Shown here: positions 1 through 64,000 of the stretch, piece by piece
Position numbering within the stretch: position 1 is the first letter of the stretch
Layout of the letters: each line of letters begins with the position of its first letter
NCBI RefSeq assembly: GCF_028330965.1
Contig: NZ_JAQMUB010000066.1
Location: 1 to 64,000, forward strand
Source of the DNA: Oscillatoria sp. CS-180
GTDB lineage: Bacteria > Cyanobacteriota > Cyanobacteriia > Phormidesmidales > Phormidesmidaceae
Length of the DNA: 64,000 bases
Direction of reading: 5' to 3'
Program-made: the position numbers and the translations under genes
Notes under the pieces: model-generated
The model's database searches: none
Told to the model about the DNA's origin: nothing
What the model saw: the letters and a program-made list of their open reading frames with translations, nothing else

Positions 1-2306
1 CCCCAGATCCAGATCCTGACCCAACCCCAGATCCAGATCCTGACCCAACCCCAGATCCTGACCCAGTCTCTGATTCCACAGGTGATGAGTCAATAACTCT
101 AGCTGCAAAAGGCAAGTATTTGGATGGTGACACGACAGCACAGCAATGGAGTGATGATGTCACCATTTCTGGGGTCTCGGCTGATGGAACTGCCGCAGCT
201 GTTAAGCACAGAAACGGTGGTTTCTCCGTCAAAGGAGGTCGTTATGACAGTCAGATCGACTATGACCCAAGCTCTGATAAAGGCGAGCGTTTGGTAATCG
301 ACTTTGAAAATGGTGCCGAGCAAGCCACCGTTACCCTTGGCAAGATGAATGCGAATGAGACGGACGGCCTGCCGGAGACCGGTCGTTGGATCGCCTACGA
401 TGAAGAGGGTGAGGAAATCTCTTCTGGCGCGCTAGATCCGACACAAACCACTGCCATTAGTAAGGACACCTATTCCTTTGATATCAGCACTTCTGAGACG
501 TTTTCGAGGCTGGCGATCGAGGCGACAGCCTACGGCAACGGTGAAGGGACCGACCAAACCGACAACAATTCCGACTTCAACCTTAAGGCTGTTACTTACG
601 TATCAGGTGACCTTGATTCTATCGATTCAGACCCTGTGACTGAGGATCCCGTAGTTGAAGATCCCGTAGTTGAAGAGCCTGTAACTGAAGACCCCGCGAC
701 CGAAGAGCCTGTGGCTGAAGAGCCCGTGGCTGAAGACCCTGCATCACAGCAATGGAGTGATGATGTCACCATTTCTGGGGTCTCGGCTGATGGAACTGCC
801 GCAGCTGTTGAGCATAGAAACGGTGGTTTCTCCGTCAAAGGCGGTCGTTATGACAGTCAGATCGACTATGACCCAATCTCCGGTAAGAGCGAGCGTTTGC
901 TAATCGACTTTGAAAATGGTGCCGAGCAAGCCACCGTTACCCTTGGCAAGATGAATGCGAATGAGACGGACGGCCTGCCGGAGACCGGTCGTTGGATCGC
1001 CTACGATGAAGAGGGTGACGAAATCTCTTCTGGCGCGCTAGATCCGACACAAACCACTGCCATTAGTAAGGACACCTATTCCTTTGATATCAGCACTTCT
1101 GAGACGTTTTCGAGGCTGGCGATCGAGGCGACAGCTTACGGCAATGGTGAAGGAACCGACCAGACAGACAACAATTCTGACTTCAGTCTGAAGGATGTTA
1201 TCTACATACCGGGTGATCTTGATTCTACAGATTCAGACCGTGCGGACGAGGAACCTGTGGATGAAGAGCCTGTGGATGAGGAACCTGTAGTTGAAGAGCC
1301 CGTGGCTGAAGAGCCGGTGGATGAGGAACCTGTAGTCGAGGAACCTGTAGTTGAAGAGCCTGTAGCCGAAGACCCTGTGTTCGAGCCAACAGGAGATCCC
1401 AATACGATTACAGTCAATAAAAGGACGTTCGACGACGACCTGGCAGCTACACAGGAATGGGAAGATGGCGTCACAGTTACTGCATACGACATTGAGGGTA
1501 ACGTCTCATTCATCGAGTATCGTTCTACCAACCCTGCAGGCAATCCCCAGAAAGAAGATGGCATTGGCGTGAATGGTGATGGCGGTCGCAACGATTATCA
1601 AATCGATTATGTTCGCGATGAGGATGCGAGTGAGAAGATGGTTGTTGACTTTGACGGGGGCGTAACTGACGTCACCTTTGAAGTTGGGCATCTAGGCGGC
1701 ACTGAGGGACCTGATGGTTTACCAGAAACCGGTACATGGAAGGCACTGGGCGACGAAGGTCAGGTTGTAAGCACTGGGCTAATTGGACCTGAAGAAAGTA
1801 TCGATGGACTCATCTCCGGTTCCTACGGGCGCTATGAATTTGAGGTTACCGCAGACGAACCAATCCACCAGCTTGTCCTAGAAGCAACTGACTTCGGGTA
1901 TGGAGAGGAAGACTTAGATCTGACAGATGTTGCTCAAAAAGGAACCAATAGCTCTGAATATACGTTGCGTTCAATCACCTATACCCGAGTGGAGGAAGAC
2001 GATACTTTAACTGGAATGGCAGAAAGCAGTTCGCTAGTTGGAGACTTCACGGATGATCCGATTACTAACTTCTCTAGCAAGTCTAGTACTATCACGACAG
2101 ACGATAGTGCAGTCTCTGGCTCGGGTGATGACACTCAACCCCTTGAAATGAACACGCTGGCTGCTGTTGATATGACTGACACGACAGAGCTTGGTAGTGG
2201 TGACTTCAGTGACACTTCTGAAGAGACCAATCCTTTTGGAGATGGTCTCAATGTGGACAGTCGGACCTTCGAGACAACTTCCTTTACAGAAACCCAGACA
2301 TTTTAG
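1..2306 (+). CDS. Acidic extracellular-type repeat protein (5' end outside window)
   Basis: The reading frame is already open at base 3, where it encodes a Pro-Asp/Pro-Thr repeat. The true start is therefore upstream; the first in-window TTG (120) is not a convincing start. The protein has two nearly identical modules of about 150 residues (bases 141-602 and 747-1208), each with a Gly-Leu-Pro-Glu-Thr-Gly core, and a third diverged copy (about 1395-1995). Runs of Glu-Pro-Val/Glu-Asp-Pro separate them. The C-terminal ~100 residues are Ser/Thr/Asp-rich and low in complexity. Cysteine is absent, and the very acidic composition suits an extracellular, perhaps calcium-binding, surface protein. The modules look like beta-sandwich domains, but I do not recognise the family and assign no enzymatic role. 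The gene is convergent with the next one, and a hairpin terminator lies between them. Confidence 0.8.
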   Translation, partial: PDPDPDPTPDPDPDPTPDPDPVSDSTGDESITLAAKGKYLDGDTTAQQWSDDVTISGVSADGTAAAVKHRNGGFSVKGGRYDSQIDYDPSSDKGERLVIDFENGAEQATVTLGKMNANETDGLPETGRWIAYDEEGEEISSGALDPTQTTAISKDTYSFDISTSETFSRLAIEATAYGNGEGTDQTDNNSDFNLKAVTYVSGDLDSIDSDPVTEDPVVEDPVVEEPVTEDPATEEPVAEEPVAEDPASQQWSDDVTISGVSADGTAAAVEHRNGGFSVKGGRYDSQIDYDPISGKSERLLIDFENGAEQATVTLGKMNANETDGLPETGRWIAYDEEGDEISSGALDPTQTTAISKDTYSFDISTSETFSRLAIEATAYGNGEGTDQTDNNSDFSLKDVIYIPGDLDSTDSDRADEEPVDEEPVDEEPVVEEPVAEEPVDEEPVVEEPVVEEPVAEDPVFEPTGDPNTITVNKRTFDDDLAATQEWEDGVTVTAYDIEGNVSFIEYRSTNPAGNPQKEDGIGVNGDGGRNDYQIDYVRDEDASEKMVVDFDGGVTDVTFEVGHLGGTEGPDGLPETGTWKALGDEGQVVSTGLIGPEESIDGLISGSYGRYEFEVTADEPIHQLVLEATDFGYGEEDLDLTDVAQKGTNSSEYTLRSITYTRVEEDDTLTGMAESSSLVGDFTDDPITNFSSKSSTITTDDSAVSGSGDDTQPLEMNTLAAVDMTDTTELGSGDFSDTSEETNPFGDGLNVDSRTFETTSFTETQTF
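141..1208 (+). repeat. Tandem pair of near-identical ~460-bp coding repeats
   Basis: Bases 141-602 and 747-1208 are almost identical with an offset of 606 bp. Differences are mainly single substitutions (for example tctgataaaggc versus tccggtaagagc). They are joined by a Glu-Pro-Val-coding linker built of 9- to 18-bp units. Such similarity at DNA level suggests recent duplication or gene conversion. The region may be prone to copy-number change or mis-assembly. Confidence 0.85.
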
Positions 2307-2380
2307 TCGCAGAGGTTGTTGCCTGATTTCTCAGACCTGACGGTATACCATTCGGTCTGAGGCTGAAATAGGACATAGAA

Positions 2381-2423
2381 AATGGCCAAATCTTAGGAAG
2401 TCAACTACTGGGATTTGGCCATT
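2381..2423. terminator. Bidirectional hairpin terminator
   Basis: A perfect 12-bp inverted repeat (aatggccaaatc / gatttggccatt) encloses a 19-base loop. It is followed by AAATTTT on the plus strand and by TTTTC on the minus strand. It sits between two convergent genes ending at 2306 and 2489, so it can serve both. A weaker 8-bp inverted repeat (ctcagacc / ggtctgag, 2330-2361) lies just before it. Confidence 0.75.
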
Positions 2424-2488
2424 AAATTTTGACCGGGGAGTTAAGTCGTTTTTGCACTGATGCTCTGGCCGAAATCACACTTCTGCAG

Positions 2489-4624
2489 CTACTTCTCAAA
2501 ACCAACATACAGTGGTGCTGAAATCTGACTGCGAGGCATGTTGCGGGTTTCATCGTTGTGGACCTCTTGAACCCAGATACCAAACCAATTGCCATTGAAA
2601 TTGCGCTCTACTACACCGGCAAGACTCAAGGATGATTCGATGTTTACAAAGGCTGGGTCAATTTTAGGGTCGCCGGTTGAATACACGAGCCCTCCAATGA
2701 CTTCTGTGCGACCCCCATTCAACGTTTGAATGTTGGTGCCGGCTCGTTCAGTCTTAAGTCCAAGAATCCATAGGTCAGCCCCCTCATTGATGATCTTGGC
2801 TGGATCCTCGGTTTTCTGGGTATCTGTTTCTGGATTGATCTGACGGGCCCATACAGACTGATTTGCAAAGTAAAAGGGGCCGCCTACAACATCTTCAATG
2901 TACAAATCGCCCACGCGGGGAAGATCAGAGCGGCTGCGGTACTTACCGTTCATGGTTAGGCTTGACAAAACTAGCGTCTGTTCAGAAGCGTGAACAATAT
3001 CGATATTGCCCCTCAGCATATCCAATCGTTCTATCTGAACAACCGGTTGACTCGTCTCGAGAATCCTAATCTCAGCATTGTCTCCTATCAGCCATGCTTC
3101 AGTTCCTAAAAACCGCCTGACATTACCTCTAATCTCCAACACTCCTGAGATGTGCCATCTGCCATTGGGTAAATAGACCGTCGTAGCGCCAGAATCAATG
3201 GCGGCTTGAATGGCAGCCGTATCATCCTCACTATCATCTGGTTGTCCGCCAAAGGCCAATGGGCTTACCCACTCGGAAACCGTATCCCAAGGAACTATGG
3301 GAGTAGCTTGAATTGGCAGATTTAGCGAGGTGCTAGAACCGGGAAAAAGAGAATCTGGCTCCTCTCCCCGTGCTAACCATTCTTCGATGTAAGCATCTGT
3401 AACACCGGGTTCGTTGCCACGCCCTTTATGGTCGTGGCTCACAGACATCGCGTAGCCTGAGGTTTCAATATTCCGGAGGAACATTTCCCGTGTTTGGTTC
3501 AGGATGGCTGGAGCGTTGATGGCATTGCCCTTACCGACCAAGTGAGCATCGATAAGCGTGACTGAACCGGGTGCGTCTATCGTATTTTTCAGGACTGTGA
3601 CTGCATTAATGCTGTGCAATCCGCGAATAAAAATGCTCTGGGCAAAATTCTCCCATCCCAAGATGTTCTGATCTTCCAACCTGATATTTTCAAATGTGAT
3701 GCTGTTGACTTGCGAGTAGGTTTGAATGCCATAGTCAAATCCTTGGATGTAGAGACCCTCAACATAGGCTGGACCGATTTCTCGCGTATATTTCATATCA
3801 AGACCGATTTGTCCCTGACCGTCATCTGAGATAATGGCCACATTGCGGATCCCCCCTTGATTATTCGCAATAAACTGTAGCCCAATGGCCCCTGGATTAC
3901 CTGTCCCCGTGTTGATAGTGAGGTCTCGGACAGCATTGCGGAAGCGATTAGCTGGTGCGGTACCTGTCCAAATTACGGCGAGTGGATTGTCAGGATCTTG
4001 GTATTTTGACGCGTTATTGTGAAGCCGAATTACAGTCAGATCGCGATTCTCTCCCTGAAGAATAGTGCGCTTATGATTGCCGGCAGAGGTTTCGCCTGCG
4101 GGCCAATCGAGTTGATCGGAAATCAGATATGTCCCCATTGGCAAGTAGATAATGCGATTCCCACTGGGGGCTTCATCCAAGGCTCGTTGGATGGCTGCTG
4201 TATCGTCAATCCCATCATTTGGGATTGCACCATAGGCGGTCACATCGATAACGCCTGCATCTGCCGGAAATGCCCGCGTAACACTTGTTGTTTGAAAAGT
4301 ATCCGTAGCCTGGGTGGAATCAAACTCCGTTGCAGCAAGCGGGAGCGCGGCAAGGTCATTGTCGGGCTCGACATCTTTGGCATTACCCTCTGGGGAAGAA
4401 CTAGTGGTAGATCTCGAAATATTTGGCCCCTGTATCCTCCTAGAGTTGTCGATAAACCGCCAAGCTAGAAAAGCACCTACCAATAAGGGAACAGCCGTCA
4501 AGGTGACTATCCTCATCGTTTTGTGGGTTTGATTGCGAGGACGAGATTGTTTTTTGTTAGAGGTGGGAGGACGATTAACCATTTTCGTCAAAGAATTTGG
4601 CTTAGAGATACTTGATAAAATCAC
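2489..4624 (-). CDS. Membrane-anchored right-handed beta-helix protein, pectate-lyase-3-like
   Basis: The protein has up to 711 residues, starting at a GTG (4624). An internal ATG at 4582 is an equally good start. The N-terminus is basic (Arg/Lys-rich) and is followed by one hydrophobic segment (about residues 37-56), which predicts a type II anchor or uncleaved signal. Two copies of the pectate-lyase-superfamily entry motif (Ala-Tyr/Phe-Gly, then Asp-Asp-Thr-Ala-Ala-Ile-Gln) occur near residues 130 and 455. They are followed by beta-helix-like stretches rich in Asn, Ile and Gly. Proteins of this fold cleave or bind polysaccharides outside the cell. Next to an exopolysaccharide locus, a role as a trimming lyase or hydrolase, or as a polymer-binding protein, is likely. 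I cannot define catalytic residues or substrate. Confidence 0.78.
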   Translation of the reverse strand: MILSSISKPNSLTKMVNRPPTSNKKQSRPRNQTHKTMRIVTLTAVPLLVGAFLAWRFIDNSRRIQGPNISRSTTSSSPEGNAKDVEPDNDLAALPLAATEFDSTQATDTFQTTSVTRAFPADAGVIDVTAYGAIPNDGIDDTAAIQRALDEAPSGNRIIYLPMGTYLISDQLDWPAGETSAGNHKRTILQGENRDLTVIRLHNNASKYQDPDNPLAVIWTGTAPANRFRNAVRDLTINTGTGNPGAIGLQFIANNQGGIRNVAIISDDGQGQIGLDMKYTREIGPAYVEGLYIQGFDYGIQTYSQVNSITFENIRLEDQNILGWENFAQSIFIRGLHSINAVTVLKNTIDAPGSVTLIDAHLVGKGNAINAPAILNQTREMFLRNIETSGYAMSVSHDHKGRGNEPGVTDAYIEEWLARGEEPDSLFPGSSTSLNLPIQATPIVPWDTVSEWVSPLAFGGQPDDSEDDTAAIQAAIDSGATTVYLPNGRWHISGVLEIRGNVRRFLGTEAWLIGDNAEIRILETSQPVVQIERLDMLRGNIDIVHASEQTLVLSSLTMNGKYRSRSDLPRVGDLYIEDVVGGPFYFANQSVWARQINPETDTQKTEDPAKIINEGADLWILGLKTERAGTNIQTLNGGRTEVIGGLVYSTGDPKIDPAFVNIESSLSLAGVVERNFNGNWFGIWVQEVHNDETRNMPRSQISAPLYVGFEK

Positions 4625-4836
4625 GAATAGCTACGGGAGTTAAAACGAGTTTTGATACTCGCTGTAGCTTATTAAAAGCTAACATTATGGACTGATCTCT
4701 GACTAAAAAACCACAGAATACGTCTTTAGAATCACAAATTCTAGAATTCAATTTGATCGGTATTTTTTATGCCAGCTCACTGTGTGCTCAACGTCAGGCA
4801 TCACGGATGATTTTGAAAGTCAAAGAATTGAAATTT

Positions 4837-6282
4837 TCATTGTTCATTGATGTTCGGCTGGTTTAAATTAACGGGCGCCAGACTCCTCGCTTTCTGAAGC
4901 AGCGATCGCGACGTTGAAGCCCTTTGAGAATCAAGGTTTTCCTCTTGCCATCTAATACCCATCAGCAAGACCGTATACAGCATGAAACCAGGCTCTTGCA
5001 TTTGGGCAAAAATCAAACCATTAACGCAGATCGTCAACAGTAAAAACTTAGTCACATCATCTGTGCAGCATTTGGTCCAAATGACCCAAAGGATGACGAA
5101 ATAAGCCAGTAGGCCCACATAGCCCGCATCTCCCCAAAGACCGGCCCAGCCAAAAAGAGGATTGAACATACTAGACTTGCCGCCTAGCCAACTGGCATAA
5201 ACCGCATCCCAGATTTCTGAACTGGCAGGATGCTCAGTCACGCCGAGTGGAGCCAGTAGGCTCTGATACTTAGGAATCATCCACCCCCCGAGGCGATCAA
5301 CTGTGTGGCCGGGACCTAACCCAAACAGCCACCCCCAAATCCCCTCTTCTTGAACATACGAGTTGATGATACGAATTGAGGCCGACTTGAGTAATGTTGC
5401 CTCTCCTTCGGGACCATAGATTTCGGGCCTAATCCACGTTCTAAATCCCCTGAAAGCTTCGACGTTGTAGGCGCACCACCACAGCACCAAGCTGCCGACA
5501 GTCGCAGAAGCGCCGTACATGAAGATTTTTTTGACATCGGTGATTTTGGTCAGGATCAGAATTACCCAAGAGACGAGAGCCACAAAAATCACTTGCTTTG
5601 CATCGGCGACTACAATTTGAGTGATCGCAGCGATGAGCGCTGCATACCTGAACCGAGGCATATCAGTTTGGGTAAAGCAGTAGATCGCAAAGGATATAGA
5701 GACGGACGCTCCCACAACGTGGCCACCGCCAGATAGATAGAAAACGCCTTGAATGTTGTCCTGGAGGATATTCATTGCGCCTGTGCGCATGATGCCAAGA
5801 TCCAGCAAAACTTTTTGGAGCAGGGCCAGACCAATGTGAAATACAGAGAATCTGATCAACCATTTTCTTAAGAAAGCAAAGCTCTCTTCACTCAGAGGAA
5901 GGCAGATAATAGCACATAGGAAAAAATAGGCTTCTACCCACAAAAGATAAGACAAAACGACGTTAATAATCCCTGCATCGTTGAAAATGGCGCTGATAAT
6001 TAAAATACAGAGAAACGTGAGTAAGCTAAAGAGTAGTTGCTGAGAGATGCTAATTTGTCGAAAAAGCTTGGTGCGAGATTTCGTAATGGCATAGTAAGCT
6101 GCCACAGGCACCGTTGCAAAATGCAAAAAGTTTATCGGCGAGGGGGCTCCGGCACTATCCAAAAGTCGTGAAAAAAAAGCAGACGCAAACGCCAGTAACA
6201 GTAAAATAGAACTGCGCACGAAGTGCTTTTGGCTCACGCCAGAAGATTGCGAGGCTAGCTCTAAGGCATAAGAAGATTTCAT
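4837..6282 (-). CDS. O-antigen polymerase/ligase-like membrane protein
   Basis: This 481-residue protein has roughly ten to twelve hydrophobic segments. A larger hydrophilic loop at about residues 280-375 contains a Gly-Leu-Gly-Pro-Gly-His motif. Length and layout match the Wzy/WaaL (O-antigen ligase domain) superfamily, which polymerises lipid-linked repeat units or ligates polysaccharide on the outer face of the inner membrane. It is the only polymerase candidate in the locus and lies immediately downstream of the glycosyltransferases in transcriptional order. The family is highly diverged, so I assign it by topology and context, not by conserved residues. Confidence 0.72.
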   Translation of the reverse strand: MKSSYALELASQSSGVSQKHFVRSSILLLLAFASAFFSRLLDSAGAPSPINFLHFATVPVAAYYAITKSRTKLFRQISISQQLLFSLLTFLCILIISAIFNDAGIINVVLSYLLWVEAYFFLCAIICLPLSEESFAFLRKWLIRFSVFHIGLALLQKVLLDLGIMRTGAMNILQDNIQGVFYLSGGGHVVGASVSISFAIYCFTQTDMPRFRYAALIAAITQIVVADAKQVIFVALVSWVILILTKITDVKKIFMYGASATVGSLVLWWCAYNVEAFRGFRTWIRPEIYGPEGEATLLKSASIRIINSYVQEEGIWGWLFGLGPGHTVDRLGGWMIPKYQSLLAPLGVTEHPASSEIWDAVYASWLGGKSSMFNPLFGWAGLWGDAGYVGLLAYFVILWVIWTKCCTDDVTKFLLLTICVNGLIFAQMQEPGFMLYTVLLMGIRWQEENLDSQRASTSRSLLQKARSLAPVNLNQPNINEQ

Positions 6283-6321
6283 ACTGTCTTTTTACAATTA
6301 AAATCTTGGTGGCACGGTTCT

Positions 6322-6339
6322 ATTGTGAGCGGATACAAC
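6322..6339. promoter_or_regulatory. lac-operator-like sequence upstream of the polymerase gene
   Basis: The 14-mer ATTGTGAGCGGATA, followed by CAA, matches the E. coli lacO1 core except for one missing base. It lies about 40 bp upstream of the ATG at 6282, between two minus-strand genes. It could be an operator for a LacI-family repressor, or it could be coincidence. No lacI-like gene is visible in the window. Confidence 0.25.
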
Positions 6340-6394
6340 TGATTCAGCGTAAAGCAATGTCGCATCTTTACTATGGCTTAGATGAGCGCAAGAT

Positions 6395-7558
6395 TTAGCT
6401 AGCTAACTGCTTACTATAAATGTCAACTAGGGCCTCGTAATTTTTTTCAGCCGTGTACTTACTCACAAATTCATCTCGCGCTTGAGAGCGCATTTGGGCT
6501 AGACGATGTTCATCATTAATGAGTTCGTCTACCTTAGCGGCTAAATCGGAATGATTGCCCGCTTCGAAAAGTAATCCAGTCCTACCGGCGTCTACGATTT
6601 CTGCGATCGCCCCAATTTTAGAGGCAATGACGGGCGTTCCTTTGGCAAAGGCTTCAACCGCGACTCTGCCAAACGTTTCGTACCACTTAGATGGAAAGAC
6701 TAGAAACTGAGCCTGGCCCATCAAGTCATAGACCTCTTGAATCGGACGACGTCCCAGCCATTCAACCTGGTCGGATTTTTGGGCTGCGGCTTCAACCTGT
6801 GGAGAGAGAGGGCCATCCCCTACAATTTTGAGCGGGACTTTGTAATTCAGGCGTTCCCAGGCTGCGAGCAGCGTATCTAACCCTTTTTCGATGGAAAGAC
6901 GACCGACATAAAGGGCATAGCGGCCTGAACCATCCCCCACGCCCGGATCAACGCTGACAAAATTAGGTTTAACGTGAATCTTAGCTGCAGAAAATCCGTT
7001 CTCAACAAACTTGCTCTGAGCAAATTGGGTGAGTGCGATGTAGGCATCGATTTTGTTTTGCCAGGTCTTCAGAAAGCGATGTATGACTATCATGGCGGCG
7101 GTTACCGCGCTGGCGGCCATATTGTCTCGGTAGCAGCTATGAACGATACCAGGATACGGAATCGGTTTACCTAGGCAGTCTTCACAAACGCCACCATCCC
7201 GAAAGAAAAGGGCATTAGGGCAAAGCAGACGATAGTTTCTCAAAGTTTGAACAACCGGCACGTTTGCCGCTTTGGCCGCATAAAAAACCGATGGTGAAAT
7301 GAGTGGGAAAAAGTTTTGAACATGCACAATGTCGTAGGTATCAGCCTCCAGAATCTGACCCACTTCTTGGTAAGTTTCTTGAGACCATACGGTGCGCGTA
7401 GCGACATTGGCAGATGACATTGTTTTGATGATGTCATTATTGGCCTCATAGGACCTGACCTCGTGCCCATGGTGACGGAGGAGGTTTTCTTCGGATTGGC
7501 GTGATTCGTCCTCGCCGCCCCGAATCTGATAGCGGTTATGAACACTTAAAATTCGCAT
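6395..7558 (-). CDS. GT4-family glycosyltransferase
   Basis: This 387-residue protein starts at the ATG giving Met-Arg-Ile-Leu-Ser-Val, a typical GT-B beginning. The N-terminal half contains the acceptor-side Rossmann fold with a four-cysteine cluster near residues 112-142 (Cys-Pro-Asn, Cys-Glu-Asp-Cys, His-Ser-Cys). This cluster is common in one subgroup of cyanobacterial GT4 enzymes. The C-terminal half has Tyr-Val-Gly-Arg-Leu-Ser near residue 217 and the donor-binding Glu-Thr-Phe-Gly-Arg-Val-Ala-Val-Glu (EX7E-type) near residue 300. It transfers a sugar from an NDP donor to the lipid-linked repeat unit in the cytoplasm. Only two bases separate it from the upstream gene, which implies one transcript. 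The specific sugar cannot be read from the sequence. Confidence 0.9.
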   Translation of the reverse strand: MRILSVHNRYQIRGGEDESRQSEENLLRHHGHEVRSYEANNDIIKTMSSANVATRTVWSQETYQEVGQILEADTYDIVHVQNFFPLISPSVFYAAKAANVPVVQTLRNYRLLCPNALFFRDGGVCEDCLGKPIPYPGIVHSCYRDNMAASAVTAAMIVIHRFLKTWQNKIDAYIALTQFAQSKFVENGFSAAKIHVKPNFVSVDPGVGDGSGRYALYVGRLSIEKGLDTLLAAWERLNYKVPLKIVGDGPLSPQVEAAAQKSDQVEWLGRRPIQEVYDLMGQAQFLVFPSKWYETFGRVAVEAFAKGTPVIASKIGAIAEIVDAGRTGLLFEAGNHSDLAAKVDELINDEHRLAQMRSQARDEFVSKYTAEKNYEALVDIYSKQLAS

Positions 7559-7560
7559 GA

Positions 7561-8826
7561 TTAACGGTTGGCTCTGTTTAGGTTATGGATATCGATGTAT
7601 TGATAATATTTGCCTGATAGTTCAGCGCCCTTTGCTTTCCAGGAGAAATGGGTTTGGACGCGGGTTTTACCGGCTTGCCCGAGGCGCTGCCGGAGTTCGC
7701 TATCGGTGATGAGTTGCTCCATCGCCTGAGCTAAGTCATCAACGGCCTGCTTAGGCTCTTTGGCCGGAACTAAAATGCCTGTTTCGGGAGAAACCTGGAC
7801 CGCAGATCCGCCTAAATCGAGGCAAACGACGGGGCGCCCAGCCGCCATTGCTTCTAAACAAACAAACCCCCCTGAATCGTGCAGGCTCGGGTGAAGTAGC
7901 GCATGGCAGTCAGATAACTGTTGCAACGTTTCGTCTCGCGATCGCTCCCCTAAAAATTCAATCCGGTCTGCCATGCCGAGCTTGTCAACTAATGCATCTA
8001 GAGCCTTGCGTTCCGGTCCCTTGCCCAAAATTCGATATTCACAAGGATACTTTTCAGCCACTTGGGCGAAGGCCTGAATCCCGAGATGGATCCCTTTCCA
8101 GTGCAGCAAACGGGCGATCGTGATGAACCGGATTGGCGATGGTTGAGGATAGGTATACTCAGACAGGCGCTCAATCTCTTCCTCAGGCAGGCCAATGGCG
8201 GAGGAAACTTCAACGTACTTGGCCCCAATTCGCTCCAATCGATGGGCGGTATCTGCCGTTGTTGCTCGGGCAACAACGCTCCGCTGAGCCGTGATTCGAG
8301 TAAAAGGATCCACCTCGCCGGCACCGTGGGAAAGGTTCCGGAGGAACTCATACCCTTTGCCTCTCAGCCCAAAACTTCGGGAAAACGCCTTGGGGGCCTG
8401 TTCGCCCCCTCCGACCGGCCCCCAAACGAAGGGAATCGATAATAGGGACAAGAAGCTAGGTGACGAATATCGGACGTAGGTCACATGGTGCACAATATCA
8501 AACGTTTGGACTGCCAGCAGCTTGCGGGCCATGAAATAGGCAGCGATTTGCCAAGAGTAGTAGTGCGGTAACTGTGCTGGAGGCAGCCAAGCTGCCCAGC
8601 CCGGCGGATCAAAATAGGTGAAATGGAGGTTGGGATTGGGGCGATCGCTCAATTCCTGTTCAATTGCGGCTCGATTATTGCTCCGGGTAAACACATGCAC
8701 GTGGTGGTACCGGGAGAGTTCTCGGGCCACGTTCCACCCCACCCCCGGCTCAGACCCTCTACCAGGGCCACAAGCATAGGCAGAGACCAATACGCTAAGA
8801 CGCTTTTGAGATGGATTGCTCGACAT
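7561..8826 (-). CDS. GT4-family glycosyltransferase
   Basis: The 421-residue protein opens with the hydrophobic strand Leu-Ser-Val-Leu-Val-Ser-Ala-Tyr, followed by Gly-Ser-Glu-Pro-Gly-Val-Gly-Trp, a signature of GT4 enzymes that act on polysaccharide repeat units. The donor site shows Gly-Lys-Gly-Pro-Glu near residue 258 and a His-Pro-Ser-Leu-His-Asp-Ser-Gly-Gly-Phe...Glu-Ala block near residues 318-330. Its first 32 bases overlap the end of the upstream gene, so translational coupling is likely. Sugar and linkage are unknown. Confidence 0.9.
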   Translation of the reverse strand: MSSNPSQKRLSVLVSAYACGPGRGSEPGVGWNVARELSRYHHVHVFTRSNNRAAIEQELSDRPNPNLHFTYFDPPGWAAWLPPAQLPHYYSWQIAAYFMARKLLAVQTFDIVHHVTYVRYSSPSFLSLLSIPFVWGPVGGGEQAPKAFSRSFGLRGKGYEFLRNLSHGAGEVDPFTRITAQRSVVARATTADTAHRLERIGAKYVEVSSAIGLPEEEIERLSEYTYPQPSPIRFITIARLLHWKGIHLGIQAFAQVAEKYPCEYRILGKGPERKALDALVDKLGMADRIEFLGERSRDETLQQLSDCHALLHPSLHDSGGFVCLEAMAAGRPVVCLDLGGSAVQVSPETGILVPAKEPKQAVDDLAQAMEQLITDSELRQRLGQAGKTRVQTHFSWKAKGAELSGKYYQYIDIHNLNRANR

Positions 8827-9928
8827 GTTGATAGACCTGGGCGACCTGCTCTGCTGTGTTTAACCACGTGAAGGCCTTGACGCGTTCAAGACCAGCATCG
8901 ATGAGATGTTGACGAAATTCGGCATCCTGTCTGAGGTGCTCGACAGCCGTGGCCATCGACGGGTAATCCGTTGGCCCAACTGTCACGGCGGCATCGCCAG
9001 CAACTTCTGGCAAGGAACTCACATTGGAAGTAATTACCGGCGTGCCGCAGGCCATCGCCTCCAAAACCGTCAGTCCAAACCCCTCGTACAGAGAGGGGGC
9101 CAGCAGAACATCGGCGGAGTTGTAAAGCTTGACCAACATAGAATCGTCGGGTTTGCCAAGATATGAAATACAATCCCTCAGCTGATGGGTGTCAATAAAT
9201 TCGTATTGTTCAGCATCGAAGTTGCTGCCAGCCTTCCAAAAATGAACGGGTTTTTGGCGCTCCTTCAGAATTTTCATCACCTGCAAAACAGCCGAAACAT
9301 TCTTACGGGGATTATTCGAGCCGACGTTTAACAGGCAAAACATCTCAGGCGGCAGATTATGCTGTTGGCGAAAGGCTGCAATTTCTGCCCTGGGAAGGGG
9401 ACGAAAGTCAGAACTCACCGCATTTGGGACAGTCGTAATCGAAGTGGGCGCAACCTTCAGGTGCTGCACCACATCCCTAGCAGTATTAGAAGAAACGGTA
9501 ATAACGTGGTCTGCATTCTGCATTCTATGGACCGACCAACGCCAAGTATTCATACTAATAGCAGGCGCTAAAGACAGGCCGCGATACATCTGAGGCTGGA
9601 CTAAATTAATGAGGTCATGACAGGTAATCACAACGGTTTTCCCCGACTGCTTGAGCCAGGGAATCAGGTGCCCATCACTATGATCAACGATATGGAATAT
9701 GTCCGCCGTTTGTTGTTGGAAAGACGACGGGTAATGCCAGTAACGCTTATAGTACTTGTCAATAGCTCCGCGCACGCTTCCACCGCCTGGAGAGGCGGAG
9801 ATCATCGGAGAGAGTGAAATGATCTCCCAGTCAGGATGAATCGTTCGCAGACCTTCTATAATATTTCTGGCGTACACCTTCATGCTGAATGAAGATGGGG
9901 ACGTGCTCTGTAAAATTGCAATACGCAT
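8795..9928 (-). CDS. GT4-family glycosyltransferase (mannosyltransferase-like)
   Basis: I prefer the ATG at 9928 (Met-Arg-Ile-Ala-Ile-Leu), preceded by AAGGG, over the ATG at 9952. The protein is 377 residues. The C-terminal donor domain has the classic [17 protein letters not shown] block, an intact EX7E motif, and [10 protein letters not shown] upstream of it. This fits retaining GT4 enzymes that often use GDP-mannose, but donor choice is inference. It overlaps the next gene by 32 bases. Confidence 0.88.
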
Positions 9929-9981
9929 AGAGGGGTGGCCCTTTTCTATCATTAGGCGTACTTATCAAACAGCCTAAAAAA

Positions 9982-10599
9982 CTAGAAAGTATAGTTGAAC
10001 TTTTCGATATCTTGGCTGTACCAATCCGCAACAATCGCCGTTGTTTCGGAATCATAGTAATCGCGATAGTTGCCGCGCTTGCTACTTTTTAAGTGGGGCA
10101 AGTTGTAGTCAATCTCTAGGCGATCGCACACTTCTCGAAAGTCTGCTTCTAGGGATTCAAACCGACAGATGTGATCAACGATGATCGTTCCTGCGGCATC
10201 GGAGACCCAGTCAACCTGGGGCATAAACATCTTGGGCTTATCGTAGTATGGCCGACTTTTCTCCTGATACACTCGCTTGACCCAGTCCTTAAAGTTAATT
10301 TGATTTGACCCCAAATCGGTCTGATTTGTCTGTACCCGGTAATAGTAGTGGGACACGACTTTATCCCAGGGATTTCTGACGACGGCAAAGGTGAACCTTT
10401 TGTCCCACTCTATACGACCGACTTCCTCAATTTTCTCAAGGGCAGTGTCGTGTTTAGGGGGGATGTTTAGAGCTTTAGCGATACTGGTGCCGCCAGTCTT
10501 ATTAATATGAATAAAAAGAAACTTATCAGTCCACTTGTGCCTGATGAGTTGGATCTTATTTCTAATAGGTCTAGGAAAACGGTTTGATAAAGTTTTCAT
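9982..10599 (-). CDS. Sulfotransferase family 2 (carbohydrate sulfotransferase-like)
   Basis: The protein has 205 residues. The 5'-phosphosulfate loop is His-Ile-Asn-Lys-Thr-Gly-Gly-Thr-Ser near residue 31. The 3'-phosphate motif is Val-Val-Arg-Asn-Pro-Trp-Asp-Lys near residue 75, followed by a Ser-His-Tyr-Tyr-Tyr helix. These are the PAPS-binding elements of Golgi-type carbohydrate sulfotransferases and their bacterial relatives. It would move sulfate from PAPS to a sugar hydroxyl of the polysaccharide repeat. The protein is at the short end of the family but appears complete. Confidence 0.85.
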   Translation of the reverse strand: MKTLSNRFPRPIRNKIQLIRHKWTDKFLFIHINKTGGTSIAKALNIPPKHDTALEKIEEVGRIEWDKRFTFAVVRNPWDKVVSHYYYRVQTNQTDLGSNQINFKDWVKRVYQEKSRPYYDKPKMFMPQVDWVSDAAGTIIVDHICRFESLEADFREVCDRLEIDYNLPHLKSSKRGNYRDYYDSETTAIVADWYSQDIEKFNYTF

Positions 10600-10627
10600 T
10601 TGCTATGCCTTATGTTATTGATATTGG

Positions 10628-11428
10628 TTACACATACTCTTTGTACACCTCGAAGGCGCGATCTCGAAGGCTCTTTAAATCATCAGCCCTGTAGTGACGC
10701 CTTAACATCTCTTTGTATCGCTTTCTCCTTTCCGAGGGCGCATTTGTTACGCTTTTCTGCTTTTCCATGCCCAAATCTTTCCAGGAATTCTCAAGCACAT
10801 AGAAACACTTGTCAACATTCTCCTGGGTATGATCAAATTCGGTAAAAGCAGTATGGAACTTTTGATTGACCTCGTGAATAACGTTGCCGAAATCAGAAAT
10901 AACCTCCTCGAACTTAGCCGTTATGAACTGATCTCGATATTTCAACAAGGGTTGATAGAAGTCTAGATAGCTTTTCAAGCACTGTCTAATAGTGAGATTT
11001 TGAGAATAAATAATATGCGAAATAATGGCATCTTCAGGATTACGAACGAGGATCAGGCAGGGGATGCCTTGACGCAGCGCTGCGATCACTACAGAAGCGG
11101 TATGTAAATGATGAGCTACCCGTGTTGAGGCGTTGCCTTGGGCTAAGTCAAAGGCTGTAAACGCAAATGAATTCCCCGATCGCGGATAGCCTTCTATGAC
11201 GATGGCCGTGTCGTCTCTCAGGGCTTCTGGACGATGGCGGACTCCGGGCGGATATTTGCGACGGGCTAAAGGGAGGTAAATGGCTGGCAGCTTGACCAGC
11301 ATTCGACGCGCTTCATGACGAACCTGGGAAACTGCCCTTCGCAGCGGAGAGTGCATGTCCTCTCCGTATAAATCAGCGAGCAGTGACGCATCATATTCAC
11401 TCGAAAACTCTTTACTTAAATCGTTCAT
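10628..11428 (-). CDS. P-loop sulfotransferase-like protein
   Basis: The 266-residue protein contains Glu-Gly-Tyr-Pro-Arg-Ser-Gly-Asn-Ser-Phe near residue 75 (5'-PSB loop) and Leu-Val-Arg-Asn-Pro-Glu-Asp-Ala-Ile-Ile-Ser-His near residue 126 (3'-PB motif). Both fit the sulfotransferase P-loop superfamily, but the Ser-Gly-Asn-Ser loop is a non-canonical variant shared with the gene at 14917-15888. It lies 28 bp upstream of the family-2 sulfotransferase. The substrate is presumably the polysaccharide made by this locus. Confidence 0.75.
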   Translation of the reverse strand: MNDLSKEFSSEYDASLLADLYGEDMHSPLRRAVSQVRHEARRMLVKLPAIYLPLARRKYPPGVRHRPEALRDDTAIVIEGYPRSGNSFAFTAFDLAQGNASTRVAHHLHTASVVIAALRQGIPCLILVRNPEDAIISHIIYSQNLTIRQCLKSYLDFYQPLLKYRDQFITAKFEEVISDFGNVIHEVNQKFHTAFTEFDHTQENVDKCFYVLENSWKDLGMEKQKSVTNAPSERRKRYKEMLRRHYRADDLKSLRDRAFEVYKEYV

Positions 11429-11545
11429 GTCAAATCTCAGCGTGTCTTTTATAGATATTCAGATGACTCAAATTTCTGAAAATTTATCATTGAGCGTATC
11501 TACCAATACTGAAACGGCCTTTCCAGCCGACCCATTTTTAGCTTT

Positions 11546-12622
11546 CTAGCCTGTAGCTTCTGCTGAGGTGTTATTCTGGGAGATGACCAACTGCTTGAGC
11601 CAGGCGAATAGCTGAGGACGACGCTGGGGAATATAAAGCCAAGTAATGGCGACCTTGGCGGCAGGCAGTGGCATTAAACCAACCCAGACAAACCACAGCG
11701 TATACACCAAGCGTTTTTTCAAATTGAAATCGGAATATTTCCACAGAGACCGTATGCCCCAATACATCAGCTTCAAAGATGTATCGGACTCGATGGGATG
11801 AGTTTTGGGTGACAGCCGTAGCGACGACAAGCGGCACCACACATACCCGGGATTTCGCTCTTCTAAATCCCGGGGAAGCTGATGTCCCAGTTCGTCTGCC
11901 TTTGCTTTGATCAGACGATGGCTTTCAATGTGATGGTTCACAAAGCGATGGAAGCGATCGCCGCTGACATTAACAAGGGCCCACTGGTTGCTGGTATGGA
12001 TGCGATAGGCTCCCAGGGGTTCATCCACCGCGCCAACGGCTCCGTAAGAAGGAATCAGCGTTGAGAGATAGTCGTCTGAGGTGAGTCGATATTTGTAGGG
12101 AATTGGTGTCACTTCAGCTAGGGCGTGGCGACTAATCGCGTTGCCGCTGGTGGAAACACCGGTGTAAGCACCATTTTCCAGCAGTTCCTGCCAGACATCC
12201 CCTGTGGCCAATTGCTGATGGCGGGGCGGGTAATACGCGCCCGTGGGTTGACTCTCACTATCGACAACTTGCAGCCGATAGTGAACCTTGGACAAGCTGG
12301 GTTCCCAGACGGACACAACTTTCTCCAGGGCCTGCTCCAGCAAATAGTCATCGGAATCCAGGAACAAAATGATCTCACCACGGCTGTGAGAGAAACCGTT
12401 ATTGAAGGCAGCCCCCTGCTTGCCATTCTCTTGAAAAATAGGAATGATGCGATCTCCGTAACTAGAGATAATTTCTTGCGAACCATCCGTCGAACCATCA
12501 TCAACTACGATCACTTCGACATTTTCATAGGTTTGAGCGAGGGCACTATCAATCGCCTCTTTGATAAAAGCCTCGTAGTTATAATTATTGATAATAATAC
12601 TGACAAGTGGTTGAGAATTCAT
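11546..12622 (-). CDS. GT2-family glycosyltransferase
   Basis: This 358-residue protein has the GT-A fold signature near the N-terminus: Val-Ser-Ile-Ile-Ile-Asn-Asn-Tyr-Asn, then Val-Val-Asp-Asp-Gly-Ser-Thr-Asp near residue 40 and the metal-binding Leu-Asp-Ser-Asp-Asp near residue 90. The C-terminal third has an amphipathic to hydrophobic stretch (about residues 300-335) that may bind the membrane. It is an inverting transferase for the lipid-linked repeat unit. A cluster of small gaps around it supports co-transcription. Confidence 0.9.
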   Translation of the reverse strand: MNSQPLVSIIINNYNYEAFIKEAIDSALAQTYENVEVIVVDDGSTDGSQEIISSYGDRIIPIFQENGKQGAAFNNGFSHSRGEIILFLDSDDYLLEQALEKVVSVWEPSLSKVHYRLQVVDSESQPTGAYYPPRHQQLATGDVWQELLENGAYTGVSTSGNAISRHALAEVTPIPYKYRLTSDDYLSTLIPSYGAVGAVDEPLGAYRIHTSNQWALVNVSGDRFHRFVNHHIESHRLIKAKADELGHQLPRDLEERNPGYVWCRLSSLRLSPKTHPIESDTSLKLMYWGIRSLWKYSDFNLKKRLVYTLWFVWVGLMPLPAAKVAITWLYIPQRRPQLFAWLKQLVISQNNTSAEATG

Positions 12623-12672
12623 GATGTTAAAAGCACTTCAAAAAATAGATAGCAGCTAATTAGAGTTGGGCG

Positions 12673-13836
12673 CTAGGCCGTAGCCTCAACCAGAAGATTT
12701 TTAATTGAATTTCCAGCTGCCTGCCAGTTGAGGCGACTTTTATAGGTATTAAAAGACGATAAAGCCGTGTCCTTGTAGGCCGAATAGTTTGCAAATAGAT
12801 TAACTACATAGTCACAGTATTTAGCCTCATCAGCGTCTACGTCAAACAATTTGCCGTTGTTGGACGCCTCGTTAATAATCGTTGGAATACCGCCTACGTT
12901 GGTCGAAAGGCAAGGCACCCCAAAAGCATTCGCTTCACAAAAGACGATGGGAGAGCAATCCGCTAACGTCGGCAAGATCAAAAAGTGAGACTCGGCAATC
13001 AAACGAGATATGCGCTCACGACCCGAATCACTCAGCTTGCTAATGTAACCCAAAGGTTTAACAAAATTGGGCAAAGGGGACTCTGATTCAGGCTGACATC
13101 CCACAAGCGTCAACTCGGTCGGTAACCCCGCATCATTAAGGGCTTTGGCAATGGCGAGGGCTTTATCTCCCCCCTTCCGCAACCACTCAACGCCGATAAA
13201 AACCATCTTGCACAATGTGGACGGGCGAGCGTCAATGAGGTTCTTGACTTCCGGTAGCGTGAGGTTTGACTCAAGGTTTGCACCAAAAGGAACGACTTTG
13301 ACTTTCTGAGGATCAGCCCCATAAAAATCAATCGCTGTTCTCGCTGCCCAATGAGAGGAATAAATGGCAAACCTGGCTTTTTGAATCCCAAGCCGCTCCA
13401 TCTTATGACCGTTCGCGATGGTCTCTTCACACAGGTTGCTATACTTAGGATAAAAGTTAGCTGTGTTCTGAAATGTTGCATCCGCCCAGAAAAGCATGGG
13501 GATGTCTGTTTCGAGATAGGCAATCGGATTGACCGTCGCACTCATGACGACATCGTATCGTCCTGTAGAGAGCTTTTGGTTGACCTGGTCAGCATAGCCT
13601 TTAAGGATGACCGGTTCAGTATCCTTAAGATAAAGCTTACGAAAAAACTGATGGTAGTAATGACGCTTGGCTTTCCGGACCAAACGCATCGGGAGTCTGT
13701 CTTGGAGCGGCCCAAAATAGTCAACGGGGAGCGACTGATTCTTCAGAGCTTGAGCAATGTAAAAACCCGTTCCCGACCATTCCATGCCTTTACCTAAGCG
13801 CTGAGCATTTTTAATGGTGATATAGGCGATTTTCAT
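12673..13836 (-). CDS. GT4-family glycosyltransferase
   Basis: The 387-residue protein begins with the Lys-Ile-Ala-Tyr-Ile-Thr strand and a Gly-Thr-Gly-Phe-Tyr-Ile acceptor motif. The donor half has Phe-Ile-Gly-Val-Glu-Trp-Leu-Arg-Lys-Gly-Gly-Asp near residue 215. A Cys-Ser-Pro-Ile-Val-Phe-Cys-Glu-Ala motif near residue 305 stands in place of the usual EX7E; the first Glu is replaced, while the last Glu is kept. Function is cytoplasmic glycosyl transfer in repeat-unit assembly. Donor and acceptor are unknown. Confidence 0.85.
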   Translation of the reverse strand: MKIAYITIKNAQRLGKGMEWSGTGFYIAQALKNQSLPVDYFGPLQDRLPMRLVRKAKRHYYHQFFRKLYLKDTEPVILKGYADQVNQKLSTGRYDVVMSATVNPIAYLETDIPMLFWADATFQNTANFYPKYSNLCEETIANGHKMERLGIQKARFAIYSSHWAARTAIDFYGADPQKVKVVPFGANLESNLTLPEVKNLIDARPSTLCKMVFIGVEWLRKGGDKALAIAKALNDAGLPTELTLVGCQPESESPLPNFVKPLGYISKLSDSGRERISRLIAESHFLILPTLADCSPIVFCEANAFGVPCLSTNVGGIPTIINEASNNGKLFDVDADEAKYCDYVVNLFANYSAYKDTALSSFNTYKSRLNWQAAGNSIKNLLVEATA

Positions 13837-13911
13837 ATCAATCTAGTCTCCCGAGGGAACATATACAATCAAGTTTTAATTAAAGAAATACACTATTCAC
13901 AAATGATATCC

Positions 13912-14835
13912 TTACCACCGTCTTGATCGCCCGCCCAATCTAAGGCGAATTCGCTCCCAAGTACCCACATATCGCACGAAAAAGAGTGTCAGAATAAATT
14001 GAGATTTTTGCTTACTGTTGACGAGCTCCTTTTTATTCCACGCCCGCAAAATACTCCTGCCTGGAGGGGTAAAAGCTAATACAAAGTCCTTTAATAGAGC
14101 TTTAACATCCTGTATCTCTGAAAGCTCTCCTTTAGTAGCATCATACCGTCCGCCTACAATTCGCGTAACTCGCTTATACAGCTCCTTAAAGGTATGGCGA
14201 GTTGGGTGACAAACATAGGCCTCATGGGAGTAGACTTGCTGATAGTTCGATGCGAATACGCGTTGTCCCCACTCTTTATCGCCACCCGATTTCAACTGAG
14301 TGCTGAATAGTCCAACCTCATCGATGACACTTCGATAGGTAAATAGGTTGGCAGTGAGCCCATAGTGCTGCTCCTGTAGCAGTTCTGCTTGGTGAAACCC
14401 CATCTCAACGCTTTCGTAAATCTCGACGGCTGTCGGATTCTCAGCATCGTGAAAGAAAAGCTCAATACGCCCCGCAACCAACCCATAGTCAGAAGAAGCT
14501 TTCAAGCACTCTACCCCTGCCTGCAACCAGTTTTTATCAGGAATACAATCGGCGTCAGTAAAGGCAAGAATAGGCCCCCTCGAATTCAATACCCCTGTAT
14601 TTCTAGCCGCGTAAGAACCGGGCTCAGATTCACTCAATAACTTGACAGATTCATACCGGCTTGTAACAGGTTCTGGGCTCTCAGACGATCCATTATCAAC
14701 GACAATAATTTCGTACAGTTCCTGCGGATAGGTCTGATTATCCAGAGCCTGTAAACACTTCTGCAATCGTACTAGATCGTTGTAAACTGGAATAATGACT
14801 GAGACAACGGGTTCAGGTTTATCAGCTACTGACAT
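13912..14835 (-). CDS. GT2-family glycosyltransferase
   Basis: This 307-residue protein shows the full GT-A start (Val-Ser-Val-Ile-Ile-Pro-Val-Tyr-Asn), Val-Val-Asp-Asn-Gly-Ser near residue 47, the Ala-Ala-Arg-Asn-Thr-Gly motif, and Phe-Thr-Asp-Ala-Asp-Cys near residue 93 (DXD). This subgroup is frequent in exopolysaccharide loci, where it adds sugars to undecaprenyl-linked intermediates. The basic Arg-rich C-terminus may contact the membrane. Confidence 0.9.
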   Translation of the reverse strand: MSVADKPEPVVSVIIPVYNDLVRLQKCLQALDNQTYPQELYEIIVVDNGSSESPEPVTSRYESVKLLSESEPGSYAARNTGVLNSRGPILAFTDADCIPDKNWLQAGVECLKASSDYGLVAGRIELFFHDAENPTAVEIYESVEMGFHQAELLQEQHYGLTANLFTYRSVIDEVGLFSTQLKSGGDKEWGQRVFASNYQQVYSHEAYVCHPTRHTFKELYKRVTRIVGGRYDATKGELSEIQDVKALLKDFVLAFTPPGRSILRAWNKKELVNSKQKSQFILTLFFVRYVGTWERIRLRLGGRSRRW

Positions 14836-14897
14836 AACGAGCCTTTATAATCTTTCAGTATAAAAATTAGTACCGAATTCAAAAGCAAAAATCCTCG

Positions 14898-14925
14898 TAT
14901 GAATAGTCAAGATTGACTATTCATA
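14898..14925 (-). terminator. Perfect 13-bp hairpin overlapping a stop codon
   Basis: The stem tatgaatagtcaa / ttgactattcata has only two unpaired bases (GA) at the centre. It includes the TAG stop of the gene ending at 14917 and is followed on the minus strand by a T-rich tract. That makes it a probable intrinsic terminator or attenuator inside the polysaccharide locus. Confidence 0.65.
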
Positions 14926-15888
14926 TAGAGTCTCAATCCCAGGAATATGCCCAAATATCTTGGTAGAAGACTCTCTGATTTTGGGGTAACTTATCATTGC
15001 CTTAAATCGTTCGTCTGTAGAAAATTTTCTCCAGCGCTCAAGCACTAACATTTCTGAGGCTTTTCCATTTAGATTCACGCCATCGAATGAACTGCCTCCA
15101 CCATTTGTCATAACATCATTGAAGCCCGCATCTGTAAAATCCATTGCTAATTTCTCAGCAATCTGAGAACGATAGTCCCGATCTAGTACCCATCGATTGT
15201 AATTAACTGGAACTTTGATATTTTGCAAATAGTTAGTTTCGTTTAGGTATTCTTGAGCGTAGTCTTGCCACAATTGCGGTAACGAGAGGCTGCGAGACTT
15301 CACCTTCATGAAGTCCATCTGATCATCGACGGTCTGACCTCGTTCATTGGCCCGTAACCGGCTAGCAAAGAGATTGAACGGGTCCCTCATGATGATCAAA
15401 TCGTAGCGAACCTTACTTCTCCCAAAGTAAAGATCATGCCTACGCTCAAATGTGCGATCGCTAAATGCTGTTATCGGCTGATCTTCATAGCTGTAAATCA
15501 AGCAATCCTTCGGTACGAAATCGCCCTTTGCTTCGCGTCGCCACCGTTCAATATTATCTGTTCTCCACCCCCCGATGCTCGGGTCTTGTCGTTTCCGAAC
15601 TTGTTCCTTATAAACTTGCCTAAACGGGTTGACTTTGATGCAGGCATTATTGATATAAAATACCTCACCAGCATGCTGCTTTCTAAGCCAGTTCATGATG
15701 GCATGGTTCCCAGATCGCCTTAACCCAACGACTCTGATTTCCTTCTGGTTAGTAATCAGAGCCTCTTCGTTAATCACTTTATATAACTTGAGCTCGTCCT
15801 CGATCTCGTGTTGAAGCGCATCAACGCTGAGACGAATTTTTGACTGTAATCTTTTGATACCAGATATAAAATAAGGAGCGGATTTCAT
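14917..15888 (-). CDS. P-loop sulfotransferase-like protein
   Basis: The 323-residue protein contains Val-Gly-Leu-Arg-Arg-Ser-Gly-Asn-His-Ala near residue 54 as the P-loop, and Ile-Met-Arg-Asp-Pro-Phe-Asn-Leu-Phe-Ala-Ser near residue 166 as the 3'-phosphate motif. The Arg-Ser-Gly-Asn loop departs from the Ser-Gly-Thr-Thr form of most sulfotransferases. The fold assignment is firm enough, the sulfate-transfer activity less so. It lies among glycosyltransferases and four other sulfotransferase-like genes, so a polysaccharide substrate is likely. Its stop codon lies inside a strong hairpin. Confidence 0.72.
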   Translation of the reverse strand: MKSAPYFISGIKRLQSKIRLSVDALQHEIEDELKLYKVINEEALITNQKEIRVVGLRRSGNHAIMNWLRKQHAGEVFYINNACIKVNPFRQVYKEQVRKRQDPSIGGWRTDNIERWRREAKGDFVPKDCLIYSYEDQPITAFSDRTFERRHDLYFGRSKVRYDLIIMRDPFNLFASRLRANERGQTVDDQMDFMKVKSRSLSLPQLWQDYAQEYLNETNYLQNIKVPVNYNRWVLDRDYRSQIAEKLAMDFTDAGFNDVMTNGGGSSFDGVNLNGKASEMLVLERWRKFSTDERFKAMISYPKIRESSTKIFGHIPGIETLYE

Positions 15889-15974
15889 CGTTCACCTTTC
15901 AACTGTTTTTATACCCGCCAAATGCCTAATATTTCGGACCATAAAAATTGAATCAGTGTATCCTAGAGTGTGAT

Positions 15975-16835
15975 CTAGGCAGATTTTTTAAAGTGTTCGA
16001 CCGCATAATTATAAACCTCAATATCCGGTTTGCAGATTTCCTGAATAGACTTCATCATATCTTCAGTTATTGACTCATTGAGCGATTTCTCAGTCTCAGG
16101 CCTCTTATTTAGAGTCCTAACCTGAAGGGCTTTACCATATCTCTCCTTGAAGCTGCTCTTAAAGGTCGCCATGTCATCTAGGAAACCAATTAGGTGAAAT
16201 TTGTGTAGATTATCCTTTGCTTGTTGAACTGCTTGTAGTGTCATAAAGCTGCCATCCTGACCAAGACCACCCAAGAACTTAGCGTATTCGTAACCCTGTG
16301 ATTTCCCGAAGTCGGAACTAATGTAGTCTTCAAGACTGGTGGCAATCTTTCTGTACGAGGACTTTTGCCTACAGTTGTTATAGAAATAACTGGATAGCCA
16401 GCGATCAATGGGGTCACGAAGGATCGTGATGAACTCATATCGATTTGAGCAATGTTCATAGGCGACTGGGCTGAAAGGAAAATGCCCTGAAATATAGTGA
16501 ACACTGTCGAGGTTCATAAAGTAGACAAGTAGCTGTTCTCGTAACTTCATTACTGCCGAATCATCAGCAGTATCTGGCAGCAACTCTTCGTCAAATAAGA
16601 TTTGTGCTGATTTCCAAGAGGCTGCAGAATTCAGGTTCAACACGGTACTCGATTCCCACAGGCTCCACTTGACATAGCAGGCTTGAAGCGCCTTATTAAT
16701 CGAAGTGCCGCCACACTTTGGGATGTGGTGGAAATAAATTCTTTTATCTAGACCGCCGTTGATTAAATTTGCCGTCTTGGTAGAGATATCTTTAACGGTC
16801 TTAGCATCAATTCGTGTTAGAAGTTTGCTTAACAT
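15975..16835 (-). CDS. Sulfotransferase family 2
   Basis: I choose the ATG at 16835 (286 residues), preceded by AAGAAAG, over a TTG at 16886 that would add 17 residues. His-Ile-Pro-Lys-Cys-Gly-Gly-Thr-Ser near residue 38 is the PAPS 5'-loop. Ile-Leu-Arg-Asp-Pro-Ile-Asp-Arg-Trp-Leu-Ser-Ser near residue 145 is the 3'-phosphate motif. Both match the heparan/chondroitin-type family 2. It would sulfate sugar residues of the repeat unit or polymer. Confidence 0.85.
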   Translation of the reverse strand: MLSKLLTRIDAKTVKDISTKTANLINGGLDKRIYFHHIPKCGGTSINKALQACYVKWSLWESSTVLNLNSAASWKSAQILFDEELLPDTADDSAVMKLREQLLVYFMNLDSVHYISGHFPFSPVAYEHCSNRYEFITILRDPIDRWLSSYFYNNCRQKSSYRKIATSLEDYISSDFGKSQGYEYAKFLGGLGQDGSFMTLQAVQQAKDNLHKFHLIGFLDDMATFKSSFKERYGKALQVRTLNKRPETEKSLNESITEDMMKSIQEICKPDIEVYNYAVEHFKKSA

Positions 16836-16958
16836 GGTCTTTCTTAGGCATATTACAGATGGATTTAAACGATACGGCTTACTCAAATATTTAATCTGTG
16901 AAAAACCGCTTCTTGGAAAGGCTTTATTCAGAAGCCAGTCCTGGTTATAAAAGGGTGC

Positions 16959-18035
16959 TTAAGTTTCTCTCTCTAAACACCACTCGTAAACGCCTAAGGT
17001 CTGCTTGGCGATTTCGGGCCATCCAAGTTCCTGAGCTAGCTTCAGATTATGCATGCCCATCTGTGGCAGGTCATCTTTCTGGGCGATCGCATTTTCGATC
17101 GCGTTCACTAGGCCATCCTGACTCTCTAGGTTGTAGACAAACGAGCCCTTATCATCTAGCAGTTCGCCAATGCAACCCATGCGGGGGGCGATACAAGCCT
17201 TGGCAAAGGACATCGCCAAGACGATTGCCCCTGAGGTCAAGATATTGCGATATGGAAAAACCACAACATCGCAGGCGTTCATGTAAACCTGAATTTCCTC
17301 CTCAGGGATGAAGGTTGGCACAAGCTGGATGCGATCGCTTTCCGCCATTTTCTCTTGAATGAGGCTCTTCATTTCATCGTTGAAGGGCTTACCCGCAATT
17401 ACCAATTGTCCAGTCTCGCCATCTATTTGTTTGAACGCCTCAATGAGTTCTAGGACTCCTTTGTAAGGCCGAATTTTTCCTAGAAATAAGAAAACGACTT
17501 TTGAGTCATCAATATTTAAATACCTTCTAGCCTCCAACCTATCTACTTTATTCTCATAGCAACCGACATAATTACCATGGGGAACGACAAAAACCTTGTG
17601 GACATGACGATTTAAGCCAAACGTTTCGATGACTTCCTGCTTCGCAATCTTACAATGAACGATGATTGCATCGGCTAGCTTGGCAGCTAGAAAATTGCAT
17701 AAATTGTCCAGCTTTGGATAAGGATTTTCGTGGTCCTTAATATTATGAACAGTCCAGACAATCTTTACACCAGAGACCTTTAATACAAGGACCCTAATGA
17801 ATAGCCTTATCAACACAAATAAGGAAGTCCATAGTTCCTTTCTGATAAAGAATGTAGAAAGCCAATGGAGATGAAGAATACCGTGCTCTTTATCTGGAAA
17901 TAAGTTCAGTACCGATAAATCTAAACGATTAGTTCCCTGAGTCGATAACCCCAGTTTTTTAAGATTCTCAGCCAACTGAGCTTGATAGGGATTAAGCTTA
18001 AATTGAGGAGCGAATACCAGTTTCAGGTTGCTCAT
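16959..18035 (-). CDS. GT4-family glycosyltransferase
   Basis: This 358-residue protein has Thr-Val-His-Asn-Ile-Lys-Asp-His near residue 97, typical of glucuronosyl/GumK-like GT-B enzymes. It also has Phe-Leu-Gly-Lys-Ile-Arg-Pro-Tyr-Lys-Gly near residue 180 (donor phosphate loop) and Phe-Pro-Tyr-Arg...Ser-Gly-Ala near residue 265. It acts in repeat-unit assembly. The His-Asn-Ile motif hints at a GumK-like transferase, but the donor is not certain. Confidence 0.87.
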   Translation of the reverse strand: MSNLKLVFAPQFKLNPYQAQLAENLKKLGLSTQGTNRLDLSVLNLFPDKEHGILHLHWLSTFFIRKELWTSLFVLIRLFIRVLVLKVSGVKIVWTVHNIKDHENPYPKLDNLCNFLAAKLADAIIVHCKIAKQEVIETFGLNRHVHKVFVVPHGNYVGCYENKVDRLEARRYLNIDDSKVVFLFLGKIRPYKGVLELIEAFKQIDGETGQLVIAGKPFNDEMKSLIQEKMAESDRIQLVPTFIPEEEIQVYMNACDVVVFPYRNILTSGAIVLAMSFAKACIAPRMGCIGELLDDKGSFVYNLESQDGLVNAIENAIAQKDDLPQMGMHNLKLAQELGWPEIAKQTLGVYEWCLERET

Positions 18036-18072
18036 ATTATCCTCCTTGATGAACAGATCGGCGGGCTGACTC

Positions 18073-18996
18073 TTAATTCAGATAATTCAACTCGCGAAGC
18101 AGTATTCCAGCTTCATCCTCAATCTGCTTTAACTGCTCATCAGACAGTTCTTTTTGCCATTGGCCAACCGAACTTGGACTGGCTTTTGAAATTGCCTGAT
18201 GAAATATGCTGCGTGATTGATTGCTATTAATGGATAAGAAATCCAGTAAGCTTGCGGCTTCTTCATCGGGCGATTTTACAAGTGATTCATACCTTAACTC
18301 GTGATATCTATCAGAAGGCAGCTCCGGAGTACTTTTCAGTGCACTCTCCGTAAATCGACGCCATGACCAGATACAGCGATGAATATCACTGGTTGACTCA
18401 AACTCTTTCTCTCTCCCCTCTTCTACCCAAAAGCGAGGAGACGGTCCATAGGGATATCCTCCGGGCTCTATCTTACCTGAGGTTGCCTGTGCTGCTTGTA
18501 GCCACGGCTTTTTGCTATGGGAAACAGCGGCATCTCGCCCATCTCTAATAATGTGAATAAATCGAGAATCCGGAAAGGCCCGGGCCAGAAAATCAACTAG
18601 AAAGCAGTTTCTTGGAGTTTTCTCAGCAAAAAACAGATCGCCATCAAGATGCTGCATCATCAGCAAAGAATAAATTCTGCTGTAAAAGGATTTCGCCTGG
18701 TCAAAATCCCACTGTTTCTCATAGAGATAGCGTGCCGCAAATTTAGTAGCGACGGGTTCATGGTGATATGAAACTTCTGGAATGACCGCTAGACTCTCAC
18801 CCAGAAACGTTGTGCCTGAACGAGGTGCCCCAATAATGAAGATCGGCTGCTTCAGATTAGGCGTTGTGAGATGAGCTAATCGAGTTAGCGAAAAAGAACG
18901 ATCCTTCTTATGATATCTGCCTCGATCTATTTTCGCCGTTTGCCTAACGAGCTTTAGCATTTCAAGATTTTGATTGGGTAATAGGTTTAGAGGCAT
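18073..18996 (-). CDS. Sulfotransferase family 3
   Basis: The 307-residue protein carries the canonical Phe-Ile-Ile-Gly-Ala-Pro-Arg-Ser-Gly-Thr-Thr-Phe near residue 58 and Ile-His-Ile-Ile-Arg-Asp-Gly-Arg-Asp-Ala-Ala-Val-Ser near residue 145. Together these are the PAPS-binding pair of the broad sulfotransferase family. An Arg-Tyr-Glu-Ser-Leu near residue 248 is the usual end motif. It is the clearest of the five sulfotransferase-type genes here. It lies at the 5' side of the locus, just downstream of the FG-GAP gene. Confidence 0.88.
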   Translation of the reverse strand: MPLNLLPNQNLEMLKLVRQTAKIDRGRYHKKDRSFSLTRLAHLTTPNLKQPIFIIGAPRSGTTFLGESLAVIPEVSYHHEPVATKFAARYLYEKQWDFDQAKSFYSRIYSLLMMQHLDGDLFFAEKTPRNCFLVDFLARAFPDSRFIHIIRDGRDAAVSHSKKPWLQAAQATSGKIEPGGYPYGPSPRFWVEEGREKEFESTSDIHRCIWSWRRFTESALKSTPELPSDRYHELRYESLVKSPDEEAASLLDFLSINSNQSRSIFHQAISKASPSSVGQWQKELSDEQLKQIEDEAGILLRELNYLN

Positions 18997-19073
18997 TTTT
19001 TTCTAAATTCCAACTATAAAAGCAAACTGGGAGGCTTGAGCAAATCCCTAGCAGAGATAGACTTTGCAAATGT

Positions 19074-21098
19074 CTAGGCTAACCCTTCATTTTGAGAAAT
19101 GACTAGCAGTTGGTCTTCCTCAGGGGCGGTTATTTCCTGTACAGAACCATCCGGCCAAAACACTTTCAGTGAATCTATCTGCTTGTTCTTGCCAAGACCA
19201 AAATAAAGCCGATAGTGCCCCTGGGAGTAAAGAGAACCTTCAGCGTGGCCAACCTGTTTCGTCTGTTTGAGACCGTCGGGTGTTTCCACCACAACCCTGG
19301 CCCCAATCGCTTGATGGTTCCCCTGCTCACCCACAAGCTTGATCTCAAGCCAATGGTTTAATACACGGGAACCTTGATAGACCGCTACAGTCCAGTTTCT
19401 ACGACTAGAAGATCCGGGTAGTCGCAACACCTTGGCCAAGCGATGAACATGATAACGAGTCGCTGAAACTAAATCTAAAGCGCCATCGTTATTGACATCA
19501 AACCAAGTAGGGCGGACTTCCGCCAACAGTCTGTCCGGAGTATCTTTCAGCAGATCTGTTTTCTCAAAGCGATGATTAGCGCCTTGGTGATACAGACCAT
19601 ATGGTGCGGCATACAAATCAGTTAAACCGTCGTTGTCGTAGTCAACCCAGTTTGCGGTTAAGCTCTCAGCGGGTAAGCCTGATTGAGCGGGTGCTACCGA
19701 TTTATAAGAACCCCCATCATTGACCAGCAACACGTTGCCCGCCGATGACGCGGCAAAGATATCAATATCGCCATCAGAGTCATAATCGGAGACTGCAAGC
19801 TTGCCAATCTTATTGGCAGAATTCAGCTCTACAGGACGCGACTCAAAGGTTCCTGCCTGATTGACATAGAGCTGAAACTTCGTCTCATCTTGCCAGAACA
19901 AATCCATGTCTCCGTCATTATCCGCATCCAGCCATATAAACGGGCCATTTTCAGGAATGTCAAGGCCTGCTGCTTGTGCAACATTCGCAAACTCGCCACT
20001 AGGTTGCTGCTGGTAAAGCTGATTCGGATAGATGACGCCGGGATCACTGATCGGAAGACCCCGTCCCCCTCTCCCACAGGCAATGTAAATGTCGAGGAGT
20101 CCGTCATTGTTGTAGTCCACTGAGGCCGCTTGTCTGCCCGGACAACCCCCTTTGCTAATGCCCAGTTGCGCAGCTCTGTTATCAAAGTCACTCCCTCGGT
20201 TGAGGAACAGTTCATCGTTCACAACGCCCGGAATTTCTGGCAAGCGACCTTTGAGTCCCCCGCGAGTCACAAATAAGTCGACCTGAGCATCACCGTCATA
20301 ATCAGCCCACACCATCCCATGACGATCTCTCAGAATTAGATCAAAGTTGTGCGCTTCAGGCTGTACGTAATTGCCTCCTACATGCACATTGTCTAGAGAA
20401 AGTTGACTGGAAAGCTCAAAGGAAACCGGGGTGTTGATGAGGAACGGCTCAGAGGGGTAGACCTCAAGAATCCCTCCCTCATTGGCAGAGAACGCTAGGC
20501 TGCTGTGAATCGCACCAGACGGTAACGCGTCCTCTGTTGTCTCTAAGTCAAAGCGTTCTTGGCGACCGATCGTAATTTGATAAGGGAACTCAATAACTCC
20601 AGAAATTTCCTCCCCTTCTTCAAGACGATGGACGGCTAGTTTGATCCCGCCCTCATTCAGCTCTGGGAAGGCATCGTTCGTTCGAGAAATGTGTAATCCA
20701 GATAAGTCACCTGCTGCCGCCATGTTTCGATCCATCACTTCAAAGCCAGGAAAGTTAGGATTTTGGGCAAGTCGCAAATCTGAAAGTGTATTTGTAAAGC
20801 CACCAGCGCCGTCATTGATGAGTAATGCCTGTGACTCACTGTGGTGTGCAGTAAAGATATCCAGAAGGTCATCATCATTCACGTCGGCGACACCGAGATC
20901 AAACAAGTTGAACCAAAATCTTGACTCAGAGGCCCTGCCATCGATCACCATACGCAGGGGGATTTGAGTGAACTGTCTGCCCAAATTCACCGAAGGATTC
21001 AATATGTTATAAATATAGCTACTGAACGTTATTAATAAAACAAATAGTATACCCAGTGCAAAATATTTACTAAGACGCTTTATTGAGATCTTAAACAC
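19074..21098 (-). CDS. FG-GAP/VCBS repeat protein with C-terminal ASPIC/UnbV domain
   Basis: The preferred start is the GTG at 21098, preceded by GAGGAG; a TTG at 21137 would add 13 residues. One membrane segment (about residues 15-35) anchors the protein. Several FG-GAP/VCBS blades follow, recognisable by calcium-loop cores such as Asp-Tyr-Asp-Ser-Asp-Gly-Asp-Ile-Asp and Asp-Ala-Asn-Asp-Asn-Asp-Gly-Asp-Met-Asp. They are spread over about residues 60-570 and form a beta-propeller. The last ~90 residues match the ASPIC/UnbV domain, with Gly-Ala-Arg-Val, then His-Tyr-Arg-Leu-Tyr-Phe-Gly-Leu-Gly and Trp-Pro-Asp-Gly-Ser. Such proteins are exported and bind Ca2+. Here it may help polymer secretion or attachment, but that is inferred from its position. 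Confidence 0.82.
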   Translation of the reverse strand: MFKISIKRLSKYFALGILFVLLITFSSYIYNILNPSVNLGRQFTQIPLRMVIDGRASESRFWFNLFDLGVADVNDDDLLDIFTAHHSESQALLINDGAGGFTNTLSDLRLAQNPNFPGFEVMDRNMAAAGDLSGLHISRTNDAFPELNEGGIKLAVHRLEEGEEISGVIEFPYQITIGRQERFDLETTEDALPSGAIHSSLAFSANEGGILEVYPSEPFLINTPVSFELSSQLSLDNVHVGGNYVQPEAHNFDLILRDRHGMVWADYDGDAQVDLFVTRGGLKGRLPEIPGVVNDELFLNRGSDFDNRAAQLGISKGGCPGRQAASVDYNNDGLLDIYIACGRGGRGLPISDPGVIYPNQLYQQQPSGEFANVAQAAGLDIPENGPFIWLDADNDGDMDLFWQDETKFQLYVNQAGTFESRPVELNSANKIGKLAVSDYDSDGDIDIFAASSAGNVLLVNDGGSYKSVAPAQSGLPAESLTANWVDYDNDGLTDLYAAPYGLYHQGANHRFEKTDLLKDTPDRLLAEVRPTWFDVNNDGALDLVSATRYHVHRLAKVLRLPGSSSRRNWTVAVYQGSRVLNHWLEIKLVGEQGNHQAIGARVVVETPDGLKQTKQVGHAEGSLYSQGHYRLYFGLGKNKQIDSLKVFWPDGSVQEITAPEEDQLLVISQNEGLA

Positions 21099-21188
21099 CT
21101 CTTTATTCTCCTCAGTATGTTCAAATTGTCTGCACAATTAACGCAAATCTGAGCCAACTCTCATCGACTGATTGCAAAGATAACGAGA

Positions 21189-23048
21189 TTATCTTTGCTT
21201 CAACCCATACTGCATCTCGTGATATTTCCACAACTTCCCACGTTGCTTCAACAAATCCTCGTACCGACCCTGTTCTACAATTCGCCCTCGCTCCAGAACG
21301 ACCACTTTATCGGCATTGCTAATGGTGGATAGACGGTGAGCGATCGCAATCACAGTTCGCCCTTTAGAAAGCTTCTCTATAGATTCTTGGATTAATCTTT
21401 CAGTGACTGAATCTAAAGCGCTTGTTGCCTCGTCTAAAATCAAAATCTCGGGATTTCGCAACAAAGCTCTAGCGATCGCAATCCGTTGTCGCTGTCCCCC
21501 AGATAGTCCGACTCCTCTATCCCCCAAAACTGTCTCAAATCCCTCTGGTAAATCTTGGATGAACTCCAACGCATTGGCTAACCTAGCAACCTCAGCGATC
21601 GCAGTATCACTAACCTCATCAAGACCATACGCAATGTTCTCTCGCACTGTCGTGCTAAAGATGAACGCGTCCTGACTGACAATCGCCATTTTGTCCCGCA
21701 GCGAATTAATTTCCAAATCACGCAAATCGACATCATCAATCAATATTTGCCCTCGAGTAGGGTCATAAAACCGCGGAATTAAATCCGCCAAAGTGGTCTT
21801 TCCTGCTCCAGACGCGCCGACAAGAGCCGTCGTTTCTCCTCGCTTGATGGAGAGCGTAATGTCGTGGAGTACAGGTTCGTCTGAATTGTAGGCAAAATCG
21901 ACGGATACAAATTCAATCGAACGCTGCAAGCCTGTAAATAGCTTGTGCCCATCTTGAAAATAGGGCTTGCCGTCCCGCTTCAATAGGTCCGAAACCGCAC
22001 TTAACGATCCCTGAGATGCAATGAAGTTGACCCAACCCCCATTAAGCGCTGACACCAAAGGGGTTGTACGGAGCAATACAAATAAGAATGTGAGTACCTC
22101 AGCAGCTTTTAGGACCCCTGTTGATATCAACAGGCCGAATGAAACCGTTACCATTCCTACTAGCAACGTTGCCCCCGCGCCTTCGATGAGAGGGCGCACT
22201 GCCGCTGAAAGCTGGATAACAGCAAATTGCGCGTCATAGACATGTCGTGTCGCACCGTAATAGCGTCGACGTTCGACTGCCTGGGTTGCTGAGGCATGTA
22301 CTGTTCGCATCCCACTTATAAACGAGAGAGCATTTGAGGTGAATGCCTTATTTGCTTTGGGGACCTCGAAGCTAGCCTTTTTCACTCTCGAGGTCAAAGA
22401 CGTTAGCCCAACAGATATCAGCCCAAACATCATGACCGACACCAGAAAAAGCTGCCAAGATAAGAGCAGCATTGAAACTAAATAAGCCAAAATCTTAGAG
22501 CTGTGAACCGTGATGTTGGCAAGATTGGTAAACGCCTGCTGAACTTGGTTGATTTCACCTCTGACAATGCTAATGAGAGCCCCAGGGCTAACGGTAGAGT
22601 AGAAACTTAGTCGAAAGCTTGCTAGTTGTTCGAAGATTAAACAACGAAGCCGGTCAATGAGTCTTAAAGCAGCATCTCTCGCATAAACCGTACCTAAGTA
22701 GTCAAACCCTACTCGCATCCAAATAAATACTAGAAGCAGCCCTGAGAGACGATAAATCCTCTGCCCTGGCGATGCCTCAACGGCTAGAAACATCGTGTCA
22801 AACCACTGTATTCCGGTCCGAATAGGCGGCTCCTCAGGATTGGTTAAGCCTTGCAGAAAGGTTGCGATGAAACCAACAGAAATTCCTTCACAGAAGGCTG
22901 CTATTACAGTGAACGAGATCGCCAAAATGACAACCCAGCGAAAATGCCTCAATTCTCGTAGAATCAAGCGATTTTCTCGCCAAAAACCAGTTGTTCTGAT
23001 GAGTGTCTTAACTGGATTGCTAGCCGTGTCCGGCAAACTTAGTTTCAT
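21189..23048 (-). CDS. HepA/MsbA-type ABC exporter (fused membrane and ATPase domains)
   Basis: The 619-residue protein has an N-terminal transmembrane domain with six hydrophobic segments (about residues 35-340). A complete ATPase domain follows: Walker A Gly-Ala-Ser-Gly-Ala-Gly-Lys-Thr-Thr, Q-loop, signature Leu-Ser-Gly-Gly-Gln, Walker B Ile-Leu-Ile-Leu-Asp-Glu and the switch His in Ala-His-Arg-Leu. Half-transporters of this kind act as homodimers. HepA of Anabaena is the best-known cyanobacterial relative and is needed for the heterocyst polysaccharide layer. As the first gene of the minus-strand polysaccharide block, it is likely to flip lipid-linked glycan or export the polymer. A close paralog lies at 32942-34780. 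Confidence 0.88.
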   Translation of the reverse strand: MKLSLPDTASNPVKTLIRTTGFWRENRLILRELRHFRWVVILAISFTVIAAFCEGISVGFIATFLQGLTNPEEPPIRTGIQWFDTMFLAVEASPGQRIYRLSGLLLVFIWMRVGFDYLGTVYARDAALRLIDRLRCLIFEQLASFRLSFYSTVSPGALISIVRGEINQVQQAFTNLANITVHSSKILAYLVSMLLLSWQLFLVSVMMFGLISVGLTSLTSRVKKASFEVPKANKAFTSNALSFISGMRTVHASATQAVERRRYYGATRHVYDAQFAVIQLSAAVRPLIEGAGATLLVGMVTVSFGLLISTGVLKAAEVLTFLFVLLRTTPLVSALNGGWVNFIASQGSLSAVSDLLKRDGKPYFQDGHKLFTGLQRSIEFVSVDFAYNSDEPVLHDITLSIKRGETTALVGASGAGKTTLADLIPRFYDPTRGQILIDDVDLRDLEINSLRDKMAIVSQDAFIFSTTVRENIAYGLDEVSDTAIAEVARLANALEFIQDLPEGFETVLGDRGVGLSGGQRQRIAIARALLRNPEILILDEATSALDSVTERLIQESIEKLSKGRTVIAIAHRLSTISNADKVVVLERGRIVEQGRYEDLLKQRGKLWKYHEMQYGLKQR

Positions 23049-24299
23049 AAATAAGAATCAATATAAAAGTGCAGGGCAGGCAAACGATACTGTATCAACA
23101 AGGAACAACCATTCACAAAGCTCTGTCCAGTCTATTGTGGAAACTTCTTGAGTTTCTTTCTAGATGCTTAGTGAGCGTCTCCGAAGCAGGGTTATGCATA
23201 AGCATCGCGTCAATTCACCTTTTCCTTTGTCTGAGAAAATGCTCTTGCTAAGTTTTGTTCCGTTAAGTGGCAACCTGTGGATAACTTATGATGCCATCTG
23301 GAAAGAAGTGTACCCACTTCATGACACATTATCGTTAAGTCAATGTGTCTGGCCTCAGTTTGCATCTCAAGGCTAGTTCTTTACTAGTTCTTTAGTAAAA
23401 GCTCTCCAAGCACCTCTTTATTACTACAAAGTTTGCTCAAAACCCTTCTCCAACCATATCTAAAGGCCATTTATTGATGATACAAAGACCTAACTTCAAG
23501 AGCTTCAATATATTAATTATCTTCAATACTCAGGGAAAGACTTTGTGTTTTAGGAACCTTACCTAGCCAACCGAGGAACAAATAAACTAGACTATGCTAA
23601 AAACTTCAGGAAATAAAAATAAAAGGACTTGACCCAAAGAATAATATAAATAACGCAGTTTTGTTTTCAATTGCTCTGGAGGAACCTTTCCAGTAGGCAA
23701 TGAGCTAAACCACATAGTTCTACAAAGCATGGAGATTCCTTGCTTTCTAAAGAGTATTTAAGTCTGCTCTTGTCATATACGCTGAGTATACGACTATCCC
23801 TATAGTCAAAAATAACGATTTATCGTACTTGAACCAAAGTTCACCAATTCTTTAAATAAGCGAACTGAGTATCTACGCCGTGGTTAATAATTGGAGCAGT
23901 CTTGTCAAAGAATACTTTGAGTAAAAAGATTTTCTCTTTACCAGGATCCAGCGCAGCACTAATCCAGATGCTTTCTCTCCAATGTAGGCAGTGAGTGGTC
24001 GCTAAAGTATTCACTCTGAAAACCCCATGAGTTTGCTGCTGCTAACAGCGGAGATGATCATAATAGGAGTCCTCAAGGCAATAGAAAGTGCTCGACATCA
24101 CCATGCCACTTGCAAAGAGATGTCGAGCACGAGCATTTGCTCATTAATCACGCTGGCTTTAATAGCGCAGCAATTCAACAAGATGCCACTTACCAAGACA
24201 ACATTTGCTTTGCCTATCACGATAACTGAAGCAAATACTCAATCTGCGGCTTTGCTTATAGTTGTCGCGATCTCCAAATCGTCACTGTTGTTCAGCGTG
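23049..24299. other. Non-coding region of about 1.25 kb
   Basis: No credible coding sequence is visible. The region is AT-rich, and the short open frames in it lack ribosome sites and codon patterns like those of the neighbours. It should contain the promoter of the ABC exporter at its left end and the terminator of the large mosaic gene at its right end. I recognise no RNA family. Confidence 0.6.
24088..24130 (-). terminator. 12-bp inverted repeat downstream of the mosaic gene
   Basis: gtgctcgacatc and gatgtcgagcac form a perfect stem with a 19-base loop. On the minus strand TTTCTATT follows. It lies about 170 bp after the stop codon at 24300. A small second stem (gagca/tgctc) sits next to it. 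Confidence 0.55.
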
Positions 24300-27200
24300 C
24301 TAGCTGACGACAGGTACCGCAAGATACTTATCGAACAGATAGTTGGATACATCCGCATGATTCTGCGCTGATAGTGCACTGTCATAGATGAGTGCCGCCG
24401 CTACCGTCATCTCACCTGCATCAGAACCTGTCACCTTGCCGCCAAGGCTGAGGCTAGCATCAGCAGCCGATATGTCTGTGTCAAAAACGCCATCAGTACC
24501 ACTATCAATCAGTTCTAGACCGACTTCGGTGTGAATGAAGTGGCTGTAACTTGAGCCATCGAGCACGACTGAGTGCACCATCCATCCCTTCGTGATGCCC
24601 TCCTCAGTTGAGGGGCGGTTGGCTCTGCCCCCCCATCCTTCAATGGCTAGTAGGTCATCGGTATCGGTAACCAGACCGAACACTTCATCCTTCTGGTTAT
24701 CACCATAGCTGAAGCCGGTATATTCCCCTGCTGTTTCATAGTCGACGACGAAGTACATCGTACGAGCCTCATCTCCCTCCGGTAGACCAGCAATTTCGGC
24801 CGGACCAACAATGCGCAAGAAGTCATCATTCCCATCAAAGGCAATCGCAGACTGACCAGATGGAGTACCTGATGCTAACAGAGTCGGATCTCCGTTGACA
24901 CTGTCCAAATCGTAGTTGTTAACCGAACCAGAACTGTCGCCCCAGCGAGTCAGCACGTTAGAGCTATTGACATCAACATTGGCATCGACTTCAAAGGCAG
25001 CAATTAGCCCGCTGGTGAAGGGGTTTCCTCCTTGCTGGGGAGGCACTGATGTCACCGAAATTGTCAAAGCAGCCGTATCATCCGGTGTTGCACCGACGGT
25101 GGCATCGTCGACCTCGATCAGGATGTCTAGGGAGCTGTTTGTCGTGGCATCCAGGGTTGTCCCGGCCTTCAAGAACAGCTCTGTTCCCATAATTTCAAAC
25201 AGGCTTTCATCAGCACCAGTGAGAGACAGAACGTTGGTCCCTTGCCCATCATCGGTGACCACGATGTCCGCCACCTTCAGAGCAGTCGTCAGGTCGGTGT
25301 CCTCAGCTAGTGAGGTCAAGCTATTGTTGAGCACGACGCTCGGTACTTGATTTCCGCTAGCAGCTGTCACCGAAATCGCCAATGCTGCTGTGCCATCCGG
25401 CGTTGTGCCGACACTAGCGTCGTCTACCTGCACCTCGACATCTAGAGAGGCGTTCGCATCGGCATCCAAGATTGTCCCGGCCCTCAAGAACAGCTCTGTT
25501 CCTGTAATCTCGAAGAGACCCGCATCGGCACCAGTGAGAGACAGAGCGTTGGTTCCTTGTCCATCGTCGGTAACCACAATATCTGCGACCTTTAGAGCAG
25601 TCGTTAGGTCGGTGTCCTCCGTCAGAGTTGCCAAGCTGTTATTCAGCACAACGCTTGGCGCTTGATTGGCCTGCTGGGACGGCGTCAGATATTTCTGTGT
25701 CAAGTATTGCAGGGTTTGAGCATGCTCGGTGTCATTCAGTTCCTTATCGTAGACCAGCACCGCGGCCACATCGAGAGCACCAAAGCCAATACCGGCAATC
25801 TCTTCACCGATAACAAACTTGTCGACTCCCGTTGCGAACTGATGATTCGCTGTATCAATCAGCTGGTCGTCGCGGTAGTGGCGTAGGGTCGTTCCGTCAT
25901 AACGCACAGAGTGGATGAACCAGTCATCACCGATGCTGCCGTCATTGTTGCCGACAGCATCTTCACCGGAGCGGAAGTCGTTCCCACGTCCCCAGCCCTG
26001 AACACCGAGTTCGTCATTCTTCCCACCAGCGACGAGGCCGAAAGTCTCATTCGATGCCCCTGCCCCATAAGCAACTCCGGCATAGGTGCCTCCTGTTGCC
26101 TTGTAATCGACAACAAAGTACATCGAGCGCGCTTCATTTCCAGTCGGGAGTTCCGGCAAGCTTTGAGGAGAAGTTCGCTCTAGCTTATCCCCCTCTGCAG
26201 CGCCTGTTTCACCAAAAGCCGCAAGGCCGCCGTCGAGAGAGACTGCTGCTTGACCGCTAGGTGTTGCTCCCTGCACGAGAATCGGGTCACCAGAAGCAAC
26301 CAGATCCATATTGGTGCCGGCAACAGAGAGCCACTCGGTGACCACCCCATTCTGTTGCAGGACGTTGATATCAGATTCCAGTTGAGCGACTAAACCGTCA
26401 ATGACCGGCACATTATTGGTGGACGGCTCATTCACAGTAATATCAACGGTTGCCGTATCTGTTTGACTGCCATCAGAAACAGTGTAGGTAAAGCTCTCGG
26501 ACCCCGTGAAACCAATATCAGCGGTGTAGGAAAACGCGCCATCCATGTTCACGGTGAGGGTACTATTGCCAAGAGTGACCTGGTTACCAACAACGGCCTG
26601 ACCATTGATTTCAGTAATGGTTAAGGGGCCATCATCGACATCATTATCAAGCAGACCAGTCGAGACTGGAACCGTTAGAGTCTGGCCGGCGGTAGCAGTG
26701 TAGGTATCATCGACCGCATCAGGTGCCTGATTTACACCTGCGGGCGTAACCGCGATCACGAGAGTTGCCGTATCGTCAGGCGTAGTGCCGACCGTGGTAT
26801 CGTCTACCTGTACTCCAATATCCAACGAGGCATTGGTAGCAGCATCTAGCGTAGTGCCTGCTGCCAAAAGTACTTCTGTGCCGACAATCTCGAACAGACC
26901 CGCATCGTCGCCAGTCAAAGACAAGGTGTTGGTCCCCAGACCATCGTCGGTAATGACGATATCAGCAACCTTGAGAGCACTGGTGAGGTCAGCGTTTTCT
27001 GATAGTGAAGTCAGAGTGTTCGCGAGTGCTATGGTCGGAGGCTGGTTAGTAGCCGGAGGGACCACCGTAATTGCAAGCGCAGCCGAGTCATCAGGTGTTA
27101 GACCAACGGCAGTGTCGTCAACCTCGATGGTGATGTCGAGCGAGGCATTGGTAGCGGCATCGAGAGTAGTACCCCCTGCCAAGAATACCTCTGTGCCAAC

Positions 27201-29987
27201 AATCTCGAACAGACCCGCATCGTCACCAGTCAAAGACAAGGTGTTGGTTCCCAGACCATCGTCGGTAATGACGATATCAGCAACCTTGATGGCACTGGTG
27301 AGGTCAGCGTTTTCCGGTAATGAAGTCAGGGTGTTCGCGAGTGCTACGGTTGGGAGTTGATTTGTGGTTACTAGCGTCAGATACTTCTGGGTCAGATATT
27401 CTACCGTTTGGGTGTGCTCAGCGTTGGTAAGTTCTTTGTTGTATACAAATGCCGCAGCTACGTCTAAGGCGCCAAACCCAAGATTTGCGATTTCCTCACC
27501 GATGACGATCTTTTCAATTCCGGTCGCAAATTGGTGATTCGCTGTATCAATCAACTGATTGTCACGGTAGTGGCGGATAGTTGTTCCGTCATAGCGAACG
27601 GAATGAATGAACCAGTCATCACCCGGGCTACCGTCATTGTTACCAATGGCGTCTTCGCCGGAACGGAAGTCATTCCCGCGTCCCCAACCCTGAATGCCGA
27701 GTTCTTCCTGCTTACTGCTAGCGACTAGGCCGAAGGCACTATTCGACGTCCCCTCGCCATATGCGACCCCTGTAGCGGTTCCACCGTTGGTGTCTTTGTA
27801 ATCAACCACAAAATACATTGAGCGGGGAGTATTTCCGGTGGGAAGACCCTCTAGTGGTGTACTTGTGGTGTTCTCTCGAAACAGAGAATCCCCATTACCA
27901 TCGAATGCGATCGCTGGCTGACCGGAAGGAGTGGCGTTAGCAACAAGTTGTGGATCGCCTGTCGCTTGTAGATTGTTGCCGAATCCAGACTGATCTAGCC
28001 ATTCAGTAACCGTCGTACCGACGTTTCCAACCTTGGTAAACGCTTCCACTTGGAAGACAAGACCATCAGTAACTGGCAGTTGACTTGTTGCACCGACTTG
28101 GATCGGAATATTGTCAGAACGGACAGGATCGGCCTCGCCATCCGAAACAGTTAGGAATGCATTGTAATTTCCCGCATCAGGATAGGTATGTGTTACCTCA
28201 ATTTTGCCCTGTGCATCAGGAGAACCCGTTTGAACAGGCGTTCCGTCACCGAAGTCAAAAGTATACGTCAGGGAGCTGACCGGATCATCGGCGTCTGCAT
28301 CTGTGACAAAGACTGTGAAAGTAACGGTATCTCCTGGATCAGCAAACCTTACATCTGAAACCGCCGAAACAATTTCTGGTGGGTCGTTGGGGTCACCAAC
28401 CGTAATAGTGATAGGCTGGGAGAATGTTGAGAGAACACCATCATTAACAGTGAGTGAGGCATTGTAAAAAGCCTCCGCACTGTAGGTATGTTGAACCGTA
28501 ATAGCTCCAGTAGCATCCGGTGTTCCGGTTATATCTGGTGTCCCATCGCCAAAGGATAATGTGTAAGTCAGATCTGTTGCTAGATTGTCCGCGTCGCTAA
28601 CAACCGCATTAAAGGTCACTTCCAGGGGAGCATTAGGGCCATTTCCGTCATTGGGGTCACCCTGACTATCTGTCAGGACGAAGCTGTCAATGGTAGGTGC
28701 TTGATTACCCTGCCCTCCTTCGTAGATAATGCGCTGAACTCGTCCCCCAGTGTTTGAATAGTTGATGTAGTACAGTGCCCCATCGATTCCCTCTTCAAGA
28801 AAGACAACGTTTGTGACGCCGCCACCGATGTCATCGGAGGGTTTGAAGTCATAGACACCGTCGACAACGTCACCAGTCTCGTTCAGGTCTAGGAATCTGA
28901 TGTAGTTTTCTTCGTAGTTGCCGAAGAAATAGACCCCGTCAAATTCTGCTGGAAACATTGAGCCTCGATACACAAACCCAGCCGTTAACGAGGAGTGGGG
29001 AATATCGTAAATTGCGGTTGAGTAGTAGTCACCATTGCTTGGATCCGCAAGGTCACCATCAGGTAACGGAAAGTCGTTCAGATCGAAAGCGGCATTACTG
29101 TCGGAGACAAGCGTATCGTTGACACCTTCATAAAAGTTCCAGCCGAAGAAAGCCCCGGGCTGATCGAGCGTAGCGACATGAATATCATCTGTTGACACGC
29201 TCTGATTACCACCGACTTCTCCAATGTAGAACTTGCCGTATTCTTCATCCCAATCAGCGCGGAATGGATTGCGCAAGCCATAGGCCCAAATCGAAGGGTC
29301 AGGGACAAATGGCTGTCCATCTAGATTGAGCGTTGGATAGGGTCCATCAATCACACCATCAACGTAAGGATTGGCCGGCCAGCCGTCAGTCCCATCGGGA
29401 ATAGAGCCGTCACGATTGATACGAATGACCTTACCACTGGTACTTTCAAGATCCGCCGACCAGTCATCTGAATCGGTTGGACCTTCTCCTGGGTTGGTTG
29501 TGTTGAACTTGTCTGAAGTTGTAAGCCAAAGCTTGCCATCGGGACCAAAATCCAATCCGCCTCCGTAATGACAGCAGGAGACATAAGGATCTCTATCTGT
29601 CCACAGAATAGTTTCACTATTCGGTTCTGCGTAACTGGTGAGTCCGCCAGCTCCTTCTACGTGTTCAAAGCTGCCTATTACAGCTCGATTGGTATCGGCT
29701 GAGCGTGTGTAGTACAGGTAAATTTCGTTCTTGCCGGGTGTATCTGGATCAAAATCGGGCGGAATCGCGATTTCGAGAAGGCCACGTTCGTTACCGCTGT
29801 TTACGATATTTGAAATATCTAGATAAAGAGATTTGTCTCCAGAATTTGGATCGGCAATAAAGATTTCGCCACCTTTTTCGACCACCAACATTCTGTTATC
29901 AGGCAGAAAACCTAAGGCAATTGGTGCACTTAGCCCCTGTGTAATCAACGCTTCGTTAGAAAATCCATCCAGATCAAAATCAGCCAT
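24300..29987 (-). CDS. Giant mosaic protein: GSDH-like beta-propeller, PKD, LamG-like and cadherin-like repeats
   Basis: The protein has 1895 residues, with an ATG at 29987 and GGAGGT at 29992-29997. Residues ~10-420 resemble glucose/sorbosone dehydrogenases (PQQ-type six-blade propeller), with His-Tyr-Gly-Gly-Gly-Leu-Asp-Phe-Gly-Pro-Asp-Gly near 140 and Trp-Ala-Tyr-Gly-Leu-Arg-Asn-Pro-Phe-Arg near 233. Two PKD domains follow (about 425-630, with the Phe-Gly-Asp-Gly-Thr-Pro core). Three concanavalin/LamG-like modules (about 640-880, 1190-1440, 1685-1895) alternate with four cadherin-like ~80-residue units (Leu-Ser-Leu-Thr-Gly-Asp/Ala-Asp) and one VCBS/cadherin-like 'Asp-Asp-Thr-Tyr-Thr-Ala' unit. 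There is no Sec signal peptide, so secretion by a type I system is plausible, though I cannot point to a clear export signal. A role in sugar oxidation or cell-surface adhesion is inferred. Confidence 0.83.
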   Translation of the reverse strand: MADFDLDGFSNEALITQGLSAPIALGFLPDNRMLVVEKGGEIFIADPNSGDKSLYLDISNIVNSGNERGLLEIAIPPDFDPDTPGKNEIYLYYTRSADTNRAVIGSFEHVEGAGGLTSYAEPNSETILWTDRDPYVSCCHYGGGLDFGPDGKLWLTTSDKFNTTNPGEGPTDSDDWSADLESTSGKVIRINRDGSIPDGTDGWPANPYVDGVIDGPYPTLNLDGQPFVPDPSIWAYGLRNPFRADWDEEYGKFYIGEVGGNQSVSTDDIHVATLDQPGAFFGWNFYEGVNDTLVSDSNAAFDLNDFPLPDGDLADPSNGDYYSTAIYDIPHSSLTAGFVYRGSMFPAEFDGVYFFGNYEENYIRFLDLNETGDVVDGVYDFKPSDDIGGGVTNVVFLEEGIDGALYYINYSNTGGRVQRIIYEGGQGNQAPTIDSFVLTDSQGDPNDGNGPNAPLEVTFNAVVSDADNLATDLTYTLSFGDGTPDITGTPDATGAITVQHTYSAEAFYNASLTVNDGVLSTFSQPITITVGDPNDPPEIVSAVSDVRFADPGDTVTFTVFVTDADADDPVSSLTYTFDFGDGTPVQTGSPDAQGKIEVTHTYPDAGNYNAFLTVSDGEADPVRSDNIPIQVGATSQLPVTDGLVFQVEAFTKVGNVGTTVTEWLDQSGFGNNLQATGDPQLVANATPSGQPAIAFDGNGDSLFRENTTSTPLEGLPTGNTPRSMYFVVDYKDTNGGTATGVAYGEGTSNSAFGLVASSKQEELGIQGWGRGNDFRSGEDAIGNNDGSPGDDWFIHSVRYDGTTIRHYRDNQLIDTANHQFATGIEKIVIGEEIANLGFGALDVAAAFVYNKELTNAEHTQTVEYLTQKYLTLVTTNQLPTVALANTLTSLPENADLTSAIKVADIVITDDGLGTNTLSLTGDDAGLFEIVGTEVFLAGGTTLDAATNASLDITIEVDDTAVGLTPDDSAALAITVVPPATNQPPTIALANTLTSLSENADLTSALKVADIVITDDGLGTNTLSLTGDDAGLFEIVGTEVLLAAGTTLDAATNASLDIGVQVDDTTVGTTPDDTATLVIAVTPAGVNQAPDAVDDTYTATAGQTLTVPVSTGLLDNDVDDGPLTITEINGQAVVGNQVTLGNSTLTVNMDGAFSYTADIGFTGSESFTYTVSDGSQTDTATVDITVNEPSTNNVPVIDGLVAQLESDINVLQQNGVVTEWLSVAGTNMDLVASGDPILVQGATPSGQAAVSLDGGLAAFGETGAAEGDKLERTSPQSLPELPTGNEARSMYFVVDYKATGGTYAGVAYGAGASNETFGLVAGGKNDELGVQGWGRGNDFRSGEDAVGNNDGSIGDDWFIHSVRYDGTTLRHYRDDQLIDTANHQFATGVDKFVIGEEIAGIGFGALDVAAVLVYDKELNDTEHAQTLQYLTQKYLTPSQQANQAPSVVLNNSLATLTEDTDLTTALKVADIVVTDDGQGTNALSLTGADAGLFEITGTELFLRAGTILDADANASLDVEVQVDDASVGTTPDGTAALAISVTAASGNQVPSVVLNNSLTSLAEDTDLTTALKVADIVVTDDGQGTNVLSLTGADESLFEIMGTELFLKAGTTLDATTNSSLDILIEVDDATVGATPDDTAALTISVTSVPPQQGGNPFTSGLIAAFEVDANVDVNSSNVLTRWGDSSGSVNNYDLDSVNGDPTLLASGTPSGQSAIAFDGNDDFLRIVGPAEIAGLPEGDEARTMYFVVDYETAGEYTGFSYGDNQKDEVFGLVTDTDDLLAIEGWGGRANRPSTEEGITKGWMVHSVVLDGSSYSHFIHTEVGLELIDSGTDGVFDTDISAADASLSLGGKVTGSDAGEMTVAAALIYDSALSAQNHADVSNYLFDKYLAVPVVS
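25030..27350 (-). repeat. DNA-level repeats inside the mosaic gene
   Basis: Four cadherin-like units (near 25040-25340, 25365-25645, 26740-27030 and 27060-27345) share long identical stretches. The pairs 25040/25365 and 26740/27060 are the most alike. Two LamG-like units (about 25680-26390 and 27370-28070) are also closely similar. The pattern suggests that a [LamG + two cadherin units] block was duplicated as a whole. Confidence 0.75.
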
Positions 29988-30382
29988 AATGACCTCCAGC
30001 TACGGGGTTAATAATTCTTGTCGACAATCTAGAAAAAACACACAAAGACAGAAAAATCTTGGACTCTGTTAGCGAAAAAACGAATCAAAAATTTGAAAGG
30101 GCGCCCAAAAAGGAGCAGCGAACTCTTTTTCCAGCAGATACTGAGTTGGATATAAAAGAAATTCTTATTTCCATCTTATCTAGAAGACTTGATATCATAA
30201 AATGCTCTGCTAACAGAATGATAAACTTCAGAACTAATCTCGGAAACTTAAATAACAAGCCGTCCTTTAAAATTTAATTAAAACCCTTTTAAGATTTAGA
30301 TCATGCAAAGATTTTGGAGGAGTCTGAAATCTGAAGTGCTAATTCAGTTGAAAAGGATATCCAAGGCTATTAAAAAGAAATC
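29988..30382. other. Upstream region of the mosaic gene
   Basis: This AT-rich non-coding stretch lies between the mosaic gene start and the left end of the insertion sequence. The only clear element is the ribosome binding site GGAGGT at 29992-29997 (minus strand). The promoter should be here. Outward transcription from the IS, which reads in the same direction, could also reach the gene. Confidence 0.5.
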
Positions 30383-30384
30383 TA

Positions 30385-31526
30385 TAGCAATCCTATTTGA
30401 TTCATGAAAAGGAGCCATATTGGTGCAGTTTGGGAAAATCGAACACTTCTAGCCGAAAAAACTATTCGAAGAGGGCTTTGAGTGCTTTAAAGCCCCGACA
30501 TTCGTCGCAGCCATGTTTTCGCTTGTAACCAAGAATCTTCAATCGAATTTTGCCTCAGGTCATTGGGGGTAAAGCGCACACAATGAATATTCCAAGCGTC
30601 AGCCTCGAAGCCATCATTCACTGGTGCAAGAAAGGCTTTCAGTTCCTTAGAGCGGTGGTAACTAGCCCCATCCCAAAGAATCAATAACCGATATTCGGGC
30701 CATTGCCTTTGCAGAAACTTCAAATACTCAATCGTCCCTGTAGTGTTGCCTTTCTCATGGGGCTGAACGAGCAGGCGCTGGCTCAGCAAATCTAGGGCTC
30801 CATAATAGGTTTGGCGCTCCCGTTCGTTGCCGATAAGCACTTCCCTCGTGCCCCCGTTCGCCCCCACACATAGCCCTGAAGGTCGCCGCTCAGAAGATGA
30901 CATTTCATCCACAAAGAGCCCTCTCAAGCGTCCGGCTTCTCTCGTTCCGATAGCGTGCCAATAGCCGTTGGATTTCGGCTTTTTTCGGCCACCGCCTGAG
31001 CGTTGGCCTTCGGGTTTACTTGGCTCGTCTTTTTCCAACTCAGGTCGGCGGTTGCCAACCAGTCGTAGTAGCTTTGCTTCGACTCGTACACCACGTCGTA
31101 GGTCTCAGCCAGATGTGACTCCAATTCGTTCAACTCCCAGATGGCTTTAGTCTGCGACCACTGCAGCACCGCCTTACGCTCGGACGGCCTCAGATAACTT
31201 TGACGACCTTTGTGCTGGGGCCGAAAGCCCACTAAGCCGTCTCGTTCGTAGGCTTGTTTCCACTTACTCAGGGCTCCCAAGAACACCTCCAAGATCCCGG
31301 TAATAACCTCGTAACCATAGCCTTGATAAATCAACTTGACGGCTAGCATTTTTTTCACTTGGCGAGCATCTCGTTCGATCCCGATAAAGGACTTGAGTTC
31401 CTCGACTGCTTGTATTTGGGTCGGTGCAGCCCGAGAGGCCAGCATGGATTTCATGCCTTGATATCAGTATTTGAGCGTCTTCCGTAATTATACTGATACG
31501 TCTTTACGAGTCATTCCGGGTTGCTA
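30385..31526 (-). mobile_element. IS630-family insertion sequence (1142 bp), decayed
   Basis: The two ends match as imperfect inverted repeats. TAGCAATCC at 30385 and the reverse complement of the right end, TAGCAACCC, share TAGCAA, CC, and then TGA-TC-T-AA patterns, with 19 of the first 28 positions identical. TA dinucleotides flank both ends (30383-30384 and 31527-31528), as expected for TA target duplication by this family. The element encodes one transposase on the minus strand. A 9-bp inverted repeat (31462-31470 / 31490-31498) sits in its leader. Confidence 0.8.
30402..31454 (-). pseudogene. IS630-family transposase, interrupted
   Basis: The first frame (31454-30924) encodes the N-terminal helix-turn-helix part. 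The second (31038-30487) encodes the DDE catalytic part, with Phe-Val-Asp-Glu, Leu-Trp-Asp-Gly-Ala-Ser-Tyr-His and Asn-Ser-Ile-Glu-Asp as D, D and E. They join by a -1 shift at a run of six A (minus strand, 30985-30980), which could be programmed or a mutation. The C-terminal tail is also broken. After Met-Ser-Gly-Leu the frame stops, but the expected ending (Phe-Lys-Ala-Leu-Lys-Ala-Leu-Phe-Glu... Phe-Pro-Lys-Leu-His-Gln-Tyr-Gly) is visible in another frame down to 30402. That frame carries a one-base insertion in the G run near 30497-30500 and an in-frame TAG. The copy is probably inactive. Confidence 0.78.
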
Positions 31527-31528
31527 TA

Positions 31529-32603
31529 TGAGGGTTTAGAGCAATCACCTTGTAAAGTCATCTATTTAATAGAGAGCAACCTGAGCTCTGCTCTTCATTT
31601 GTTTTTGTGGGAAACGTACTCTTCAGATCGCAAACGCTGTAGAAGCCTAACTTGTGCCTAGAGCATGCTCGTTACTAAAAAGAAAAATCCACTCCAGGCT
31701 TGCCAAGATACACACATACTGATGTTTAAAGACCTCTTTGGTCTTGTCATGAATGCGCCCTTATCTCGAACAGAAGTCGCGAAATCAATCGCATTCCCTG
31801 AAGAATTCACAACAGAGCTTGAACACACTATTTCTGCGTTCGAAAAATCTTCATCTCCAGGAAGCTTAAAGATTTTCTGTGCCGTAGTGGTGCGCTCCTA
31901 AATAAGACGAAAAAATCAACTGCACCTTTGATCGCCCTAACGATTAATTCCAGACGAACAATGACAAAAACGTTGCCTAAGGATGTGCTAAACACGTAAG
32001 CAAGCAACATAACCTCTCTGCACGTAAAAAGCAAAACTGCTTTGAGGAGTCGCACAAAAAACAGCACACAGTTGGACGGAGCCAGTTCCCTGATACTATC
32101 GGTTAGCTTAGTGATGGACAAAGCATCAATATCAGACGCCCTGCATCAAAAACCCTTATTCCGAAAAATCAAAGACATAGTTTCTGCACACCTCTACCTC
32201 TCTACTAAGTAAGCCAGTTCAGAATAATCTTAGTTTCCAATCAAAATTAGCGTATATGACATTGCCATCTTGACCGTAGTTGATCACACCTACAAAGCTT
32301 TCGGTCATAACTTTACGGAAATTTTGTTTGTCTGTGAATTTACCGATTAACAAGAGAATTAAGTGCCAGAACTGAAGCCATGTCGAGACAGCAGGAGCTT
32401 TCTATAAAGCAGTCGAGGAACTGAATCAATTTTTATGCATGCGTTATACAGTGGTAGAAGTCGTGTCTCTACTGGAATATCGACGCCAAATTCAGGCTGC
32501 ATGAGTGAACTCAGAGAGATGATGAAGGCTGCATGAGGATAGGCATAAAGTGAATTGGGATGTCAGCGATCGCTTCTTTCGTAGATAGAGTATTCAATTC
32601 TGA
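31529..32603. other. Non-coding spacer right of the IS
   Basis: I find no supported gene here. A 78-codon open frame on the plus strand (31665-31901) has no ribosome site, no recognisable motif and unusual composition, so I do not call it. The segment near 32380-32520 may contain more of the degraded transposase described at 32604-32820, but no continuous similarity can be read. Confidence 0.55.
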
Positions 32604-32820
32604 CACTTAGATTTCAAACGGCATCGCGAGCCGATTCTAAACTATGGTTACTACCAAGCCGAGGGCTGGCTAATTGGCTGGGGGAATATCGAAGCTGGGG
32701 TTAAGCAGTTTAACTAATGCACTAAAATTGCGGGTGCTTGCTGGAAAGCTGATCACATTCCTCGGGTCCTAGCCTATCGCCGCGCCCATTTGAACGGAAT
32801 GCTATCGCCCCAGTTATGTT
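32604..32820 (+). pseudogene. Remnant of an ISKra4-like transposase C-terminus
   Basis: The forward frame from 32604 reads His-Arg-Glu-Pro-Ile-Leu-Asn-Tyr-Gly-Tyr-Tyr-Gln-Ala-Glu-Gly, then Leu-Ile-Gly-Trp-Gly-Asn-Ile-Glu-Ala-Gly-Val-Lys-Gln, a TAA stop, and then Lys-Ile-Ala-Gly-Ala-Cys-Trp with Ala-Tyr-Arg-Arg-Ala-His-Leu-Asn-Gly. This resembles the C-terminal 'Ile-Gly-Ser-Gly-x-Val-Glu-Ser...Gly-Ala-x-Trp...Arg-x-Ala-Tyr-Leu-Asn-Gly' region of ISKra4-type transposases in cyanobacteria. The in-frame stop and the lack of an N-terminal part show it is dead. Confidence 0.6.
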
Positions 32821-32941
32821 TTTCTGTGTAGAGGGTGATCTGCCTTCAGTGCGATTGCCCTGCTTCATGCCCTAATTTTGTTGTGCGATAGAGCCGGTTT
32901 AAGGGCATGGGAAGTAGCCAATTGAGCATTGTCATCCTAAT

Positions 32942-34780
32942 CTAGGAAAAGTCCCGAGGAAACTGAAGCTGGTGATAATGCCAAAGCTTACCCTTCTGAA
33001 ATAGTAGCTCTGGATAACTGCCCTCTTCGACAATACGCCCTTCTTCGAGAACAACTACTTTATCGGCTCGGACAATGGTTGAAAGGCGATGAGCAATGGC
33101 AATAACGGTACGATCGCGCGTTAGTTGCTCTAAGGAAGCTTGAATTGCCTGTTCAGAAATTGAGTCTAGAGCGCTAGTGGCCTCATCGAGAATCAGAATT
33201 TCAGGGTTCCGCAGCAAAGCTCGGGCAATCGCAATGCGTTGACGTTGTCCCCCTGACAGCTTGACGCCACGATCTCCGAGTTGAGTGTCAAATCCTTCTG
33301 GCAGTTCTCGAATAAATTCAAGTGCATTGGCTTGTTCAGCCGCTGTCAGAATTGCTGCCTCATCTAAAGTTTCCAACCCATAGGTAATGTTGTTTTTGAC
33401 CGTGGTGTTAAAAATGAATGTGTCTTGACTAACAACAGCAATTTGAGATCGTAGCGATGTGATGTTGAACCTTTGGACGTCAACTTCGTCAAAAAGAATA
33501 TGCCCTGCTAATGGCTCATAGAAGCGGGGAATGAGAGCGGCTAACGTAGATTTTCCAGCCCCAGATGCCCCGACTAAAGCTGTCATCTTGCCTCTTTCAA
33601 TCGCTAGATTAATATCCGAAAGCACCTGATTTTTGTTCTGATAGGAAAAATCTACTGAGGTAAATTGAATTGCTTTTTTTAATCCAGGAAAAGGGATGAC
33701 GCCATTCTTAAAGTAAGGCTTGTGATCTGTTTTCAAAAGCTCTATTACATTTCGTAGAGGTCCCTGTAGATAGCTCACTTGTCCAGCTAAGTGATGTACC
33801 CGCTGCAGGGTTCCAACTAGGTTTTGTAAGACGTAAACGAAAACAAGCAGCTGGGCAACCGGGATATTTAGAAATACGTGGCCTAGAGCGATCGCCAAGA
33901 TAATGACCGTTGTTCCTACTGCAGAAGTTACTGGCATAAATGAGCTGAATCGGCGTAGCGCACCGATCTCAGCCGCTACTACGTTGGCACTGGCTTGATT
34001 GAAGCGGGTCTTCTCAAATTCTTGAGTCGTGAAGGCATGAACGTTAAGAATGCCTGAAATGAATTCTACACAAAGGGATGTTAGCTCGCTATTGGCATTA
34101 GAAATCTCTGCGCTAAATTGCACAATCTCTTTTCTTAAATTAGATAATCCTAACAATAGTAAGGTGAGAAAGAAAATAGCAACGAATGACAATTCCCAAG
34201 AAATCCAGGAAATAATGAGTCCATAGATTAAGACCCTAATGCCATTGGCGATTAAGAGATTAATTGAACCAAATAGATGCTTAAGCCGAACAATATCACT
34301 GGTAATGACGTTAACAATTTCTCCGGATTTAACGTCTGAAAAGTAAATGAGACTGAAACTGCTAATTTGTTCAAAAGAACGGCAGCGGAGGCGATCTAAA
34401 AGCTTGGTCTCAATAATTCCAGTTGATAGAGAGCCCAGATAAAAAATTCCTGAGCGTAGCCAGGTAGATAAAAAAATTAAAATTGATATCCGAAAAAGCT
34501 GATTGTTTTTTGAAGTATTAATGCCTAGAACAACAGTGTCGAGCCAATTGATCCCTGTGTTTAGACTAGGCTGGTCTATTGGAGTTGTCAAAGTTTGCAG
34601 GAAAGAGAGCAATAGACCAATACCTAGTCCTTCAAATATAGAGACTAGAAAAGCACATGCAAAAGCTAGCAAAATGAGTGGATAAAAATGCTTCAGCTCT
34701 CGTAAGATGAGACGATTTTGCTGTCGAAAGCTATCAACTGGCTTGAAAAGATTTGGAAATGGGAAGCTTACATCATACAA
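32942..34780 (-). CDS. HepA/MsbA-type ABC exporter of the PKS/NRPS cluster
   Basis: I choose the TTG at 34780, preceded by GAGG at eight bases, giving 612 residues. A TTG at 34825 would add 15 residues without a ribosome site. The protein has six transmembrane segments and a full ATPase domain (Walker A Gly-Ala-Ser-Gly-Ala-Gly-Lys-Ser-Thr, Leu-Ser-Gly-Gly-Gln, Walker B with Asp-Glu, switch His). It is clearly paralogous to the exporter at 21189-23048, sharing for example Arg-Leu-Ile-Leu-Arg-Glu-Leu near the start and nearly the same ATPase. It is the last gene of the minus-strand operon with MbtH and the MacA/MacB-type pair, so export of the lipopeptide is the likely job. Confidence 0.87.
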   Translation of the reverse strand: MYDVSFPFPNLFKPVDSFRQQNRLILRELKHFYPLILLAFACAFLVSIFEGLGIGLLLSFLQTLTTPIDQPSLNTGINWLDTVVLGINTSKNNQLFRISILIFLSTWLRSGIFYLGSLSTGIIETKLLDRLRCRSFEQISSFSLIYFSDVKSGEIVNVITSDIVRLKHLFGSINLLIANGIRVLIYGLIISWISWELSFVAIFFLTLLLLGLSNLRKEIVQFSAEISNANSELTSLCVEFISGILNVHAFTTQEFEKTRFNQASANVVAAEIGALRRFSSFMPVTSAVGTTVIILAIALGHVFLNIPVAQLLVFVYVLQNLVGTLQRVHHLAGQVSYLQGPLRNVIELLKTDHKPYFKNGVIPFPGLKKAIQFTSVDFSYQNKNQVLSDINLAIERGKMTALVGASGAGKSTLAALIPRFYEPLAGHILFDEVDVQRFNITSLRSQIAVVSQDTFIFNTTVKNNITYGLETLDEAAILTAAEQANALEFIRELPEGFDTQLGDRGVKLSGGQRQRIAIARALLRNPEILILDEATSALDSISEQAIQASLEQLTRDRTVIAIAHRLSTIVRADKVVVLEEGRIVEEGSYPELLFQKGKLWHYHQLQFPRDFS

Positions 34781-34865
34781 AGTAAATACCTCATCTCTAA
34801 TTGCGAGTATCCTGAGAGATATCAAAGGTTTTGAGACTTAGAAACGCTGGAACCATGTCATTTCA

Positions 34866-36065
34866 TCAAGTTCGATTCAGTGCAGCAATGGGGTCTAAAT
34901 TCGCCGCTTGGTAAGCTGGAAGGACCCCAAAACAAATGCCGATTCCCCCTGATATTGAGACACTCAATAGAATGGCAGGAGCTGAAATGCTGAGTTGAAA
35001 TGTGGCAAATGTATTGATGCCGCCGGCCACAGCGACGCCCGTTAGGGAACCAACCAATCCACCGATGGATGCAACAAAAACGGCCTCAATCAGGAACTGA
35101 ATGAGGATATCGCTTTTTGTTGCGCCTAAAGCTCTGCGGATGCCGATTTCAGCAGCCCGTTCATGGACTGAAAACAGCATAATGTTCATGATGCCGACCC
35201 CGCCGACAAAGAGTGAAACGCCTGCTAGTAGCGCTAAGACTAGGGTCAGCGTTCCAGTTATCTGACGAACCAGTTGTCGATAGGCAATGCTAGAGACCAT
35301 GATGAAATCCTGCTTGCCGTGGCGCTGCGTCAATAAATTCTGAATTTGAAACGCAGCTGTTCGAATGCTATTCGAATCTTTGGCAGAAACTTGAACATAG
35401 CTGATGCGAAGACCATAGGGAGAAAAAAAGCTGGCGTTTTGAGACGCTAGTGTAGTAATCGGGACATAGGCGTCATCGTCCTCGTTTTCATCGCCCAAAG
35501 ATCCTTTAGGCGCCATGACGCCAATTACCTCAAAGCGCGATCGCTCAATTTGGACTCCTTGACCAATGGGGTTTTCGGTATCAAACAGCTTCTTGGCTAA
35601 CTCCGGTCCCAAAACAATGACCCGCTGCCAATCATCCACTTCTGACTGCTCAAAAAACCGACCTTGCTGCAAGGTGAAGCTGCGTACGAAGAGATAATCA
35701 GGTGTTGTTCCCTTTAAGGTGGTCAAGGTGCGCTGCTCATGACGGACCATCATGCTCTCTACCCAAATGACCGGCGCAACCGCTTGAACCGCTGAAATGG
35801 TTTGCTGAATCGCCTCTGCATCAGAGAGTACTAAGCGAGACTCCGACCAAGTAAAGGCATCTCGATCCTCAAAAACTCCGATCAGATTAGGGCCAAATTC
35901 TTCGAGTCTGCTGAGGATATAGTCCTGAGAGCCTTGTCCAATGCCATAGGTCAGGATGACGGCGGCATTACCGATCGCAATGCCGAGTATTGTGAGGCAA
36001 CTCCGAAGCTTGTTGAGTGTCAGCGTTGCAGCCGCCATTTTCAAGATGTCCTGTGCTGGGATCAT
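34866..36065 (-). CDS. MacB/FtsX-type ABC permease
   Basis: The 399-residue protein has one N-terminal membrane helix (about 20-42), a periplasmic MacB core domain (about 45-250), and three C-terminal helices (about 275-395). The Gly-Gly-Val-Gly-Ile-Met-Asn-Ile-Met-Leu motif and Glu-Ile-Gly-Ile-Arg-Arg-Ala-Leu-Gly-Ala coupling loop are typical of the FtsX domain. It overlaps the adaptor gene by four bases (ATGA). No separate MacB-type ATPase gene is present in the operon, so the nucleotide-binding partner must be encoded elsewhere. The pair probably extrudes the NRPS product, or exports a peptide or lipid, across the envelope. Confidence 0.87.
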   Translation of the reverse strand: MIPAQDILKMAAATLTLNKLRSCLTILGIAIGNAAVILTYGIGQGSQDYILSRLEEFGPNLIGVFEDRDAFTWSESRLVLSDAEAIQQTISAVQAVAPVIWVESMMVRHEQRTLTTLKGTTPDYLFVRSFTLQQGRFFEQSEVDDWQRVIVLGPELAKKLFDTENPIGQGVQIERSRFEVIGVMAPKGSLGDENEDDDAYVPITTLASQNASFFSPYGLRISYVQVSAKDSNSIRTAAFQIQNLLTQRHGKQDFIMVSSIAYRQLVRQITGTLTLVLALLAGVSLFVGGVGIMNIMLFSVHERAAEIGIRRALGATKSDILIQFLIEAVFVASIGGLVGSLTGVAVAGGINTFATFQLSISAPAILLSVSISGGIGICFGVLPAYQAANLDPIAALNRT

Positions 36066-37396
36066 GGCTCCTGAATCGAATCAATGCCTGGGATGACCTG
36101 ATCTTCAGGGGGGGTGAGTGAGACATAATCCCCTTCATCAAGTCCTGCTAAGACCTGTACCTGTTTGCCGTTGTCAAGCCCCAACTCAATGACCTGAAGC
36201 GCGAGTTGGTTTTCTCCAGTCACTACATAAACGCTGGAAGCGCCGTCTGCTTGAGTCATCACTGCCGCTTGAGGAATTACTAACGTATCCTTCACAGCTT
36301 TACCCTGAAGGCTGAGTTGAACATTCATGCCTGCTTTCAGCAGAGCCTCGGGGTCTTGAAAGTCAATCATCACGTTGAAGAACGTAAAATTGCCAGCGTC
36401 TTTGACTGCCACCGGAGAAATTGATTTCACCTTCCCGATAAACACAGTGTCAGAATAAGCCGTTGTTGAGATATCGACCGTCTGTCCGACTTGGATTGCG
36501 GCAATGTTGTTTTCTGAAATCTGAGCTTCAATCTCCAGCCCACTCGATAACTCTGCAATCGATGTTTGGGTTGCGCCAGCTGTTGAAGAAGCCGTCGTAG
36601 TCGGGGTGACAAAATCACCCGCTTGAGCAAATTGACGGGTGATGATGCCTGCGAAGGGAGCACGCACAAAGGAACTATCCAACTGCACTTGATAAAACCG
36701 GAGTTGAGCCTGAATTTGCTCAGCTTCAGCTTGTGCCTGAATAATTTCTTCTGGTCGAGTCCCATTTTCAAGTCTTTCTAGACTGGCTTGAGCTTCTTCC
36801 AGTTGAGCGATTTGGGCCTGTAGGTTGGCCTCAGCTTCTTTGGACTGCTGCAGCGTGTCTTCAAACGAGTTGTGTGAGATTGCTCCTGCTTCAAACAATT
36901 GCTGGAACCGCCAAAGTTCTTGCAGGGCTTTGTCGACGGTTGCTTCTGCGGCAACGACGTTGGCCTGTGCTACCGCAACCGCTGCCTGTGCCTGCACGAT
37001 TTCTTCGGAGCGATTTCCAGCGATCGCTTGTGTCAGGGCCGCTTGGGCTTTCTGGAGCAGGGCATTGTGGCGATCAACTTGGGCTTGCAATTCCCCATTT
37101 TCCATCCGGGCAATCAGCTCACCCTGCGCCACAAAATCACCTTCTTCCACATACACTTGAGTAATGTGTCCAGCCTGTCGAGGGCTTAGATTAGTCACCT
37201 TTCTTGCCTTAACAACACCGTTGCTTTGCAAGTCATTACTGATATCCGCAGTTGTCACGGGCACGGCATTCTCAGAAATGCCTGACGAATCTGACAGTCC
37301 TTGTGCCATCTGACATCCCAGAGGAACGATGCCTGCAAGACACGCAATCGCCAGTAAGAAATTTCGGAGCACTACATCACTGTTAAAACTAGACAA
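36062..37396 (-). CDS. HlyD/MacA-type periplasmic adaptor protein
   Basis: The 444-residue protein has a hydrophobic N-terminal segment ending in Pro-Leu-Gly-Cys near residue 28, a possible though imperfect lipobox. A split biotinyl-lipoyl domain flanks a long alpha-hairpin rich in Gln/Ala/Glu (about residues 105-235). The beta-barrel and membrane-proximal domain follow, with Val-Ile-Pro-Gln-Ala-Ala-Val near residue 375. This is the membrane-fusion protein family that links an inner-membrane ABC permease to an outer-membrane channel. DevB in heterocyst glycolipid export is a cyanobacterial relative. The four-base overlap with the MacB-type gene implies a complex. Confidence 0.88.
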   Translation of the reverse strand: MSSFNSDVVLRNFLLAIACLAGIVPLGCQMAQGLSDSSGISENAVPVTTADISNDLQSNGVVKARKVTNLSPRQAGHITQVYVEEGDFVAQGELIARMENGELQAQVDRHNALLQKAQAALTQAIAGNRSEEIVQAQAAVAVAQANVVAAEATVDKALQELWRFQQLFEAGAISHNSFEDTLQQSKEAEANLQAQIAQLEEAQASLERLENGTRPEEIIQAQAEAEQIQAQLRFYQVQLDSSFVRAPFAGIITRQFAQAGDFVTPTTTASSTAGATQTSIAELSSGLEIEAQISENNIAAIQVGQTVDISTTAYSDTVFIGKVKSISPVAVKDAGNFTFFNVMIDFQDPEALLKAGMNVQLSLQGKAVKDTLVIPQAAVMTQADGASSVYVVTGENQLALQVIELGLDNGKQVQVLAGLDEGDYVSLTPPEDQVIPGIDSIQEP

Positions 37397-37412
37397 GGTA
37401 CTCCAACCATCT

Positions 37413-37622
37413 CTAAGAGGACATGGCTTTTCTAAGGCTTAAAGGCCGCATATCAACCCAAACTTCGTTGATATGCCTGAGGCATTCATCTTTAGGGCCA
37501 CTGACGCCAACCGTGTTCCATCCCAACGGTAGTTCGCGTCCTTTAGGCCAGATGGAATATTGTTCTTCATGATTGATGACAACCTCGTAAAGCGTGGTGT
37601 CTTCAGTATCAGCGTGAGTCAT
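37413..37622 (-). CDS. MbtH-like NRPS accessory protein
   Basis: The 69-residue protein shows the MbtH fingerprint: Asn-His-Glu-Glu-Gln-Tyr-Ser-Ile-Trp-Pro near residue 17, Leu-Pro-Leu-Gly-Trp near residue 31, a conserved Cys-Leu, and Glu-Val-Trp-Val-Asp-Met-Arg-Pro-Leu-Ser-Leu near the end. MbtH proteins bind adenylation domains and are often needed for their solubility and activity. It lies 16 bp upstream of the adaptor gene and faces the PKS/NRPS genes. It is therefore expected to serve the A domains of this cluster. Confidence 0.92.
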   Translation of the reverse strand: MTHADTEDTTLYEVVINHEEQYSIWPKGRELPLGWNTVGVSGPKDECLRHINEVWVDMRPLSLRKAMSS

Positions 37623-37642
37623 CGAATTAACTCCTGTGTTGA

Positions 37643-37987
37643 TTAGATGCTAGGGTCGGCTGACGTTTGCAAGACGTTGAGATGGCCTTGACCTGCCAGC
37701 GTCTCCAAATCAATATCAGCTAGGCACTTCACCTTTTCGTAGTTAAGCGTCAAATCTCCTACAAGCTGAATGGTGCCTTTACCATCGGTGAAATCAGCCT
37801 CTTGCCAGTTCGAAGCGGACTCATCTAAACGGACGCCCAACTCTGTTCCGCCTTGAGTATCCGTAAATTTGATGTGAACATATCGGCGCTTGATCGCTGC
37901 CTGTAAGTTTTCTAATGAGTTATCAGGACGAAGACTCACAACAACAGGGTGACTCCCTTTGGATAATCTTTCAACAAGCTCATTCAC
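37643..37987 (-). CDS. Small protein of unknown function, co-transcribed with MbtH
   Basis: This 114-residue soluble protein has no signal peptide, membrane helix or cysteine pattern; a single Cys is near residue 88. It contains alternating charged and beta-prone stretches (Arg-Arg-Tyr-Val-His-Ile-Lys-Phe; Gly-Thr-Ile-Gln-Leu-Val-Gly-Asp). I do not recognise the family. It lies 20 bp upstream of MbtH in the same direction, so a role in the NRPS assembly line or in its control is plausible but not shown. Confidence 0.75.
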   Translation of the reverse strand: MNELVERLSKGSHPVVVSLRPDNSLENLQAAIKRRYVHIKFTDTQGGTELGVRLDESASNWQEADFTDGKGTIQLVGDLTLNYEKVKCLADIDLETLAGQGHLNVLQTSADPSI

Positions 37988-38060
37988 GGCGTTTAGTCCT
38001 TTCTAAACAATCGAGAGTTTGAGTTAAAACAAAGCACTAAAATCTCTGAAAAGCCTCTAA

Positions 38061-38477
38061 TTATTCAACGCCAGCAGCAGTCATAGTTGTCTCTGATGAT
38101 GACTCTTCAGAAATTGTTTCTAACTTTTCAGGAACATCCGTAGCTGTGGCATCAACATCCGAAGTCGCATAATCTGGAACTTCAAATTCAAGTATTTGCT
38201 TGCAGAATGTCAGCCAGTCATTGGTAACATCCTGGAAGATAACATACTCGTTTAAATAGATACCGTCGGTAACCGTGTGATCTTGCTGAAGATATAAGAA
38301 ATCGTCGTCTTTCAACTTCAAATCTGCAAGCGATGAAGACTTCTCTACGTTCTCCACTGCTACTCTATTCGGGTTGAGATTTTCACTTTTCTCAATCCAA
38401 CTCGCATACTTCCGCAGCATTTTCACAGGATAAGCTTTGCAGTATCTTCCTAAGTTTGCCATAACCCTAGTGAACAA
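38061..38477 (-). CDS. Small protein of unknown function, first gene of the export operon
   Basis: The 138-residue protein begins Met-Phe-Thr-Arg-Val-Met-Ala-Asn-Leu-Gly-Arg-Tyr-Cys-Lys-Ala-Tyr. It has a compact central part with Asp-Asp-Phe-Leu-Tyr-Leu-Gln and a low-complexity acidic Ser/Thr/Glu tail (last ~35 residues). There are no membrane helices and no recognisable catalytic motif. As the first gene of the MbtH/export operon, opposite the first PKS gene, it could be a regulatory or chaperone-like partner. That is inference only. Confidence 0.72.
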   Translation of the reverse strand: MFTRVMANLGRYCKAYPVKMLRKYASWIEKSENLNPNRVAVENVEKSSSLADLKLKDDDFLYLQQDHTVTDGIYLNEYVIFQDVTNDWLTFCKQILEFEVPDYATSDVDATATDVPEKLETISEESSSETTMTAAGVE

Positions 38478-38988
38478 ATCTTGAGACAGTAGTTGACAGA
38501 GACTATAGCGCCTGCGAACGGATTTGTCTGTAGAAAAAATCTACCTGACGGTTGAGGTGTAACTCAACACAAATATTTCTTTATTTCGGAAATATTGCCA
38601 GATAAGGTCATAAAAGCTACAAAGTATTTTGCTATCTTAGGTCTTCAATAATTGCCAGCAGGTCGTTGTCAAGATTGAGAATTGTTAATTGTAGATTTTT
38701 TCAATAGACAGCTTTTGAATAAATCTGAATGATCGAAGCTCAAGCATTAAATTTGGACTACGGTGATGGCTCAAAATACTTATGCTCAAGATTATTTAAG
38801 GCAGTCTACTTCTGTGCTTTTTGCGTTTCTTTGGAACCATCATTTTGCATGGCGATAAATGAATCGGAATAAAAAGAATAGCGGCAAAAAGCCGACAAGG
38901 GTTGAATAGAACTGATGTGCTGGGCAGCCTATTGAGTTGGCTTTTTAGAGCGTGTTTATCTCAGCAGTTAACTGCTTGAATATCGTAC
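38478..38988. promoter_or_regulatory. Divergent promoter region of the PKS/NRPS cluster
   Basis: These 511 bp separate the MbtH/export operon from the first PKS gene and must carry promoters in both directions. I see three candidate elements: the inverted repeat GTTGAG/CTCAAC (38551-38568), a longer one at 38572-38596, and an AT-rich patch TTGAGAATTGTTAATT near 38676-38690 that only loosely recalls a Fur box. The region is markedly richer in A and T than the genes. Confidence 0.55.
38572..38596. promoter_or_regulatory. 8-bp inverted repeat in the divergent promoter
   Basis: AATATTTC and GAAATATT are separated by nine bases, a spacing suited to a dimeric repressor such as an iron or redox regulator. 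It lies about 95 bp upstream of the start at 38477 and about 390 bp from the PKS start. No protein is assigned. Confidence 0.4.
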
Positions 38989-41900
38989 TTGAAGCACGAT
39001 CGCATAGCTAAAGCAGTACAGCAAATGACGGCACCGTTAGGGACAGGGTTCAGCAAGAGCATGGGAACAGGTGCAGATCGGGTGGACTATAAGATGTTGA
39101 TGCAGCAGGCTTTAGTCAAGCTAGAGAGCTTACAAAGCCGGCTGAAAGCTAAAGAAACTCAGGAACGAGAGGCGATCGCCTTGGTTGGCATGGGGTGTCG
39201 TTTTCCTCAGAATATTGCTGACCCTGATTCTTTTTGGCAGGCGCTTGTGTCAGGGTACAATGCCGTTTCGGACGTGCCTAATAGTCGATGGCAGGTTGAC
39301 GCTTATTACAGTGATGATCTGTCTGAATTGGGGAAAATCAGTACCCGCCGGGGCAGCTTTTTGCAGCATGTTGACCAGTTTGATCCTCAGTTCTTTGGTA
39401 TTTCGCCTCGTGAAGCTCGCAGCTTAGACCCCCAGCAGCGTCTCTTACTAGAGGTCAGCTGGGAAGCGCTCGAAGCCGCCAATCAGCAGCCTGAGCAACT
39501 CTTTAAGCGGCCCGTTGGGGTTTTCGTGGGGATCTGCAATAACGACTACGGTCAGCTGCTGCGAGATTCTAGCGACCTCGATCATATTGATGCTTACTTC
39601 TGCACGGGCAATGCTCCTAGCGTGGCGGCAGGGCGACTGTCTTACTGGTTGGGTCTCACTGGACCGAGTTTGGCGATCGATACGGCCTGCTCATCCTCCC
39701 TAGTAGCAGTACATCTTGCTTGCCAGAGTTTGCGGCAGCGAGAGTGTGAACTGGCCCTGGTAGGAGGCGTGAATGTTTTGCTATCGCCCGTAACCAGCAT
39801 CAACTTTTCCAAGGCTCGTATGTTGGCTCCAGATGGTCAATGTAAAGCCTTTGCTCAGTCTGCTGACGGTTATGGTCGGGGAGAGGGCTGCGGCGTAGTG
39901 GTGCTCAAGCGATTATCGACAGCATTGGCGGAAGGCGATCGCGTCTTAGCTGTTATCCGGGGGTCGGCGGTCAATCAAGATGGGCCTAGCGCAGGCTTGA
40001 CCGTCCCAAACGGTCCTGCACAGCAGGCGGTGATTCAGCAAGCACTACGTCAGGCTCAGGTTGCTCCAGAAGACGTGAGCTATGTAGAAGCACATGGAAC
40101 CGGTACGGCATTGGGAGACCCGATTGAGTTGGGTGCTTTGGGCATTGCACTGGGGCCGGCCGAGCGGCGATCGCATCCTCTTCAGGTCGGTTCCGTCAAA
40201 ACGAATTTAGGCCATTTAGAAGGGGCTGCTGGAGTCGCAGGATTGATTAAGGCAGTCCTCTGTTTACAGCATCAAGCAATTCCACCCCATCTACACTTTG
40301 AAACGCCAACACCTCATGTGGACTGGACAAAACTGCCTATTCACATCCCTACGAGCGTCCTCCCTTGGCCGTCTGAAGCTGGGCGGCGGATTGCTGGGGT
40401 CAGTTCTTTTGGGTTTAGCGGTACGAATGCTCATGTGGTTTTGGAAGCAGCTGAGACTGCGGTCGCGTCTGAAAGAACCTCGGCCTCTCATCGCCCCAAT
40501 CACGACTCTAATCAGCCCGAGCGGTCCTGGCACCTGTTGACCCTATCGGCTAAATCAGAAGCCGCGTTGATGGCAATGGCGGTCCAGATTCAGACCTATC
40601 TCACCGACTATCCAGAGGTCTCGTTGGCGGATGTCTGTTTCACAACGAATCGCTACCGCAGTCATTTCCCTTGTCGGCTGGCAGTGGTGGCAGATACTCG
40701 CGCAGGGGTTCAAGCAACTTTAGAGGCGGCAGCCCACGATACACCGACTCAAAGCCTCATTCGGGGGCAGCGTCTTGGCGCTCCACAGGTGGTTTTCGGA
40801 TTTAGCGGAGAGAGTCATCAGGTTGTCAATCTGGGTCGACAGCTCTACGAAAGCCAACCCTACTTTCGTCAGATCATTCAGCAGTGCGAGGCCATGCTGG
40901 AGCCCGACCTGCCCAATTTACTGACGGCGATGCTGTATCCAGCTGAGAATGCGATAGAGCAAACTGCTTCTAAGTTGTGTCATCCCGCCTATGGTTATCC
41001 AGTCCTCTTTGCGGTGGAGTACGCTCTGGCGCAGTTGTGGCAACGCTGGGGGATTCAACCCGTTGCCGTTTGGGGCGATGGGGTTGGTGAACTGGTGGCT
41101 GCTTGTATCGCGGGGGTATTCAGCCTGTCGGATGGGCTACGGCTAGCGATCGCTCATGGAACTGAGATCGCAGCCCTATCGATGCCTACCGTTTCAACCC
41201 GTCAGAGAGCCTGTCGGAAAACGGGAGATCGCGCATCGTTGGTCGCCGCGTCCCACACTACTACCCTGGATTCCCTGGCTCAAGGTATTGCCTATACCCC
41301 AGCTAAAGTCCCACTGGTGTCTAGCAGAGCTGGACGTTTACCACTAGAGATGGGGACTGATGCCGCGTATTGGAGTCGTCCTCTAGCGATTGCTGCTCAG
41401 ACAACGGAGAGGCTGAAGGGACTAGAAGCGATAGGGGGGAGTCATTGGTTAGAAATAGGACTCGATCCAGCGTTAGCGATGCCCGATTCGAGCCAGGATA
41501 CTCGGCCAGCGGCGACGTGGCTATCAAGCTTGCAATTGCATCAGTCTGATTGGCAAACCCTGCTCATGAGTTTGGCCGTGCTCTATACCCAAGGAGCTGA
41601 TGTAGATTGGCAAGGGTTTGAGCAAGACTTTTGCGATCGCCAGCAGGTTGTTCTGCCAACGTACCCTTTTCAACGGCAGCGGTACTGGGTTGATTTGCCG
41701 GAGAAGCATCAATTAAGTTCGTCGATTCTCCCCCCTTCCTCTCTTTTGCAGGAGTTGCAGGCAGGACAGGTTGACTCAGTGCTGCGTCAGTTGCAGCCGG
41801 GACTGACTCCAGCCGAAGCCGCCTGTTTGCCTAAACTGCTGTCGTACCTGGCTGGAGACGCGCCGTTAGCGACTCTGTCAGAACCCGCTGATCCAGAGCT

Positions 41901-43917
41901 AGGCGATGCATTCTATCAGGTGAAATGGCAGCCTTGGGAGCGATCGCAAATCTCCCCTGATTCGAGCAGGACGGCAGAGGCGTGGCTGATTCTAGCAGAT
42001 AGTAAGGGCCTTGGGTCTGCTTTGGCCCAGGCGTTAGAGCAACAGGGTCACCGCTGTGTCCTCGTCTACGCAGCGACGGCAACCAAAACTCCTCAAAATA
42101 AAGCCCCTCAAAATGCGGTTGGCCTAGACAGTTATCAAGTGCAGCCGGAAGCGACCACTGCTTGGAGCGACCTGTTAGGCCCGACTGGGCCACTGGCGGG
42201 GCAAACCTTTCAACGCATCGTGCACCTGTGGAATCTTGATATTTCAACAGTGGAGAGTGAAGAGACCTTGTCTCAAGCCCAGCAGTGGGGCTGTGGCAGC
42301 ACCTTGCACCTCATCCAATGGATTGTTCGGCAAGCCAGCCCAGTGCCCTGTCGGCTCTGGATGGTGACGCAAGGAGCGGTGCCTGTCGCCCGGTCTGCTC
42401 TGACCGTTGCTCAGTCTCTCGTTTGGGGCATGGGTCGAGCGATTGCATGGGAGCATCCAGAGCTGTGGGGTGGACTACTCGATGTCGATTTAGAGCTGCC
42501 ACAGGCCGCTATCGTTGAAACGCTACTTCCCGATTTGCTGCACCCCACTGCCGAAAACCAGATTGCCTATCGGCAGCAGCAACGCTACGTGCCGCGATTG
42601 GTTTCCGTCTCGATTCCTAAAACTTCCCTACCTTATCCAATACAGGCCGAGGGGACTTATTGGATTACGGGGGGTGTGGGTGCCTTAGGGCTGAAGCTGG
42701 CAGACTGGCTCGTGACTCAGGGGGCACGAAAGCTCGTGCTGACGAGTCGTCACCCGCCGTCAGAAACAGCTCAAGGCGCGATCGCACAACTCCAGGCAGA
42801 AACGGATGCAATCATCCAGGTTTTATCGGCAGATGTCACTCAAGCTTCAGACATAGAGGCGGTGCTGGACCATATTCAGGCAACCATGCCGCCACTGCGG
42901 GGAATTTTTCACGCCGCTGGAGTGTTGGAAGACGGTATTTTGTTGCAGCAAAGTTGGCCTCAATTTGAGCGAGTTTTACAGCCTAAGGTCACAGGGGCAT
43001 GGCTTTTGCATCGTTTAACGCAGACATTACCGCTGGATTATTTTGTTTGCTTCTCCTCAGTCGCCGCGCTGATGGGATCTCCCGGTCAGGCTAACTATGC
43101 CGCTGCTAATGGGTTTCTCGATGCCCTAGCCCATTACCGCCAGCAGCAAGGGTTAGTCGCGTTAAGTATTAACTGGGGACCTTGGGCGCAAGCCGGAATG
43201 GCGAATCGGTTGCAGCAGCCCTACCAGCAGCGACTGACTCAGCGGGGGATTCGGACCCTGTCTCCTAGTCAAGCCCTGCACGCCTTTGAGCGGGCCCTGG
43301 GTCGCGGCCCAACCGACCCGCAAATGGCGGTGCTATCGGTCGAGTGGTCTCAATTTTTCCAACAGCAAGGAGCCGTGCAGACCCTGCCGCTGTTGGCGGA
43401 ACTGCGAGCGACGAGGGCCGCAGAGATGTCGTCAGCCCAACTTATGGGCGAATTACGCCAAGAATTGCTGTCTCTGCAACCGGATGACCGCGTTAAGCGC
43501 TTAATTCAGTTTCTCCAGACTGAACTGAGTTGGGTGTTGGGGGGCAATGGCGAAGCGTTGGCGACTACCCAAACTGGGTTTTTTGAGCTAGGGCTTGATT
43601 CGCTCATGGCAATAGATCTAAAAACTCGGCTGGAAACGGCTTTGGCCTGTTCCCTTCAGCTGACGACGTTTTTCCAATATCCAACAGTCGCGTCTCTAGC
43701 CGCTTATCTAGTGTCAACGCTAGAGCCAGAAGAGGAACCTGACAGTATTGGCCAGGGGACGCTGACGCAGCAACGGGTGAGAGATGGTCCTGATGCAGCC
43801 GCATCGGTTAATCCACACAGGTCCATGATGCAGCGCGTGCAGCAGCGGGTGCAAAAGCAACAGCAGGCAATGGCGACAGACCGTGCATTGAACCAGCCCA
43901 GAAGGAAGTCTTTATGA
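38989..43917 (+). CDS. Type I PKS module KS-AT(degenerate)-KR-ACP
   Basis: The 1642-residue protein starts at TTG (38989) with no strong ribosome site; later ATGs at 39025 and 39094 are alternatives. A helical docking segment precedes KS (about 60-490), with the triad Cys234-His369-His409. The AT-like domain (about 600-850) lacks the catalytic Ser and His (see separate entry). No DH is evident. A KR follows (Rossmann Gly-Gly-Val-Gly-Ala-Leu-Gly near 1227, with Ser, Tyr and Asn of the catalytic set visible), then an ACP with Leu-Gly-Leu-Asp-Ser, phosphopantetheine Ser1538. It ends in a basic docking tail. Its stop overlaps the start of the next gene (ATGA). The module would add a beta-hydroxy two-carbon unit if malonyl is supplied from elsewhere. 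Confidence 0.9.
40790..41530 (+). other. Inactive acyltransferase domain in PKS module 1
   Basis: The domain is recognisable by Leu-Tyr-Glu-Ser near the start, [11 protein letters not shown], and [10 protein letters not shown]. The Gly-His-Ser-x-Gly elbow reads Gly-Asp697-Gly698-Val-Gly, so the nucleophile Ser and its His neighbour are both gone. The His-Ala-Phe-His-Ser motif reads His-Thr-Thr-Thr-Leu near residue 755. The interval between the two motifs is about 60 residues instead of about 100, so the small subdomain is largely missing. The intact AT in the next protein (Ser629, His728) gives the contrast. Confidence 0.85.
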
Positions 43918-46900
43918 GTCACGCAAGTCAGTCTCACCTCGATAGAAGCATTGCCATCATCGGCATGGCTGGCACCTTTCCCGGTGCTAGAAACATTGAT
44001 CAGTTCTGGCAAAACTTGCATGCGGGAACGGAGTCAATCCAAGCGTTGTCCGATGAAGCATTAACAGCAGCAGGAGTGGAGCGATCGCTGTTAGCTGACC
44101 CCAGCTACATCAAGATGGGGGCCTTGTTGGAGGAGATTGATCACTTCGATGCTAGCTTTTTTGGCTTTTCTCCGAGCGAAGCGGCCATTATGGATCCCCA
44201 GCATCGTCTAGTCCTGGAGTGTGCCTGGGAAGCGCTCGAAAATGCTGGCTATGTTCCTAATGACGGCAATGGCTGGACAGGAGTCTATGTTGGAGGCAGC
44301 CTTAGTACGTATTTGCTGTACAACCTAGCCCGCAACCGCGATCTAGTTAAAGCCGTCGGTTTACCCATTCTTCTGGGCAACGACAAGGACTACATTCCCA
44401 CCCGCATTTCCTACAAGTTGAACCTAAAGGGGCCTAGCTTCAGCGTCAGTACGGCGTGTTCAACCTCTCTAGTGGCAGTACATCTCGCTTGTCAGGATTT
44501 GCTGAGCCAGCAGTGTGACATGGCCCTCGCCGGCGGTGTCGAGGTGAAGGTACCCCATGCTGGCTATGTGTATCGGGAGGGCGACATTTTTGCTCCCGAT
44601 GGTCACTGCCGCAGTTTTGATGCTCGGGCCCAGGGCACGATTTTTGGCAGTGGTTTAGGTCTCGTCGTGCTCAAGCGCTATCAAGATGCGATCGCCGACG
44701 GTGACCATATCCACGCCGTGATTCGGGGCACGGCCCTCAACAACGATGGTTCAGAGAAGGTCGGCTATACGGCCCCTAGCATCAACGGACAAGCGGAGGT
44801 GATTGCATTGGCACAGGCGATCGCCGGGGTCGAGCCAGAGTCGATCACCTATGTAGAAACCCACGGCACCGGTACCTTAGTCGGCGATCCCATTGAATTT
44901 AAAGCGCTAGAAACCGCCTTTCGGGCGGGGACTGATCGCAATCAGTTTTGCGCCATCGGTTCAGTGAAAACCAATATTGGTCATTTGAACAGTGCTTCAG
45001 GCATTGCCGGACTGATTAAAACCGTACTCGCCCTCAAGCACCATCAACTGCCAGCCAGTCTTCATTTTGAGACTCCGAATCCAGCCATTGATTTTGAGCA
45101 TAGCCCTTTCTACGTCAACACGCAGCTGCGGGAATGGACATCCCAGGATCAGCCGCTACGAGCTGGAATCAACTCTTTTGGCATCGGCGGCACCAACAGT
45201 CATATCGTGCTTGAAGAAGCCCCACCCTGTCCGGCAAGTACTCCATCTCGTCCCTGGCAATTGCTACTGCTGTCGGCTAAAACGCCAACAGCTCTCGACC
45301 AGTCAACAGAACGGATGGTGAGCCACTTGCAGCAGCCGGAGTCAGAATTAGCCGACGTGGCGTATACCCTGCAAGTGGGCCGGCAAGCCTTCGAACATCG
45401 GCGCATGTTGGTGTGTCAAACTTCGGAGGAGGCTGCACAGCATTTGGGAAATCTTGCCTCTGATCGCGTCCTGACGCGCAGTCGGGTCTCAGCGCCCCAT
45501 TCTGTTGTCTTCCTGTTTCCAGGACAAGGTGCTCAGTACGTCAATATGGGGCGCGATCTGTATGACAGTGAACCGTTATTTCGCGCTTGTGTGGATGACT
45601 GTGCTGAGCAGTTACAGCCCCATCTGGGTTTGGATCTGCGCCCAATTTTATATTCCGATAATGAAGCCGCGATCGCGACGGCCACCCATCAGCTACAGCA
45701 GACTGCGATCGCCCAACCTGCCCTGTTTGTCATTGAATATGCTCTAGCGCAGCTATGGATCACCTGGGGCGTTCAGCCGGAAGCGATGCTGGGTCACAGT
45801 GTTGGCGAATATGTGGCGGCCTGTTTGGCCGGTGTGTTTTCCCTCGAAACGGCCTTAGCGCTGATTGCCATTCGGGGACGGTTAATGCAGCAGATGCCGT
45901 CTGGGGCCATGCTGGCAATTTCGCTGGCCGCTGATGCCCTGGCACCCTGGTTGGGGCCTGAACTGGAACTCGCTGTCCTCAATGGCCCCAACTCGTCTGT
46001 CGTGTCGGGGCCTGAGGCCGCGATCGCAGACCTACAGCAACGCCTCCAAGCCCAATCAATTAACTGCCGGCGTTTGCAGACTTCCCATGCCTTTCACTCT
46101 CAGATGATGGCGCCCATAGTAGAGACCTTTGTGGCAGACGTTGCGACAAACTCTCTCCAGGCTCCTCAGATACCGTATCTTTCCAACGTAACCGGCACTT
46201 GGATTACGGCAACAGAAGCGACCCAGCCTGAGTATTGGGGACAACATCTGCGGCAGACCGTTCAGTTTTCAAGCGGAGTAGAGCAACTGCTGCTTGATCC
46301 CCATGCCATTGTTCTAGAGGTTGGCCCAGGCAGAACGCTGACCTCGTTAATACGACGGCAGTTTACGGTGGAGTGCGATCGCTTACTGCTGACCAGCTTG
46401 CGTCATCCCAAGGAGCAAAAATCAGATGCGGCGGGGCTAATGACGACCCTGGGACAGCTTTGGCTGGCGGGCTGTGACCTCAATTGGCGAGCGTTTTATC
46501 AGCACGAGCAGCGGTATCGCGTTCCCCTACCGACATATCCGTTTCAGCGAAAACGCTACTGGGTTGATCCGGTCGATTCGTTGGACAGTACCGACGCCAC
46601 TGTGAAGCAGACCGATCTAGCCGATTGGTTCTATATCCCTACTTGGAAACGGGCCATCCCCCTGTTTCAGCCGCAGCCACAGCATGATGTTGCCTCACCC
46701 GTCCTAATTTTCCTCGATGAGCAAGGCTGGGGACAGCAACTGGCCAGCCGACTGAGCCAAGCTCAGAAAAAGGTCATCACAGTGCAGGTGGGGGAGACCT
46801 TCGCGCAGGTTGCTGAAGACGCTTATTGCCTTAATCCCGGTGAACTGCACGACTATAAGCAGTTTTGCAAAGTCCTCTCTGAGAAAAACTGTTTACCTCA

Positions 46901-48650
46901 AACGGTCCTGCATCTGTGGAACTTAACGTCTGAAACAGCCTCGAAAACACCTGAATGTGTGCATTGTGGTTCGGCTCAAACCAAGAAAAACGGGTTTTAC
47001 AAGGGACAGCAGGCTTATCGATGTAAGCACTGTAAGCGACAGTTCTTAGCCTCAGCTGTAGTTCAGGTCGAAATTCAGCAGCGGCTAGCGAGACTGACGG
47101 CTCAACAGCAGCAGAGCTTCTACAGTTTGATTTACTGGGCGCAAGCCATCAGCAAGTATCTGATGACCGATCGCTGCCAAATTGCCGTCGTTTCTAATCA
47201 GCTTCAGTCTGTCTTAGGAACCGAGACCCTATGTCCCGAAAAAGGAACGCTGTTGGGACCCGTCACGGTGATTCCCCAGGAGTACCCCAATTTGAGCTGC
47301 TGCTCTATTGATCTGGCGCTGTCGAAGCGGGGAAAAATGACTCATCCTGATTGGGTTGATGTCGTTTTGGCGGAGGTTATCCAGGCAGAACCAGCCCGTA
47401 TGGTCGCTTATCGTACCGGTCAGCGCTGGCTTCCTCTGTATGAATCACAACGACTGGAGGTAGATACCGCATCCTCGATCGCCCTCAAGCCCAAAGGTCT
47501 CTATATGATTACAGGCGGATTAGGGGGATTGGGGTTGGCCATTGCCCATGATTTGGCCCAGCGAGTCCAGGCAAAGCTGGTGCTGATCGGGCGATCGCCT
47601 TTTCCACCCGCATCAGAATGGGACTATTGGCTACAGGAACAGGGCGAAGACAATAGGACAAGTCAAAAGATACGTCAGCTTCAGGCGTTAGAAGATCTAG
47701 GCGCAGAGGTCCTGATCCTCCAGGCTGATGTGACTAACCTGGATTCGCTGCTGGCTGCTATGGAGCAGATTGATCAGCGGTGGGGGACTTTGAATGGCGT
47801 CATCCATGCTGCTGGGATTGCCGGCGGCTGCATTGTGCAACGGCAGAAACCCGCGATCGCAGACAATGTCCTACAGCCCAAATTGCAAGGTACGTTACAT
47901 TTGCTGGCAGCTTTACAAGAGCAGCCACTAGACTTCCTGGTGCTGTTTTCTTCTCTGGCCTCCAAATTGGGAGGGCTGGGGCAAGTCGCTTACTGTGCGG
48001 CCAATGCCTTTCTCGATGCCTTTGCCATTGCTGAATCAGCTCGACCCGATCGCAGAACAGTCGCCATCAATTGGGACTTTTGGCAAGACATTGGGATGGG
48101 GGTGACTACTGAAATCCCCGAAGACATTAAGGCCTTTCGGGTCGCAGAACTTCAGCAGGGCATGACTCCTCAAGAGGGGTTAGAGGCATTTCACCGGATT
48201 TTATCCGGCTGTGTTGTGCCGCAAGTGCTCGTTTCAACGACTTCTTTCACCCACCGCATCGATCAGTGGATTCAGCTAAAGGCGCTATCCGAAGCCACCA
48301 GCTTTGAGTCTGTGGGTGTGACTGAGCGCTACAGCCGCCCCGAATTAGCCAATCTTTATGTCCCGCCGAGGGATGAGCTGGAGGAACAGCTGGCCGAGAT
48401 CTTCCAGTCGGTCATTGGCATTGATCAGGTCGGCATCCACGACAATTTCTTTGAGCTAGGCGGGCACTCCCTGATGGCAACCCAAGTGTTATCCCGACTA
48501 CGAGAGGTGCTTAAAACCGAAGTGCAGTTGCATAGCTTATTCGAGACGCCAACAGTCGCCGGAATTGCCAGCACTAGCCGCCCGGCGGATAACTCAGCTC
48601 CTACCGTTGACGACCGCACCGCCGTGACTCGTGAGGAGGTCGTACTATGA
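43914..48650 (+). CDS. Type I PKS module KS-AT-KR-carrier with zinc-ribbon insertion
   Basis: The 1578-residue protein has KS (about 10-425; Cys182, His317, His357), then an intact AT (Gly-His-Ser629-Val-Gly, His-Ala-Phe-His728-Ser) of the malonyl-type His-Ala-Phe-His pattern. A KR structural half is interrupted by a zinc ribbon (see separate entry). The KR catalytic half has Gly-Gly-Leu-Gly-Gly-Leu-Gly near 1200. The carrier has the PCP-style Leu-Gly-Gly-His-Ser, Ser1519. No DH, ER or methyltransferase is seen, so it adds a beta-hydroxy C2 unit. The carrier at its C-terminus suits hand-over to the condensation domain of the next protein. The ATGA overlap with the upstream gene and GGAAG before the start support the call. 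Confidence 0.92.
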   Translation: MSHASQSHLDRSIAIIGMAGTFPGARNIDQFWQNLHAGTESIQALSDEALTAAGVERSLLADPSYIKMGALLEEIDHFDASFFGFSPSEAAIMDPQHRLVLECAWEALENAGYVPNDGNGWTGVYVGGSLSTYLLYNLARNRDLVKAVGLPILLGNDKDYIPTRISYKLNLKGPSFSVSTACSTSLVAVHLACQDLLSQQCDMALAGGVEVKVPHAGYVYREGDIFAPDGHCRSFDARAQGTIFGSGLGLVVLKRYQDAIADGDHIHAVIRGTALNNDGSEKVGYTAPSINGQAEVIALAQAIAGVEPESITYVETHGTGTLVGDPIEFKALETAFRAGTDRNQFCAIGSVKTNIGHLNSASGIAGLIKTVLALKHHQLPASLHFETPNPAIDFEHSPFYVNTQLREWTSQDQPLRAGINSFGIGGTNSHIVLEEAPPCPASTPSRPWQLLLLSAKTPTALDQSTERMVSHLQQPESELADVAYTLQVGRQAFEHRRMLVCQTSEEAAQHLGNLASDRVLTRSRVSAPHSVVFLFPGQGAQYVNMGRDLYDSEPLFRACVDDCAEQLQPHLGLDLRPILYSDNEAAIATATHQLQQTAIAQPALFVIEYALAQLWITWGVQPEAMLGHSVGEYVAACLAGVFSLETALALIAIRGRLMQQMPSGAMLAISLAADALAPWLGPELELAVLNGPNSSVVSGPEAAIADLQQRLQAQSINCRRLQTSHAFHSQMMAPIVETFVADVATNSLQAPQIPYLSNVTGTWITATEATQPEYWGQHLRQTVQFSSGVEQLLLDPHAIVLEVGPGRTLTSLIRRQFTVECDRLLLTSLRHPKEQKSDAAGLMTTLGQLWLAGCDLNWRAFYQHEQRYRVPLPTYPFQRKRYWVDPVDSLDSTDATVKQTDLADWFYIPTWKRAIPLFQPQPQHDVASPVLIFLDEQGWGQQLASRLSQAQKKVITVQVGETFAQVAEDAYCLNPGELHDYKQFCKVLSEKNCLPQTVLHLWNLTSETASKTPECVHCGSAQTKKNGFYKGQQAYRCKHCKRQFLASAVVQVEIQQRLARLTAQQQQSFYSLIYWAQAISKYLMTDRCQIAVVSNQLQSVLGTETLCPEKGTLLGPVTVIPQEYPNLSCCSIDLALSKRGKMTHPDWVDVVLAEVIQAEPARMVAYRTGQRWLPLYESQRLEVDTASSIALKPKGLYMITGGLGGLGLAIAHDLAQRVQAKLVLIGRSPFPPASEWDYWLQEQGEDNRTSQKIRQLQALEDLGAEVLILQADVTNLDSLLAAMEQIDQRWGTLNGVIHAAGIAGGCIVQRQKPAIADNVLQPKLQGTLHLLAALQEQPLDFLVLFSSLASKLGGLGQVAYCAANAFLDAFAIAESARPDRRTVAINWDFWQDIGMGVTTEIPEDIKAFRVAELQQGMTPQEGLEAFHRILSGCVVPQVLVSTTSFTHRIDQWIQLKALSEATSFESVGVTERYSRPELANLYVPPRDELEEQLAEIFQSVIGIDQVGIHDNFFELGGHSLMATQVLSRLREVLKTEVQLHSLFETPTVAGIASTSRPADNSAPTVDDRTAVTREEVVL
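46956..47045 (+). other. IS1-InsA-like zinc ribbon embedded in the PKS
   Basis: Cys1015-x2-Cys1018 and Cys1037-x2-Cys1040 frame an 18-residue spacer with Lys-Lys-Asn-Gly, then Lys-Gly-Gln-Gln-Ala-Tyr-Arg before the second pair and Lys-Arg-Gln-Phe after it. This is the layout of the N-terminal zinc ribbon of IS1-type InsA transposases, where the sequence reads Cys-Pro-x-Cys...Lys-Asn-Gly...Arg-Tyr-x-Cys-x-x-Cys-x-Arg-x-Phe. It lies between His-Leu-Trp-Asn-Leu-Thr and Phe-Tyr-Ser-Leu of the KR structural subdomain. These are usually only about 15-20 residues apart, so roughly 45-50 residues appear to be added. The insert keeps the frame, and the PKS continues normally on both sides. Confidence 0.75.
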
Positions 48651-51280
48651 CCCACTCATCACCCAGCTTGTCTACTTTGATGGCTCGCCTCAAGGCGCAG
48701 GATGTGCAGCTACGGGCTGAGAACGGGCGTCTGCACTGCAATGCACCAACCGGGGTTCTAACAGCAGAGCTGCAGGCCGAGATTGTAGCCCATAAGCCTG
48801 CTCTTCTAAAGATGCTGGCGGCAGCAGCGTCCGAGACAGCGGCGATCGCGCCTGTACCCCATTCAGGGCGTCGTCCTCTTTCCTTTGGACAGCAGCGGAT
48901 TTGGGTCCTCGAACAGTTGGAAGATAAGTCCGCTACTTACAATGAATCTTTTCTCCTGCGCTTGGAGGGGCCGCTACAAATTGCCGGTCTGCGCTATAGC
49001 CTCCAACAGGTTTGGCAACGTCACGAGGTCCTGCGCTATAGCTTTCAATCTGCTGATGGGGTGGTCAGCGCCATCGTGAATGCTCCTATTCCGCTGTCCC
49101 TACCGATCGTGGATCTGCAAGCGTTAGCCTCTGCTCAACAGGCTGAGGTGGTTCAGCAGCGTGCGATCGCAGAGTCGCGGCGACCTTTTGACCTGGCAGT
49201 CGGTCCCCTGCTACGGCTTCAGCTTTTGCACTTGCAGCCGCAGTCTTTTGTCTTATTGTTGACGGCTCATCACATCATCTTTGATGGTTGGTCTCAGGCA
49301 GTTTTGTCGTATGAACTGCAAGCTGCTTACGCTGCCTATGTTGAGGGTAAACCGATGCCTTCAGCGCCTCTGCCAATCCAATATGGCGATTATGCGCTCT
49401 GGCAGCGGCAACAGTTTGAGGGCGATCGCCTCCGTCCTCAACTGCGTTATTGGCAGCAGCAGCTAGCAGGCGCACCCATGGTGATCGACCTGCCCACAGA
49501 CCGTCCTCGCCCTACCCTGACTAATTTTGAAGGGGGTGTTCATCCGTTTGAGTTGCCGGCTGAGGTCGTAACGGCTCTGCGGCAGCTCAGCCAGCAGGCG
49601 GGAGCCACGGTGTTTATGACGCTATTTGCTGCGTTCAACACGCTGCTGCATCGGTACACAGGACAAACCGACATTTTGATAGGAACCGATATTGCTAACC
49701 GGACTCGGATCGAACTAGAAAGGCTAATTGGGTTTTTCGTCAATCTGCTCGTGCTACGCACCGATTTGTCTGGCGATCCTTCTTTTCGGCAACTGTTAGA
49801 CCGGGTACGGCAAACCGCGATCGCGGCTTACCAGCATCAGGACTTGCCGTTTGAGAAATTAGTCGAAGCTCTCCAACCCGAACGGCAAACTGCTCACAAT
49901 CCGCTGGTGCAAGTTTTGTTTGTCTTTCAAAATACGCCTCCCCTGGTCTTGGAAGCAAATGGTCTACGGCTGACCTGGGGAGAATTTACGAATCAGGCTT
50001 CCCGGTTCGATCTGGCTTTGTTCATCAACGAACATCCGTGGGGGCTGGAGGGCGTTTGGAAATATAAGCGCGCCCTATTCGATCCGAAAACGGTGGCTCG
50101 GTTCTCACAGCAATTTTTAACGTTGCTTGACAGTCTGATCGCTCAGCCTAATGTCCCCATTAGCACCCTGGAACTACTGACGGAGACAGAAAAACAGCAG
50201 CAGTTTGACCAGCGGCAAGAACGGCAACGGGCTAAGGAGCAGCGCCTTAAAAGAACTCGGCGACGAGGGATCGATTTGGCCCATAAGCCTCTGCTGAGGG
50301 AAGGTCGACTCCAGCCCGATCAGCCGTTGCCCTGGATGATTGAGCCTAACCATCCAGCAGGTATCGATTTGGTTGCCTGGTGCCAAGAGCAGTCAGCCGC
50401 GATCGAGTCTCGCCTTTTGACGCATGGGGCTTTACTGTTTCGCGGTTTTGGAGCGATCGCTCCACAGCAGTTTGAGCAAGTTGCGGCGGCCCTTTGCCCA
50501 GGCTTGTTGACAGGCTATGGCGATCTGCCCCAGTTTGATCAAAGCGATCGCCTCTACCACTCCACGCCTTATCCCGCCGATAAAGCCATTCTGTTTCATA
50601 ACGAGAGCGCTCATCTACAGCGGTGGCCACTCAAACAGTTCTTCTGCTGTCAGGTGCCGGCTCAGCAAGGGGGCGCGACGCCACTTGTCGACTGTCGTGA
50701 ACTCTATCGGCGACTCCCCCCTGAGATCCGGACGCCATTTGAACAAAAGCAGGTGCGATACGTGCGCAACTTTGTCGAAGGTTTGGATGTGCGCTGGCAA
50801 GACTTTTTTCAAACAAACGATCCGGCCCTAGTTGAGTTGGCTTGTGTTCGGGCGGGCATCGAGTTTGAGTGGCGTACAGATGGAGGGCTGCGGCTCCAAA
50901 CCTGCTGTCCGGCCATCATCCACCATCCCAAAACGGCAGAGCCGCTGTTCTTTAACCAGCTGTTGTTGCATCACATTGCCTGTCTGAAGACGGTCGAACA
51001 GCGATCGCTGCGCTCCGTCTTCTCCGAATCGGACCTGCCGCGCCACGTCTACTACGGCGATGGGACGCCAATTGCCGATGACGTGATGACTCAGATCGAT
51101 GACCTTTACCAGCAGGTCGCGATCCGATTTACCTGGCAAGCCGGAGACATCCTGATGCTGGACAACATGCTGACTGCTCATGGTCGCGATCCCTTCAAGG
51201 GAGAACGGTTGCTGTTGGTGGCGATGGGCGAGCCGGTTTCCCAAACTGAGCAACCGCTGCTGGCAGAGATGACGTATTAA
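48647..51280 (+). CDS. NRPS condensation domain fused to a TauD-type aspartyl beta-hydroxylase
   Basis: The ATG overlaps the previous stop and follows GAGGAGGT. The 877-residue protein has a TubC-like N-terminal docking domain (about 8-60) and a condensation domain (about 78-520) with His208-His-Ile-Ile-Phe-Asp-Gly-Trp. There is a basic linker (Lys/Arg-rich, about 530-555) and a TauD/TfdA Fe(II)/2-oxoglutarate dioxygenase (about 555-865). Iron ligands are His651 and Glu653 (His-Asn-Glu) and distal His845, with Arg847 nearby. No A domain or carrier is present. Fusion of such hydroxylases to the C-terminus of an NRPS protein is known for beta-hydroxyaspartate siderophores (the IbetaHAsp type), which work with an interface domain and give L-threo product. 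The next gene begins with such a domain and an aspartate-type A domain. Confidence 0.88.
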   Translation: MTHSSPSLSTLMARLKAQDVQLRAENGRLHCNAPTGVLTAELQAEIVAHKPALLKMLAAAASETAAIAPVPHSGRRPLSFGQQRIWVLEQLEDKSATYNESFLLRLEGPLQIAGLRYSLQQVWQRHEVLRYSFQSADGVVSAIVNAPIPLSLPIVDLQALASAQQAEVVQQRAIAESRRPFDLAVGPLLRLQLLHLQPQSFVLLLTAHHIIFDGWSQAVLSYELQAAYAAYVEGKPMPSAPLPIQYGDYALWQRQQFEGDRLRPQLRYWQQQLAGAPMVIDLPTDRPRPTLTNFEGGVHPFELPAEVVTALRQLSQQAGATVFMTLFAAFNTLLHRYTGQTDILIGTDIANRTRIELERLIGFFVNLLVLRTDLSGDPSFRQLLDRVRQTAIAAYQHQDLPFEKLVEALQPERQTAHNPLVQVLFVFQNTPPLVLEANGLRLTWGEFTNQASRFDLALFINEHPWGLEGVWKYKRALFDPKTVARFSQQFLTLLDSLIAQPNVPISTLELLTETEKQQQFDQRQERQRAKEQRLKRTRRRGIDLAHKPLLREGRLQPDQPLPWMIEPNHPAGIDLVAWCQEQSAAIESRLLTHGALLFRGFGAIAPQQFEQVAAALCPGLLTGYGDLPQFDQSDRLYHSTPYPADKAILFHNESAHLQRWPLKQFFCCQVPAQQGGATPLVDCRELYRRLPPEIRTPFEQKQVRYVRNFVEGLDVRWQDFFQTNDPALVELACVRAGIEFEWRTDGGLRLQTCCPAIIHHPKTAEPLFFNQLLLHHIACLKTVEQRSLRSVFSESDLPRHVYYGDGTPIADDVMTQIDDLYQQVAIRFTWQAGDILMLDNMLTAHGRDPFKGERLLLVAMGEPVSQTEQPLLAEMTY

Positions 51281-51299
51281 CCCAATTAAGCCAAAAAGG

Positions 51300-54200
51300 A
51301 TGACCCATACCGACTCGATTCAAACCTTACAAACGACGGCTCAGACGATGACAGCCGCCGTGGAAGGGTTTTGCCTATCCGATCAGCAGATCCAGCTTTG
51401 GCAATTAGGCGCGGAGGCAACGACCTACCAAGTCCGGGGCGTCCTTCACATGAGGGCTCCAATCGATGAGGCTCAACTGCGACAGGCCATTGCCCAGGTC
51501 GTTGCCCGACACGAGATCTTGCGCACTCGATTTGAGGCCCTGTCTGGACTTGCTTTACCCTATCAGGTGATTGATCCCCAGCCCCATTTTGATTGGCATG
51601 TGCTGGATTGGGCAACTCAGATGCCCGCCGATCAAGAGACAGCGCTGCAAACGCTGTGGGCTGATGTGCCACCGATTCGGCAGTTCTTCCCCCCACTGAA
51701 GGCTACCTTAATTCGGTATGCGCCTGAGGAGTATGCCCTACTCCTACAGTTGTCTGCACTGTGTGCTGATGGGCAAACGCTGCAAAGCCTGTGCCGAGAG
51801 ATTTGTCAGGCGTATGGATCAGGGCCTGCTGCTGCGGATGTGCCGCAGTACGCCGACTATTGTGAGTGGCTCCATGACTTGCAGGCTGAGACAGACGAAG
51901 CGGCCCTGGCAGGATATCGTTTCTGGCAAGGGCAACACTTTGAAAAGCCGAGTTTGCCGTCTCTAGGGGAATCAAGATGGGGAGGCGATTGCGCCTTTTC
52001 CCCAGCCTGCCAATGTCGGCCACTGGCCCCTGAGGCGGGGACTCAGCTTGAGCAAAGAAGCCGTCAACTGGGAAGCCGTCCTACGACCTGGCTGCTGGCC
52101 TGCTGGCAAGGTCTACTCTGGCGGCTGACAGCGCGATCGCCCCAAACCATTGGTGTTGCCATCGACGGTCGCTCTTTGGATGCGTTAAGTCAGGGCTTGG
52201 GGCTCTATGAGCGCACCTTGCCGTTAATCAGTCAGTTCCAGGCAGGAGCTTGCTTCAGTGCTCAGCTGCCGCAGCTAGAGCAGGCCCTGCAAGCGCTGAA
52301 CGACTGGCAAGAATATGCGTTGCCGCTTTCGGATCGCGAAGGTCTGCCTGATCGAGACGCGATCAAGACGAATCTAACGCTCTGTTTTGCCTATCAGCAG
52401 CGGCAGACCCAGTATCGTTTGCCAACTGGGACGGCTCAACTCACCAATCCCGTCGCCTACAACAGTGCCTTCGCGCTCAAGCTGCTGTGTGCTGAAACCG
52501 AAACGGGCTGGTTGACAGAGCTGCACTACGACACCCATCGCTATTCGTCAGCCGCGATCGCTGATTTGCTAAGCCAGTTTCACTGTCTTTTAGCCGAGAC
52601 TTTACGGCAGCCGGATGCCTGTGTAGATCAGCTGCCGCTGCTAGAGGATCGAGCACGACGGCACGTCCTCCATGATTTCAATGCAGCCCCTTTGCCCGCG
52701 TCAACCCAGTGCTGGCACGAGTGCTTTGAGCAGCAAGCCGTACGCACGCCGCAGCAGATAGCTGTCATCTATGAAGAAGATTCTCTGTCCTATGCAGAGC
52801 TGGACGCTCGGGCCAATCAGGTTGCTCACTGTTTGCAGGCTCGGGAAATTGGGCCGGAGCAGTGTGTCGCTCTATGGGGAGCACGATCGCTGGACTTGCT
52901 GGTGGGGCTACTTGGCATTCTTAAGGCTGGGGCAGCTTACGTCCCGCTCGATCCGGCATGGCCAACAGCCCGCTTGCAGACGCTACTGGCCGCGGCCCAC
53001 ATTCCCCTCATCCTGTGTCCTGGCAGCTCCAGCGAAGGTCTTCCCGAACTGAACGTGCCCGTGTTGGCACTGGGGGACAGTGCGATCGCCAACTGTCCTA
53101 AGACACGTCTTCCTGCTCTGGCCAAACCCGAAAATCTGGCTTACACGCTCTTTACCTCAGGGACGACAGGACAACCCAAAGGGGTCAGGGTAGAGCATCG
53201 TCACCTAATGAGCTATCTCACGGGGGCAATAGAGCGTTTAGCGGTTCCCGCCGGAGCGAGTTTTGCCAGTGTTTCGTCGGTGACCACCGACTTGGGCAAC
53301 ACGGCCCTATTTATTCCCCTTTTACAGGGCGGCACGCTGCATCTGCTGTCTCCGGCTCGAACAACCGATCCGGATGCCTTTGCGGCCTACAGCCAGCGTC
53401 ATAGAATTGACTGCTTGAAAATCACACCCTCCCATCTACAGGCCTTGCTAACAACTCATCGGTCAGAGATTTTGCCTCGTCAACTCTTGGTCTTGGGAGG
53501 TGAGGTAGCCTCTGGGGCGCTGGTAGCTCGCATTCAGGACTGGGGAAACTGTCGCCTTGTCAACCACTACGGCCCCACTGAAACCACCGTAGGCGTACTC
53601 ACCTATGCAGTGACGGATGCCCTCGCCTCTACGCCGCTCCCCCTAGGGCGACCCCTGCCAGGGGTGCAGGCCTACGTGCTAGATGCACAACTCAATCCCA
53701 TGCCAATCGGCGCGATCGGTGATCTTTACATCGGTGGTAATAGTGTGAGTCGCGGTTATCTTCAGCCTGATCAGACCGCTGCCAGTTTCATTCCTGACCC
53801 TTTCAGCTGGCAAGCAGGCGTCCGCCTTTATCGCACCGGCGATCGCGCTCGCTATCGCCGGGATGGCACCCTGGAGTTTTGCAGTCGTGACGATCAGCAG
53901 CTCAAACTCCGAGGCTTTCGGATTGAACTGGGAGAAATCGAAGCGGTCCTGATGCAGCATCCCAGCGTGCAACAGGCGATCGTTCAGCCATGGCAGCCGG
54001 CCAGTCAGGGCTTGCAGCTAGCGGGCTATGTTGTCGGCAGGGATGGCGATGCTATCAGCGAGACTGACCTCATTCGATATGCCGAGGCGCATCTGCCAGA
54101 GCATATGGTGCCTGGACATTGGATCACGCTGAAAGCGCTCCCCCTGACTGCTAGCGGCAAAGTCAACCGCACAGCTTTGCCCCATCCGGAGGATGTCGCT

Positions 54201-57200
54201 GAAACGATTGCGTTTGTGCCCGCGAGTAGTGAAGTCGAGCAGATCCTTTGTCAAATTTGGAGTCAAGTGTTGCACCTTGACCCAGTCGGCATTCACCACA
54301 ACTTCTTTGATCTAGGCGGAGACTCGATTCTCAGCATTCAGATTGTGGCTCAGGCCCATCAGGCAGGGTTGCATCTCTTACCGAAGCATCTGTTTCAGCA
54401 CCAGACGATCGCCGAGTTAGCGACAGTTGTCAGCTTTGACTCAGCCGTCCAGGCAGACCAAGGATGTGTGTCAGGCAAGGTCCCCCTTACTCCAATTCAG
54501 CAGTGGTTTTTTGAGCAGACCTTACCAGAACCACACCACTTCAACCAAGCAGTTTTGCTGACGGTGCCTTCGACAATAGATCCGCAGGCGCTACAGAAAG
54601 CGTTGAATCATATTCTGATGCATCACGATCAGCTGCGATCTCGCTTTCAACGCACTCCCTCCGGCTGGCAGCAGTCCATTGTGGCGACGGCTCAGGCTCC
54701 TTTGATTGTCGTTGATTTGTCCCACGCTGCTGATACTGCCGACGCTATGACGGCTGTAAGCGCGTCAGCGGCGACTCTGCAACACAGTCTCGATTTACAG
54801 TCGGGACCTTTGCTGCGGGCAGCGCTCTTTCAGTTGGGAACCAGTCAGTCTGGTCGGCTCTTGCTGATGGCTCATCATCTAGTCATAGATGGCGTCTCTT
54901 GGCGGATTCTCTTGGCGGATCTGCTAACGGCATATACCCAGTTGCAGCAGCACCAGCCGGTTCAACTGCCGCCCAAAACGACAGCGTTCAAAACCTGGGC
55001 TGAAATCCTTCACGATCAAAGCCAGCGGGCGGCGCTTTTGGTCGAAGTGGACTATTGGCAGGCTCAAACCCAATCGGGCAGCGATCTCCCCACCGATGCC
55101 CGATCGCAGAACAGAGTGTCCAACGATCCTGCGTTGACGTCAGCCCTTAATACAGAGGCCATGGCAGCTCAAACCACGGTCACCTTAGATGCGGAACACA
55201 CAGAGCGTCTGCTACATGCAGTACCGCCTTGTTACAACACCCACATCAATGATGTGCTGTTGACGGTGCTGGTACAGAGCTTTCAAGCCTGGACAGGTCA
55301 ATCCGCTCTGCTGGTCGATCTAGAAGGTCATGGGCGAGAACCTCTTTCGGCGGATACCGATTTGTCTCGTACGGTGGGCTGGTTTACAACTCATTTCCCC
55401 GTACGGCTGGAGTTATCTGGGGCCGATACCCCTGAAATCGCGCTCAAGTCTCTGAAAGAACAGCTTCGCCAAATTCCTCAAAACGGCTTGGGTTATGGGC
55501 TTTTGCGCTATCTCCATCCCGAAAGGCCGTTGGCTGACGCGGCTGCTATACCCCAGGTTTGCTTTAACTATTTGGGGCAGATTGATCAGGGCCTGCCGAC
55601 AGCACCGGGTTGGGGGTTAGCAACGGCGGCGATCAGCCCACTGCGATCGGGGTCAGGATTGCGGAGTCACTGGCTGCGCTTAGATAGTTGGGTCGCCGGA
55701 GGGCAGCTACAGGTTACTTGGACTTACAGCCCTCATCTGCATCAGCCTGAGACAATTCAGCAATGGGCTGAGACCTTTATCACTACCCTAGAGAGCCTGA
55801 TTCACCATTGCCAGAGCCCCACCGCCGGTGGTCGCACTCCATCTGATTTTCCCTTAGCGAAGATTAGCCAACCGCAGTTGGATCGGCTGGTTGGCAATGG
55901 GCAGGGAGTTGCCGATCTCTATCCGCTGTCGCCAGTGCAACAGGGCATTTTGTTTCACACACTGTATGCCCCCGAATCATCGTCGTACTTTAACCAACTC
56001 AGTGCCACGCTCCGAGGTCGCTTGAATGTACCGGCTTTCCAGCAAGCTTGGCAACAGATGATTGAGCGGCACCCAGCGCTACGCAGCACAATTCATTGGG
56101 AAGATTTGGAGACTCCTCTACAACAAGTACATCGGCGGGTTGTTCTACCCTGGGTTGAAGTGGACTGGCGTCACCTTTCCCCGAGCGAACAGCAGCGACA
56201 GCTAGACGCCACGATGCAGGCGGATCGATCGCGGGGCTTTGCCCTGGATCAGGCTCCGCTAATGCGATGCTTCTTAGCCCGTATTGAAGAAGAGGCTTAC
56301 CGCATTGTTTGGAGTTTCCACCATTTGCTGACAGACGGCTGGTGTTTGTCCATCATGCTGCGGGAAGTCCTGGCTTTTTACACAGCGGGCGATCAGCTGC
56401 CGCTATTACCCATCGCGCCTCCCTATCGGCACTACCTTACCTGGCTGCAAGCTCAGGCTACCCAACACGCTCAGATCTACTGGCAAGAGCAGCTTCAGGG
56501 GTTCACAGCGCCGACGCAATTAGGTCTCGAACGCACTGGCGATCGCAGCGGCGATCGCAGCGATGCCGCCGATTTTCGGCAAGCTCAACGGCTGCTCTCA
56601 GTCAATCTGACCCAGGCCCTGCGCCAGGTTGCTCAGCAGCACCGCCTGACACTCAACACTGTGATTCAGGGGGCTTGGGCGATGGTGCTCGCTGGCTACA
56701 GCGGCAGCACAGATGTGGTCTTCGGGGCCACCGTCTCAGGTCGTCCAACCGATTTGGCCAATGCCGACCAGATGGTTGGGGTCTTTATCAACACGCTGCC
56801 GGTAAGAGTACGGGTTGCTGCTGAACAGCTACTGCCCTGGCTACAGGCGCTACAGCTACAGCAGGTTGAGCAGCAGCGCTATGCCTATAGCTCACTCGTG
56901 GATATTCAGGGCTGTAGTGAGGTGCCCCGGGGTGTGCCCCTATTTGAAACTATTTTGGTCTTTGAAAATTATCCCTTCGATGCCCCCCTCGGCTCAGAAG
57001 CCTCAGGATTGGCAGTGGAAGCAATTCAAGGATTTGAGCCGACGCACTATCCGCTGACGCTGGTGGTGGTGCCTGAACCCGTGCTCAGTTTTCACATGAC
57101 CTATGATGCGGCACGGTTTGCCCCCGATGTCATCGATCGCTTGCTCATTCATATGCAGACCGTATTGAGCGCGATCGCTAAACAACCTAACCGTGGTTTA

Positions 57201-59255
57201 GGGGAGTTTTCGCTGCTGACTGTTGAGGAACGCCAGCACATTTTGTTTGGCTGGAATGAGACAACGGTTCCCCCGTCGCCTGATCGTTCGTTCTTGGATC
57301 AATTTGCGGCTCAAGTTGCGCGTACGCCTGATGCGGTGGCGATCGCCGCGATCGATCAGAGGCTGAGCTATGCCGAACTAGACAGCCAGTCGAATCAGCT
57401 CGCTCACTATCTTCGACGACAGGGCGTGGGCATTGATATCCCTGTCGGCCTTTGTCTTCAGCGATCGCCTTTGATGGCAGTTGCTTTGCTGGGCGTTCTC
57501 AAAGCCGGAGGAGCTTACGTTCCGCTTGATCCGACCTATCCTCAGGAACGCTTGGCTTGGATGATTGACGACGTCGGCATGTCAGTCCTGCTGACTCAGA
57601 CGTCCCTACGGGATAAGCTACCCGCGACGGCTCCAGTCATTTGCCTAGAGACCGCCGCTTCCCTGATCGCTCAAGAACCGGTCTCGGCGCCTTCCATAAG
57701 CCTCTCCTTAGAGTCACTGTTCTACATCATCTATACCTCGGGTTCCACGGGACGTCCTAAAGGAATTGCGTTGCCCCATCGGGCGATCGCCAACCTAATG
57801 CAGTGGCACATAGACACCTTGAGCCAGGGCGTCGGGGTCCTGCAATTTGCCTCCCTCAGCTTTGATGCCAGCATTCACGAAATGTTTGCGGCGTGGGCCA
57901 CTGGGGGCACGTTGCACCTGCTGCCTGAAGACTCGCGATTTGATCCCGAAGCGCTAGCTGATTTTCTAGCACAGCATCCCATCGAAAAAGTAATCTTACC
58001 CGTTGTCCTGTTGCAGCAGTGGACTCGGGTGATGGCGCTCCGCCCTGAGTGGCCGGTTCCTCGGGAGATTATCACGACGGGAGAGCAGTTGCAGATCAAC
58101 CAGACGATTCGAGATTTCTTTCTCGCCCATCCTGACTGTCGGCTTCACAATCATTACGGTCCCTCGGAAACCCATGTGGTGACGGCATTGACCTTGACGG
58201 ATGCCCCTCAGGACTGGCCGGGATATCCTGCCATCGGCACACCCATCGCCCAGACTGAGATTTACATTCTGGATCATCGGATGCAGCCCGTCCCAATTGG
58301 TGTTTCAGGTGACCTCTACATCGGTGGGGCTAACCTGTCGCGCGGCTACTGGCAACGGCCTGATCTCACCGCGAGCAAATTTATTCCCCATCCCTATAGT
58401 CGTGAGCCAGGCGCCAGACTCTACGCCACAGGAGACTTAGCTCGATACGATGCCACAGGACAAATTGAGTTTTTAGGCCGTCTCGATCACCAAGTCAAGG
58501 TCCGAGGATTTCGGGTCGAGTTGGGAGAAATTGAGGCGGTCATGAATCACCATCCCAGGGTTCATCAGGCTGTAGTTGCTGTCCAAGGCAGCCACGCGGA
58601 GGAGAAACGGCTAATAGCTTACTGGGTCCCTAGATCGGCAGCGATAACGGCGGCAGCGATCGCATCAGACGGTGGGGAGGAGAAGACAATAGCTCCTGCT
58701 AATCGCGTCTTGTCAGGGGAACGGGCCGAGCTGAATGGGGCTTTGTCCTCAGAAAGTGAGACTGCTATCCGTCAGTATCTCCAGCAGCAGTTGCCGGACT
58801 ACATGGTGCCTCAGCGATTGATCTGCCTCCAGCAGCTACCCTTGACCCCCAATGGCAAAATCGATCGCCATCGCTTACCGACCCTCCAGTCCCAGCCCAC
58901 AGGTGATGGCCCCTATCAGGCTCCCAGTACGGCTACGGAGACGCTCCTGGCCCAGCTGTGGAGTGATGTTTTAGACCTTGAAACTATCGGCATCTACGAC
59001 AACTTCTTTGACTTGGGTGGACATTCCCTGCTAGCCACCCAGCTCGTCAGCCGAGTTCGTCAGGCTTTTCTGCTAGAGCTGCCCCTGAGATCGCTCTTCG
59101 AGCATCCGACGATTGCTGAACTGGCAACGGTTTTGGCGGCTTTGGCTGGAGATGCGGCTTTAGTCAATGAGATTGCCCAAACGGCCATTGAAATTGACCA
59201 GCTAACTCCCGCAGAAATTCAGGCAGCACTCGCTGCTGCTCAGACCAATTCGTAA
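51300..59255 (+). CDS. NRPS: interface-A(Asp)-PCP-E-C-A-PCP
   Basis: The 2651-residue protein has a condensation-like interface domain (about 20-440) and A1 (about 473-975). The specificity positions of A1 read D664, L665, T668, then K, V, G, H, V, G with the A10 Lys assumed, close to the known aspartate code. PCP1 (Leu-Gly-Gly-Asp-Ser, near 1008) follows, then an epimerase (about 1060-1490, His1192-His-x3-Asp-Gly) with Glu-Gly-His-Gly-Arg. A DL-type condensation domain (about 1538-1970, His1674-His-x3-Asp-Gly) comes next. A2 (about 1998-2530) has pocket residues starting D-A-H that I cannot assign, and PCP2 (near 2574) ends the protein. An insertion of roughly 35 residues lies late in A2. 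It would supply D-beta-hydroxyaspartate and one further residue. AAGGA abuts the ATG, so the start could be slightly internal. Confidence 0.9.
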   Translation: MTHTDSIQTLQTTAQTMTAAVEGFCLSDQQIQLWQLGAEATTYQVRGVLHMRAPIDEAQLRQAIAQVVARHEILRTRFEALSGLALPYQVIDPQPHFDWHVLDWATQMPADQETALQTLWADVPPIRQFFPPLKATLIRYAPEEYALLLQLSALCADGQTLQSLCREICQAYGSGPAAADVPQYADYCEWLHDLQAETDEAALAGYRFWQGQHFEKPSLPSLGESRWGGDCAFSPACQCRPLAPEAGTQLEQRSRQLGSRPTTWLLACWQGLLWRLTARSPQTIGVAIDGRSLDALSQGLGLYERTLPLISQFQAGACFSAQLPQLEQALQALNDWQEYALPLSDREGLPDRDAIKTNLTLCFAYQQRQTQYRLPTGTAQLTNPVAYNSAFALKLLCAETETGWLTELHYDTHRYSSAAIADLLSQFHCLLAETLRQPDACVDQLPLLEDRARRHVLHDFNAAPLPASTQCWHECFEQQAVRTPQQIAVIYEEDSLSYAELDARANQVAHCLQAREIGPEQCVALWGARSLDLLVGLLGILKAGAAYVPLDPAWPTARLQTLLAAAHIPLILCPGSSSEGLPELNVPVLALGDSAIANCPKTRLPALAKPENLAYTLFTSGTTGQPKGVRVEHRHLMSYLTGAIERLAVPAGASFASVSSVTTDLGNTALFIPLLQGGTLHLLSPARTTDPDAFAAYSQRHRIDCLKITPSHLQALLTTHRSEILPRQLLVLGGEVASGALVARIQDWGNCRLVNHYGPTETTVGVLTYAVTDALASTPLPLGRPLPGVQAYVLDAQLNPMPIGAIGDLYIGGNSVSRGYLQPDQTAASFIPDPFSWQAGVRLYRTGDRARYRRDGTLEFCSRDDQQLKLRGFRIELGEIEAVLMQHPSVQQAIVQPWQPASQGLQLAGYVVGRDGDAISETDLIRYAEAHLPEHMVPGHWITLKALPLTASGKVNRTALPHPEDVAETIAFVPASSEVEQILCQIWSQVLHLDPVGIHHNFFDLGGDSILSIQIVAQAHQAGLHLLPKHLFQHQTIAELATVVSFDSAVQADQGCVSGKVPLTPIQQWFFEQTLPEPHHFNQAVLLTVPSTIDPQALQKALNHILMHHDQLRSRFQRTPSGWQQSIVATAQAPLIVVDLSHAADTADAMTAVSASAATLQHSLDLQSGPLLRAALFQLGTSQSGRLLLMAHHLVIDGVSWRILLADLLTAYTQLQQHQPVQLPPKTTAFKTWAEILHDQSQRAALLVEVDYWQAQTQSGSDLPTDARSQNRVSNDPALTSALNTEAMAAQTTVTLDAEHTERLLHAVPPCYNTHINDVLLTVLVQSFQAWTGQSALLVDLEGHGREPLSADTDLSRTVGWFTTHFPVRLELSGADTPEIALKSLKEQLRQIPQNGLGYGLLRYLHPERPLADAAAIPQVCFNYLGQIDQGLPTAPGWGLATAAISPLRSGSGLRSHWLRLDSWVAGGQLQVTWTYSPHLHQPETIQQWAETFITTLESLIHHCQSPTAGGRTPSDFPLAKISQPQLDRLVGNGQGVADLYPLSPVQQGILFHTLYAPESSSYFNQLSATLRGRLNVPAFQQAWQQMIERHPALRSTIHWEDLETPLQQVHRRVVLPWVEVDWRHLSPSEQQRQLDATMQADRSRGFALDQAPLMRCFLARIEEEAYRIVWSFHHLLTDGWCLSIMLREVLAFYTAGDQLPLLPIAPPYRHYLTWLQAQATQHAQIYWQEQLQGFTAPTQLGLERTGDRSGDRSDAADFRQAQRLLSVNLTQALRQVAQQHRLTLNTVIQGAWAMVLAGYSGSTDVVFGATVSGRPTDLANADQMVGVFINTLPVRVRVAAEQLLPWLQALQLQQVEQQRYAYSSLVDIQGCSEVPRGVPLFETILVFENYPFDAPLGSEASGLAVEAIQGFEPTHYPLTLVVVPEPVLSFHMTYDAARFAPDVIDRLLIHMQTVLSAIAKQPNRGLGEFSLLTVEERQHILFGWNETTVPPSPDRSFLDQFAAQVARTPDAVAIAAIDQRLSYAELDSQSNQLAHYLRRQGVGIDIPVGLCLQRSPLMAVALLGVLKAGGAYVPLDPTYPQERLAWMIDDVGMSVLLTQTSLRDKLPATAPVICLETAASLIAQEPVSAPSISLSLESLFYIIYTSGSTGRPKGIALPHRAIANLMQWHIDTLSQGVGVLQFASLSFDASIHEMFAAWATGGTLHLLPEDSRFDPEALADFLAQHPIEKVILPVVLLQQWTRVMALRPEWPVPREIITTGEQLQINQTIRDFFLAHPDCRLHNHYGPSETHVVTALTLTDAPQDWPGYPAIGTPIAQTEIYILDHRMQPVPIGVSGDLYIGGANLSRGYWQRPDLTASKFIPHPYSREPGARLYATGDLARYDATGQIEFLGRLDHQVKVRGFRVELGEIEAVMNHHPRVHQAVVAVQGSHAEEKRLIAYWVPRSAAITAAAIASDGGEEKTIAPANRVLSGERAELNGALSSESETAIRQYLQQQLPDYMVPQRLICLQQLPLTPNGKIDRHRLPTLQSQPTGDGPYQAPSTATETLLAQLWSDVLDLETIGIYDNFFDLGGHSLLATQLVSRVRQAFLLELPLRSLFEHPTIAELATVLAALAGDAALVNEIAQTAIEIDQLTPAEIQAALAAAQTNS
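51350..52620 (+). other. Interface-type condensation-like domain lacking the catalytic histidines
   Basis: The domain has the overall length and ends of a condensation domain (Leu-Ser-Asp-Gln-Gln at the start, Arg-His-Glu-Ile-Leu-Arg-Thr-Arg-Phe soon after). The His-His-x3-Asp-Gly motif reads Ser152-Ala153-Leu-Cys-Ala-Asp157-Gly158. Loss of both histidines excludes normal peptide bond formation. Interface domains of beta-hydroxyaspartate siderophore synthetases have this type of degenerate motif and are proposed to hold the hydroxylase on the carrier-bound amino acid. Peptide bond formation would be done by the condensation domain of the preceding protein. Confidence 0.75.
56538..56561 (+). 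repeat. Tandem 12-bp duplication carrying HIP1 palindromes
   Basis: GGCGATCGCAGC occurs twice in direct tandem, each copy with a GCGATCGC palindrome (56539-56546 and 56551-56558). It encodes Gly-Asp-Arg-Ser twice in a loop of the condensation domain. It is an in-frame duplication of a HIP1 site. Confidence 0.9.
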
Positions 59256-59294
59256 GGCGCGATCGTGCTCATTTCTAGACTTCAGGAGCCTCCC

Positions 59295-60101
59295 ATGTTG
59301 CTTACCCCTCGGCAAATTCAGGACTACGAAGATACAGGAATGCTCTCGATTCCTCACTATTTCTCAATGGCAGAAATCGAAAGGCTGCGGTCAACGCTAC
59401 CTCGGCTGATGCAGAGCGAGAGTCCGAGTCGAGTTGTCGAAACCGATCAAAAAACAGTGAGGGCTTTGCATGGCTGTCATTTAGAGAGCGATATGCTGCA
59501 GCGGCTGGTTACCTTTGCGCGACTCATCGAACCTGCGCGTCTGCTGCTCCAGGGGGACGTGTACTGCTATCAGTTCAAAATCAACCTCAAAGCTGCCTAC
59601 ACAGGGGATGTCTGGCCCTGGCACCAAGATTTTGCTTTTTGGCAGCACGAAGACGATATGACCCATCCCTTAGCTGTCAATGCTGTCTTATTTCTGGACG
59701 ACTGCAATGACTTCAATGGGCCGCTCTACTTCATTCCAGGCTCGCACAACCACTCTTATGCTCACAACACTGCTGGTGCAGCAGACGCATCGGCTGCTTG
59801 GATCGCTAACGTCAGTGCCAAGCTCAAGTACACCCTAGACCAGAAAACAGTCACCCGCTTGGTGGAACAACACGGGCTAGTTGCAGCAAAAGGCAAGGCA
59901 GGGACAGCCCTATTTTTTCACTGCAACCTTGTCCACGGCTCTGTTCCCAATATTTCTCCCTACGATCGCCGCCTCATCATCATTACCTACAACAGCGTTC
60001 GCAATGCACCAATTTCCCTGGGCAAAAACCGACCTAGTTTCTTAGTCAATCGAGATACCACACCCCTGCAACCGTCCGTCGAAGAAACCCTCGTCTGCTG
60101 A
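59295..60101 (+). CDS. PhyH-family Fe(II)/2-oxoglutarate dioxygenase
   Basis: I choose the ATG at 59295, preceded by AGGAG at six bases; a GTG at 59265 would add 10 residues. The 268-residue protein has the facial triad His110-x-Asp112 (Trp-His-Gln-Asp) and His214 (Val-His-Gly-Ser), followed by an Arg for 2-oxoglutarate. It has Asn-Gly-Pro-Leu-Tyr-Phe-Ile-Pro-Gly-Ser-His in between, as in phytanoyl-CoA dioxygenases and the ectoine hydroxylase EctD. It sits between two NRPS genes in the same direction, so it most likely hydroxylates an amino acid or carrier-bound residue of the product. Which residue cannot be told. Confidence 0.85.
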   Translation: MLLTPRQIQDYEDTGMLSIPHYFSMAEIERLRSTLPRLMQSESPSRVVETDQKTVRALHGCHLESDMLQRLVTFARLIEPARLLLQGDVYCYQFKINLKAAYTGDVWPWHQDFAFWQHEDDMTHPLAVNAVLFLDDCNDFNGPLYFIPGSHNHSYAHNTAGAADASAAWIANVSAKLKYTLDQKTVTRLVEQHGLVAAKGKAGTALFFHCNLVHGSVPNISPYDRRLIIITYNSVRNAPISLGKNRPSFLVNRDTTPLQPSVEETLVC

Positions 60102-60209
60102 AGCCGCAGTATTTTCCGGCACCTTCGCAGCCCTAGCAAGCACCCCCAAGTTTGGTCCGAGTCTCCTAGTTTCCTTGCTCACCTTGCATCCTGTACTCCT
60201 TGAACGCTC

Positions 60210-63200
60210 ATGATCGATGTAACCACTCATTCCTTAACCGTTTCTGAGAAGCAGGCGTTGCTGAGGCTCCGGCTGCAACAGAAGGGAATTCAGGTACCTG
60301 AAACGACTCAAATTTCTCGCCGTTCTGCCGACGAGGAGATTCCCCTATCGTTTGCTCAGCAGCGATTGTGGACGCTCGATCACCTCCAGGGGACTCAAGT
60401 GCCCTATCTAATCCCCAGTGCGCTTCGACTTCAGGGCGAGCTAGATCGAAGCGTTCTACAGCAGGTTGTGGATGTCATTGTGCAGCGCCATGACATTTTG
60501 CGGACGCGGTTTGTCACGGTCGAGGGGATACCCCAGCAGCAAATCAACAAAACCCTACGCCTAGCTCTGCCCCTCATTGATGTGCAAGGACTCTCTGCAA
60601 ACCAACAAACTGAGGCGATCGCCCATTTGATGCAGGCCGCCACCACTCAACACTTTGATCTGGCAGAGGGCCCCCTCCTGCGGCTGCAATTGATTCAGCT
60701 AGATGCCCAGCAGCATGTCTTATTGGCGGTTCTCCATCACATCATTGCCGACGGCTGGTCTATCGGCATTTTCATCAAAGAGATTGGGGCAATCTATACC
60801 GCCCTCTCAGAGCATCGCCCCATACCGCTACCTGAGCTGTCCCTACAGTATGCTGACTTTGCCTGCTGGCAGCGCCAGTGGCTGACCGGCGATCGCCTCA
60901 GGACTCAATTGAAGTATTGGCAGCAGCAGCTTGCTGAGGCCCCGGCTCTGCTGGAACTGCCGACCGACCATCCTCGGCCCGTTCGCCAGAGCTTTCGCGG
61001 CCAAACTCAATCCTTTCATTTGGACCGACCGCTGACTGAAGCGCTGGAGCAACTCAGTCGCACCACCGGAACAACCCTATTCATGGTGCTCTTGGCCGGA
61101 TTGGCCACCCTGTTAGCCCGCTACAGTCGTCAGTCTCTCCTTGTCATTGGAACGCCCGTTGCTAACCGCACTCGCCAAGAACTGGAACCTTTGATCGGTT
61201 TTTTTGTCAATGTGTTGGCCCTGCCGATCAAGACCACGGGCAATCCTAGCTTTCAGCAATTATTAGAGCGGGTAAAGGCTGTCACGCTGGGTGGATATGC
61301 CCATCAGGACGTGCCTTTCGAACAGGTAGTGGAGGCACTCCAACCCGAGCGATCGCTGAGTTATAGTCCCCTGTTCCAGGTCATGTTGGTGCTGCAAAAT
61401 GCGCCCTCGGCGGAATGGTCGCTACCGGCACTCACGCTAAGTTCACTGGAGTTTGCCCACACCACGACCAAATTCGACCTAACGCTGACCTGTAACCGCA
61501 GCGAGGCAGGATTAACGGGCAGTTGGGAATATAGCACCGACCTGTTTGAATCCGCCACGATCGCGCGGATGACACAGCAATTTCAGACGCTGCTACGAGA
61601 AATCGTGGCTCAGCCTGACCAGGGCATTGACTGCATTCCGCTGCTGCAACCCCAGGACCGTCAGCAGCTGCTGACGCTGTGGTCAGGCGACGAAAATAGC
61701 GCGGCTTCTCGTGACACGGTGCTAGACCTGTTTGCCTATCAGGTTGCCCAGCGTCCCGATGCGGTGGCAGCGGTGATGGACGATAGCCAACTCAGCTACC
61801 GGGTTTTGAACCAACAGGCCAATCAGCTAGCTCACTGGCTGCAGATGCATCACTCGGTCGGCCCAGAAGTCCGGGTTGGTTTATGCCTGGAACGTTCCCT
61901 AGAACAGGTGATTGGGGCGATCGCGATTCTCAAAGCTGGTGGGACTTACGTTCCGTTGGAACCCAGCTATCCGCCAGAACGGCTGGCTTGGCTTGTCGAG
62001 GATGCTGATGTGGCCGTCGTGGTGACTCAAGCTGCTGGGCAAGCGCGGCTGCCGGCAGGTATCCCCATGCTGATATGGGAGCAGGCAAAGACAGCGATCG
62101 CCCAGGCGCCCAAGACCGATCCTGCTATGAGCCTAACGCCTGATCACCTGGCCTATTTGATGTACACCTCAGGTTCAACCGGGCAGCCGAAGGGCGTCAG
62201 TATCACCCATGCGGGAATTGTGCGCCTCGTGTCCAATCCCAACTATGTTGAATTGCTCCCCAGCGATCGCGGTTTACAGCTAGCGCCCTTAGCCTTTGAT
62301 GCCTCTACCTTCGAGATTTGGGGCATGTTGCTGACGGGTGCCTGCTTGGTGATCATGCCTCCAGGTCTCCCTTCTCTGGCGGCCTTGATCGAGGTTCTAG
62401 AGCGTCAGCACATCACAACCCTGTGGTTATCAGCAGGATTGTTTCACCTGATGGTCGAGCAGTGTTTGACAGACGTGCGATCGCTGCGATATCTGCTGGC
62501 TGGAGGTGATGTGCTCTCCATTCCACATCTCCAACAGGCTCAGCAGCAGCTCCCGACGACTCGCTTGGTAAATGGCTATGGCCCAACGGAAAACACGACA
62601 TTTACCTGCTGCTACACCGTGACGAATGCGGCTGCATTGCATACGTCTGTGCCGATTGGTCAACCCGTTGCCCAAACTCAGGTTTATCTCCTCGATGCAC
62701 AGTTGCAGCCGGTCCCTGTCGGTGTGCCGGGCGAGCTTTATACGGGCGGGGCGGGACTGGCGCGGGGCTATCATCGCCAGCCAGCCCTGACCGCCGCCGC
62801 CTTTGTGCCGCATCCTTTCAGCACCCAACCCGGCGCACGACTGTATCGCACCGGAGATTTGGCCCGATATCAAGACGACGGCACGATTGAGTTTTTGGGG
62901 CGTCGAGACCAGCAGGTTAAAATTCGCGGCTTTCGTATCGAGCCTGCCGAAATAGAAGCCGCACTCGCTCGTCATTCCCAGATTCGTCAAGCGCTGGTGA
63001 TGCCCTTCGAAGCCTCACCGGGAGTCCAGGCTCTGGTGGGCTATGGCGTTCCGGTGCCTGGAGAAGCCCCTAGCGTGGCGGAACTGCGAGCCTTCCTCAA
63101 ATCCTCTTTGCCTGACTATCTTGTGCCTAGCATCATTCTGTTGCTGGATCAGCTGCCGCTCACTCCCAATGGCAAAGTTGATCGGCGGCAACTCCCCTCA

Positions 63201-64000
63201 CCCACAGCGGCCACTCCGTCAGAAACCCCGTTTGTTGCGCCAACGTCTCCTGTCGAACAGACCCTGTGTGAGATTTGGCAGGAATTACTCGGGATCGCGT
63301 CTGTTGGCATCCATGACAATTTCTTTGAGCTAGGAGGGGATTCGATCCTGGCGATTCAGGGGGTGGCTCGGGCGACTCAGCGCGGCTATCGGTTGACTCC
63401 TCAAGATCTGTTTCTTTATCAGACGATCGCGGAACTTGCCCCAGTTGTCGATACCGTCTCTCACAGTCAAGCAGAGCAGGGGCTGGTGAGCGGTGAGGTG
63501 CCGCTCACGCCGATTCAATGCTGGTTTTTTCAGCAACAGCTTTCGTGTCCTCACCACTTTAATCAAGCCGTTCTTTTACAAGTGCCGGTAGACGTAGATG
63601 CTGGTTTGCTGCAACGGGCGATCGCCTATCTGACACACCACCACGACAGCCTACGACTGCGGTTCACAACAACGGCTGGCAAATGGCGACAAGCATACAC
63701 GCCTCCCGCTGACAACGTTCTAACGTGCCTAGACCTCAGCAACTTGCAAACTGCTGAGCAGGTTTCAGCATTGGAAGCCACCGCCGCTCAGCTACAAGCC
63801 AGCCTGAACTTAGCAGCAGGACCGCTCCTACGAATAGCGCTATTTCAGCTAGGGGGCGATCGGGGTCAGCGGCTGCTGATAATTTTGCATCATCTGGTGG
63901 TAGACGGGGTTTCCTGGCGAATCTTGCTAGAGGATTTGGCAACGATCTACGGGCAACTGAGTCAGGGGAATCCCATTGGACTGCCGCCTAAGACGACTGC
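60210..64000 (+). CDS. NRPS: C-A-PCP-E (3' end outside window)
   Basis: The ATG at 60210 opens a frame without stop to the window end (at least 1263 residues). A short helical docking segment (about 8-30) leads into a condensation domain (about 45-480; His176-His-Ile-Ile-Ala-Asp-Gly-Trp). The A domain (about 508-1000) has pocket residues D, A, F, W, L, G, G, T, F, close to the published valine code, so Val or a similar aliphatic residue is predicted. A PCP (Leu-Gly-Gly-Asp-Ser1045) and the beginning of an epimerase domain (from about 1097; His-His-Leu-Val-Val-Asp-Gly near 1227) follow. Epimerisation implies a D residue. Neither a thioesterase nor further modules are visible. A 108-bp gap separates it from the PhyH gene. 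Confidence 0.92.
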   Translation, partial: MIDVTTHSLTVSEKQALLRLRLQQKGIQVPETTQISRRSADEEIPLSFAQQRLWTLDHLQGTQVPYLIPSALRLQGELDRSVLQQVVDVIVQRHDILRTRFVTVEGIPQQQINKTLRLALPLIDVQGLSANQQTEAIAHLMQAATTQHFDLAEGPLLRLQLIQLDAQQHVLLAVLHHIIADGWSIGIFIKEIGAIYTALSEHRPIPLPELSLQYADFACWQRQWLTGDRLRTQLKYWQQQLAEAPALLELPTDHPRPVRQSFRGQTQSFHLDRPLTEALEQLSRTTGTTLFMVLLAGLATLLARYSRQSLLVIGTPVANRTRQELEPLIGFFVNVLALPIKTTGNPSFQQLLERVKAVTLGGYAHQDVPFEQVVEALQPERSLSYSPLFQVMLVLQNAPSAEWSLPALTLSSLEFAHTTTKFDLTLTCNRSEAGLTGSWEYSTDLFESATIARMTQQFQTLLREIVAQPDQGIDCIPLLQPQDRQQLLTLWSGDENSAASRDTVLDLFAYQVAQRPDAVAAVMDDSQLSYRVLNQQANQLAHWLQMHHSVGPEVRVGLCLERSLEQVIGAIAILKAGGTYVPLEPSYPPERLAWLVEDADVAVVVTQAAGQARLPAGIPMLIWEQAKTAIAQAPKTDPAMSLTPDHLAYLMYTSGSTGQPKGVSITHAGIVRLVSNPNYVELLPSDRGLQLAPLAFDASTFEIWGMLLTGACLVIMPPGLPSLAALIEVLERQHITTLWLSAGLFHLMVEQCLTDVRSLRYLLAGGDVLSIPHLQQAQQQLPTTRLVNGYGPTENTTFTCCYTVTNAAALHTSVPIGQPVAQTQVYLLDAQLQPVPVGVPGELYTGGAGLARGYHRQPALTAAAFVPHPFSTQPGARLYRTGDLARYQDDGTIEFLGRRDQQVKIRGFRIEPAEIEAALARHSQIRQALVMPFEASPGVQALVGYGVPVPGEAPSVAELRAFLKSSLPDYLVPSIILLLDQLPLTPNGKVDRRQLPSPTAATPSETPFVAPTSPVEQTLCEIWQELLGIASVGIHDNFFELGGDSILAIQGVARATQRGYRLTPQDLFLYQTIAELAPVVDTVSHSQAEQGLVSGEVPLTPIQCWFFQQQLSCPHHFNQAVLLQVPVDVDAGLLQRAIAYLTHHHDSLRLRFTTTAGKWRQAYTPPADNVLTCLDLSNLQTAEQVSALEATAAQLQASLNLAAGPLLRIALFQLGGDRGQRLLIILHHLVVDGVSWRILLEDLATIYGQLSQGNPIGLPPKTT

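Follow-up and report, generated by a model that had tools for sequence, protein, structure and literature searches.

The ketoreductase (KR) of a type I polyketide synthase (PKS) from Oscillatoria sp. CS-180 carries a four-cysteine ribbon that has been inserted in frame into a length-variable loop of its structural subdomain. This insertion, found in the window (the whole stretch of 64,000 nucleotides that was analysed), is well supported by the comparison with homologous KRs. A transposase-type origin of the ribbon is well supported by its resemblance to the N-terminus of IS1-family InsA, and we consider it reasonably probable that the ribbon is a self-folding, zinc-bound surface knob which came from an InsA-type piece and is tolerated by its host enzyme.

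The host module and the extent of the insert

The host gene (43914..48650, + strand) encodes a PKS module of 1578 aa with the order KS-AT-KR-ACP, as assigned from Pfam domains and from the motifs TACSTSL (residue 180), GHSVGEY (627), TGGLGGLG (1200), YCAAN (1360) and GGHSLMA (1516). The reading frame is open throughout, on both sides of the insert, as the original prediction had stated, and the module is apparently intact. It looks competent because the KS, AT, KR and ACP motifs are all there, and KR activity is predicted. The KR structural subdomain (psi-KR, residues ~895-1180; 46596..47453, +) was delimited by a PF21394 match (930-1007), an alignment with 96 homologs and an AlphaFold2 model, and is interrupted by the insert. 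The KR catalytic domain (residues 1195-1392; 47496..48089, +; PF08659, E 1.9e-46) contains the Rossmann motif GGLGGLG and, in the alignment with 5d2e, all of the active-site residues Lys, Ser, Tyr and Asn. The predicted position of the ribbon between ordinary segments of the structural subdomain was borne out, with PF21394 ending at residue 1007 before it and PF08659 beginning at 1195 after it.

The NRPS/PKS cluster around this gene spans ~75 kb. The first PKS (38989-43917) has a partial acyltransferase match (Acyl_transf_1, 132 aa) without the GHSxGE motif, and 48647-51280 encodes a fusion of a condensation domain and a TauD-type dioxygenase (C-TauD) with a TubC docking domain at the N-terminus. 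C-TauD stretches ~50% identical to the latter were found in many cyanobacteria, mostly inside larger proteins. The PhyH-family dioxygenase encoded amid NRPS genes at 59265-60101, for which the best model was ectoine hydroxylase (below cut-off), is probably a tailoring hydroxylase.

The four cysteines, Cys1015 (46956..46958), Cys1018 (46965..46967), Cys1037 (47022..47024) and Cys1040 (47031..47033), all on the + strand, are located within ECVHCGSAQTKKNGFYKGQQAYRCKHCKRQFLAS, between the PF21394 and PF08659 matches. None of 2000 shuffles of the PKS protein, which has 28 Cys, reproduced their spacing, C-x2-C-x18-C-x2-C, and chance cysteines are thereby ruled out. The ribbon also has a KNG turn and a CxxC(x)RQF end. 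The span first proposed, 46956-47045, corresponds exactly to C1015-F1044 and its cysteine codons were confirmed; the location was right, but the true insert is somewhat longer, ~44 aa from E1014 to R1057 (46953..47084, +). It consists of an IS1 InsA-like zinc ribbon core (E1014-S1047; 46953..47054, +), recognised by InsA identity, the IS1 profile and AlphaFold2, and of A1048-R1057 (47055..47084, +), which both AlphaFold2 models predict to extend the native helix 1046-1079 at its N-terminus and which may be a remnant of InsA or part of the loop. Profile search did not reject a zinc ribbon: Pfam found IS1595/InsA-type zinc ribbons (PF03811/PF12760) at the insert with E 4e-4 in a 131-aa piece, although the score of 14-21 bits missed the curated cut-off of 25-26. 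This is of little weight because IS1-annotated InsA, like other InsA-like proteins, misses the cut-off too.

Comparison with homologous ketoreductases

Ninety-seven KR structural subdomains were aligned, 16 from the same genome and its relatives, 80 from GTDB genomes and the studied KR itself. The loop that joins the HLW strand to the FYSLL helix was 14-38 aa long in the 96 homologs (mode 24) and 68 aa here. In a six-frame search with residues 893-1190 as the query, the same genome and its relatives gave two matches, adjoining on the DNA, that skipped positions ~121-165 of the query. The nearest full-length modules (G005, G010, G012, G020, G022 and G034), 55-58% identical over ~1000 aa, broke off at residue 1007-1017 and resumed at ~1057-1067 among the second halves listed, and the coordinates of the match pairs in G020, G010, G005 and G012 gave 42-44 extra residues in the studied KR. 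A ribbon is also missing from two sister KRs that the ~75 kb cluster encodes at 90.6 and 110.6 kb of the contig. The possibility that the segment is a normal part of the KR is ruled out by the loop lengths and by the full-length neighbours, all of which lack it. The KR otherwise shares its fold, NADPH motif and active-site residues with other type I PKS KRs with a psi-KR, such as the MlnE KR (5d2e) and EryKR1 (2fr0), and differs from them by the 44-aa ribbon.

Predicted structure of the ribbon

The AlphaFold2 model of the KR, built with an alignment of 55 KRs, had a mean pLDDT of 89.5 and a pTM of 0.92, and matched solved KRs (TM 0.82 to 5d2e; Z 36); the KR fold is thus predicted to be kept despite the insert. 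Within this model, whose alignment held no ribbon homolog, the ribbon formed two longer strands and a short one at a pLDDT of ~57-74, and modelled alone with five distant ribbons it reached ~91. In both models the last residues of the insert form the first part of the native helix 1046-1079 (residues 152-185 of the KR model, H43-76 of the ribbon-alone model), so that the ribbon is predicted to sit on an N-terminally lengthened native helix. Structure searches with the ribbon, at 35 residues near the limit of both methods, gave weak hits, largely zinc ribbons (Foldseek best E 0.29, VIA Z <5). One weak match was the zinc-ribbon-like small subunit of vanillic acid decarboxylase (ShVdcCD, 7ae4), likewise a small ribbon that accompanies an enzyme rather than DNA; the likeness seen is structural, and that ribbon is a separate chain, unlike the PKS insert.

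Possible role of the ribbon in the module

Most probably, the length-variable loop of the KR structural subdomain, which is likely to lie on the surface, took up in frame a piece of 102-132 nt that codes for the zinc ribbon at the N-terminus of InsA from the IS1 family, or of a protein very closely related to it. The four cysteines would hold one structural Zn2+ and the piece would therefore fold by itself, forming a knob on the extended helix; since the length of the loop varies among homologs, the loop should accept an independently folding piece, and the ribbon would be tolerated and kept for these reasons. The PKS module would remain active, and the ribbon would add no essential new chemistry and no DNA binding. 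The DNA contact originally suggested is unlikely: binding of the terminal repeats by IS1 InsA requires the zinc finger as well as the helix-turn-helix (HTH) (PMC12428005), and the HTH is absent here. Residue 1046 already begins the KR helix 1046-1079, and there is no YSxxxKQxCLKMY-type segment.

The ribbon might instead be truly exapted, i.e. a selected protein-protein module of transposon origin that docks or stabilises the KR or the assembly line, and may contact, for example, a neighbouring domain, the downstream C-TauD subunit or the partner in a KR/KR dimer. The four cysteines and the KNG/GxQ/RQF core are all retained, and such full keeping could mean selection for function, which speaks against mere tolerance. 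The codon usage of the insert, which matches that of the surrounding gene, permits long residence, and other host proteins have captured InsA-like ribbons, at the C-terminus of a TetR-family regulator and the N-terminus of an NYN-domain protein, and kept them across genera. Against exaptation, the sister KRs of the same cluster manage without a ribbon, and the KR-embedded ribbon was seen in one genome and one assembly only among those searched. We regard this reading as rather unlikely. The original prediction of an exapted transposon domain therefore stands as to transposase-type origin but not as to a selected new function, and the term exaptation has not yet been earned.

The TetR-family regulators (TetR_N + TetR_C_15, ~260-300 aa) carry the ribbon after a conserved VMKVM(K/I) segment (L056:1504-1629, L058:757-873, L024, L061, L057, L064, L026 and ~20 more loci). 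Both this ribbon and the PKS insert are InsA-like and fused to a host protein, but this one is C-terminal, conserved across genera and of a KQF sub-type, often with YLCK. Because of the conservation across genera it is likely a domesticated ribbon. The NYN-domain proteins (L060, L063, L065) are ~430 aa long and have the ribbon at their start.

A search of homologous clusters for the same insert, which had been proposed as a check, gave no second example. A peptide-pattern search of genome contigs found no ribbon-bearing KR. Orthologs bearing the insert were sought without success in 65 genomes of the order, in ~390 cyanobacterial genomes of the class (up to 10 candidates scored in each), in 78 of those class genomes (families f24 and f15) with all candidates rescored, and in the 80 GTDB loci that scored best. 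The plasmid search gave KR stretches or InsA matches and no clear KR carrying a ribbon, and searches of IMG/VR with the ribbon gave distant relatives only. One viral contig there (3300031539_007116; L181:1201-1305) encodes a distant InsA-like ribbon within an apparent intein of an anaerobic ribonucleotide reductase. Open-access literature, subscription papers lying outside the search, yielded no paper on a zinc ribbon with a polyketide synthase and ketoreductase, nor on an in-frame transposase insertion in a cyanobacterial polyketide synthase. To our knowledge, no transposase exaptation within a biosynthetic assembly-line enzyme has been described.

Source of the ribbon

The best matches to the ribbon were N-termini of cyanobacterial IS1-type InsA, with 56-64% identity over 33-36 aa and E values of ~1e-11 to 1e-12 in a small database. 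The insert shares with the IS1-family InsA ribbon (PF03811/PF12760 type) the Cys spacing, the KNG turn and the GxQxYxCKxCxRQF core, begins about where InsA begins, one residue before Cys1, and loses its likeness to InsA after QFLAS. It is without the HTH, the catalytic part InsB and the IS ends, and lies inside a PKS, whereas the InsA ribbon is the N-terminus of its protein. Of the positions invariant in 15 IS1 ribbons, the Pro that follows Cys1 is the only one not retained; in the RRG turn, the first Arg is also replaced.

Host proteins with ribbons of this type are common in cyanobacteria, and TetR-type ribbons share up to 18 of 33 residues with the insert, so a TetR-family regulator or an NYN protein, and not a transposase, could have been the donor. 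Profiles built without the insert gave it 60.2 bits for IS1, 44.0 for TetR and 34.0 for NYN; IS1 was thus ahead of TetR by 16 bits and of NYN by 26, the NYN profile comprising 3 sequences only. Leave-one-out scores were 55-79 bits for the 15 IS1 ribbons, which places the insert towards the bottom of their range, and 75-88 for the TetR ribbons, far more than the 44.0 bits of the insert. Its YRCK and RQF are also IS1-like, whereas all TetR ribbons have KQF. A host-protein donor is improbable on these grounds, and the likeness to the InsA N-terminus noted in the original prediction held up. The assignment to IS1-type InsA is good but not final because the ribbons compared had been picked for resembling the insert and the piece is short; ~33 residues give a weak phylogeny of the source, and this, together with the related ribbons in host proteins, counts against the tolerated InsA-derived knob.

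No donor IS closer than 64% at the amino acid level was found, and the best identity at the DNA level was 62% among the loci compared. At the edges of the insert there is neither a terminal inverted repeat nor an 8-9 bp target duplication, and the 7-nt pair ACCTGAA/TTCAGGT (46949/47062) is no more than expected by chance. These points also weigh against the InsA-derived knob, and a recent IS insertion with its ends is ruled out by the missing repeats. The genome's own contig C98 (L173 1-84) is cut off within a canonical IS1 InsA gene; IS1 elements therefore occur in this genome and probably break its assembly; that copy, just 42% identical over 26 aa, was rejected as the donor. The GC content of the insert is 47.7% against a mean of 54.5% in 44-codon blocks. 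Overall the insert does not have the look of a newly transposed element; its features would fit either a fragment captured through illegitimate recombination or the paring down of an old IS.

A recent neutral or mildly harmful insertion that is decaying, with the KR of the module impaired, would account for the singleton and for the replaced Pro and Arg. It is quite doubtful in view of the open frame, the intact active-site motifs, the codon usage, which is not foreign, and the failure to find a near-identical donor. An assembly or sequencing artefact, in which a stray InsA fragment was joined into the PKS gene, agrees with the presence in a single assembly and is very improbable given exact in-frame junctions on both sides, host-like codons, a position internal to the contig and no identical InsA elsewhere in the genome.

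Implications

The tolerated InsA-derived ribbon would be a case of domain insertion in a modular enzyme, which is of a known kind, with an unusual donor. Beside the fusions with TetR-family and NYN proteins, it would provide a clean case of transposase parts turning into modules of bacterial proteins. Assembly-line enzymes are hard to engineer, as inserted domains often destabilise them. A natural, self-folding insert marks the loop of the KR structural subdomain as a site which seems able to take a whole mini-domain.
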